Program-made: the position numbers and the translations under genes
Source: a virus
DNA length: 36,621 bases
Direction: 5' to 3' (one strand)
Virus record (IMG/VR): IMGVR_UViG_3300032213_000559
Span: 1 to 36,621 of that record
Shown here: one piece after another, positions 1 through 36,621 of the stretch
How positions within the stretch are numbered: position 1 is the stretch's first letter
Layout: the number at the start of each line of letters is the position of its first letter
Notes under the pieces: generated by a model
The model's database searches: none
The model's input: only the letters and a program-made list of their open reading frames with translations
What the model was told of the DNA's origin: nothing

Positions 1-1194
1 ACTGCTGCATATAGCACTACGTCAGTAGGTGGTAGTGGGTATTTTGATGGTACGGGGGATTATATTACCCTTCCTAATAATTCTATTCCTCTATCAAATT
101 CTGATTTTACTGTTGAGCTTTGGGTTTACCCTTTAACTAACACAAAAGCTAATGTTGTAGGTGGGCAAGGAGATGCGGCAACAGCAGCAGGAAGTTCGTT
201 TGTTTTTTATGTAAATACTGCTACCACATCAGATTTATATGTAGGTTCAACATCATACGCAGTTACTTCACCAACTGCGCCAATTAATCAATGGAGTCAT
301 GTTGCATACGTAAGAACTGGCGGTACATTTTCTTCTTATTTAAATGGTACACGTGTAAGCACTATTGCAACACTTGGGACTTCGTCTGTAAATGCTGGTT
401 CAACAACGTACCCACCTTCAATTGGAGCATACGCAAGCAATCAATTTCTTTTAAATGGATATATTAGTAGCTGTAGATTAATTACAGGTTCTGGTGGTTA
501 TAACGCTACATCTTCAACAATAACAATTCCAACTGCTCCTCTTACAAATGTAACAAATACTAAATTTCTTACCAACTTCACCAACGCTGGCATCTATGAC
601 GCTGCTGCTAAGAATGATTTAGAGACAGTAGGCAATGCACAGGTCAGCACGACACAGGCTAAGTTTGGTACTACGTCGATGTATTTTGATGGTAGTGGTG
701 ATTATTTGTATTCTCCAGTATCTTCATCAAATATTTTAGGTAATACGTGGACTATTGAGTTTTGGTATCAGCCAACAAGTAGAGCTACTACATATCCTGC
801 AATTATTTGTATTAGTGATAGCAATTCAAATTATGCTAATACAATATCTATATTTGATAGACATCAAAGCGCTACAACTAAATTTTCATTTTGCGTTGCC
901 AATGCTGGAACTATATCTTCTGGTACTACTAATGTTAGTAATGGAACGTGGTATCACATAGCATTAGTAAGTAATAATGGATCTAATACTTTATATATAA
1001 ATGGAACTTCTGAAGCAACTTCAAGTACAACTACTGGCTCTGCAAACAAAGCTATATTTGTAGGAATAAATTTTGATTTTGCAACATATGGATCAGCATT
1101 AAACGGATATATAGATGAACTTAGAATTACTAAGGGAGTGGCTCGTTACACAGCTAACTTCACGGCTCCGACTTCAGCCTTCCCCATCCAATAG
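1..1194 (+). CDS. LamG/concanavalin A-like tail protein, C-terminal part (partial)
   Basis: The first reading frame is open from base 1 and stops at 1192-1194, so this is the 3' part of a gene that starts outside the window. It encodes about 397 residues with two copies of a jelly-roll module of the LamG/laminin-G-like type. Each copy opens with a Y/F-F-D-G-S/T-G-D-Y motif and contains W-x-H-x-A-x-V and L-x-I/L-N-G-T strands. A repeated linker (NAGIYDAAAKNDLETVG) joins them. Such modules bind carbohydrates in phage tail tips and fibres, so host recognition is likely. The gene beginning at 35885 encodes the same module type and runs off the other end; the two are probably one gene. The DNA is visibly more A+T-rich than its neighbours. 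Confidence 0.8.
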   Translation, partial: TAAYSTTSVGGSGYFDGTGDYITLPNNSIPLSNSDFTVELWVYPLTNTKANVVGGQGDAATAAGSSFVFYVNTATTSDLYVGSTSYAVTSPTAPINQWSHVAYVRTGGTFSSYLNGTRVSTIATLGTSSVNAGSTTYPPSIGAYASNQFLLNGYISSCRLITGSGGYNATSSTITIPTAPLTNVTNTKFLTNFTNAGIYDAAAKNDLETVGNAQVSTTQAKFGTTSMYFDGSGDYLYSPVSSSNILGNTWTIEFWYQPTSRATTYPAIICISDSNSNYANTISIFDRHQSATTKFSFCVANAGTISSGTTNVSNGTWYHIALVSNNGSNTLYINGTSEATSSTTTGSANKAIFVGINFDFATYGSALNGYIDELRITKGVARYTANFTAPTSAFPIQ

Positions 1195-1201
1195 GTGACA
1201 C

Positions 1202-1495
1202 ATGTACTCTAAAAACGGAAGTATTCCTAAGCCTGAGACGGATGGCACAGAGGGCTGGATTGAAGTACCTGATGCTCCTGAATCTCCTGAAGGCAAAGAG
1301 GTAATTTGGTGGTATCCACCGGGATGGGTTATCCGTGATCCTAAGCCGGTAGGTAATTGGTCGTGGAGTCAATCACAAGAGCAATGGGTTGAGATTGTTC
1401 AGGTAACTGAGCAGACGATTACTAGCGAGTCTATCTCTAGCTTAGATTCGTCAGATATATCTAGCTTAACGTCATCACAGATAAGTACCCTATGA
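1202..1495 (+). CDS. Small tail-associated protein, unknown function
   Basis: This 97-residue protein starts 7 bases after the LamG tail gene and overlaps the next gene by 4 bases. It is rich in Pro, Trp and acidic residues (GWIEVPDAPESPEGKEV and a WWYPPGWVIRDPKP stretch), and its C-terminus is a Ser/Thr-rich repeat (SLDSSD, SLTSSQ). There is no signal peptide or membrane segment. Its position right after the tail tip gene suggests a virion component or a tail-fibre assembly partner. That role is inferred from position only; I do not recognise a characterised family. Confidence 0.7.
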   Translation: MYSKNGSIPKPETDGTEGWIEVPDAPESPEGKEVIWWYPPGWVIRDPKPVGNWSWSQSQEQWVEIVQVTEQTITSESISSLDSSDISSLTSSQISTL

Positions 1496-1731
1496 CGCCT
1501 GAATTGCAAAAATATTATGAAGACCGCTTTTCCATGATGGCGACATCTGGATGGGGCGACTTAGTAGATGACATTGACGAAATGATAAAAGCATTGAATA
1601 ATATTTCTGCAATTGAAGACGAAAAAAGTCTACAATTTAAGAAGGGCGAACTTTCCATTTTGTTATGGCTGAAAAACTTGCGACAAGTCAGCTCAGACGC
1701 TTATGAGGATTTAAATGCGCCGAATGTATGA
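1492..1731 (+). CDS. Hypothetical protein, small helical
   Basis: This 79-residue protein begins in an ATGA overlap with the preceding stop, which suggests translational coupling. It is predicted mostly helical and acidic (DLVDDIDEMIKALNN), without Cys, signal peptide or membrane segment. It overlaps the next gene by 17 bases in a compact string between the tail tip gene and the capsid module. I cannot assign a function. Confidence 0.65.
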   Translation: MTPELQKYYEDRFSMMATSGWGDLVDDIDEMIKALNNISAIEDEKSLQFKKGELSILLWLKNLRQVSSDAYEDLNAPNV

Positions 1732-1942
1732 ATTTGCCTGTGAAAATGGGCATCGTATTGAGAAATTGGTCAGTTATGAGATGGCTCAAGTTCAATGCGA
1801 GTGCGGTGGTTTAGCCAACCGCATGATATCTGCTCCAGCGTTCAGATTGGAAGGATGGTCGGGATCATTCCCAACTGCCGCAGCCCAATTTGATCGAAAG
1901 CACCGAGAAAAACTCGCTGCGGAGCAAAAAGCGAACAGATAA
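1715..1942 (+). CDS. FmdB-like zinc-ribbon protein
   Basis: This 75-residue protein opens with M-Y-E-F-A-C-x3-H, followed by a V-Q-C-E-C-G-G knuckle and the R-M-I-S-A-P-A-F-R segment typical of FmdB-family putative regulatory proteins. Candidate metal ligands are Cys9, His13, Cys28 and Cys30. The tail is helical and basic (FDRKHREKLAAEQKANR). FmdB-like proteins are small zinc-ribbon proteins of poorly defined role. The start at 1715 overlaps the upstream gene by 17 bases; a second Met at codon 4 (1724) is a possible alternative start. Its place just before the scaffold gene hints at a virion or late regulatory role, which is inference. Confidence 0.75.
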   Translation: MRRMYEFACENGHRIEKLVSYEMAQVQCECGGLANRMISAPAFRLEGWSGSFPTAAAQFDRKHREKLAAEQKANR

Positions 1943-2004
1943 CCAGACAACTGGCCTGTTTATTATCCTGGGAACCAAAAGATGGCAGGAAAAGGAAACC
2001 TAAT

Positions 2005-2763
2005 ATGTTGATTGACAAAGAAGCTGAGTTGCCTAGTGAGTTAGAGACAGAGGAAGCCAAGCTAGACTCTACGATTGGAAATGACAAGCCAGAACTTCCT
2101 GAACGCTATCGGAATAAGTCTCTCGAAGACGTTATGAAGATGCACCAAGAAGCGGAAAAAGTCATTGGACGCCAAGCGCAAGAAGTCGGCGAAGTGCGGA
2201 AACTGGCAGATGAACTGATTAAGCAAAACCTTAGTTCTAGGCAACAACCTATTGCAGAGGTAGAGCCGGAAGTGGACTTCTATGAAGACCCACAAAAGGC
2301 AGTTCGTCATACGATTGACAGGCACCCTGACATTATTGAGGCTCGCAAGGCCGCAATGGAGTTAAGAGCGCTACAGACTCAGCAAAAGTTGGCTCAAGCA
2401 CACCCTGATTTCGAGCAAGTTGTTCGCGACGAAGGATTTGTGAATTGGGTTAAATCGTCGAATATCCGCTTGGATTTATTCAAGCGCGCTGATGCAGAGT
2501 TTGATTTTGATTCGGCTAACGAATTGCTGTCCACTTATAAAGAATTGCGCGGAGTTCAGACGAAGCAAGCGACCCAGCAAGCATCAACGGATCGCCAGAA
2601 AACGATGAAATCAGTGCAAGTTGATAGCGGTGGAAGCGGTGAGAGTTCAAAGCGAGTTTACCGCCGTGCTGACCTAATTCGGCTAAAAATGAATGATCCA
2701 GCCCGATACGACGCATTATCTGATGAGATTATGGCGGCGTATCAAGAGGGTCGGGTCAAGTAA
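2005..2763 (+). CDS. Capsid scaffolding protein
   Basis: This 252-residue, highly charged and predicted helical protein lies immediately upstream of the major capsid gene, the usual position of scaffold genes. The N-terminus is acidic (EAELPSELETEEAK), the middle is coiled-coil-like with many Gln, Glu and Lys, and the C-terminus is a compact basic helix-turn-helix-like segment (RADLIRLKMNDPARYDALS). Such C-termini bind coat protein in podovirus scaffolds. The N-terminal stretch LPERYRNKSLEDVMKMHQE resembles the conserved start of podovirus capsid-assembly proteins. It should be absent from the mature head. The start is preceded by an AGGAAA element at about 1990. Confidence 0.85.
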   Translation: MLIDKEAELPSELETEEAKLDSTIGNDKPELPERYRNKSLEDVMKMHQEAEKVIGRQAQEVGEVRKLADELIKQNLSSRQQPIAEVEPEVDFYEDPQKAVRHTIDRHPDIIEARKAAMELRALQTQQKLAQAHPDFEQVVRDEGFVNWVKSSNIRLDLFKRADAEFDFDSANELLSTYKELRGVQTKQATQQASTDRQKTMKSVQVDSGGSGESSKRVYRRADLIRLKMNDPARYDALSDEIMAAYQEGRVK

Positions 2764-2788
2764 AAACTTTTGATCTAGGAGCAATAAC

Positions 2789-3763
2789 ATGGCAAATGCA
2801 GCATTTTCCCCCACCAATAGCGTAACCGTATCAAGCGCAGCGACCTTCGTTCCAGAGATTTGGAGTGATGAGATTGTTGCCGCTTACAAGAAGAATCTTG
2901 TTCTGGCCAATCTGGTCATGAAGATGAATTTCCGTGGCAAAAAAGGCGATGTAATTCACATCCCAGCGCCAACTCGCGGCACGGCTAACGCTAAAGCAGC
3001 AACTGATGCAGTGACTTTGATCGCTGCTAGCAACACCGAAGTACAAGTATCCATCGACAAGCACTATGAATACAGCCGTTTGATCGAGGACATCGCTGAA
3101 ATCCAAGCTCTGAACTCAATGCGTCAGTTCTACACTGCCGATGCCGGTTACGCTTTGGCTCGTCGCGTTGATACCGACTTGGTTCAATTGGGTCGTGCAT
3201 TTAACGGCGCAACAGTTGGCACCGATGATTATGCAACTAGCAACACCACCACTAAAGCCTTTATCGGCTCGAACGGTACAACTGCATACAACTCAACATC
3301 GTCAAATGCAGCCGCTCTGACTGATGCAGCTATTCGTCGCACAATCCAGCGTTTGGATGACAACGACACACCAATGGATGGCCGTTTCTTTGTTATCCCA
3401 CCATCAAGCCGCAATACATTGATGGGTCTGGCTCGTTACACTGAGCAAGCGTTTGTTGGTGATGGCAATGCAATCCGCAACGGCGAAATCGGCAATCTGT
3501 ACGGTATCCCTGTGTTTGTTTCGTCAAACGCTGATACTGGTGCCGGCACTTCAGGCACCGACCGTATTTGCTTGATGGGTCATCGCGATGCAATGGTTCT
3601 GGTTGAGCAATTGAGCGTTCGTTCGCAGACTCAGTACAAGCAGGAATACCTCGGTACCCTGTTCACTGCTGACACAATCTACGGTGTGAAAGCTATGCGT
3701 ACTGCGGCGACTGTTGGCGCAGCTCTGTCATCCTCGGCATTTGCCTTGGCCGTACCTGCCTAA
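2789..3763 (+). CDS. Major capsid protein (HK97-like fold)
   Basis: This 324-residue protein follows the scaffold gene by 25 bases with a clear AGGAG site. The N-terminal arm (FVPEIWSDEIVAAYKKNLVLANLV), the basic GKKGDVIHIPAPTRG loop, and the later GNLYGIPVFVSSN and G-V-K-A-M-R-T segments are typical of podovirus coat proteins with the HK97 fold. Hundreds of copies would build the icosahedral head. A strong hairpin terminator follows directly, consistent with a highly expressed gene insulated from what lies downstream. There is no separate protease gene nearby and no obvious propeptide. Confidence 0.92.
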   Translation: MANAAFSPTNSVTVSSAATFVPEIWSDEIVAAYKKNLVLANLVMKMNFRGKKGDVIHIPAPTRGTANAKAATDAVTLIAASNTEVQVSIDKHYEYSRLIEDIAEIQALNSMRQFYTADAGYALARRVDTDLVQLGRAFNGATVGTDDYATSNTTTKAFIGSNGTTAYNSTSSNAAALTDAAIRRTIQRLDDNDTPMDGRFFVIPPSSRNTLMGLARYTEQAFVGDGNAIRNGEIGNLYGIPVFVSSNADTGAGTSGTDRICLMGHRDAMVLVEQLSVRSQTQYKQEYLGTLFTADTIYGVKAMRTAATVGAALSSSAFALAVPA

Positions 3764-3770
3764 TTAAACA

Positions 3771-3794
3771 CCCCGCCTTCGGGCGGGGGTTTTT
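3771..3794 (+). terminator. Intrinsic terminator after capsid gene
   Basis: A perfect 7-bp stem, CCCCGCC (3771-3777) with GGCGGGG (3782-3788), is closed by a TTCG tetraloop. One G and then a T5 run (3790-3794) follow. This is a textbook rho-independent terminator 7 bases after the capsid stop codon. It probably reduces read-through into the following structural genes. Confidence 0.9.
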
Positions 3795-3814
3795 AACCTA
3801 ATTGGGAGAAAATT

Positions 3815-4141
3815 ATGCCGTCAGCAACCTCAGTAGTTACACGTGCAGGTAACGATCAATTTCGTGGCCTGTTTTCTGATACGTGGATGGTAACAGCCAC
3901 ACTCGACGCTGGCTCGCTAGTTAATGGCGCTGGCGAAACTGATGACGTAACCGTCCCAGGCGTTGCCTTGGGCGATATGGTTATCGGCGCATCATTGGGC
4001 GTAGATTTAGTGGGATTGACTGTTACTGGCTACGTTAGCGCAGCCAATACCGTTAATTTCCGCATTCAAAATGAGTCGGAAGCAACTGTTAATTTGGCAG
4101 CTGCGACCTTGCGCATCGTTGTAGCACGTCCAGTAGCGTAA
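3815..4141 (+). CDS. Putative head decoration/structural protein
   Basis: This 108-residue, small, Gly/Ala/Val/Thr-rich, predicted all-beta protein sits between two hairpin terminators just after the capsid gene. It lacks Cys, signal peptide and membrane segments. The repeated D-D-V-T-V-P-G-V-A-L-G-D pattern is common in small phage proteins annotated as structural. Its own terminators imply an expression level distinct from its neighbours, as expected for an abundant virion protein such as a head decoration or cement protein. That function is inference from size, composition and position. Confidence 0.6.
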   Translation: MPSATSVVTRAGNDQFRGLFSDTWMVTATLDAGSLVNGAGETDDVTVPGVALGDMVIGASLGVDLVGLTVTGYVSAANTVNFRIQNESEATVNLAAATLRIVVARPVA

Positions 4142-4145
4142 TAAT

Positions 4146-4168
4146 CGGGGGCTTCGGCCCCTGATTTT
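4146..4168 (+). terminator. Probable intrinsic terminator
   Basis: A 7-bp stem with one G-T pair, CGGGGGC (4146-4152) with GCCCCTG (4157-4163), is closed by a TTCG loop. An ATTTT run follows. It lies 5 bases after the stop codon of the decoration-like gene. Its form repeats that of the hairpin at 3771, so the gene between them is bracketed by terminators. Confidence 0.75.
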
Positions 4169-4180
4169 CATTGAGGTTTT

Positions 4181-4390
4181 ATGGCTACATTCAAATGTCT
4201 CCAAAGCGGTCAAACTGTTGAATTTATGCAACAGCATGACATTGATAGCATGAAGGGTCATGCTGGCTATGTGCGTATTGATGCGCTTGAGAATTCAGGC
4301 GACAATGACGAACATTTAGTCATTATGCAGCCTCCAGAGGCAGAGAAACGGCCTGGAAGGCCAAGGAAAATAGACCATGCCGGACATTGA
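4181..4390 (+). CDS. Hypothetical protein with AT-hook-like tail
   Basis: This 69-residue protein starts MATFKCLQSGQTVEF, a pattern seen in small phage proteins near head genes, and ends in a basic PGRPRK motif that resembles an AT-hook (a GRP core flanked by basic residues). AT-hooks bind the DNA minor groove; whether this one does is unknown. It overlaps the next gene by 14 bases. No membrane segment or signal peptide is visible. Confidence 0.6.
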   Translation: MATFKCLQSGQTVEFMQQHDIDSMKGHAGYVRIDALENSGDNDEHLVIMQPPEAEKRPGRPRKIDHAGH

Positions 4391-4583
4391 TTTGCGTGAA
4401 TTTGGCAAGCTGGAAGCTCAGGTTGAAGTGCTTCAGGTTGAAGTTAGCGCACTGCGCGAAGACGTCAAAAAGCTATTGGCTATGGCCAACAAGTCTAAAG
4501 GCGGTTTTTGGGTCGGTATGGCCATCGCGTCAGCCATGAGCGGCGCGGCGGCATTTGTTATGGATCGGGTCTTTTTTAGATGA
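4377..4583 (+). CDS. Small coiled-coil membrane protein
   Basis: This 68-residue protein has an N-terminal heptad-like coiled coil (about residues 8-38, LEAQVEVLQVEVSALRED) followed by one membrane segment near the C-terminus (about residues 43-63, FWVGMAIASAMSGAAAFVM) and a basic end. The layout recalls haemolysin XhlA-like and other small holin-associated proteins, but it lies among head genes, far from the lysis genes. A role in virion assembly at the membrane or in lysis is possible; neither is shown. It overlaps genes on both sides by a few bases. Confidence 0.65.
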   Translation: MPDIDLREFGKLEAQVEVLQVEVSALREDVKKLLAMANKSKGGFWVGMAIASAMSGAAAFVMDRVFFR

Positions 4584-4987
4584 AAGACGGTCTTTTAACT
4601 GGCAAAACCTGCCCAATAGCAACGCAGGATGTATCGGTCAATCTGAAAAACCGAAACCATGCGTTTAAAGAATACGGTTATGGCCCACCTAATCCAGATG
4701 AAGCCAATACGGCTTTCTGGATGAAAAAAGCCACGATGTACAACGCCCCAACCAATACCGTGAAAGGTATGAGATGCGGCAATTGTGCGGCGTTTATTCA
4801 GACGCCTAGCATGATGGAATGCATTGTTGGCGGTCTGGAGAAGGACGAAAACGAAGATGAATTGTCGTATGACGAGGAATTCGTAGCGGCGGCTGATCTA
4901 GGCTATTGTGATCTGTTTCAATTTACCTGCGCAGCGGCTCGCACATGCGATGCGTGGAAATCTGGCGGCCCTATAACAAAGGATTAA
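4580..4987 (+). CDS. Cysteine-rich protein, possible metal or Fe-S binder
   Basis: This 135-residue protein has seven cysteines (11, 66, 69, 81, 110, 117, 123). They include a C-G-N-C knuckle and a C-terminal C-x6-C-x5-C-D-A-W pattern spaced like ligands for a metal or iron-sulphur cluster. The late part (LGYCDLFQFTCAAARTCDAW) loosely resembles high-potential iron-sulphur proteins. It starts in an ATGA overlap with the membrane protein gene and ends one base before the next start. Function unknown; the fold comparison is from memory and tentative. Confidence 0.65.
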   Translation: MKDGLLTGKTCPIATQDVSVNLKNRNHAFKEYGYGPPNPDEANTAFWMKKATMYNAPTNTVKGMRCGNCAAFIQTPSMMECIVGGLEKDENEDELSYDEEFVAAADLGYCDLFQFTCAAARTCDAWKSGGPITKD

Positions 4988-4988
4988 T

Positions 4989-5306
4989 ATGTCAACATTT
5001 CAGTTAGACCCTAATCAAGTGGCTTTGGGCGTGGGAACTATCGGAACCACCCAAGCCGCTACAGTAACAACCTCTAGCGTACAGATGACCGCATTTGGTG
5101 CAAACACTACATTGATTCGCATTGCTTGTGCCAATGGCCACTGCCATTTTGCGATTGGAGCTAATCCAACTGCGACAACTACAACAAGCCCTTTAATTGG
5201 TAATAACCAAATAGAAATTATTGCAGTAACTCCAGGCCAAAAGATTGCTTTTATTAAAGATGCTACTGTCACTACTTCCACAGTAACTGTTACGGAGTTA
5301 GTATGA
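4989..5306 (+). CDS. Putative small structural protein
   Basis: This 105-residue, Thr/Val/Ile-rich, predicted beta protein begins 1 base after the previous stop and overlaps the next gene by 4 bases. It has many short beta-type segments (AATVTTSSVQMTAFG, TVTTSTVTVTELV) and two cysteines. The composition is typical of a small virion surface or neck protein. It has no recognisable domain, so the structural role is inferred from the head-to-neck gene position. Confidence 0.6.
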   Translation: MSTFQLDPNQVALGVGTIGTTQAATVTTSSVQMTAFGANTTLIRIACANGHCHFAIGANPTATTTTSPLIGNNQIEIIAVTPGQKIAFIKDATVTTSTVTVTELV

Positions 5307-5491
5307 AAAAATCAACTATGGCACAAAAGAAAATGGGCAAAGTTATGGGCGAATACAAAGCCGGTTCTTTGCATTCAGGTAAGGGTGGCCCTGTAGTTAC
5401 AAATCGCAAGCAAGCGGTCGCCATAGCTATGAGCGAGGCCAAAATGCCGCAGCGTGGTATGCGCACAGCCAAGAACAAGGCAAAGAAATGA
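5303..5491 (+). CDS. DUF6496-like small basic protein
   Basis: This 62-residue, strongly basic protein carries the pattern K-V-M-G-E-Y-K-x-G-x-L-H-S-G-K-G-G-P-V-V-T-x-R-K-Q-A-x-A-I-A-M-S-E-A. That matches the DUF6496 family of small phage proteins as I recall it. The net charge suggests binding to nucleic acid, perhaps packaged DNA; the function is not established. It is the first of three consecutive lysine-rich genes joined by 4-base ATGA overlaps. Confidence 0.75.
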   Translation: MKKSTMAQKKMGKVMGEYKAGSLHSGKGGPVVTNRKQAVAIAMSEAKMPQRGMRTAKNKAKK

Positions 5492-5646
5492 TGAAGCCTG
5501 TTTGGGAGAAGAAGCGCCCAAAGTCGTTAGGCGCATCTAAGCCATTGTCGCCAGCCAAGAAAACGGCGGCTAAGAAGATGGCCAAAGAGGCTGGTAGACC
5601 CTATCCTAACCTGGTCGATAATATGCGGGCAGCGAGGAAGAAATGA
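5488..5646 (+). CDS. Tiny lysine-rich protein (52 aa)
   Basis: This 52-residue gene fills the otherwise empty space between the DUF6496-like and DUF6321-like genes. It starts at ATG 5488 (overlapping the previous TGA) or at the adjacent ATG 5491, and stops at 5644-5646, overlapping the next start. The product has about 14 Lys/Arg, with a KKTAAKKMAKEAGRPYP core and a PNLVDNMRAA end. Overlapping starts and stops on both sides argue that it is translated. Function unknown; probable DNA- or RNA-binding basic peptide. Confidence 0.75.
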   Translation: MMKPVWEKKRPKSLGASKPLSPAKKTAAKKMAKEAGRPYPNLVDNMRAARKK

Positions 5647-5894
5647 TTAAACGTGGCAAAGAGGAATTTTCTGGCTACAACAAGCCGAAAAAGACACCTA
5701 GCCACCCGACCAAAAGCCATGCCGTATTGGCTAAGTCGGGCGATGAGGTTAAGCTGATCCGCTTTGGCCAGCAAGGCGTCACCGGCAGTCCTGACGGCAG
5801 CAAACGCAATGAAGCATTTAAGGCGCGTCATGCTAAGAATATTGCCAAGGGCAAGATGAGTGCGGCCTTTTGGGCAGATCGCGTTAAATGGTGA
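5643..5894 (+). CDS. DUF6321-like small basic protein
   Basis: This 83-residue basic protein has the motif K-L-I-R-F-G-Q-Q-G-V-x-G-S, followed by F-K-A-R-H-A-K-N-I-x-K-G-K-M-S-A-A-F-W. I recognise this as the DUF6321 family found in many uncultured phages. It is the third member of the basic trio. An A-x-W-A-D-x-V-K-W terminus is typical. It has no membrane segment. The trio precedes the tail genes and may encode DNA-condensing or virion core proteins; this is inference. Confidence 0.75.
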   Translation: MIKRGKEEFSGYNKPKKTPSHPTKSHAVLAKSGDEVKLIRFGQQGVTGSPDGSKRNEAFKARHAKNIAKGKMSAAFWADRVKW

Positions 5895-5989
5895 CCAAAA
5901 ACAACGTAATTTCTCTATAATAGGGGCGAAGGCTTCTTCCCAAGGGGATAGGCAAAAGCTGGCTCTGTGTAAGGTTTGCGGGGAAGCGA
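5891..5989 (+). promoter_or_regulatory. Promoter and structured leader hiding the RBS of the next gene
   Basis: A perfect -10 box TATAAT lies at 5916-5921; the best -35 is weak (GTGACC, 5891-5896, 19-base spacer). The predicted start, about 5928, falls at the edge of a leader that can fold into a long hairpin: GCTTC (5932-5936) with GAAGC (5983-5987), CCC (5939-5941) with GGG (5980-5982), and GCAAA (5952-5956) with TTTGC (5975-5979). The only good ribosome binding site, GGGGA (5980-5984), is inside this stem. A competing small hairpin, TCCC (5938-5941) with GGGA (5945-5948), would release it. Pairing was done by eye. Confidence 0.5.
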
Positions 5990-6640
5990 ATGACCTATCT
6001 TGAATTAGTAAATGCGGTATTGACACGACTACGTGAGCCGACAGTATCAACTGTCGCTCTGAATTCCTATTCGGCGTTGATTGGCAAAATTGTCAACGAC
6101 GCCAAGCGCCAAGTTGAAGATTCCTACGATTGGAATGTCCTTGGCCAAGAATTAACGGTTACCACCGCATCGGGCACGTATGTCTACTCATTGACCGGCG
6201 CAGGTCAAAAATTCCGTGTATCCAGTGATCCGTTAAATACCACTAGCAATGTTGTCATGCGAAATATCAGCGTGGCTGACATGCGCCAAAAGCAAAACTT
6301 CACGCCGATTGTTACCAACATCCCAGCGCAGTATTGCTTTGAAGGTGTTGACGGTAACGGCGACGCTCAAGTTCAATTGTATGGCCGCCCTGATGGTGTC
6401 TATAGCATCAAGTTTTTTCTGACTATCCCACAAGCAGCTCTGTCATCGGACGGCACATCGGTGTTGGTACCTGACGTATTGGTTGAGCAAAATGCGTATG
6501 CCAGAGCATTGGTTGAGCGCGGCGAAGATGGTGGATTGAATTCGTCAGAGGCATACAATCTTTACCGTTCTATGCTGTCGGATTACATTGCTTTGGAAGC
6601 GACGCGCTTTCCTGAATCGCAGGAGTTTGTCTCGATATGA
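5990..6640 (+). CDS. Head-tail adaptor / tail tubular protein A-like
   Basis: This 216-residue protein begins MTYLELVNAVLTRLRE and continues with a K-R-Q-V-E-D-S-Y-D-W-N-V-L helix, a pattern shared by podovirus adaptor proteins of the T7 gp11 type. A beta-rich middle region (LTVTTASGTYVYSLTGAG) follows. It would form the ring below the portal. The size is close to the roughly 196 residues of T7 gp11. It overlaps the next gene, the larger tail protein, by 4 bases, matching the gp11-gp12 order of podoviruses. Confidence 0.75.
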   Translation: MTYLELVNAVLTRLREPTVSTVALNSYSALIGKIVNDAKRQVEDSYDWNVLGQELTVTTASGTYVYSLTGAGQKFRVSSDPLNTTSNVVMRNISVADMRQKQNFTPIVTNIPAQYCFEGVDGNGDAQVQLYGRPDGVYSIKFFLTIPQAALSSDGTSVLVPDVLVEQNAYARALVERGEDGGLNSSEAYNLYRSMLSDYIALEATRFPESQEFVSI

Positions 6641-8193
6641 GCCAGCAACTTGAGCGCTTTAGTATTAGCGCCCCAGGCTTCTATGGCCTGAATACGCAAG
6701 ATTCGCCGCTTGATTTAGCGGCTGGTTTTGCGTTGACTGCGACTAATTGCATCCTTGACCAATATGGTCGGATTGGCGCACGTAAGGGTTGGACAAAACA
6801 AAACAGTTCTTCGGGCAATCTTGGCGCTAATGATGTTGGCGTCATTCATGAGTTGGTGCAAACCGATGGATCGGTAACGACTCTTTTTGCTGGAAACAAT
6901 AAGTTATTCAAATTAAGCGGATCAACAGCTACCGAACTAACCTACGGCGGCGGTGGCACAGCGCCGACTATTACCGCTAGTAATTGGCATTGCGCATCGC
7001 TTAATGGAATAACGTATTTTTTTCAGTCAGCGCATGACCCGCTAATCTATGACCCAGCGGTTAGCACAACAACGTATCGTCGGGTTAGTGAGAAAACTGG
7101 TTATGCCGGTACAGTGCCATCAGGCAATATCTGTATTTCAGCGTATGGCCGTTTGTGGATAGCTAACACAACAACGAATAAAACGACGCTGACATTTTCT
7201 GATTTGATTGCTGGCCACATTTATACCGGCGGCTCATCTGGCACGTTAAATGTTAATAACGTATGGGCTAATGGTGCTGACGAGATTACTGGCCTAGCTG
7301 CTCATAACGGTTTTCTGTTTATCTTTGGTAAGCGCCAGATTTTGGTCTATCAAGGAGCAACAGCGCCTAGCACGATGTCGCTCTATGACACCGTAGTCGG
7401 TATTGGCTGCCAATGGCGCGATTCGATTCAAAGCACGAATACCGACGTTGTGTTTTTATCCAACAGCGGCGTGCGCTCAGTGCTTAGAACCATTCAAGAA
7501 AAGTCAGCGCCATTTCGTGACTTGAGCAAGAATGTTCGTAATGACTTGATGCAATTGGTGGGTGGTGAAACACCAGCAAATATTAAAGCAGTGTATTCGG
7601 AAGTTGATGCGTTTTATCTGCTGACGTTTCCGACAGCAAAACAAGCGTATGTGTTTGACACACGCAATGTAATGCAGGACGGCTCGTCGCGAGTAACCAC
7701 ATGGACTCAGATTGAGCCAACGGCATTGTTTGCCTTGCGCAATGGTGATTTATTGATTGGCAAGAATGGCTATGTCGGTAAATACACAGGCTATCTTGAT
7801 GATACATCGACTTATCGAATGTATTACTACACCAATCACGCTGATTTAGGTGATGTGGCTATTACGTCAATTGTTAAGCGAATTTCAATTGTAGTTATTG
7901 GCGGCTCAAATCAAGTAGTTACTATTAAGTGGGGATACGATTTTTCTGAGAATTATTTATCGGAAAACGTCGCTATCCCAACACAAGGCACTTCTGAATA
8001 CGGCGTTGCTGAGTATGGTGCCAATGGTGTACCTCTTGCACAATACGCTGGCGGTATTGTTATTCAAACCTTATTGTCTCAAGCGACGGGTTCTGGAAAA
8101 GTAGTTCAAACAGGATATGAGGCAGAGGTAAATGGTTTCGAGTTATCGATTCAAAAGATTGAAATTTTGGCCAAGCATGGCCGTATAAGTTAA
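6637..8193 (+). CDS. Tail nozzle / stabilisation protein (beta-propeller-like)
   Basis: This 518-residue, Gly/Ser/Thr-rich, beta-strand-rich protein starts in an ATGA overlap with the adaptor gene. The early motif GLNTQDSPLDLAAGFALTA, then N-C-I-L-D-x-Y-G-R-I-G-A-R-K-G-W, is characteristic of podovirus tail nozzle proteins resembling P22 gp10. Repeated strand segments (LFAGNNKLFKL, GYVGKYTGYLDD) suggest a propeller. It should cap the adaptor and seal the DNA channel. No enzymatic motif is seen. Confidence 0.75.
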   Translation: MSQQLERFSISAPGFYGLNTQDSPLDLAAGFALTATNCILDQYGRIGARKGWTKQNSSSGNLGANDVGVIHELVQTDGSVTTLFAGNNKLFKLSGSTATELTYGGGGTAPTITASNWHCASLNGITYFFQSAHDPLIYDPAVSTTTYRRVSEKTGYAGTVPSGNICISAYGRLWIANTTTNKTTLTFSDLIAGHIYTGGSSGTLNVNNVWANGADEITGLAAHNGFLFIFGKRQILVYQGATAPSTMSLYDTVVGIGCQWRDSIQSTNTDVVFLSNSGVRSVLRTIQEKSAPFRDLSKNVRNDLMQLVGGETPANIKAVYSEVDAFYLLTFPTAKQAYVFDTRNVMQDGSSRVTTWTQIEPTALFALRNGDLLIGKNGYVGKYTGYLDDTSTYRMYYYTNHADLGDVAITSIVKRISIVVIGGSNQVVTIKWGYDFSENYLSENVAIPTQGTSEYGVAEYGANGVPLAQYAGGIVIQTLLSQATGSGKVVQTGYEAEVNGFELSIQKIEILAKHGRIS

Positions 8194-8203
8194 GGGGCGG
8201 CAT

Positions 8204-8896
8204 ATGTCTGACTATACCAAATCGACCGACTTTGCATCTAAAGACGCATTAGCCTCTGGCAATGCAGCCAAGATTGTTAAAGGTACGGAGATCGACACAG
8301 AATTTAACAATATCGCGATTGCTGTTGCGACTAAGGCTGACTTAGCCAGCCCAGGCTTTTCTGGCAGCCCAACAGCACCGACGCAATCAAGTGGTGATAG
8401 TTCGACTAAGTTGGCCACAACGGCGTTTGTCGCAGGATTAATCTCAACAAGCATAGCGGCAACGTATCCCGTTGGATCAATCTACATTAACGCTGCTGTT
8501 AGCACTAACCCCGCTACGTTGCTTGGTTTTGGTACATGGTCAGCTTTTGGAGCGGGGCGCGTAATGGTTGGCCTTGATGCTGGCAATGCAGCATTTGATA
8601 CCGCACAAGAAACCGGTGGCTCTGCTGATGCGGTTGTGGTTAGCCATACTCACACGGCCACATCAACTGTAACTGATCCAGGGCACAGCCATACTATTAA
8701 TGCAGCAAGTTCTCAAAATACAAGCACTTTAGCCCCATCAAAATTATCTACATTTGTAACACCACAAACTATTACAACAGAATCAGCAAGCACTGGAATT
8801 TCTGTTTCCACCTCAATATCGTCAACAGGCTTAAGCGCTACAAACGCTAACCTGCAACCATACATCGTTGTTTATATGTGGCGCAGAACAGCATGA
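8204..8896 (+). CDS. Short tail fibre with collar-type metal-binding tip
   Basis: This 230-residue protein has an N-terminal helical part (KGTEIDTEFNNIAIAVATKADL), a repeat typical of fibre stalks (SGSPTAPTQSSGDSSTKLATTAFV), and the Y-P-V-G-S-I-Y motif of phage tail-collar domains. The Y-P-V-G segment is followed by paired H-T-H and H-S-H motifs, which in trimeric tail tips coordinate metal ions along the axis. The end, LQPYIVVYMWRRTA, is also typical. It is a likely receptor-contacting fibre. The following cupin gene overlaps its stop by 4 bases. Confidence 0.8.
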   Translation: MSDYTKSTDFASKDALASGNAAKIVKGTEIDTEFNNIAIAVATKADLASPGFSGSPTAPTQSSGDSSTKLATTAFVAGLISTSIAATYPVGSIYINAAVSTNPATLLGFGTWSAFGAGRVMVGLDAGNAAFDTAQETGGSADAVVVSHTHTATSTVTDPGHSHTINAASSQNTSTLAPSKLSTFVTPQTITTESASTGISVSTSISSTGLSATNANLQPYIVVYMWRRTA

Positions 8897-9228
8897 GTGC
8901 GGTTGAAAAACAACTTGCTGATTTGGGTGGTGAAATTACTCACCACTTTTCCGATGGCTTGTATGCCAAAGAATCATTCGTTCCGGCTGGCACGGCGATC
9001 ATGAAGCACACACATGACTTTAGCCATTTATCTATTTTGGCTAAAGGTCGTGTAGCAGTAATGAAGGGCGACGTTATTGAGATAATTGACGCGCCAGCGT
9101 GTATTGAGATTAAAGCAAACGTGATTCATGGTATTAAGGCCATGAGTGATTGTGTCTGGTTTTGTATCCATGCAACGGATGAAAAAGACCCGTCAAAAGT
9201 GGATAAGATTTTAATTAAAGGGGATTGA
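8893..9228 (+). CDS. Cupin-fold protein
   Basis: This 111-residue protein is taken from ATG 8893, whose ATGA overlaps the previous stop. Residues 33-52 fit cupin motif 1, G-x5-H-x-H-x3-E-x6-G, except that the glutamate is His45; His39, His41 and His79 complete a likely metal site. Motif 2 is weaker (around Pro68 and His79). Small cupins bind metals or sugars and are sometimes isomerases or dioxygenases. Its place between the tail fibre and ejection protein genes suggests a virion or receptor-modifying role. The true activity is unknown. Confidence 0.75.
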   Translation: MSAVEKQLADLGGEITHHFSDGLYAKESFVPAGTAIMKHTHDFSHLSILAKGRVAVMKGDVIEIIDAPACIEIKANVIHGIKAMSDCVWFCIHATDEKDPSKVDKILIKGD

Positions 9229-9229
9229 T

Positions 9230-10318
9230 ATGCCTTGGGGTGCACTTATAGGCGGTGGCCTAAGTTTGCTTGGTTCGTCGATGGCGGCAGATTCTGCGGC
9301 AGATGCAGCTAAAAAATCAGCCGCAGCGCAAGAACGCGCTGCTAGATTAGCCGCTGAAGAAGCTCGATTCCGTCCTATTGGAATGACAACCCGTTTCGGG
9401 TCTAGTCAATTCACTATGGATCCAACCACTGGCCGACTAAGCTCCGCTGGTTATACGGTCAGCCCCGAATTAAGAGCTTATCAAGATCGCTTAATGGGTC
9501 TTAGTGGCCAAGCACTAACAGACGCCGAAGCTGCCAGAGGGCAATATCAACCATTAACTAGCGCAGCAACTAGCTTGTTTAATTTGGGTGAGCAATACTT
9601 GGCACAGTCTCCCGAGGCAGTTGCAGCGCAGTACATGCAACGTCAACAGGATTTGTTAGCACCAAGTCGTGAGCGCCAATATGCGCAGCTACAAAACCAA
9701 CTATTCCAAACAGGTCGCGGTGGGTTAGCTGTTGGTGCAACGGGCGAGCGCCCAAGCGGTGCGGCTGGTCTTGGTGCAACAACGCCAGAGACTGAGGCTT
9801 ACTACAACGCTATAGCGCAACAAGACGCTGCATTGGCTGCCAATGCTCAAGCTGAAGGACAGAGACAATTGGCGTTTGGAACCGGCCTATTTGGCACTGG
9901 CGCTGGAATGCTTGGTCAGTATCAGCAGGGTCAGATTGGCGCTCTGTCCCCATTTACAACGTACCTTGGCGGCGTCGGTACTTTGGAAGAATTTGGCCAA
10001 CAACCGTTTAGTCTTGGTGTTAATTTAGGTGGTAGAAATACAAATCCATCAGGCGCTCAAGCATTATTGCAAGGGGGAATAAATTCCGCGTTAACTATGC
10101 AAGACGTTAACGCCGCAAACCCATTAGCATCATATCTACAAGGCACGGGCAGAAAAATAATGCCTTCAACAGGATATGAGGGAGTTATTTCTGGAATTCG
10201 TGGGCTATTTGGTGGTGGGTCGCCAAACGCGCCAATTGAAGATAGATCGTATGGCGCAACTATGGGCGGCGCAGGTACTTGGGGTGGTGGTGGTGGGTAC
10301 GGAAGTGTTTACTATTAA
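9230..10318 (+). CDS. Internal virion / ejection protein, glycine-zipper type
   Basis: This 362-residue protein starts with a Gly-rich hydrophobic segment (GALIGGGLSLLGSSMA) and then an Ala-rich amphipathic helix (ADAAKKSAAAQERAARLAAEEARF), the usual N-terminus of small podovirus internal or ejection proteins that insert into the host envelope. A Gln-rich helical middle and a Gly-rich C-terminus (GTWGGGGGYGS) follow. It is the first of three consecutive large genes matching the T7 gp14-gp15-gp16 or P22 gp7-gp20-gp16 arrangement. The assignment rests on composition and order. Confidence 0.7.
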   Translation: MPWGALIGGGLSLLGSSMAADSAADAAKKSAAAQERAARLAAEEARFRPIGMTTRFGSSQFTMDPTTGRLSSAGYTVSPELRAYQDRLMGLSGQALTDAEAARGQYQPLTSAATSLFNLGEQYLAQSPEAVAAQYMQRQQDLLAPSRERQYAQLQNQLFQTGRGGLAVGATGERPSGAAGLGATTPETEAYYNAIAQQDAALAANAQAEGQRQLAFGTGLFGTGAGMLGQYQQGQIGALSPFTTYLGGVGTLEEFGQQPFSLGVNLGGRNTNPSGAQALLQGGINSALTMQDVNAANPLASYLQGTGRKIMPSTGYEGVISGIRGLFGGGSPNAPIEDRSYGATMGGAGTWGGGGGYGSVYY

Positions 10319-10327
10319 GGGGCAGTC

Positions 10328-11812
10328 ATGGCAAGCGAAATTTTAGGTCTGTTTACCTCGCCAGAGCAGTATAGAGCGCAGCAACAGCAACAAGACGAAC
10401 AGCAAGCGCTATTATTCGCTCGCATGAATCCTATTGCCCGCGCTGATTATGGTGCTTATTTAGCTGGAAGCCAAACTGGTCAAGGCTTAAATAGATTATT
10501 CGGCGTAGAAGACCCACAACTAAAGTTAATTTCGCAACGCCAAATGTTGTCTCAAGAAATTGATCCATCTGATCCTGAGTCTATATTGCGCGTTGCTCGA
10601 AAAGCGTCGCAGTTAAATGACCAACCTTTTGCGCTACAGTTATCTGACTACGCTCGTAAAGCGCAAAGTGAAATGGCTTTAGCGCAGCAACGTACTCGTG
10701 AAGGTAGGGCTGCTGCAATACCTAAAGAAGCACAATTAGCTCAAATGCGCGCTGAACTATTAGATCGTAAAACTCAAATATTAGAAATGCCTGATTCACC
10801 GGATAAAACTCGCGCATTAGCAATGGTTGATAATACGCTTGCAGGTCTTCAGACAGCAGCTCGTCAAGGTCAAGTTCCAGACGCAATTGAAATTGCACGC
10901 GAGCGTGCAACATTAAATAATCTGACGCCTGGAACTACTGAATACAATTCTTTCGTTGATAAAGAGATAAATCGGTTATCAACCAAAAATGCTACAGAAA
11001 AGCGTTCAGCATTTGCGCAAGAACTATTAGACGCGGGTCTTGATCCTGAAAGTACGGAATTTAAAAATCTTATACTTCGCCACACTGAAGCGCAAATTAA
11101 AGGTAAGGAAAAAGGGCAGACTACAGAAGTTAAGTTAACTTTGCCTGGCCAAACTAAAGAAGGCGTTAAAGGCGTATCTGAATTTCGTAAAGCAGTTATT
11201 GATACTGTTAAGCCGTTTCGCGATTCGATTACAGCTACCGATCAAGCTATACAATCAATTAACGATTCTCTTAAAACCGGAAACTTTATATCGTTTAACG
11301 CCGCCCGTACTCAGTTAGCAAAAGCGTTTGGTGACAATACGTTAAGTCGTAAAGATGTTGAGCAAGCTGGTGGTGACCCATCGATTCTTGGTGGGTTAGC
11401 TGATACTGCATCTACTATGTTTACTGGCACGCCTACGGCTGATACGCAGAAAAAGATTAAAGCTACTTTGATGGCTATACGTAAAGTTGCCAGAGAAAAA
11501 GGCTTAAGTGAATTATCTATCCAAAGACAGATTGCGCAACAATCGGGATATGATGAAAATCAGATGAAAACTATTTTTAACTTCCCTGAGTTTGAAGTAA
11601 AAGGTAAAGCTCCGGCGCCCGAAGCAATGCGTACTAATGAGACTATATCTCCAGAAGTCGCGTCTCGCATAACGCAAGTTCCAGCACCGGCGCCGGCAGC
11701 AACAGCACCTAAAGCAGCAGCTCCGGCTAAAGCTCCGGCGCCGCCAAAAAAAGGGCAAAAGCAAACGCGTACTCTTAAAAGTGGTAAAACTGTTACCGTA
11801 GAAGTGGATTAA
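10328..11812 (+). CDS. Internal virion / ejection protein 2
   Basis: This 494-residue, largely helical, Gln- and Ala-rich protein starts 9 bases after the previous gene. About residues 12-30 are a Q-rich coiled coil (YRAQQQQQDEQQALLFARM). The C-terminal 60 residues are an Ala/Pro/Lys-rich linker (about 435-475), then a basic strand (QTRTLKSGKTVTVEVD). It has no signal peptide. Position and composition fit the middle ejection protein, delivered with DNA to line the trans-envelope channel. No catalytic motif is recognised. Confidence 0.7.
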   Translation: MASEILGLFTSPEQYRAQQQQQDEQQALLFARMNPIARADYGAYLAGSQTGQGLNRLFGVEDPQLKLISQRQMLSQEIDPSDPESILRVARKASQLNDQPFALQLSDYARKAQSEMALAQQRTREGRAAAIPKEAQLAQMRAELLDRKTQILEMPDSPDKTRALAMVDNTLAGLQTAARQGQVPDAIEIARERATLNNLTPGTTEYNSFVDKEINRLSTKNATEKRSAFAQELLDAGLDPESTEFKNLILRHTEAQIKGKEKGQTTEVKLTLPGQTKEGVKGVSEFRKAVIDTVKPFRDSITATDQAIQSINDSLKTGNFISFNAARTQLAKAFGDNTLSRKDVEQAGGDPSILGGLADTASTMFTGTPTADTQKKIKATLMAIRKVAREKGLSELSIQRQIAQQSGYDENQMKTIFNFPEFEVKGKAPAPEAMRTNETISPEVASRITQVPAPAPAATAPKAAAPAKAPAPPKKGQKQTRTLKSGKTVTVEVD

Positions 11813-11814
11813 TT

Positions 11815-14574
11815 ATGGCGTACAAATACACTATCGATGGAAAAGTGTACCGTAGCGAAACACCGCTATCGGATGACGATCTTGAAGAGTTGTCTGGCGG
11901 CACGGCTGCGCCAGTGTCTATACCGCAGATGCCTTATACGGGAGTAAAACCACAAGGCGATTATCGCGTTGAAGCGGCACGTAAAGGTTTTGCTAGTTCT
12001 ATCGGCACGCTAACAGGTTTAAGTCGTGCGCTAAACGATCAATTAACATCGCTAGGCATCAATCCTATTTCTTTAGGTGCGGTTGCGGCTGGCGCTCCAA
12101 CACCAAAACCTTCGCCTAGCGCAACAGCGTCGTTTCAGGCTGGCCGCGCTGCGACCTACGATCCACTAATGCGCTTATTTGGTAGCACAGGCGCAGAGCC
12201 AACTACAACCGGACAAGCCATTACTGCCAGAGGTATTGAAGCGGTAACGTCGCCAGAATCCTATCTATTCCCTGGATTAGCGCAGGTACAGCGTGCTGGC
12301 CCATTAGTTAGAGGTATGGTTCGCCCAGCAGAGCAGTTTCTATTTGGCGCGGGTGCTGAAACAGGCGCTATGGCCGGCGAAGCTGCCGGTGAAAAAGTTG
12401 GCGCGCCAACAGCCGGTCGAGTAGTCGGTGGACTTTTAGGCGGCGTAACTACCGGATCGGCCTTGGGTACGTCTACGCGTTTAGTAAACGTCGGCGATAA
12501 AGCGTGGACTGCTGCTAAAGGCCGCTGGGATCAACTGCGCGGTAAGACGCCAGAGAATGAAATACTGCGCGAAGTGGATAACCGCATCAGTAATGTATTG
12601 ATTGCGGCTATGGCGGCTGATCCTACAATGATGAGCAAAGTAGAGGCCGCAGTTAAGGCGCAAGGCAATGTATCGCTAAAAGCGCCAGGCGCGCCAAAAG
12701 TGCAAATGCCTACATCGTCATTGATTGCTGATAATCCGGTTATTGTTAGCTTCATTCAAAACTTATCGTCGCGCGATCCAGAGTTTCGTACTAAATACGG
12801 TTTGCAGTTTGAGCAAGCGGTTAACGATCTGCGCAAAAATCAAATTCGTTTGTTTGGTGACCCAACAAAAATTGCTGCTGAAACGGCTGCACGCGCTGAA
12901 GCGGGTAGGCCATTGGCTGCGGGTTACGATATCGGTAAATCACAACAGCGCAAACTGCGTTCATTAGATGAACAGATTGCCGATGCGTACACACGTCAAG
13001 ACCTTGACCCAACTGCGTTTGGTACAAAAGTCGAACAACTTATTAGCCAGAAAGAAAAAGACGCTCGCGTATCAACTAAGCCGTTGTATGCGGAAGCGTT
13101 TAAGGTCGCCGCTGATAAAGGTGTTGAATTGCCGGCAAGCGCCGTTGATGATATTTACGGTTTTGTTGTAGCAGGTCAGAACTCAGATATTTTTGCTTGG
13201 TTCCCCTCCATATACAACAACGTAAAAGCTAAGTTCCGTCCATCAGTAACAGAGCCAAGCGCCGTGTTAACTGCGGAAGGTGTACCTGCTGTGCCAGGCG
13301 GCGCTAAGTTTACGGCTGCAAGTGCTGAAGATTTGGATTCGCTAAAGCGCGAAATCAATAAACAGTTGCGCGGCAGTCGCGATGAGAACAACGTGCGTTT
13401 GTTAAACGATTTAAAAGCGCGCGTTAACGGTCATATCGAAAGTCTTGATCCTGATTTTGTTAACGCGTATCGCAATGCAGACAAAGCATACTTAGAGCGC
13501 GTTGGTCTTCCGTTTAGCGCTGAAACCATCAGATCGGTCGATCGCAAAAAGTTTGTAGAGCAGATTGCGCCAGCGTTGATTGGTAATCGTACTAACGTCG
13601 ATGACTTCTTACGTGTAACAGGCGCCGAAGGACAACAGCTTGCTAAAGATGCGTTCTACGACAGCTTTACTAAGTCTGCGCTAAAGAACGACGTTATCGA
13701 TCCAAAAGCCGCTAATCAATGGCTGCAAAAGAATAGCCCGAAGATGGCTGCTATACCTGGCTTAGAAGACGAATTACGTGCGTCGGTAAACAACGTGCAA
13801 GCCTTGCGCGCACAACAGGCTAGATTAGATGGCGAGTTTCGTCGCGTGGCAGGTCAACAAATTTTGGGCAAAGAAGGCATTAGCGACCCAACTGATTTGG
13901 TTAGAAAAATGTACGGTAGCGTGGACTTTACTAATAAGTTCATGCGTCAGTATGGCGCCAACAAAGACGCCGTTAACGCTGCGCGTGCGTACATGCTGGA
14001 CGATATTGTGGCTAAGGGTGGTAATGCGGTTGATTTCTTAAATGGGCGCGACAACGCCGCTATATTTAACCGCGTGTTTGGCCCAGGGTACTCTAAGAAA
14101 GTATCTGACTTTGCGGCGGTGTCTGAGCGTCTGAATAAAGACTTAACGCAAGTGGCTTTCCGTCCTGAGACAGTGCCAAAGACGCCGGTTGAGCAGGTAA
14201 CAGGTGTGCCGCTAGAACAGATCATCTCGCGCTTCTTTAACCCAGTATCTGGCGCTAGGTACGCAGTGACGTCTTTGTTTAGTAAATATTGGGCTAATCA
14301 AGCAGCTAAACAGACTGAAGCCAAACTTAAAGAGTTGCTGTTAAACCCAACAGACTTTGTAAAAGTAGCTAAAGCAGTTGCTCCCCGCGCTGAAGGTATT
14401 AACGCGGAGCAGATTAAAGACTTGTTAGCTGTAGGTAAAAAGTACGGCATTAATTGGGTACAAGATGCGGCGAATGACGCAAGAGCCGGCGCTTTACGCG
14501 GTGCAAGAGCTGGAGGGCAAGAGCCAGTTCAAATGCCGCAACCTGAAATGGTTACCGAAGATGTAGAGGAATAA
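11815..14574 (+). CDS. Large internal virion / ejection protein 3
   Basis: At 919 residues this is the longest gene in the window. It opens with a compact YTIDGKVYRSETPLSDDDLEEL motif region common at the start of phage ejection proteins, followed by a Gly/Ala-rich hydrophobic stretch (about 170-215, MAGEAAGEKVGAPTAGRVVGGLLGG) suited to membrane association. Long amphipathic helices with many Lys, Asp and Gln run to the end. I see no convincing transglycosylase motif, unlike T7 gp16. It ends with the stop directly adjacent to the next start codon. Confidence 0.7.
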   Translation: MAYKYTIDGKVYRSETPLSDDDLEELSGGTAAPVSIPQMPYTGVKPQGDYRVEAARKGFASSIGTLTGLSRALNDQLTSLGINPISLGAVAAGAPTPKPSPSATASFQAGRAATYDPLMRLFGSTGAEPTTTGQAITARGIEAVTSPESYLFPGLAQVQRAGPLVRGMVRPAEQFLFGAGAETGAMAGEAAGEKVGAPTAGRVVGGLLGGVTTGSALGTSTRLVNVGDKAWTAAKGRWDQLRGKTPENEILREVDNRISNVLIAAMAADPTMMSKVEAAVKAQGNVSLKAPGAPKVQMPTSSLIADNPVIVSFIQNLSSRDPEFRTKYGLQFEQAVNDLRKNQIRLFGDPTKIAAETAARAEAGRPLAAGYDIGKSQQRKLRSLDEQIADAYTRQDLDPTAFGTKVEQLISQKEKDARVSTKPLYAEAFKVAADKGVELPASAVDDIYGFVVAGQNSDIFAWFPSIYNNVKAKFRPSVTEPSAVLTAEGVPAVPGGAKFTAASAEDLDSLKREINKQLRGSRDENNVRLLNDLKARVNGHIESLDPDFVNAYRNADKAYLERVGLPFSAETIRSVDRKKFVEQIAPALIGNRTNVDDFLRVTGAEGQQLAKDAFYDSFTKSALKNDVIDPKAANQWLQKNSPKMAAIPGLEDELRASVNNVQALRAQQARLDGEFRRVAGQQILGKEGISDPTDLVRKMYGSVDFTNKFMRQYGANKDAVNAARAYMLDDIVAKGGNAVDFLNGRDNAAIFNRVFGPGYSKKVSDFAAVSERLNKDLTQVAFRPETVPKTPVEQVTGVPLEQIISRFFNPVSGARYAVTSLFSKYWANQAAKQTEAKLKELLLNPTDFVKVAKAVAPRAEGINAEQIKDLLAVGKKYGINWVQDAANDARAGALRGARAGGQEPVQMPQPEMVTEDVEE

Positions 14575-15255
14575 ATGCCATTTGCGCTGATCGCAGCGGC
14601 TAACACGGCCATTGCGGCAGCAAAAGCCGGATGCAAACTTTATAAAGACATAAAGAACGCATCCGGTGACGTCAAAGAAGTATTGGACGATCTGAAATCG
14701 CAGTTTAGTAAAATTCAGCATCCGACGAATGAGCAAAAGCAACAATTTAATGAAGAAGTAAAAAAGGTTCAGCATGTAGCAAAGGCCGACCCTAACGATG
14801 CACTTGGCGAAGTTGGCGAGCATTTAGGTAAGTTTCTTGACGCATTTGACACGATTGAAAAACTGTTTTTACAGGAAGAACGTGATTCAAAAAAGGTTTA
14901 CAAGGGCGAAGAATCTATCGGTAGGCGCGCATTGCGGCGTGTGTTGATACGCAGTCGGCTAAATTCAATGTACGCCGACATCCGCACCGAAATGACGTTT
15001 AATGCACCGGCTGAGTTGGGCGATTTGTGGACTCGGTTTGAAAAAATGTGGGGCCAGATTCAAGAGGAACAACGAGCGGCCAATGCTGAAGAACTGCGCG
15101 GGATACAAATGACCGCAGCGAAGCGGAGACGAGTTATTAGAAAGTTCAAGGAAAATGCGACATGGTTTGGCGCGGTTCTGTTCGTGACCCTATGGTTAAT
15201 AAGCCTCCTAATACTGATAAGGACGAGCAAGACAATATCCCTTGGGTATTATTGA
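14575..15255 (+). CDS. Membrane-anchored helical protein, lysis-region
   Basis: This 226-residue protein is helical, with an Ala-rich N-terminus (ALIAAANTAIAAAKAG), a charged coiled-coil middle, a basic stretch (AAKRRRVIRKFKENA), and a single membrane segment at about residues 196-214 (WFGAVLFVTLWLISLLILI). It starts immediately after the TAA of the last ejection gene. Its 3' end overlaps the next gene by 94 bases, so its membrane segment is encoded by the same DNA as the start of that protein. It might be a virion or lysis accessory membrane protein; function unproven. Confidence 0.7.
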   Translation: MPFALIAAANTAIAAAKAGCKLYKDIKNASGDVKEVLDDLKSQFSKIQHPTNEQKQQFNEEVKKVQHVAKADPNDALGEVGEHLGKFLDAFDTIEKLFLQEERDSKKVYKGEESIGRRALRRVLIRSRLNSMYADIRTEMTFNAPAELGDLWTRFEKMWGQIQEEQRAANAEELRGIQMTAAKRRRVIRKFKENATWFGAVLFVTLWLISLLILIRTSKTISLGYY

Positions 15256-15455
15256 TCTGCTTAATCACGATGGTGCTAACGCTGGCTATTGCGCTGCCGT
15301 TAGTTGGTCTGGCGATTATGGACGCAAACAATGCAACCAATGCGGCGATTATTGAAGTTGATAGGATGCGCAGAATACGCAAATTGATGATGCGTGAATT
15401 AGAGGAAAAAAATGCTAACACTGAGCCAACTCAAGCAACTACTACCAAGGAATAA
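15162..15455 (+). CDS. Small membrane protein, holin-like candidate
   Basis: This 97-residue protein has one long hydrophobic segment (about residues 27-53, IPWVLLICLITMVLTLAIALPL), then a basic, charged helical tail. The start at 15162 has an AAGGA site 9 bases upstream; a later Met codon (15192) has none, so the longer form is preferred. It overlaps the previous gene by 94 bases and the endolysin gene by 44. Such a protein next to an endolysin may be a pinholin, antiholin or other lysis regulator. Only topology and context support this. Confidence 0.65.
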   Translation: MVWRGSVRDPMVNKPPNTDKDEQDNIPWVLLICLITMVLTLAIALPLVGLAIMDANNATNAAIIEVDRMRRIRKLMMRELEEKNANTEPTQATTTKE

Positions 15456-16047
15456 ATATGTCGAACATTGGCATAATGCTTTGCATCAACTGCTTCCTGA
15501 CTATGACATTAATACCCCTCATCGTATTGCTGCTTTTGTAGCGCAGTGCAGCCATGAATCTGGTGGCTTTACGACGTTAAAAGAAAACCTGAATTACAAA
15601 CCACAATCGCTTCGGCGACTTTTCTCTAAATACTTTCCAGATGACGCTATCGCTAACCAGTATTGTGCGCGCCCTAACAAGCAAGAGGCTATCGCAAACC
15701 GTATTTACGCTAACCGCATGGGCAACGGTGATGAGTCTAGCGGTGATGGCTACCGCTTTTGTGGCCGTGGTCTTATCCAGCTTACTGGTCGGTCAAACTA
15801 TCAATCCTTTGCAGATTCTATTGAGGTGGATGGTCGCCCACTAAAGATCGACGAGGTGCCAGAATATCTGGCCACGTTTGAGGGCGCAGCACAAAGCGCT
15901 TGCTGGTTTTGGGAAACAAACAACCTAAATCAATGGGCGGATAAATCTGACATTCTTACATTAACTAAGCGCATTAACGGAGGCACAATTGGACTCGAAG
16001 ACCGTAAAAAGCATTATGAGCATGCTTTGCATGTGCTTGGTGCTTAG
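15412..16047 (+). CDS. Endolysin, glycoside hydrolase family 19
   Basis: This 211-residue enzyme has the GH19 (chitinase-like lysozyme) fold: FVAQCSHESGGF with catalytic Glu49, ENLNYKP with Glu58, and the R-F-C-G-R-G-L-I-Q-L-T-G-R-x-N-Y-x-S-F motif around residues 115-135. It cleaves the glycan strands of peptidoglycan at the end of infection. No signal peptide is visible, so it should need a holin. The start has a GAGG site. The gene's 3' end overlaps the following lipoprotein gene by 59 bases. Confidence 0.93.
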   Translation: MLTLSQLKQLLPRNKYVEHWHNALHQLLPDYDINTPHRIAAFVAQCSHESGGFTTLKENLNYKPQSLRRLFSKYFPDDAIANQYCARPNKQEAIANRIYANRMGNGDESSGDGYRFCGRGLIQLTGRSNYQSFADSIEVDGRPLKIDEVPEYLATFEGAAQSACWFWETNNLNQWADKSDILTLTKRINGGTIGLEDRKKHYEHALHVLGA

Positions 16048-16183
16048 TGCTTGCCAAGATCGTTTTAGGTATCCTTGCCAAGACCCTAAGAATTGGAGCG
16101 CGGAAGAGTGTAAGCCGCCCATTTGCACTGCAACTGGTACGTGCCCTGAAGATGTCACGCAACCCGAAAAGGTGACGAAATGA
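15989..16183 (+). CDS. Small lipoprotein in lysis cassette, TTG start
   Basis: This 64-residue protein is predicted to start at TTG 15989, since GGAGG lies at 15979-15983 with a 5-base spacing. An in-frame ATG at 16016 has no good site and would remove both lysines of the signal peptide. The signal ends in a lipobox L-V-L-S-A-C, with Cys22 the lipidation site. The mature part is short and has four more cysteines (Cys30, Cys41, Cys46, Cys52). It is separate from the Rz1 found later, so its role is unknown; the outer membrane is the likely location. Confidence 0.75.
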   Translation: MDSKTVKSIMSMLCMCLVLSACQDRFRYPCQDPKNWSAEECKPPICTATGTCPEDVTQPEKVTK

Positions 16184-16620
16184 ACGAAGAAAATCTTAAT
16201 GCTTGGCTGAAGTTTGCCATCGGCATTTGTTTTTGCATGATCCTAATGATGATGGCGTCGCTGTCCATGTATAGCGTTGTATTTGTGACACAGCCAATGT
16301 CAGGTATGGCTCCAGCCGATAAGCAGTTTTTCTTACTGCTTTCTGACATGAGTAAGTACATACTTGGTGCATTAGCTACGTTAATCGCCGTGAAAGGCAA
16401 AGATCAGTTCGTGCCGCCAGGGTTGACTACTGCCAAAGAGCGCGAAGAGGCAATGAAGCCGACACCACCAACGCCGCCAACTACGCCGCCGTCAGCGCCT
16501 ATTACGCCAGCCAAGCGCGTGGAGCCAACGATTGAGCCAGTATCAGCCGCAGCGCCCATTGTTTTAGGTTTTAATGGCAAACCTGCCCCACCACCCGCAG
16601 CACAACCGGAGATTGAATAA
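16180..16620 (+). CDS. Holin candidate with proline-rich tail
   Basis: This 146-residue protein has two hydrophobic segments (about residues 9-33, WLKFAIGICFCMILMMMASLSMYS, and about 47-65, LLLSDMSKYILGALATLIA). A Pro/Ala-rich cytoplasm- or periplasm-facing tail follows (TPPTPPTTPP, then APPPAAQPEIE). Two membrane segments with a short loop fit a class II holin; the long Pro-rich tail is unusual. It starts in an ATGA overlap with the lipoprotein gene and its stop shares one base with the next start. It is the best holin candidate in the cassette. Confidence 0.65.
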   Translation: MNEENLNAWLKFAIGICFCMILMMMASLSMYSVVFVTQPMSGMAPADKQFFLLLSDMSKYILGALATLIAVKGKDQFVPPGLTTAKEREEAMKPTPPTPPTTPPSAPITPAKRVEPTIEPVSAAAPIVLGFNGKPAPPPAAQPEIE

Positions 16621-16775
16621 TGAAAGCATTGATTACACTTATTGCGTTTGTTCCTTTGATGGCGTTTGCTGGCGGTGAGATGAAGAAGGTTTGCCATGAA
16701 GAAAAAGGCAAACAAGTCTGCAAAACGATCAAAGTCCATAAAAAATTAGAAAGTACGAAAGTGCCGCCTAAATGA
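16620..16775 (+). CDS. Tiny secreted protein in lysis cassette (51 aa)
   Basis: A 51-residue gene runs from ATG 16620, sharing a base with the previous TAA (TAATG), to TGA 16773-16775, overlapping the Rz start (ATGA). It has a clear signal peptide (MKALITLIAFVPLMAFA, cleavage after Ala17). A 34-residue basic mature part follows with two cysteines (25 and 34) around KGKQ, and a KTIKVHKKLE stretch. The two cysteines could form a disulphide in the periplasm. Junctions on both sides argue for real translation. I know of no assigned function; it could aid lysis or act on the cell envelope. Confidence 0.8.
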   Translation: MKALITLIAFVPLMAFAGGEMKKVCHEEKGKQVCKTIKVHKKLESTKVPPK

Positions 16776-17233
16776 ATCCGTATTTCATTGCTGGCAGTGT
16801 CCTAGCCGTGGTCTGTGCCTATGGCGCTGGTCACTGGCAGGGCGACGATGCTGGCCAGGCTAAAGTTCAGGCCAAATGGGATAAGGAAAAGGCCAAACAG
16901 ATGGCCGAGTACGCCGAGAACATGCGTTTGGCCAGAGAGAAAGAGCAAGCGTTGCAGCAGGGCGCCGACCATCTACGTGAGGAGAAAGATCGTGAAATCC
17001 GCAACATTAACGCTCGCGCCACTGCTCTTGCTAACAGCTTGCGCGACCGGCCAGATCGCCCCACCACCGAAAGCGGTGCCGTGTCCGGTACCGCCGGCGC
17101 TTGTAGTGGAGCAACCGGAGCGCAACTGGCTAGGTCAGATGGAGAATTTCTTGCAGGGTACGCTGCCGACGCAGCCAGGCTTAAAGCTGCCCTCGACCAA
17201 TGCGTCAAGCAGTACGAAACCCTAAGACGTTAA
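16772..17233 (+). CDS. Rz: Rz-like inner-membrane spanin
   Basis: This 153-residue protein has one N-terminal membrane anchor (about residues 4-20, YFIAGSVLAVVCAYGAG), then a long charged coiled coil (about 30-85) facing the periplasm, and two cysteines (Cys109 and Cys143) near the C-terminus. This is the classic i-spanin layout. With the nested lipoprotein Rz1 it would span the periplasm and fuse inner and outer membranes in the last lysis step. Its stop codon overlaps the stop of a convergent gene at 17230. Confidence 0.85.
   Translation: MNPYFIAGSVLAVVCAYGAGHWQGDDAGQAKVQAKWDKEKAKQMAEYAENMRLAREKEQALQQGADHLREEKDREIRNINARATALANSLRDRPDRPTTESGAVSGTAGACSGATGAQLARSDGEFLAGYAADAARLKAALDQCVKQYETLRR
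16992..17225 (+). CDS. Rz1: Rz1-like outer-membrane spanin lipoprotein nested in Rz
   Basis: This 77-residue protein is read in the +1 frame entirely inside the Rz gene. The likely start is GTG 16992, preceded by GAGGAGA at about 16979-16985. The signal peptide (KSATLTLAPLLLLTAC) has a lipobox L-T-A-C with Cys17. The mature part is Pro-rich (APPPKAVPCPVPPALV), the hallmark of Rz1 o-spanins. The same frame is open upstream to 16815, but only the form from 16992 has a signal peptide. Confidence 0.85.
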   Translation: MKSATLTLAPLLLLTACATGQIAPPPKAVPCPVPPALVVEQPERNWLGQMENFLQGTLPTQPGLKLPSTNASSSTKP

Positions 17234-17418
17234 TGATTGACGATTTGCTCAATACCTTGAGCGCATCGCATGCGAAACTCAGCCCATTTTTTTATGAACT
17301 TAGGGTCTTCTGATGGCGGCATCCAATCGTAATTGGCGCGCCATCGGATGGTGACATCGGTGGTTGATGGCGTATAAATGTAATGGTCGCCCATACTCAT
17401 GTTATTACGTTTCTTCAT
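17230..17418 (-). CDS. Hypothetical protein (62 aa)
   Basis: I choose the start at 17418 because the reverse strand reads GGAGGAACT directly before this ATG; a longer in-frame form from 17454 has no such site. The 62-residue product is rich in Trp and Tyr (RWRANYDWMPPSEDPKFIKKW), has no membrane segment and no recognised domain. It is the last gene of the leftward early operon. Its stop overlaps the stop of the convergent Rz gene, and no terminator separates the two. Confidence 0.65.
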   Translation of the reverse strand: MKKRNNMSMGDHYIYTPSTTDVTIRWRANYDWMPPSEDPKFIKKWAEFRMRCAQGIEQIVNH

Positions 17419-17653
17419 AGTTCCTCCGGTCTTCGTTTTTCCTTCGCGTAGCAACTTCTTTCTTTTTCATTAACGCAACCTCTTCTTTAGTATAAATAGG
17501 TTTTGGTTCTGGTGGCGGCAACGATGCCAACCATACCTCGCCCGTATAAGCAGAAAAGCTGCATTTGTTGCATTTACGCAACCGCCTAACCCCGCCTGGC
17601 TGTTTTTGCGTCCATGTTACGTAGGTCTTAGTGCCGCACTCTTTACAGTTCAT
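17405..17653 (-). CDS. Zinc-ribbon protein
   Basis: This 82-residue protein has a C-x2-C knuckle at residues 3-6 (CKEC) and a second at 28-31 (CNKC), separated by a beta-type segment with Thr, Arg and Trp. This is a four-cysteine zinc ribbon like those of small transcription- or DNA-binding phage proteins. The C-terminal half is Pro-rich then strongly charged (KEEVALMKKKEVATRRKNEDRR). It starts in an ATGA overlap with the previous gene in the leftward operon and overlaps the next by 14 bases. Confidence 0.75.
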   Translation of the reverse strand: MNCKECGTKTYVTWTQKQPGGVRRLRKCNKCSFSAYTGEVWLASLPPPEPKPIYTKEEVALMKKKEVATRRKNEDRRNYEET

Positions 17654-17841
17654 GAAGCAGCCTTTGCTAAAATTTCTTTACGCTCTCTGGCGTCACGTAG
17701 CGCGCAATAGCGTTGATGCAAACGATTTAGATAAGACGCTCTGCGATATGTATCTAATTCACTTTGCAGTAAAAGAAAAACTTGTTTTTCTGTAAGCGAC
17801 GATAAGCGGGCATTTAATTCAGCCCAGTGTGGTTTTTTCAT
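17650..17841 (-). CDS. Hypothetical helical protein
   Basis: This 63-residue, basic and predicted all-helical protein (LTEKQVFLLLQSELDTYRRAS, then RHQRY-like and ARERKEILAKA segments) lies between two ATGA-type junctions in the leftward operon. There is a weak AAGG site upstream. I recognise no family. Its composition would fit a small DNA- or protein-binding accessory factor of the replication module. Confidence 0.6.
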   Translation of the reverse strand: MKKPHWAELNARLSSLTEKQVFLLLQSELDTYRRASYLNRLHQRYCALRDARERKEILAKAAS

Positions 17842-18134
17842 GCCTTACCTTTCCAGTTAATAATTTCAACAGCTTTTAAATCATTTGTTTTTGCATCAAA
17901 CACCAATGAAAGATTAGGGAATTTTGCGCCGACATCAATAAACAATTCTCCGTTCAATATGTGCGCGTTTAACTCAATCGCATAATCAGGTTTAACGCGC
18001 AAACGGTATTCCGTTTCTTCACTCCATGAGGGATTGTCGCTGTCTTCCCACACTTGATTGCGCTTTGAGAATTTCTGAATCTTTGCGCCATCAGCCCATG
18101 CTTTGATTAGTTTTGCGTGTTTGTGTTCAGTCAT
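17838..18134 (-). CDS. Hypothetical phage protein with HxxLIKAWADGAxIQ motif
   Basis: This 98-residue protein starts with HKHAKLIKAWADGAKIQ, continues with V-W-E-D-S-x-N-P-S-W and Y-R-L-R-V-K-P, and has a beta-rich second half. That N-terminal signature is common in small early phage proteins of unknown function. The start has a GGAGG site (reverse strand, about 18142-18146) and an ATGA overlap with the helicase gene. No catalytic motif is seen. Confidence 0.7.
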   Translation of the reverse strand: MTEHKHAKLIKAWADGAKIQKFSKRNQVWEDSDNPSWSEETEYRLRVKPDYAIELNAHILNGELFIDVGAKFPNLSLVFDAKTNDLKAVEIINWKGKA

Positions 18135-19477
18135 TTCAATTCCTCCAATGCAACGTCAGATATAGCGCGTTTGTCTTTTAGTGCGCCGAGTATTTTTTCG
18201 TCCACTGTTTTATCAGTCATCATGATGTATACCCACACTGCGCGCATTTGACCGGAACGATGGAGCCGGCCGATGGTTTGCTCGTAGAGTTCCAAACTCC
18301 ACGGCAACGACAGAAAGACCATATGGCATCCTCCGTACTGTAAATTAAGGCCATGTCCTGCTGATTTTGGATGCACAGCGAGTAACTCCACTTCGCCTCG
18401 GTTCCATCGCTCAATCGCGTCCGCCTCATCCAACGTAACCACCTTGGGATGCCGCTTCTTAATTTCTGCAAGCTCTTCCTGATACATATACGCAATGATC
18501 GTATTCGCATGTTGATTCTCCTCTAGTAATTCTGCTAGTCGGTCAAACTTATGCGGGCTAAACCAAATGGCCGTTTTTGTTGTAGCAAACTTGCCTGGTT
18601 GAATTAGCGCCTGTGTTTCTGTCTGATAAACAAAACCCGATGACATCTGTTGTAACTTACCTGTGACTACTGCCGCGTTTGCTGCTATTGCTCTATCGTC
18701 CCCACCAAACTCCACTACAAAATCACGCTTCATTTTTGCGTAGTGCGTCATGTCCATTGTGCTGCGCACTTCAACGACGTTTAACGGTGGCAACGTGTCG
18801 CTGTACTCGCCAGGCTCTAATAGATACGTCGCTGGTTTAATCTTCTGCATCACTGCTTGTAAGCCACCGCGCTTGGGCATCCACTCACCATAGTCGCGGT
18901 TAACCAAAATAAAGTGCTGCTGCATGAACGCGCCCTTACTGCGGCCCAACAACTTCTCGTTGATGATCTTGCATTGCCCAAATACGTCTTCTAACCCATT
19001 GCTAGTAAACGATCCGGTTAAGCCCCAACGAATAGCAAACTGGTCAATCACTTTATGCAACGCTTTAAATCTGGCGCCGGATGGATTCTTTAATCGTGTC
19101 AGCTCATCAAACACAATTGCATCAAACCCAGCCACACCGTAATCAGCTAACCATTGCAGGTTGTCGTAATTGATAACAACGATATCTGACGATTTATCGA
19201 CAGCACGCAATCGATCTAACGGTGAACCGACAGCTAGGTTAAGTTTTAAAGTTGGCGCCCACTTCGATAATTCAACAGGCCAGACGTCAGTACAAACACG
19301 TTTGGGTGCTACAACTAAAAATCGTTTAGCATGTCCGTCTTTAATCATCGCGGCCATTGCTGTTAACGTGATCGCAGTCTTACCAGCGCCAACGGGCGCC
19401 AAGATCATTGCCTTGTCATTCCCGTAAAGGAAATCAGCAGCTTCGTCTTGGTAAGGTCTGAGTTTTAGCCCACTCAT
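18131..19477 (-). CDS. SNF2-type superfamily II helicase/ATPase
   Basis: This 448-residue protein has the SF2 motifs in order: Walker A APVGAGKT (27-34), motif Ia VVAPKRV (55-61), DEAD-like D-E-L-T (124-127), G-L-T-G-S motif III, and motif VI QTIGRLHRSGQ near residue 410, the SNF2-subfamily signature. It would use ATP to move on DNA during phage replication or recombination. It overlaps the nuclease gene by 44 bases. A SNF2 helicase beside VRR-NUC, DUF2800 and polymerase genes is a frequent phage replication module; here the two halves are divergent. Confidence 0.9.
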   Translation of the reverse strand: MSGLKLRPYQDEAADFLYGNDKAMILAPVGAGKTAITLTAMAAMIKDGHAKRFLVVAPKRVCTDVWPVELSKWAPTLKLNLAVGSPLDRLRAVDKSSDIVVINYDNLQWLADYGVAGFDAIVFDELTRLKNPSGARFKALHKVIDQFAIRWGLTGSFTSNGLEDVFGQCKIINEKLLGRSKGAFMQQHFILVNRDYGEWMPKRGGLQAVMQKIKPATYLLEPGEYSDTLPPLNVVEVRSTMDMTHYAKMKRDFVVEFGGDDRAIAANAAVVTGKLQQMSSGFVYQTETQALIQPGKFATTKTAIWFSPHKFDRLAELLEENQHANTIIAYMYQEELAEIKKRHPKVVTLDEADAIERWNRGEVELLAVHPKSAGHGLNLQYGGCHMVFLSLPWSLELYEQTIGRLHRSGQMRAVWVYIMMTDKTVDEKILGALKDKRAISDVALEELK

Positions 19478-19730
19478 CTATTTTTTCTTTCGTGTTTAGT
19501 AACGCGTACTTCTGATGCAAATCTACTACTTCATCGCGAAATATCACCTGAAGCGGCGATAGTTTGCCGCCTTTGGGGCGTTTCAATTCTACAAACCAAG
19601 TCGAGCCATTTGGCAGCGCAGCAATACGATCTGATACGCCGCGATTACTTGGCGACTTGAATTTGTAGGCTTTACCGCCCATGAATTCAACAGACCAAAC
19701 AAAGTATTTTTCGATCTCGGCTTCTTTCAT
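19434..19730 (-). CDS. VRR-NUC domain nuclease
   Basis: This 98-residue protein is taken from ATG 19730. An in-frame GTG 18 bases upstream lies inside the promoter and operator and is unlikely. The motif S-N-R-G-V-S-D-R-I (Asp34) followed by W-F-V-E-L-K-R-P (Glu48, Lys50) is the PD-(D/E)XK catalytic pattern of VRR-NUC nucleases. The length is typical of the minimal phage form. It probably cuts branched DNA during replication. No ribosome binding site precedes the start; the predicted transcript begins at or near the A of the ATG. Confidence 0.88.
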   Translation of the reverse strand: MKEAEIEKYFVWSVEFMGGKAYKFKSPSNRGVSDRIAALPNGSTWFVELKRPKGGKLSPLQVIFRDEVVDLHQKYALLNTKEKIDEWAKTQTLPRRSC

Positions 19731-19787
19731 GTGCGGAATATACCGCACAAAAAAAGTGTTGACAAGGGATTCTTTAATGTTTTATTC
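19728..19787. promoter_or_regulatory. Divergent promoter pair with palindromic operator
   Basis: Leftward promoter: TTGTCA (reverse strand, 19765-19760), a 17-base spacer, then TATATT (19742-19737). Rightward promoter: TTGACA (19759-19764), a 16-base spacer, then TTTATT (19781-19786). The two -35 boxes share the same bases. The leftward -10 is the centre of a perfect inverted repeat, TGTGCGG (19730-19736) and CCGCACA (19743-19749). A protein on that repeat would block the leftward promoter. The leftward start, about 7 bases beyond the -10, coincides with the ATG at 19730, predicting a leaderless mRNA for the nuclease gene. Confidence 0.7.
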
Positions 19788-19816
19788 TTTGGGTTCAAAC
19801 AGTAAAGGAGAGTAAA

Positions 19817-20116
19817 GTGAAAGACAACAGCACAGGAAAAAACGAGAATTTTTATAGTCTTGGCAAACAAATGTTTGACCGGATACAGCCGCTTACCCCT
19901 ACCATTCAAACCGATATTGATTTGTTATACAAAGCAAACAGCGCAGACATTGAGGCGTTGGAAGATGCAAAAATAACATTGAACGTCATTAAAGAAGTAG
20001 CGCCAGGTACTTTTGACGAAATGATTGATTCATCTTTGGCTTTGATAGATAAAGCGTTAGGTATGAGTTATGGCGACGCTTTGGAGCGTGTTGCAATTAA
20101 AGCAGGAGGCGAATAA
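19817..20116 (+). CDS. Hypothetical first gene of the rightward replication operon
   Basis: This 99-residue protein starts at GTG 19817 with AAGGAG 7 bases upstream. It is acidic and predicted helical (IDLLYKANSADIEALEDAKITL) and has no Cys, signal peptide or membrane segment. It is the first gene after the rightward promoter at 19759-19786 and overlaps the following nuclease gene by one base. Unknown family; its position suggests an early accessory factor of the nuclease or polymerase. Confidence 0.7.
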   Translation: MKDNSTGKNENFYSLGKQMFDRIQPLTPTIQTDIDLLYKANSADIEALEDAKITLNVIKEVAPGTFDEMIDSSLALIDKALGMSYGDALERVAIKAGGE

Positions 20117-21243
20117 TGCAACACTCCAACATCGTAGGTGGCAGCACCGCCAAGCGCGTCATAGCATGTCCAGCATCAGTTAAGCTGGTTCAACAGATAC
20201 CATCAAAAGACATCCCAAACGAATTTGCCGATCGCGGTACGCTACTGCATAACGTGATTGCTGATGTGCTTGAATTTAATGAAGCGCCTGAAAAATATCT
20301 TGGTACTAAGTACAATGACCAAGTGTTAACTGAGGAGTTAATTGATGAAAAGATTAATGTCGCACTGGCAGCACTTGAAGAAATTGATCCTACAAACGTC
20401 ATGGCATTTAAGATTGAAACGCGAGTGGGATTCGGTGATTTTCTACCTGGCGTGTTTGGCAGCACTGATCTACTTGGGCGCATCGGCAAGCGAGCTATTG
20501 TTTTAGATTGGAAGTTTGGCGACGGCGTATTAGTTAGCGCTGAAGAAAACTACCAACTCTTATTCTACGCAGCAGCCGCAATGCGAACCGAAGAATCAAA
20601 ATGGATTTTTGAAGGCGCGGATGAAATCGAATGTATTATTGTGCAGCCGCCAGAAATCCGACGCTGGGTAACTACGCCGCAGCGCGTCGCATTGTTCGAG
20701 CAAGAGCTGCGTCGTGCAGTGCATGCTAGTCAAAGCGAAGCGCCGATGTTTGAGACTGGCGACCATTGCCGGTGGTGCGCAGCTAAACCGATCTGCCCTA
20801 AGATGACAGGCCAAGTTGAACGCGTACTGCAAAGCAAATTGCAAGCGCTGCCGGTTGATCAGATTGCGCTACAGTTAGAGCAAGCTGATACCATTGAAAA
20901 CTACATCAAAGACTTGCGTGCGTTGGCCACACAAATGCTAGAGAATGGTCAGACCGTGCCAGGCTTTAAACTGGTGGCCAAGCGTGGTACACGTCAATGG
21001 GTTGATGAAGATGAGGTTCATAATTGGTACAACACGCATTTTACTAATGTAGATGACATATACGAACGCAAAATAAAATCGCCCGCGCAGCTAGAAAAGC
21101 TAGTAAAAAAATTAGGTAAAGAATTACCGTCGGAGTTAGTCGTATCAATTTCGTCGGGTAGTACGTTGGCGCCAGAATCTGATTCGAGGCCAGCGGTGTT
21201 GCAAATCGGGAAGCAGTTATCTGCGGCCCTTTCTAAAATCTAG
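20116..21243 (+). CDS. DUF2800 Cas4/RecB-like PD-(D/E)XK nuclease
   Basis: This 375-residue protein has an N-terminal V-I-A-C-P-A-S motif with Cys18, a central L-D-W-K-F-G-D-G motif (catalytic Asp-x-Lys), a Q-L-L-F-Y helix, and a C-terminal C-R-W-C-x5-C-P cluster. One N-terminal and three C-terminal cysteines are the [4Fe-4S] arrangement of Cas4/AddB-like nucleases, and the family matches DUF2800. It likely processes DNA ends in recombination-linked replication. A GGAGG site precedes the start, which overlaps the upstream stop (TAATG). Confidence 0.88.
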   Translation: MQHSNIVGGSTAKRVIACPASVKLVQQIPSKDIPNEFADRGTLLHNVIADVLEFNEAPEKYLGTKYNDQVLTEELIDEKINVALAALEEIDPTNVMAFKIETRVGFGDFLPGVFGSTDLLGRIGKRAIVLDWKFGDGVLVSAEENYQLLFYAAAAMRTEESKWIFEGADEIECIIVQPPEIRRWVTTPQRVALFEQELRRAVHASQSEAPMFETGDHCRWCAAKPICPKMTGQVERVLQSKLQALPVDQIALQLEQADTIENYIKDLRALATQMLENGQTVPGFKLVAKRGTRQWVDEDEVHNWYNTHFTNVDDIYERKIKSPAQLEKLVKKLGKELPSELVVSISSGSTLAPESDSRPAVLQIGKQLSAALSKI

Positions 21244-21262
21244 TCCATTAAAGGAAATTAAA

Positions 21263-21886
21263 ATGAGTACATTCGCAGTTGCAAATCTTCCAAACGTAGC
21301 GTCATTGACCACAGCATTGAAGACGCTTGAAACCGATGTCGGCCCCACGTCTTTCGCCATTCTCAAGATGGATAAAGGTGGTAATTGGGTATTCGGCGCA
21401 GATCAAACCGAAGTTGAAGCTGGGTCAACATGGGCCATCAATCCTTTTTCTTTTGTTCACGGTTATATCGCGTGGGGCGATCGTGAAGTATTAGCTGAGA
21501 AGCTGGTTCCTGTTACACAACCATTGCCTGAATTGGATGTTGCACCAACCGGCTGCAAAAAAGGTTGGGAAAAACAATTAGGTTTTGCCTTGCGTTGTGT
21601 GTCAGGTAAAGACAAAGGTTTGGAAGCGCGCTACACAACAACTAGCCAAGGTGGCTTGCGTGGTGTTGCTGCATTGGGCGCGCGTATCACTACACAAGTC
21701 GATGCTGATCCAACGAAACCCGTGCCTGTAGTTCAACTCAAAAAGTCGTTCTACAACCACAAGTCATACGGCAAAATCTACACGCCGGAATTTGATGTTG
21801 TGGAGTGGATTTCGATGGAAGGCGCCGCCGGTGAAGAAGACTCTGGCGAGGAAGCAGCGCCAGCACGTCGTCGTCGTTCGGCCTAA
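21263..21886 (+). CDS. Probable ssDNA-binding protein
   Basis: This 207-residue protein has a beta-rich core and a strongly acidic stretch before a basic end (GAAGEEDSGEEAAPARRRRSA). Phage ssDNA-binding proteins of this size often have an OB-fold core and an acidic tail that recruits partners. It sits between the DUF2800 nuclease and the polymerase, exactly where related phages carry the ssDNA-binding DUF2815 gene. The sequence itself is not a clear DUF2815 match. An AAAGGA site supports the start. The function rests on context and composition. Confidence 0.6.
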   Translation: MSTFAVANLPNVASLTTALKTLETDVGPTSFAILKMDKGGNWVFGADQTEVEAGSTWAINPFSFVHGYIAWGDREVLAEKLVPVTQPLPELDVAPTGCKKGWEKQLGFALRCVSGKDKGLEARYTTTSQGGLRGVAALGARITTQVDADPTKPVPVVQLKKSFYNHKSYGKIYTPEFDVVEWISMEGAAGEEDSGEEAAPARRRRSA

Positions 21887-21891
21887 GTAAC

Positions 21892-21972
21892 ATGGGGGAA
21901 AGCGGATGCTGTGTAGTTCCAAAAGCTACAGATCAAACAGACGCAGCGAGTACCCCACCTTTAACTCTCTAG
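21892..21972 (+). CDS. Possible 26-residue micro-gene
   Basis: A 26-codon frame begins at ATG 21892, five bases after the previous stop, and ends at TAG 21970-21972, ten bases before the next start. It would encode a peptide with adjacent cysteines (MGESGCCVVPKATDQTDAAS). There is no good ribosome binding site, so it would rely on coupling. The same stretch can also fold: GGGG (21894-21897) with CCCC (21953-21956) enclosing a CTAC/GTAG hairpin. It could be an RNA leader instead. Low confidence either way. Confidence 0.3.
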   Translation: MGESGCCVVPKATDQTDAASTPPLTL

Positions 21973-21982
21973 GAAAATAAAA

Positions 21983-22129
21983 ATGAAATACCTATTGGCT
22001 TTATGGCTGGCTGTAACTGCGCCGCTTGTTTACGCTTCCTGTACTACGCATAACTTTTGCAATGCAAATGGATGCACCTATTGCACAACCTGTTGTTACG
22101 GTACAAGTTGCACTACCAACTGTTATTGA
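21983..22129 (+). CDS. Secreted eight-cysteine micro-protein (48 aa)
   Basis: This gene starts at ATG 21983 (AGGA 8 bases upstream) and stops at TGA 22127-22129. The N-terminus is a strong signal peptide (MKYLLALWLAVTAPLVYA), with a signal peptidase I site V-Y-A after residue 18. The 30-residue mature part has eight cysteines in the pattern C-x5-C-x4-C-x2-C-x2-C-C-x4-C-x3-C and otherwise small polar residues, Thr and Asn. It resembles disulphide-rich toxins or metal-binding micro-proteins in layout only. It lies one base before the DNA polymerase start. Unknown function; periplasmic or secreted action is likely. Confidence 0.8.
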   Translation: MKYLLALWLAVTAPLVYASCTTHNFCNANGCTYCTTCCYGTSCTTNCY

Positions 22130-22130
22130 C

Positions 22131-24083
22131 ATGTCTATTTTGTGGCTTGATTTCGAGACTCGCAGTCGCTGCGACCTATCATCGCGTGGAGTTTATAACT
22201 ATGCACAAGACGCCTCAACAGATGTACTTTGTATGTCATTCGCCTTTGATGACGGTGAAGTTCACACCTGGACACCCGATCAACCGTTCCCTGATTCAGT
22301 ACGAAAACACACAGGGCGCATACACGCGCACAACGCCGCTTTTGAGCGCCTTGTTTTCTGGTACGTACTGCAAATTAACTTTGACCTCGAGCAGTTCTAC
22401 TGCACCGCTACGCAAGCGCGTGCTAACTGCTTACCTGGAAGCCTCGAAGACGTCGGACGCGCGCTCAGTAGCAACATGCGAAAAGACCATCGAGGAAGCC
22501 AGCTTATCCGCGCACTTTCCATCCCTCGCCCTGATGGGTCGTTTAACAATTCGCCCGACTTAATGGCCGAGATGATCGCGTACTGCGAACAAGACGTTCG
22601 TGCTATGCGTGCCGTCTCAGAAGCCATGCGCCCACTATCAGATCAAGAGCTGGCCGACTATCACGTTAACGAGCGCATTAATGATCGCGGCGTTAAGCTC
22701 GATCTACCGTTAGCACAAGCGGCGATTAAATACGCCTCAGTCGAACTCGAAGAGATCGAGGGCATCGTTGAAGAGATCACGAAAAAAGAAATTACCTCGG
22801 TGCGCAGTCCGAAAATGAAGCAGTGGGTAATGGCTAGGATCGGCCCGCAAGCGTTGAAGCTGATGGAAACCTACAAGGATGACGAACTGAAGTACAGTAT
22901 CGATAAATCGGTTCGCGCCAATCTGCTTGCCTTGGCAAAAGAGGATAAAGATGAAACAGAAATTCCGGCCGCTGTCGCTGAAGTCATCCAGTGCGCAGAC
23001 GATCTTTGGGCGTCGTCAGTTGCGAAGTTCAGCCGCCTTTCTGGCCTTGCTGACGAAGAAGATCACCGTGTCCGTGGCGCCTTCGTCTTCGCTGGAGGAA
23101 GCGCTACGGGACGAGCTTCGTCGTATGGGGCGCAGGTTCACAACTTCACCCGAAAATGTGCCGATGACCCCGACGGAGTGCGCCACGCTATGGTACGAGG
23201 ACAGTCAATCGTCCCAAGATTTGGAAAACGGGTTACTGATGTTCTCAAGGGAATGCTCCGGCCCGCATTAATACCTGAAGCCGGTAAAGCGTTTGTCGTC
23301 TCTGATTGGTCGGCCGTTGAAGCCCGTGTAACTGCATGGGCGTCAAACGATCTACAAGCCGAAGATGTTCTAAACGTATTCCGTGATGGCCGTGACATTT
23401 ACGTTCGCGAAGCCGCCGGTATCTACCGTGTACCTGAAGACCAGATAACCAAAGACCAGCGCCAGATCGGCAAGGTCGCAATTCTATCCCTCGGCTTTGC
23501 CGGCGGCATCGGCGCCTTTGCTGCTATGGGTCGCGCTTATGGTCTGCACGTACCTGAGACGGATGCGAAGCGTATCGTTGACGCTTGGCGCCGTGCTAAC
23601 CAATGGGCAGTAGGGTATTGGGCGCAATTGGAGAGCGCCTACATGCGCGCTATGCGAAACCCAGGCCGAGAATTTAAAGCCGGTCGGGTGACGTACCTGT
23701 TTGATAAGCGCCATCTGTGGTACGCGCTACCATCCGGTCGCATTCTGTGCTATCCGTTCGCTAAACTTGAGGCCGAAGGCGTCAGTTACGTGAAAGCTGC
23801 ATGGAAACCGGCAGCCGACGCCAAAGAATGGCCAAGAGCGCGATTGTGGAAAGGTCTGGCCTGTGAGAACATAACGCAAGCGATCGCAAACGATTTGCTA
23901 CGGCATTCTTTACGCCAACTAGATGATGTCGTGCTGCATGTGCATGATGAAATCGTCTTAGAGTCCAGTACACCCGAACTGTCAGCTGCAAAACTCCGCG
24001 AAGTCATGTGTACGCCTCCCGAATGGGCGGCGGGTTTACCATTGAACGCGGAGACGGAAATCATGGCCAGATACGGCAAATAA
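22131..24083 (+). CDS. Family A DNA polymerase with 3'-5' exonuclease
   Basis: This 650-residue enzyme copies the phage genome. The start at ATG 22131 is chosen because the exonuclease domain begins at once; a longer frame open from 22026 runs over the cysteine-rich gene. Exonuclease motifs: D-F-E (7-9), HNAAFE (67-72) and YCEQD (151-155). Polymerase motifs: A, S-D-W-S-A-V-E-A-R (Asp392); B, RQIGKVAILSLGFAGG (444-459); C, H-V-H-D-E (603-607). No 5'-3' exonuclease domain is present, as in other phage Pol A enzymes. There is no clear ribosome site; translation may be coupled to the upstream micro-gene. Confidence 0.93.
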   Translation: MSILWLDFETRSRCDLSSRGVYNYAQDASTDVLCMSFAFDDGEVHTWTPDQPFPDSVRKHTGRIHAHNAAFERLVFWYVLQINFDLEQFYCTATQARANCLPGSLEDVGRALSSNMRKDHRGSQLIRALSIPRPDGSFNNSPDLMAEMIAYCEQDVRAMRAVSEAMRPLSDQELADYHVNERINDRGVKLDLPLAQAAIKYASVELEEIEGIVEEITKKEITSVRSPKMKQWVMARIGPQALKLMETYKDDELKYSIDKSVRANLLALAKEDKDETEIPAAVAEVIQCADDLWASSVAKFSRLSGLADEEDHRVRGAFVFAGGSATGRASSYGAQVHNFTRKCADDPDGVRHAMVRGQSIVPRFGKRVTDVLKGMLRPALIPEAGKAFVVSDWSAVEARVTAWASNDLQAEDVLNVFRDGRDIYVREAAGIYRVPEDQITKDQRQIGKVAILSLGFAGGIGAFAAMGRAYGLHVPETDAKRIVDAWRRANQWAVGYWAQLESAYMRAMRNPGREFKAGRVTYLFDKRHLWYALPSGRILCYPFAKLEAEGVSYVKAAWKPAADAKEWPRARLWKGLACENITQAIANDLLRHSLRQLDDVVLHVHDEIVLESSTPELSAAKLREVMCTPPEWAAGLPLNAETEIMARYGK

Positions 24084-24109
24084 AAAAAGACCGCCTGGCA
24101 GGGCGGTCT
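24082..24109 (-). terminator. Leftward-facing terminator between polymerase and primase genes
   Basis: The stem AGACCGCC (24088-24095) with GGCGGTCT (24102-24109) is perfect over 8 bp with a 6-base loop. The A7 run lies on the left side (24082-24088). Read on the reverse strand this gives a hairpin followed by T7, a classic intrinsic terminator. In the direction of the surrounding genes there is no T-run. It therefore should stop antisense transcription entering from the right, or merely stabilise the polymerase mRNA end. Confidence 0.7.
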
Positions 24110-24127
24110 CAACACAGCGGAGGATAG

Positions 24128-26407
24128 ATGTACTTTTTGGATTATCTCATGAGTTTGGCGCCAGAGGGTGAAACGGCGCTGTTTGTACGACAAAAACCAA
24201 TCCTAACTGACGGGCAATTACAGTTTCACGCTGACGGCGCAATCAAGGCCACTTGGCCATCATTTTTGCCAAACCCAAGCCTAGTTAAAGATGGTCAAGC
24301 ATGGTTCGGCAATACCGGATCGTTCATTATCGACCGGCTAGACAAGAATAAACCGTCGGCGTCTAAGCATAACGTCGAGTACGTGCTGGCGATGATGTTA
24401 GACGACATCGGCACTAAATCTAAAACCCCGCCACTGGCGCCGACGTGGATTATCGAAACGTCTGAAGGTAACTATCAGTGGGGTTACGCATTCTCAGAGC
24501 AACCGCCAAAGGCCGAGTTTTGCGCGGCCGTTAACGCATTGGCAGCTGCCGGTTATACCGACCCAGGCGCTAACAACCCAGTGCGAAATTTTAGACTACC
24601 AGGCGCTGTTAATTTCAAGCGTGGTAATTTCGTCTCGCGCTTAGTTGAATTCCACCCTGAGCGCGAATACACATTAGAACAAATTTGTTATGCCTGTGAT
24701 GTGGTTCCAGGCGAGGCGACTACCGACGGCCCGTCGGCTATCCGCTTAACCGACGACGGCAACGACGACGTAATGGCATGGTTATCCGCGCAGAATATGG
24801 TCTATTCCAAGACCAATTCCGAGGGCTGGATGGGCGTGCATTGTCCGAATGCTAGTGAGCATTCCGACGGTAATCCTGAAGCACGTTATATGCCAGCTAA
24901 CCGTGCTTTTTGCTGCTATCACGGCCACTGTCAGGGATTTGGATCGGCTGCGTTTTTGGATTGGGTAGCTGCAAACGGAGGCCCAGCTCACACACCTGGA
25001 CTGCGCGAAGAGCTGTTAGTTAAGGCGATGGACGCTGCTTTAGCTAAACTGGAGCCTACCGAGGATTTTCCTGATGCGGCCGAAATAATCATCGCTGAAT
25101 CAGATCGCAAACAGAGCGCCAGGGATGAAAAGGCCGCATGGTATGACCGTTACGCCTACGTGCAGGAGGACGACGCCTATTTCGACTTGGATACCCGCCG
25201 CGAACTGGGGCGCAGTACTTTTAACGCGCTTTATCGTCATATCGGCTGCAACTCGATACACAACAACGGCAAGATCGAAGCGTCAACCTGCTTTGATGAA
25301 AACCGAGCCGGCAAAGGCGCGCTTGCCCTCGAGGGCATAACCTACGCTGCGGGCGAGCCGGTGATCGTTAACGGCACGCATGGCAATCGGTGGGTAAACG
25401 CAAGGCCAGCCGGCAAAGCCGGAGACGTAAACCTGTGGTTAGCTCACGTTAACCGGATGATACCCATTGATTTCGAGCGCGAGCATTTTTTGAGTGCGTT
25501 AGCGTACAAAGTGCAAAACCCAAACCGGAAAATTAACCACGCGATTCTGATCGGCGGTCACCCTGGCAGCGGTAAAGATACTATGTTAGCGCCCTTCTTT
25601 TGGGCGATCGGTGGTGAATCAAAACTAAACTGCAGCCTAGTGCGCAATGAAGACCTGAATTCGCAATGGGGTTATGCGCTTGAGTGCGAAGTGATGGAAA
25701 TAGCCGAACTAAGGCAGAGCGAAGCCAAAGACCGCCGCGCATTAGAAAACGCTTTGAAGCCAATTATTGCGGCGCCTCCTGAATACCTATCAATTAATCG
25801 CAAGGGCCTACACCCTTACCAGGCGCTAAACCGAGTCTTTGTGGTGGCATTCTCAAACGAGAGGGCAGCTATCAGCATACCGTCGGATGATCGCCGGTGG
25901 TTCTGCGTTTGGTCGGACGCCGGCCGCTTGCCTGAAACCGACGCCCTGGCGCTCTGGCAATGGTATCAAACGGGCGCCGGTTTTGCGGCCGTCGCTGATT
26001 ACCTGGCTAAACTGAATGTTAGCGCGTTTAACCCAGGCGCCACGCCGCCAATGACAGAAGCAAAAGCAATTATGATTGATCAAGGGCGCAGCATGGCCGA
26101 GTCATACCTGATCGACCTAATATCGAACCGGCTGGGTGAATTCGCTTCCGGCGTGATAGCGTCGCCCTTCTTTCCGCTATGCGATCGACTAGCCGGCGGC
26201 GCCCCTTCCGGTGTGCGAGTACCGCCGGCCGCGCTATTGCATGCGTTGCGCGAATCAGGCTGGATAGACTGCGGCCGGATTAATACGCGCGAATTAACGA
26301 CTAAGCGCCAGATATACGCGGCGCCCGATATGGCCGATAAACCAAAAGCGGAATTGCGGCGCCTGGTAGAAGAGGCGCCTCAGCCTAAACTTGTCAGCGT
26401 TAAATAA
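24128..26407 (+). CDS. Primase-helicase (prim-pol plus SF3 helicase, DUF5906-like)
   Basis: This 759-residue protein combines a primase-like N-terminal half with an ATPase half. The N-terminal part has WIIETSEGNYQWGYAF and N-F-R-L-P-G-A-V-N-F-K segments typical of archaeo-eukaryotic-type primases. A cysteine/histidine cluster around residues 236-280 (VHCPNASEH, then CCYHGHCQGFG) suggests a zinc ribbon. Walker A G-H-P-G-S-G-K-D-T sits near residue 477 in an SF3-like helicase domain. It would unwind DNA and prime synthesis for the polymerase upstream. A GGAGG site precedes the start. Confidence 0.87.
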   Translation: MYFLDYLMSLAPEGETALFVRQKPILTDGQLQFHADGAIKATWPSFLPNPSLVKDGQAWFGNTGSFIIDRLDKNKPSASKHNVEYVLAMMLDDIGTKSKTPPLAPTWIIETSEGNYQWGYAFSEQPPKAEFCAAVNALAAAGYTDPGANNPVRNFRLPGAVNFKRGNFVSRLVEFHPEREYTLEQICYACDVVPGEATTDGPSAIRLTDDGNDDVMAWLSAQNMVYSKTNSEGWMGVHCPNASEHSDGNPEARYMPANRAFCCYHGHCQGFGSAAFLDWVAANGGPAHTPGLREELLVKAMDAALAKLEPTEDFPDAAEIIIAESDRKQSARDEKAAWYDRYAYVQEDDAYFDLDTRRELGRSTFNALYRHIGCNSIHNNGKIEASTCFDENRAGKGALALEGITYAAGEPVIVNGTHGNRWVNARPAGKAGDVNLWLAHVNRMIPIDFEREHFLSALAYKVQNPNRKINHAILIGGHPGSGKDTMLAPFFWAIGGESKLNCSLVRNEDLNSQWGYALECEVMEIAELRQSEAKDRRALENALKPIIAAPPEYLSINRKGLHPYQALNRVFVVAFSNERAAISIPSDDRRWFCVWSDAGRLPETDALALWQWYQTGAGFAAVADYLAKLNVSAFNPGATPPMTEAKAIMIDQGRSMAESYLIDLISNRLGEFASGVIASPFFPLCDRLAGGAPSGVRVPPAALLHALRESGWIDCGRINTRELTTKRQIYAAPDMADKPKAELRRLVEEAPQPKLVSVK

Positions 26408-26412
26408 GCGGA

Positions 26413-26441
26413 TAAAAAAAGGCCCGCTATATCAGCGGGCC
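26413..26441 (-). terminator. Terminator of the leftward accessory operon
   Basis: A perfect 8-bp stem, GGCCCGCT (26421-26428) with AGCGGGCC (26434-26441), has a 5-base loop and an A7-8 run on its left side (26413-26420). On the reverse strand it is a hairpin followed by a T-run, about 65 bases beyond the last leftward gene (stop at 26507). It also lies just past the primase stop, so it separates the convergent operons. Confidence 0.85.
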
Positions 26442-26506
26442 AAAGAGGGTATTCAATTAGCGGATTGTAGACTATAAGCGGCGCCCTAAGATAACTAAAA
26501 CCGATA

Positions 26507-26767
26507 TCAGTTTTGCGATAAGTGTGAGCATGCGAGGGCCTCAATTTCTTTGATTATCGTATCTTTTAGCAGGTCGACGACGTCAACGCCGCCCGCATAC
26601 GCATGCACTAGCCAGGCGCTACCGTTATAGCCCACGCCTCGATCTGGCGCGCTATATTCTAGGAAACAAAGTAATTGCCCTAGATCATAATCGTATTCGT
26701 AGACCTCTAAATGGTGCGGCCAATACGGCGAACGAACGTCAATCAGTGAATTTTTAAGTTTTCCCAT
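26507..26767 (-). CDS. Hypothetical protein (86 aa), last gene of accessory operon
   Basis: This 86-residue acidic, aromatic-rich protein has a VEYDYDLGQLL-type core (EVYEYDYDLGQLLCFLEYSA) and a helical C-terminus (DLLKDTIIKEIEALACSHL). It has no signal peptide or membrane segment. Its start shares a base with the stop of the 58-residue gene before it (TAATG), and the operon terminator follows its stop. Unknown function. Confidence 0.65.
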   Translation of the reverse strand: MGKLKNSLIDVRSPYWPHHLEVYEYDYDLGQLLCFLEYSAPDRGVGYNGSAWLVHAYAGGVDVVDLLKDTIIKEIEALACSHLSQN

Positions 26768-26943
26768 TATTGCGCCTCTTTGTTAGTAGATATTTCGATT
26801 GACATAAGCGCCCATTTTTTGGCCTCTTTAAACCATCCAGAATCGCGATATTTAAGCGCATTTTCTAAACAGAATTGCGCTTGTGAATTAACGTCATTAT
26901 CTAAAATTTCGCGCGCGCGAATAATCGCCTCGTAATAATTCAT
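26767..26943 (-). CDS. Hypothetical helical protein (58 aa)
   Basis: This gene fills the space between two annotated neighbours with one-base TAATG overlaps on both sides (start ATG 26943, stop 26769-26767). The 58-residue product is predicted all-helical (MNYYEAIIRAREILDN, then WFKEAKKWALMSIEI), resembling one or two TPR-like helical hairpins. The junctions on both sides strongly suggest it is translated. Function unknown. Confidence 0.75.
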   Translation of the reverse strand: MNYYEAIIRAREILDNDVNSQAQFCLENALKYRDSGWFKEAKKWALMSIEISTNKEAQ

Positions 26944-27233
26944 TAGTTCACCTCGTCCGGCAAAATTTCAAACAGTGGGATTGACGTATCGTAGACCGCG
27001 GCCCCCTCTTCATTGGCGCCGATATAATCAACCGCTTGCAACATGTTCAATTTATCAAAGGCCCGTATATAGGCCGCCGTTGACATGCTGTCGACCCATA
27101 CCGGAAATTTACGAATAGACTTAGGTTTTGCCGGTTTATAGGGTTTACGTGCGCGCTTAGTCAATTCAAGCGGATCAGTAGTGGAATTGATGTAATACGT
27201 CGTTTTATCAACTACTAGGGTTATTGTGTGCAT
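26943..27233 (-). CDS. Hypothetical protein (96 aa)
   Basis: This 96-residue protein has a beta-type N-terminus (HTITLVVDKTTYYIN) and a basic Pro/Lys-rich middle (KRARKPYKPAKPKSIRK). A helical and acidic C-terminus (LFEILPDEVN) ends it. A GAGGTG site precedes the start, and the upstream gene overlaps it by 13 bases. The basic linker could contact DNA or RNA. I recognise no family. Confidence 0.65.
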   Translation of the reverse strand: MHTITLVVDKTTYYINSTTDPLELTKRARKPYKPAKPKSIRKFPVWVDSMSTAAYIRAFDKLNMLQAVDYIGANEEGAAVYDTSIPLFEILPDEVN

Positions 27234-27370
27234 GTGTCCACCTCGTATAAATAGGTTTTTAGTAGTGCAATCGCTTTTTCGGCGCTTGCCAGGCCCTGAT
27301 CAGAATCGGGGTTTTCAACGGCGTCGATCACGGCCACAAGGGCCGCTTCGATTAATTCTCTATATGTCAT
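27221..27370 (-). CDS. Hypothetical helical protein (49 aa)
   Basis: A 49-residue frame runs from ATG 27370, preceded by AGGGGA, to TAA 27223-27221, overlapping the next gene's start by 13 bases. The product is acidic and all-helical (MTYRELIEAALVAVIDAVEN, then an AEKAIALLKTYL helix), like the 58-residue gene further down the operon. Good ribosome site and overlap support it. Function unknown. Confidence 0.7.
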   Translation of the reverse strand: MTYRELIEAALVAVIDAVENPDSDQGLASAEKAIALLKTYLYEVDTCTQ

Positions 27371-27383
27371 AATTTCCCCTTGA

Positions 27384-27611
27384 TTAAATTGTGCAACATC
27401 CGCAGCATGGTGCGTCGATGCACCGGCCGCGCGCGTTGCGGTAAAACGTTTTAGGACCCTGGTCGCCGATTAGAGTTATGGCATTAACGCCGGCCGCTGC
27501 CCGTTTAAGCAAAACGGCGCCCGCTTTCGACCATTGGATCAAATCGCCCGTTAATATGCGTGCGCCGGTTTTCTTACAATAGCCTGGAAATTTCGCTGTT
27601 ATGGTTTTCAT
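27384..27611 (-). CDS. Small protein with zinc-knuckle-like start and Cys-rich tail
   Basis: This 75-residue protein begins KTITAKFPGYCKKTGARILTGD, resembling small zinc-finger-like domains in which a Cys pair precedes G-x-x-I-x-x-G-D. It ends in a cysteine cluster (CIDAPCCGCC). Five of six cysteines are within the last 12 residues, suggesting a metal site together with Cys12. The ATG follows the TAA of the GP88-like gene with no gap. Unknown role in the accessory operon. Confidence 0.7.
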   Translation of the reverse strand: MKTITAKFPGYCKKTGARILTGDLIQWSKAGAVLLKRAAAGVNAITLIGDQGPKTFYRNARGRCIDAPCCGCCTI

Positions 27612-28256
27612 TTACGCCGCCTTTTTTAACATAATTACTTTATTCATTTTGCGGCCGTGCGCTGGGTATGCAATTACTTTGACGCGCTTGTCATAGCACG
27701 CGCGGCATGGCCCACATTGGCCATTGTTATCATAAGCGCCGCACAATTTCGTGCCACGTTTAACCTGGTCGGGCGCCGGAATTATCACGCTACCATGTAG
27801 GCCCTTGGTATATTCGCCCGTGACGCTATCAGATGAAAAGCGCACGCATACATTCTTAAGCGCTTGCATTTCGGCCAAAACCATACGAAATTTCGGGAAC
27901 TTATGCATGCGCGTTGGGAGCCAGTGCTTGACCCACGGCGTGCGCTTCATTACCTCGAGAATCTTTTCGGCCAGGGCCAGCGTGTACATGTCACCGCTAT
28001 CGAACCAACGAAAATAATCGTCTTTTTCTAATTCGGCGACCATGTCATCCGACCATGCCAGGCGCTGCCAGTCCTTTTTATTGTGCGCCCGTGAATTTTT
28101 TACGACGGGAAAATTATAGTTCCCTTCAGTAGCGTAACAGCCAGTGCACGCGTCAACTAGTACGCCAGGCGCCGCAAGGGACCCTGGACAAGTGTCAAGC
28201 GCCTCGAGGGACCAGCTACGCACGCCGTCTAGTTTTGAAGTAACTGAAATTTTCAT
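27612..28256 (-). CDS. GP88-family protein, cysteine-rich
   Basis: This 214-residue protein is taken from ATG 28256, which has GGAGG 7 bases upstream; a longer frame to 28298 lacks a site. It has T-C-P-G-S (Cys23), the A-C-T-G-C-Y-A motif (Cys37, Cys40) followed by G-N-Y-N-F, and a C-terminal run of four cysteines (GQCGPCRACYDK region plus KLCGAY). This pattern matches the Gp88-type family of mycobacteriophage and other phage proteins as I recall it. The clustered cysteines suggest a metal or Fe-S site. Biochemical function is unknown. Confidence 0.8.
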   Translation of the reverse strand: MKISVTSKLDGVRSWSLEALDTCPGSLAAPGVLVDACTGCYATEGNYNFPVVKNSRAHNKKDWQRLAWSDDMVAELEKDDYFRWFDSGDMYTLALAEKILEVMKRTPWVKHWLPTRMHKFPKFRMVLAEMQALKNVCVRFSSDSVTGEYTKGLHGSVIIPAPDQVKRGTKLCGAYDNNGQCGPCRACYDKRVKVIAYPAHGRKMNKVIMLKKAA

Positions 28257-28258
28257 TG

Positions 28259-28414
28259 TTACGCCTCCGCTATCGAATAGACAAAAGCGGCGCAGCATAC
28301 GGCGCCGCCGATTAATACTTCAGTTAAATTGAAAATGTTTTCAGCGGCGCCGATAAACAATAGTCCGAATCCAACGCCGGCAAGTGCGGCCGCGATTAAG
28401 TTTAATTTTTTCAT
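28259..28414 (-). CDS. Tiny two-helix membrane protein (51 aa)
   Basis: A 51-residue frame starts at ATG 28414 with GAGGTGA upstream and stops at TAA 28261-28259, two bases before the GP88-family start. The product has two hydrophobic helices (about 4-22, LNLIAAALAGVGFGLLFIG, and about 33-48, VLIGGAVCCAAFVYSI) joined by a short acidic loop, with a basic N-terminus (MKK). It is probably an inner-membrane hairpin. Holin-like in shape but placed in an early accessory operon, so a membrane-acting anti-host role is possible. This is inference. Confidence 0.75.
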   Translation of the reverse strand: MKKLNLIAAALAGVGFGLLFIGAAENIFNLTEVLIGGAVCCAAFVYSIAEA

Positions 28415-28433
28415 AATGTCACCTCGGTTTATT

Positions 28434-28451
28434 GGCCGGCTTTCGCCGGCC
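28434..28451. other. Stable hairpin between first two genes of the accessory operon
   Basis: A perfect 7-bp stem, GGCCGGC (28434-28440) with GCCGGCC (28445-28451), has a 4-base loop that reads GAAA on the transcribed reverse strand, a GNRA tetraloop. No T-run follows in the transcribed direction, so it is more likely an mRNA-stabilising or processing element than a terminator. Confidence 0.6.
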
Positions 28452-28459
28452 GTTTTGAT

Positions 28460-28624
28460 TTAATAGTTCCAGGCTTTCGCGTTGTATTCTTTCGCAATGC
28501 GCTTCGCGTCGACCTTACTTGGTACGTTGTATTCAATCACTACGTGCTCGGCTGTTATCTCGGCGCTGCGCGAAATAATCAGGTTCCAGGTTTTGTTTTT
28601 GCCTTTGTAGATATGTGCGTACAT
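28460..28624 (-). CDS. Hypothetical protein (54 aa), first gene of accessory operon
   Basis: A 54-residue frame starts at ATG 28624 with AAGGG upstream and stops at TAA 28462-28460. The product is basic with an alpha-beta pattern (NLIISRSAEITAEHVVIEY, then KVDAKRIAKEYNAKAWNY). It has no Cys, signal peptide or membrane segment. It follows a perfect consensus promoter after a 5' leader of about 50 bases, so it should be among the most highly expressed early genes. Function unknown; the first genes of such operons often act on the host. Confidence 0.75.
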   Translation of the reverse strand: MYAHIYKGKNKTWNLIISRSAEITAEHVVIEYNVPSKVDAKRIAKEYNAKAWNY

Positions 28625-28682
28625 GATTTTTAACCCTTAATAAAATTTAGTTTTATGGCCGCTTTGTTGCTGCGGTGAACGT

Positions 28683-28710
28683 ATTATAAAACATTCTTTT
28701 ATTCTGTCAA
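28683..28710 (-). promoter_or_regulatory. Consensus sigma-70 promoter for the leftward accessory operon
   Basis: On the reverse strand TTGACA (28710-28705) and TATAAT (28688-28683) are separated by 16 bases; both hexamers are perfect. Transcription should start near 28676 and read the accessory genes leftward to the terminator at 26441-26413. It is the strongest-looking promoter in the window. A repeat field begins 36 bases upstream of the -35 box. Confidence 0.9.
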
Positions 28711-28745
28711 ACATTATTTTATATACCCCTACAAGTTAGTGGGTC

Positions 28746-28992
28746 TTGACAGTCATTGACAGTCATTGTGCACGTCATCCGGCAAAGGGCATAAAAGCGC
28801 TGAGATACCGCGCAAACACTGGGTTTTTTGCCTTATGCACGTCAGACAGTCATCAAAAATCACAAGTCACAAATTATCTTATACAGTACTGTATATCCGT
28901 ACATGTATATGTACAGGCCACGCTAGAAAGTACTGTACAAAAGGGGTCGAGCAATTCAAAATCGACTGTCCGATGACGTGCATGACGTGCAT
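28746..28992. repeat. Iteron/operator-like repeat field
   Basis: This intergenic stretch holds two related 9-base words. GACAGTCAT occurs at 28748, 28758 and 28845; the first two lie within a tandem TTGACAGTCA repeat of 10-base period. GCACGTCA(T) occurs forward at 28770 and 28837 and reverse as the tandem ATGACGTGC at 28973 and 28982. All share the core GTCA(T), giving seven sites in about 245 bases. Between them lie palindromes at 28880-28938. The field sits between the consensus leftward promoter and the small DNA-binding gene at 28999, whose start region it touches. Confidence 0.75.
28880..28938. repeat. Cluster of GTAC-centred palindromes
   Basis: Three palindromic elements follow each other: a perfect 16-base palindrome TATACAGTACTGTATA (28880-28895), an inverted repeat GTACAT-GTAT-ATGTAC (28899-28914), and GTAC-T-GTAC (28930-28938). 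The junction CTGT-N8-ACAT (28889-28904) resembles, one base off, the CTGT-N8-ACAG form of enterobacterial LexA boxes. They are probable binding sites for a dimeric repressor or replication protein. Confidence 0.55.
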
Positions 28993-28998
28993 ACTACT

Positions 28999-29214
28999 AT
29001 GACAACTAATAAGGCTGGAAGGCCCGCTTCAATCCGTACACGTAATTTCAAGCGCCGATTATCGGATAGCGACGCCGCTATTTTGGCCGCCGCCGGCGCC
29101 GGCGATATATCCCAGGGTTTTCATAATCTGTTATCTATATATCAACTTTTATATTCGCACGGCGTGAAAACAATTGACGACGTCGTTATAGTTTTTAGTA
29201 ATCGTCCCAAATAA
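28999..29214 (+). CDS. Small probable DNA-binding protein (ribbon-helix-helix-like)
   Basis: This 71-residue basic protein is taken from ATG 28999; an in-frame GTG at 28978 is a weaker alternative, and neither has a clear ribosome site. The order basic arm (NKAGRPASIRTRNFKR), short strand (RRLSDSDAAIL) and two helices (AGAGDISQGFHNLLSIYQLL) resembles ribbon-helix-helix repressors and CopG-like proteins. Lying between two fields of repeats and facing the consensus leftward promoter, it may regulate that promoter. The fold assignment is by eye. Confidence 0.55.
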   Translation: MTTNKAGRPASIRTRNFKRRLSDSDAAILAAAGAGDISQGFHNLLSIYQLLYSHGVKTIDDVVIVFSNRPK

Positions 29215-29613
29215 TTAATAGGTTTTGACTATTAAATAAAGTTGTGCGGTAATGGCTAAAAGGCTGCACCGCTTTTATATACCCATGCATGCGCTTTTTT
29301 GCCGGCCGCCTGGCGCCCCGCCGCTATTTGCCGGCAAGCGCGCGGATATCAGGCCCCGCCGCCCGCCCGCCCGATAGGCCCTCCCTATTACCCTCCCTCC
29401 CTCGCCGCCATAATGCATATAACCTGCATTATGTAAAACGCGCCCGCATAGGTTTTCGCTATGGATTCCGACCCTTTACCGGCTTTTCGTGCCATTTTGA
29501 CATGGGGGGGAGGGGGGTTGGCTGGCTTGTAATATTTGCGGGTGCCTCTTACCCACAAAAAAAAGAGAATTAGCTATACAATCCAATCGCTTCCAATTAA
29601 AAGGAAAAAAGCG
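29215..29613. other. GC-skewed intergenic region before terminase genes
   Basis: I see no convincing gene in these 399 bases; a 94-codon frame (29289-29573) looks spurious. Contents in order: a weak hairpin GCGGT/ACCGC followed by TTTTATAT (29247-29280), the 12-mer TTTTATATACCC (29273-29284) also present at 28717-28728, a repeated TTTGCCGGC (29298 and 29327), a long C-rich tract (29351-29408), a 25-base inverted repeat (29409-29433), and a G-rich run (29504-29517). Being just upstream of the packaging genes, it may hold the packaging start or the replication origin. Confidence 0.6.
29409..29433. repeat. 25-base inverted repeat
   Basis: CATAATGCA (29409-29417) and TGCATTATG (29425-29433) are perfect 9-base arms around a 7-base spacer. 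The symmetry suits a dimeric protein such as a repressor or small terminase. It lies 180 bases upstream of the small terminase candidate, between a C-rich and a G-rich tract. Confidence 0.75.
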
Positions 29614-29949
29614 ATGCCAGCACCGATAAAAGACCCGCCCTACGTTTTTCCGACGACGCTTGCGAAGACGGATACCCAGCGCATCAAAGAACTAAAGCGC
29701 ATGCTGATCGAAGGTCAGGGTGAGCATGTTGTCCAGAAGGTGTTGGACATTGCGCTAGAAGATGGACACCCAGGCCAGATGGCTGCGCTAAAGATGTGCA
29801 TGGATCGAGCGCTACCGGCTAGTCTGTTCGAGAAGACTGCCGCACAACGCAGCGCCATTAACATCACCATATCAACGCTAGGCGCACCGCCGGTAATCGA
29901 ACCAATACCAGACGACAACGTAATAGACGTAGAGGCCAAAGATGGATGA
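29614..29949 (+). CDS. Putative terminase small subunit
   Basis: This 111-residue protein is taken from ATG 29614 with AAGGA 8 bases upstream; the open frame extends to 29536 but without a start supported by a site. The middle (TQRIKELKRMLIEGQGEHVVQKVLDIALEDGHPGQ, residues about 20-54) and the A-L-K-M-C-M-D-R-x-L-P segment resemble small terminase-like DUF5681 proteins. The C-terminus is acidic (DDNVIDVEAKD). Two genes upstream of the large terminase is a common place for the DNA-recognition subunit. The assignment is moderate. Confidence 0.6.
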   Translation: MPAPIKDPPYVFPTTLAKTDTQRIKELKRMLIEGQGEHVVQKVLDIALEDGHPGQMAALKMCMDRALPASLFEKTAAQRSAINITISTLGAPPVIEPIPDDNVIDVEAKDG

Positions 29950-30343
29950 CTATCTAAATAGCTTGGGGCTATCGCCGCAGGAACTAAACAAAGTGATGTA
30001 CCACCGGTCGAACATGGCCAAGCCTGGATTTGACGCCGAAGGCAATCCAATCACCATCTACGCTACTGGCATTCAGATACCGTCGGGCAAGTACAAGGGG
30101 CAGTTCGTATCGATCCCAGGTTACGTTGGCGGTAAGGTGATTGAAGACGAAGGTGCCTTGTGGAAAACGTGGAAGAAGGATATCGAAGCCGGAAAGTGGC
30201 CGATCTATCCAACCAGCAAAGCCTTGAATGAGCGCGACGCATGGCTGCATCAGGTAATGGAGCGCGACATGGCGCTTGAGCGAGCCAAGCAAACGCCAGC
30301 CGAACCGGTGTTTTACAAAGACCCATTCGGAGCGCCTGACTAA
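29942..30343 (+). CDS. Hypothetical protein between terminase subunits
   Basis: This 133-residue protein overlaps the upstream gene by 8 bases and the large terminase by one (TAATG). It has a Gly/Pro-rich beta core (GIQIPSGKYKGQFVSIPGY, then GGKVIEDEGALW) and a charged helical C-terminus (MERDMALERAKQ). It has no membrane segment or Cys. Its tight placement suggests a packaging accessory or virion protein; I do not recognise a described family. Confidence 0.7.
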   Translation: MDDYLNSLGLSPQELNKVMYHRSNMAKPGFDAEGNPITIYATGIQIPSGKYKGQFVSIPGYVGGKVIEDEGALWKTWKKDIEAGKWPIYPTSKALNERDAWLHQVMERDMALERAKQTPAEPVFYKDPFGAPD

Positions 30344-31602
30344 TGTCTGACGTACATTTCCAGTTCCTGCCGTGGCAAGAGCAAGTGTTTGCCGATTCCA
30401 CACGTTTCAAAGTGATAGCCGCTGGCCGACGCTGTGGCAAGTCTAGGCTGGCAGCTACAACGCTGCTGCTAGAAGGTCTGAAATGTCCTGCCGGATCGGC
30501 TGTCTTGTATGTGGCGCCCACCAACGGGCAAGCCCGCCAGATTATCTGGAACGTACTTATGGAGCTGGGACGGGATGTGATCGCCAACAGTCACATCAAC
30601 AATCAGGACATCACCCTAATCAACGGCGCAACTATCTATGTCAGAGGCGCCGATCGGCCAGACACCCTGCGCGGTGTGTCCTTGACCTACGCCGTGCTGG
30701 ACGAAGTGGCTGACATTAAGCCCGAGACGTGGGAACAGGTAATACGCGCGGCGCTGTCAGACAAGAAGGGTCGCGGGATGTTCATCGGAACGCCCAAAGG
30801 GCGCAACTGGTTCTACGATCTGTTTCAGTTGGGCGAAGACGGCACTGACAAGGATTGGAAAAGCTGGCACTTCACCACCAAAGACAATCCGCTAATTGAT
30901 CCAGAAGAAATCGAATCGGCCAAGAAGACTCTGTCCAGCTTCGCGTTTAAGCAGGAATACATGGCCAGTTTCAGTAATGCTGGCTCGGACATATTCAAGG
31001 AAGATTGGGTCAAGTACGGAGAAGAGCCGAAAGACGGTAGTTACTTCGTGGCGGTGGACTTAGCCGGCTTTGAAGAAGTAGCCAAGCAAGCGGCCAATTC
31101 TAAGAAGCGGTTAGATGAAACAGCCATTGCGATCGTTAAAGTGACTGACGAGGGCAAATGGTGGATTAAGAAGATAGAACATGGCCGGTGGGACATTCGG
31201 GAGACGGCGGCCAAGATACTGATGGCCATGCGCGACTATCGGCCGCTGTCGATCGGAATTGAGCGCGGAGCATTAAAAAACGCTGTTTTGCCGTATTTGA
31301 GTGACTTAATGCGTAAGAATAATGTATATTCGCACATAGTTGACCTAACGCACGGCAACCGGAAAAAGGCTGACCGGATTATCTGGAGCCTCCAAGGGCG
31401 TTTTGAGCATGGCAGGATTGTGCTTAATTCAGACGAGGATTGGGATATATTCCTAGATCAGCTTCTTATGTTCCCTGCACAGGGGGTACACGACGATTTG
31501 CCTGACGCCTTGTCCTATATAGACCAATTGGCCGTGACATCCTACATGCAAGAGGATGAATCCGACGATTGGGAACCGGTGGACATTATTTCGGGTGTAT
31601 AA
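30343..31602 (+). CDS. terL: Terminase large subunit
   Basis: This 419-residue packaging motor has an N-terminal ATPase with Walker A G-R-R-C-G-K-S (28-34) and Walker B A-V-L-D-E (117-121), a coupling segment F-I-G-T-P-K-G near 145, and a C-terminal RuvC-like nuclease beginning Y-F-V-A-V-D-L-A-G. Late acidic residues follow in G-V-H-D-D-L-P-D-A. It translocates DNA into the prohead and cuts it. The length is typical of podovirus enzymes. The portal gene begins directly after its stop. Confidence 0.93.
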   Translation: MSDVHFQFLPWQEQVFADSTRFKVIAAGRRCGKSRLAATTLLLEGLKCPAGSAVLYVAPTNGQARQIIWNVLMELGRDVIANSHINNQDITLINGATIYVRGADRPDTLRGVSLTYAVLDEVADIKPETWEQVIRAALSDKKGRGMFIGTPKGRNWFYDLFQLGEDGTDKDWKSWHFTTKDNPLIDPEEIESAKKTLSSFAFKQEYMASFSNAGSDIFKEDWVKYGEEPKDGSYFVAVDLAGFEEVAKQAANSKKRLDETAIAIVKVTDEGKWWIKKIEHGRWDIRETAAKILMAMRDYRPLSIGIERGALKNAVLPYLSDLMRKNNVYSHIVDLTHGNRKKADRIIWSLQGRFEHGRIVLNSDEDWDIFLDQLLMFPAQGVHDDLPDALSYIDQLAVTSYMQEDESDDWEPVDIISGV

Positions 31603-33633
31603 ATGGATCAAAATGAATTCGATCAACCCACAGAAAACGACAAAGAGTTAGTCAGTTTTGTGGTGGATCACTGCAATAGGTGGAGAACGTATCGCGATAT
31701 TAACTTCCTCCCGCAATGGGAAGAATACGAGCGCATCTTCCGTGGCCAATGGGCGTCCGAAGACAAGACAAGAGAGTCGGAGCGTTCACGCATCGTCACC
31801 CCTGCAACGCAACAAGCCGTTGAAACCCGACACGCTGAGATTATTGAGGCGATCTTTGGTTCTGGCGAATTCTTTGACATCAAAGACGATTTGCAAGATG
31901 TCGATGGCAACCCGATGGATGTCGAGATGTTGAAACTCCAGATGATGGAGGATTTCAAACGCGACAAGTTGAGGAAGCACGTTGACCAAGTGGTGCTGTT
32001 GGCTGAGATTTACGGCACGGGTATCGCCGAGATTACGACGTCAATGGAGAAAGAATTAGCTCCTGCGACGATGCCAATGCCAGGCCAGTCACAAGCGGCG
32101 ATTGGTACGGTGGAAAAGGCGCGGGTATCGGTCAAGCCGATGCCGGTCAATCCGAAGAATTTCTTGTGGGATCCAAACGGTACAACGGTTGACGACTGCA
32201 TGGGCGTGGCCATTGAGAAGTACGTATCGATTCACAAGGTGGTGCGTGGTATCGAGCGCGGTATCTACCGCAAGGTCAACATCACCCCTACCTACGAAGA
32301 CACCGACTTAGAGCCAACCCAAGAAGTTAGCCAGTACCAAGATGAAAAGGTACTGCTCTTGACTTACTACGGTCTAGTCCCCCGCGAGTACCTGCAAAAA
32401 GTTGAAAACGAAGACATCGTCGAGCTGTTCCCTGACGATTCAGCGGCTGAAGACTATCAAGACATGGTCGAGGCGATCATTGTCATTGCGAACGATGGCC
32501 TATTATTGAAGGCTGAAGAGAGTCCGTACATGATGAAGGATCGTCCTGTACTGACCTATCAGGCTGATACGGTTCCGAATAGATTGCCAGGCCGTGGGAC
32601 GATTGAAAAAGCCTACAACATGCAGAAATCCATTGATGCGCAAGTGCGTACTCACTTGGATTCACTGGCACTAACAGCTTCACCAATGATGGCCGTGGAC
32701 GCAACGCGACTGCCGCGAGGCGCAAAGCTGACGGTTCAGCCTGGCAAGGCGATTTACACCAACGGCAACCCGAATGAGATTTTATATCCGTTCAAGTTTG
32801 GCCAAACCGATGGTTCAAGCATCACAACGGCTGAAAAATTCCAGCAAATGCTCTTGCAAGCGACCGGCACATTAGATAGTAATGGCATGGTGTCTGCGGT
32901 TGGGCGCGATGCGGCGGGTACTGGCATGTCAATGGCTGTGGCGTCCATTATTAAGAAGTACAAACGCACGCTGGTGAACTTCCAAGAAGACTTTTTGATT
33001 CCGTTCATCAATAAAGCAGCGTACCGCTTTATGCAGTTTGACCCTGAGCGCTATCCGTCGGTCGATATGGTGTTCATACCGACAGCAACCTTGGGAATTA
33101 TTGCGCGTGAGTACGAGCAAGCGCAGTTTATTAGCCTGTTGCAAACCCTTGGCCCTGATACTCCGGTGCTGCCGATTATCTTGAAGGGCATTGTTGCCAA
33201 TAGTTCGTTGTCGAACCGTGGTGAATTGATGCAACGCTTGGATCAGATGGGTCAAGTTGACCCAGCGGCACAAGAAAAGCAGATGGTTCAGGAACAATTG
33301 GCCTTGCAAGCAGCGCAAGCGCAGATTGCTGTCAATACGACGCAAGCTGAACAGAATCGTGCTGAAGCCACCAAGATAATGATCGACACTAAGTTGAAAC
33401 CCTTGGAAGTACAAGCCAAGATTCAGCAAGGATTGACGGCTAACCTACCTAATCAGGCTGATTTAGCGTCTAAAGAGTTTGACAAGCGTGTCAAGGTCGC
33501 TGAATTGATGCTGAAAGAAGCGGATATTAAGAACAAATCCAAGATTGTCGAAATGCAGATGATGAACAAGCAGGAAAATCTGAGCAAAGTAGAGAATGAT
33601 TTTCTAGATAGCTTGGGGGCTGAACTTAAATGA
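31603..33633 (+). CDS. Portal (head-tail connector) protein
   Basis: This 676-residue protein follows the large terminase with no gap. It has the N-terminal W-R-T-Y-R-D helix, the E-R-S-R-I-V-T-P-A-T-Q-Q-A-V-E stretch and V-N-P-K-N-F-L-W-D-P, typical of podovirus portals. A central Q-K-S-I-D-A-Q helix and a long Gln/Ala-rich C-terminal coiled coil (QEQLALQAAQAQIAVNTTQAE) follow; the latter resembles the barrel extension of P22-type portals. Twelve copies would form the channel for DNA entry and exit. Confidence 0.88.
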   Translation: MDQNEFDQPTENDKELVSFVVDHCNRWRTYRDINFLPQWEEYERIFRGQWASEDKTRESERSRIVTPATQQAVETRHAEIIEAIFGSGEFFDIKDDLQDVDGNPMDVEMLKLQMMEDFKRDKLRKHVDQVVLLAEIYGTGIAEITTSMEKELAPATMPMPGQSQAAIGTVEKARVSVKPMPVNPKNFLWDPNGTTVDDCMGVAIEKYVSIHKVVRGIERGIYRKVNITPTYEDTDLEPTQEVSQYQDEKVLLLTYYGLVPREYLQKVENEDIVELFPDDSAAEDYQDMVEAIIVIANDGLLLKAEESPYMMKDRPVLTYQADTVPNRLPGRGTIEKAYNMQKSIDAQVRTHLDSLALTASPMMAVDATRLPRGAKLTVQPGKAIYTNGNPNEILYPFKFGQTDGSSITTAEKFQQMLLQATGTLDSNGMVSAVGRDAAGTGMSMAVASIIKKYKRTLVNFQEDFLIPFINKAAYRFMQFDPERYPSVDMVFIPTATLGIIAREYEQAQFISLLQTLGPDTPVLPIILKGIVANSSLSNRGELMQRLDQMGQVDPAAQEKQMVQEQLALQAAQAQIAVNTTQAEQNRAEATKIMIDTKLKPLEVQAKIQQGLTANLPNQADLASKEFDKRVKVAELMLKEADIKNKSKIVEMQMMNKQENLSKVENDFLDSLGAELK

Positions 33634-34763
33634 GCATAATTCCTAATTTGGATGAGATGACCGATGAGGACAAGCTCAAGGTATTAGAGTCTGTTCAGCA
33701 ATCGATTCGTGAGAGCAAAGAAATACAGAAAAAGAAGATTGGCGAGAACGTCCAAGCGGTTGTCGCTGCGTTAAAGAAGATTGAAAACGACATTAACAAC
33801 CGTTTTGAGAATGTTGCAGCGACGATTGAAAATCGTGTCGCCAATATCAAAGATGGTCAAGACGGATCACCTGGCGTTGATGGTAGGCCAGGCCGTGACG
33901 GTGTCGCAGGTAAAGATGGCCGCGACGGTCGTGACGGTGTTGACGGTACTAAGGGCGAAGACGGTGTAGCAGGTCAAGATGGTGTGTCGGTAACAAACGC
34001 TTATCTCGACTTTGACAACAGTCTAATCATTGAACTATCCAATGGCCGAAGCATTAACGCTGGCGAGGTGTTGCCACCGGATATCGCTGACCGTTTGAAG
34101 ATCATCATCAACCAAGGCGCGAATGGTGGTGGAGGCGGCGGCGCAAGTTTGCCGGATCAAACTGGCAATAGCGGTAAGTTTCTAACGACTGACGGAACCA
34201 ATGCATCGTGGGGTACACCGTCAGGGTCTGGTGATGTCGTTGGCCCGTCATCATCGGTTGATTCAGAAATTGCGCTGTTTAACAGCACTACTGGCAAGTT
34301 AATCAAGCGCGCTACATTAACAGGACTTGTTAAAGCAACGTCGGGGGTGGCGTCTGCCGCCACGGCTGGAACTGATTATTTGGCTCCCCCTAGTGGCACC
34401 GCGCTACTAAAAGCTAACTCCGGTGGAGCTTTGGCTAACGCTACGGCTGGCACTGATTATGTTGCGCCAGGCGGCGCTTTAGGTACACCAAGCAGCGGCA
34501 CATTAACTAATGCAACTGGTCTTCCTTTGTCTACCGGCGTGACAGGCACTCTGCCAGTTGTTAATGGCGGTACAGGTCAAACCACGTTTACCGACGGTCA
34601 ATTGTTGATTGGTAACTCAACAGGTAATACCTTAACCAAAGCAACATTGACGGCAGGCTCCAACATAACGATTACAAATGCTGCGGGCGCGATTACAATC
34701 GCGGCGTCTGGCGGTGGTGGCGGTACTGGTGACGGTGGAGCATACGCCTGGTTCTTATCCTAA
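33630..34763 (+). CDS. Collagen-like tail fibre protein
   Basis: This 377-residue protein starts in an ATGA overlap with the portal gene. It has an N-terminal helical region with coiled coil (about 11-75), then 15 unbroken Gly-X-Y triplets (residues 76-120, GQDGSPGVDGRPGRDG and onward), which form collagen-like triple helices in phage fibres. A C-terminal stalk follows, with repeated modules T-A-G-T-D-Y-x-A-P and GALGTPSSGTLTNATGLP. The end is Gly-rich. It is likely a trimeric fibre or a connector anchoring the tail proteins that follow. Confidence 0.85.
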   Translation: MSIIPNLDEMTDEDKLKVLESVQQSIRESKEIQKKKIGENVQAVVAALKKIENDINNRFENVAATIENRVANIKDGQDGSPGVDGRPGRDGVAGKDGRDGRDGVDGTKGEDGVAGQDGVSVTNAYLDFDNSLIIELSNGRSINAGEVLPPDIADRLKIIINQGANGGGGGGASLPDQTGNSGKFLTTDGTNASWGTPSGSGDVVGPSSSVDSEIALFNSTTGKLIKRATLTGLVKATSGVASAATAGTDYLAPPSGTALLKANSGGALANATAGTDYVAPGGALGTPSSGTLTNATGLPLSTGVTGTLPVVNGGTGQTTFTDGQLLIGNSTGNTLTKATLTAGSNITITNAAGAITIAASGGGGGTGDGGAYAWFLS

Positions 34764-34772
34764 GAGGTAAAA

Positions 34773-35885
34773 ATGAAGACTTTAGTTTTAGACGGAACAG
34801 CAATCAGCATTCAGATTGCTATGTCCACATCGGCGGCCACAACCAACCCGACATTCGTTACAACGTATGCTGATAATTCAGGAACGGGTATCACTGAAGG
34901 CGCAACCGATGGCGCATTGAATGGCTCAACAGATGTCACTGCCGTTCCAGCTCCTACAGGGACGAACCGTCGGGTGATTAAAGACATTACGATCTATAAC
35001 GGTGACACCGCAGCGGTTACGGTATTCATTAAGTACGACAACAATGCAACGCAACGCACATTAGCTAAAGTAACGTTAGCAGTTGGCGATACATGGACAA
35101 CTGACGGGGCATTTGACACAAACGGTCAGTTAAAGACTGTTGCAGGTTTTGTTAATCTTGCCACTCAAGTTGTTGGCACGTTGCCAGTTGGCAACGGCGG
35201 TTCAGGTGCCACAACCTTGACAGGTGTGTTGAAAGGTAATGGAACATCTGCATTTAGTGCTGCAACTGCTGGCACAGACTACTTAGCTCCAGGTGGAGCA
35301 TTGGGTACGCCTAGTTCTGGTACGTTGACTAACGCTACAGGCTTGCCAATATCAACTGGTGTTAGTGGTCTAGGTAGCAATGTAGCTACATTCTTGGCTA
35401 CTCCTTCAGCAGCAAACTTAGCGTCTGCGGTTACTGATGAAACTGGTTCGGGTAACTTAGTATTTGCTACGTCTCCAACGTTAGTAACTCCAGTATTAGG
35501 TACTCCGACATCAGGCACGTTATCAAACTGTACTGCTGATGGAACCAACTCAGTAGGTTTTAAAAATGTTCCGATTAACAGTCAATCTGCGGCTTATACA
35601 ACTGTACTAGCTGATTCTGGTAAAACGATACTCCATCCATCAACAGATGCGAATGCTCGAACATTTACGATTGATTCTAATGCTAACGTAGCGTATGCAC
35701 TTGGAACGGCTATAACGTTTATAAACATGACTAGCCAAGTAGTAACGATTGCGATCACTAGCGATACTATGTATTTGGCTGGAACTGGTACAACTGGCAG
35801 TCGTTCATTAGCTCAGTATGGTATGGCAACTGCGGTAAAACTGACTTCTACAACGTGGATTATTTCAGGTAATGGGTTGACCTAA
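34773..35885 (+). CDS. Tail fibre/structural protein sharing stalk modules
   Basis: This 370-residue protein starts 9 bases after the collagen-like gene. The N-terminal half is beta-rich (about 1-120) and resembles a small virion domain (RVIKDITIYNGDTAAVTVFI). The middle repeats the modules of the preceding gene: AGTDYLAPGGALGTPSSGTLTNATGLP. The C-terminal domain (FKNVPINSQSAAYTTVLADSGKTILH) is a phage fibre tip type. The shared modules point to duplication or modular exchange among the tail genes. It overlaps the next gene by one base. Confidence 0.8.
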   Translation: MKTLVLDGTAISIQIAMSTSAATTNPTFVTTYADNSGTGITEGATDGALNGSTDVTAVPAPTGTNRRVIKDITIYNGDTAAVTVFIKYDNNATQRTLAKVTLAVGDTWTTDGAFDTNGQLKTVAGFVNLATQVVGTLPVGNGGSGATTLTGVLKGNGTSAFSAATAGTDYLAPGGALGTPSSGTLTNATGLPISTGVSGLGSNVATFLATPSAANLASAVTDETGSGNLVFATSPTLVTPVLGTPTSGTLSNCTADGTNSVGFKNVPINSQSAAYTTVLADSGKTILHPSTDANARTFTIDSNANVAYALGTAITFINMTSQVVTIAITSDTMYLAGTGTTGSRSLAQYGMATAVKLTSTTWIISGNGLT

Positions 35886-36621
35886 TGAGCGGAATTATTC
35901 AGAGTTTAATAGGATCGTTAAAGTCTGCTGCTGCAACGGCAACTGATGCTTATTACAATTTAGTCACGCTGCTATTAAACACTAGCAGCACTAATGGCGC
36001 ACAAAATAATACGTTTTTAGATTCGTCTAGTAACAACTTTACGATTACTCGTAACGGTAATACTACGCAAGGAACATTTACGCCGTTTAGTCAAACGGGG
36101 TGGGGTAATAATTTTAATGGAAGTACAGATTATATAAGCGCAGGAACTTCTCTTTTTAATTACACAACAGCAAACGCATCAACTCAAACAGCAACTATTG
36201 AAGCGTGGGTATATACGACTGCTTATGGTAGTCCATCACAAACTTACTATAGCGAATGTATTATAGGTAAGGGTGATGTTTACATGAACTTTGGTATCAA
36301 TGGTTCTGGTAATCTTGTTTTAACGCATTTTGATGGAACGCAGAGAACCGTAACTAGCAGTGGTACTGTTTCTTTAAATACATGGACGTATGTAGCTTGC
36401 ACAATATCTGGCGGCGTTGTTACTTTATATATAAATGGTAGTTCTTCTGGAACTGGCACATGGTTTGGTATTGCTGCTGGTGGACAAAATACGGCGTCTT
36501 TAATTGGTAGAGCATCAACTAACGCTTCTTCTATTTATTTTAGTGGGTATTTGTCTAACGTAAGAGTATCAACAAATGTTCGAACAATAACAACTCCAAC
36601 TATTGCATATTCTAGTGATGG
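35885..36621 (+). CDS. LamG/concanavalin A-like tail protein, N-terminal part (partial)
   Basis: The frame runs from ATG 35885 (TAATG junction) to the end of the window without a stop, giving 245 codons plus two bases. A short N-terminal linker (MSGIIQSLIGSLKSAAATATDAYY) precedes one LamG-like jelly-roll module with N-F-N-G-S-T-D-Y, W-V-Y, W-T-Y-V-A-C and L-Y-I-N-G-S strands. The last residues, T-I-A-Y-S-S-D-G, are the usual linker to a next module. The fragment at 1-1194 carries two further modules of the same kind, so both are probably one gene interrupted by the window ends. Confidence 0.85.
   Translation, partial: MSGIIQSLIGSLKSAAATATDAYYNLVTLLLNTSSTNGAQNNTFLDSSSNNFTITRNGNTTQGTFTPFSQTGWGNNFNGSTDYISAGTSLFNYTTANASTQTATIEAWVYTTAYGSPSQTYYSECIIGKGDVYMNFGINGSGNLVLTHFDGTQRTVTSSGTVSLNTWTYVACTISGGVVTLYINGSSSGTGTWFGIAAGGQNTASLIGRASTNASSIYFSGYLSNVRVSTNVRTITTPTIAYSSD

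Follow-up and report, generated by a model that had tools for sequence, protein, structure and literature searches.

Divergent promoters with overlapping -35 boxes and a predicted leaderless nuclease mRNA in the replication module of an uncultivated phage

Phage replication genes are here split into two blocks that are transcribed away from one another, and the question raised by the locus is how both can be started from the short space between them, and whether the sequences found there form a switch. The window analysed is an entire virus record of 36,621 bases, in which terminase, portal, tail and lysis genes are located elsewhere. The leftward operon opens with a VRR-NUC-type endonuclease gene (19434..19730, minus strand; 98 aa counted from its ATG), which matches phrog_93 (endonuclease, E 3.3e-20) and has no Pfam match at 1e-3, followed by an SNF2/DEAD-type helicase as its second gene (18131..19477, minus strand; Pfam SNF2-rel_dom and Helicase_C, phrog_62 DNA helicase). 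Near the end of this operon, a small protein is encoded at 17405-17653 (minus strand); its Zn-ribbon NrdR-like match is weak and does not reach the Pfam cut-off. The rightward operon begins with a small gene of 99 aa (19817..20116, plus strand) and continues with a DUF2800 / PD-(D/E)XK exonuclease (20116..21243, plus strand; Pfam DUF2800 E 2.6e-58, phrog_69 exonuclease), a family A DNA polymerase (22026..24083, plus strand; Pfam DNA_pol_A, phrog_17) and a primase/helicase (24128..26407, plus strand; DUF5906 plus RepB_primase, phrog_1156 DNA primase). The 99-aa gene is modular: tblastn places it at nine loci including the window, the copies outside the window being 76-86% identical to the window copy, and in close relatives that lack it the rightward side opens directly with DUF2800, this insertion being missing from most relatives. 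Further to the right, positions 28740-28925 hold TTGACAGTCA direct repeats and the palindrome ATACAGTACTGTAT, a candidate origin or regulatory region. Among the ORFs scanned against Pfam and PHROGs, many of them small and without a family, no repressor or other regulator, integrase or lysogeny gene was recognised.

Two promoter-like sequences lie back to back between the operons. On the minus strand, a -35 box TTGTCA (19760..19765) is followed after a 17-bp spacer by a -10 box TATATT (19737..19742), which is invariant in seven close upstream sequences and ends six bases ahead of the nuclease ATG at 19730. On the plus strand, a -35 box TTGACA (19759..19764), which already equals the consensus, overlaps the leftward -35 by 5 bp and is followed after an 18-bp spacer by a -10 box TATTCT (19783..19788), a Shine-Dalgarno site AAAGGAGAG (19804..19812) and, 3' of it, the GTG start of the first rightward gene at 19817. 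A Shine-Dalgarno-like site with a start codon is found on this side in 115 of 129 relatives. The scanned 12 kb contain eight promoter-like sites, fewer than in shuffled sequence, and the best two are the two divergent promoters with 10/12 matches each. Both are sigma-70-like in sequence. The overlap of the -35 boxes proposed in a first-pass annotation of this DNA is confirmed at these coordinates, and from the geometry of the 5-bp overlap it is likely that polymerases bound at the two promoters would exclude one another.

To place these features in a wider setting, five scans of viral contigs were combined, yielding about 300 loci. The sequence upstream of the nuclease ATG was extracted from 280 of them (the same contig may recur), giving 148 distinct 60-base sequences, and clustering of the nuclease proteins gives 65 groups at 90% identity and 23 at 70%; as these lineages are related, the lineage counts given below are not counts of independent events. 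The scan of the genome collection confirmed no relative in a host or prophage, the search for named phages sharing this promoter region gave only a single weak DNA match, over the helicase, and the arrangement is described in none of the titles and abstracts listed by literature searches on leaderless or VRR-NUC phage genes.

On the leftward side, the A of the nuclease ATG is the seventh base after TATATT, which is the placement of the -10 for a gene with a leaderless mRNA, and no Shine-Dalgarno site precedes the ATG. The predicted transcription start at 19730 (minus strand) would therefore coincide with the start codon, as the first-pass annotation had suggested, and its position is conserved. 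A -10 hexamer ending 5-9 nt before the nuclease ATG is present in 131 of the 148 distinct upstream sequences, at least two of which are spurious (L131 and L161 are false positives, because both carry a longer leader with AGGAG), so that approximately 129 of 148 are alike, compared with 7 of 148 for the helicase starts of the same loci and 19% for shuffled upstream sequence. The distance is concentrated at 6 nt (47 sequences) and 7 nt (75 sequences), and the arrangement holds in 19 of the 23 lineages defined at 70% protein identity. Shine-Dalgarno-like motifs, in turn, are found at 11/148 nuclease starts versus 61/148 helicase starts, and several of the eleven are simply the AGGA within a TAGGAT -10 box. 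Among the loci without a -10, at least eight have the nuclease inside an operon and no such promoter; in these (L176, L177, L178, L194, L201, L209, L214 and L228) it is apparently embedded behind another gene, with neither a -10 before its start nor a Shine-Dalgarno-like site. Three loci (L131, L161 and L175) are rare leadered forms, in which a stretch of roughly 20 nt carries AGGAG or GGAGG, and provide natural counterparts to the predominant form. The conservation among relatives backs the predicted start, and a leaderless nuclease mRNA is well supported by these comparisons. In principle, a longer transcript could instead be translated from an in-frame GTG ahead of the ATG (19748), in which case the mRNA would not be leaderless, and the mechanically called ORF does extend to this codon; however, this GTG is located 5' of the -10 and is preceded by poly-T rather than a Shine-Dalgarno site, in 63 of 131 relatives a stop interrupts the frame within 10 codons 5' of the ATG, 66 of 131 offer no other start codon before a stop is reached, and homology in relatives begins at the ATG. 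This start is thus highly improbable, and we reject it.

The box shared by the two promoters is conserved in a manner that is informative about its use on both strands. When sequences were selected on TTGTCA alone, the seventh base was A in 52 of 52 distinct sequences (TTGACA was found in that place once), and these 52 represent 21 lineages at 90% and 11 at 70%. Among the 21 lineage representatives, all seven bases of the box (TTGTCAA leftward, TTGACAA rightward) are invariant, whereas the immediate flanking bases are conserved in only about half. A leftward -35 by itself would favour A at position four and be indifferent to position seven. The T at base four and the A at base seven go beyond the needs of the leftward promoter and make TTGACA on the other strand. 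The -10 boxes are located accordingly, at about 17 bp on either side: on the right, 17 of 21 lineages have TAnnnT at a distance of 16-18 bp from the shared box, and on the left about 20 of 21 do (20 counts over 21 lineages), other spacings being rare in either direction. A conserved -10 at 16-18 bp on both sides is the pattern of divergent promoters with a shared -35, and two functional promoters on one -35 element are well supported by it. The shared TTGTCAA is nevertheless one solution within the group and not a universal one. In a second group of 19 sequences the shared element is TTGTGCAA or its reverse complement, and a third group of 52 sequences has, in place of a shared -35, twin outward-facing extended -10 elements (TGnTAnnnT) separated by an 18-nt gap in 48 of the 52. 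Polymerase footprints would be predicted to overlap in all three promoter groups. Two additional inverted repeats were seen in these relatives: those with the twin extended -10 (L218, L204, L160 and 49 others), in which the nuclease is still leaderless, often carry TAGCACA...TGTGCTA, and L183, L180, L168, L171 and similar loci have a second repeat, TTGTCAA...TTGACA, between the -35 and the -10, a possible regulator site.

In the window itself, an imperfect inverted repeat (TGTGCGG-AATATA-CCGCACA, 19730..19749) surrounds the leftward -10. The first-pass annotation had described it as a perfect 20-base repeat with the -10 at its centre, and had proposed that a repressor bound there would, together with polymerase exclusion, form a switch that decides between the two halves of the replication module. 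The central hexamer is indeed TATATT, but the repeat pairs at 9 of 10 positions, the mismatch being A/A at pair 8. The window contains 53 exact 7+7 repeats whose spacers are no longer than 12, compared with 25-45 in eight shuffles, so repeats of such size are common, but it is uncommon for one to be centred on a -10; the complete 7+6+7 motif occurs once, and no further copies that could form a regulon were found in the window beyond chance. In favour of a repressor, the repeat is real, has no second copy in the window and has the -10 at its centre, and seven paired positions are rarer than expected from arms dealt among the relatives. Against it, the repeat is intact in only four of the nine closest contigs (the window and three others, with two distinct upstream sequences), is broken without compensatory changes in the other five, and is absent from more distant relatives. 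Among close relatives the arms are the most variable portion of the promoter core: 8 of 13 arm columns upstream of the ATG vary, compared with none of the six -10 columns and none of the seven that make up the shared box (hypergeometric P 0.004), and across the 131 promoters the arms, this lineage excepted, pair no better than arms dealt at random. A conserved operator, as in a lambda-type genetic switch, is therefore not found, and neither Pfam nor PHROGs identified a regulator among the scanned ORFs. The annotation had itself made its palindromic operator depend on conservation of the repeat, and with that conservation lacking the claim is refuted; its promoter overlap and leaderless start, on the other hand, were borne out. 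By this comparison, the repeat is a local peculiarity. TTTCGGAC, which occurs in distant relatives too, seems to be the ancestral form of the right arm. An operator specific to this lineage is possible, and we consider a repressor-based switch improbable. The palindrome was also considered as an RNA hairpin and discarded by reasoning, as it would lie in neither transcript if the left mRNA starts at 19730.

How, then, might the locus work? The probable explanation, in our view, is that competing back-to-back sigma-70-type promoters on a shared -35 set the ratio between the two gene blocks, with low translation of the leaderless nuclease mRNA. In the proposed model, the quasi-symmetric element TTGTCAA/TTGACAA could be docked by sigma region 4 in either orientation, and since docking can occur either way, one bound polymerase would exclude the other. 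Reading to the right would produce a Shine-Dalgarno-led mRNA for the DUF2800 exonuclease, the family A polymerase and the primase, and reading to the left an mRNA that starts at the AUG of the VRR-NUC-type endonuclease and continues into the SNF2 helicase, translated via a leaderless (70S-type) route. In Escherichia coli, leaderless initiation has been linked to a reduced rate of translation initiation (PMC5333194), and this route responds to initiator tRNA and initiation factors (PMC9031893); the nuclease level could be kept low in this way and would vary with the condition of the translation apparatus. The outcome is likely a fixed ratio between the two gene blocks and not a bistable decision, and overlapping promoters need not work as a switch. 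For five tested bidirectional promoters of E. coli, there was little competition at basal activity and substantial competition once one -35 was improved (PMC12825309), and at the present locus competition may be relevant only when one or both promoters are strong. We infer that the host polymerase would be used, that mutual exclusion and low nuclease translation occur and that timing and a benefit to the phage are involved; the label 'early' for both operons is of the same kind.

A simpler account would be economy of genome space, with two ordinary constitutive promoters packed together, the overlap and the missing leader saving bases and no regulation being involved. Phage intergenic spaces are short, and compactness is reached through different sequences in different lineages (a shared -35 or twin extended -10 elements). 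However, TTGTCAA and the distance from the -10 to the ATG are strictly invariant over divergent lineages, and because the Shine-Dalgarno-led right side retains its leader, space alone fails to explain why the leader is lost only on the left. We regard economy as a rather unlikely explanation on the whole. Returning to the competing promoters, a stronger version would be that they form a selected, repressor-free control unit, in which polymerase exclusion at a shared or interleaved promoter core and the leaderless nuclease mRNA set the ratio of nuclease/helicase to polymerase as well as its timing, and in which lineages swap the promoter sequences but retain both the exclusion and the leaderless start; this we put forward tentatively, as a possibility about which we have more doubt than confidence.

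To our knowledge, the conserved leaderless genes known in phages are mainly those of repressors. In this broad uncultivated phage group it is a replication nuclease that retains a predicted zero-length leader, while the surrounding promoter sequences change. The closest annotated phage record, judged by the helicase (59% protein identity), is Podovirus ctNMl277 from Manatee Spring (MW202483.1), in which the same helicase adjoins a small upstream gene; unlike the window, it has TTGTGCAA upstream of the nuclease and no -10 at the expected distance from the homology-inferred start. Divergent phage promoters with leaderless mRNAs are also found at cI/cro of PY54, where 5' ends have been mapped to the AUG of both cI and cro (PMC4488713), and lambda cI has a leaderless mRNA as well; there, however, the genes encode repressors that belong to an operator-bearing lysogeny switch, in contrast to a replication nuclease without a conserved operator. 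In the EcoRV (and CfrBI) restriction-modification systems, the divergent core promoters likewise overlap, two polymerases cannot bind at once and a nuclease lies on one side (PMC5333194). The EcoRV system, however, has a C-protein regulator with its own sites and a leadered C transcript, whereas here no regulator was found, the overlap is in the -35 box and the left mRNA is predicted to be leaderless. The bidirectional promoters of E. coli described by Warman, Grainger and co-workers are similarly built on pseudo-symmetric DNA, with binding one way blocking the other, and share a -10, so that starts are typically 10, 18 or 23 bp apart (PMC12825309). The present locus is not a bidirectional promoter in this classical sense, as its -10 boxes are separate (19737-19742 and 19783-19788); it is the -35 that is shared, and the predicted starts are about 63 bp apart. 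Set beside these systems, the phage group provides natural variants in a clean series, with which one can ask why a gene is kept leaderless and what effect sharing a -35 has on divergent expression.
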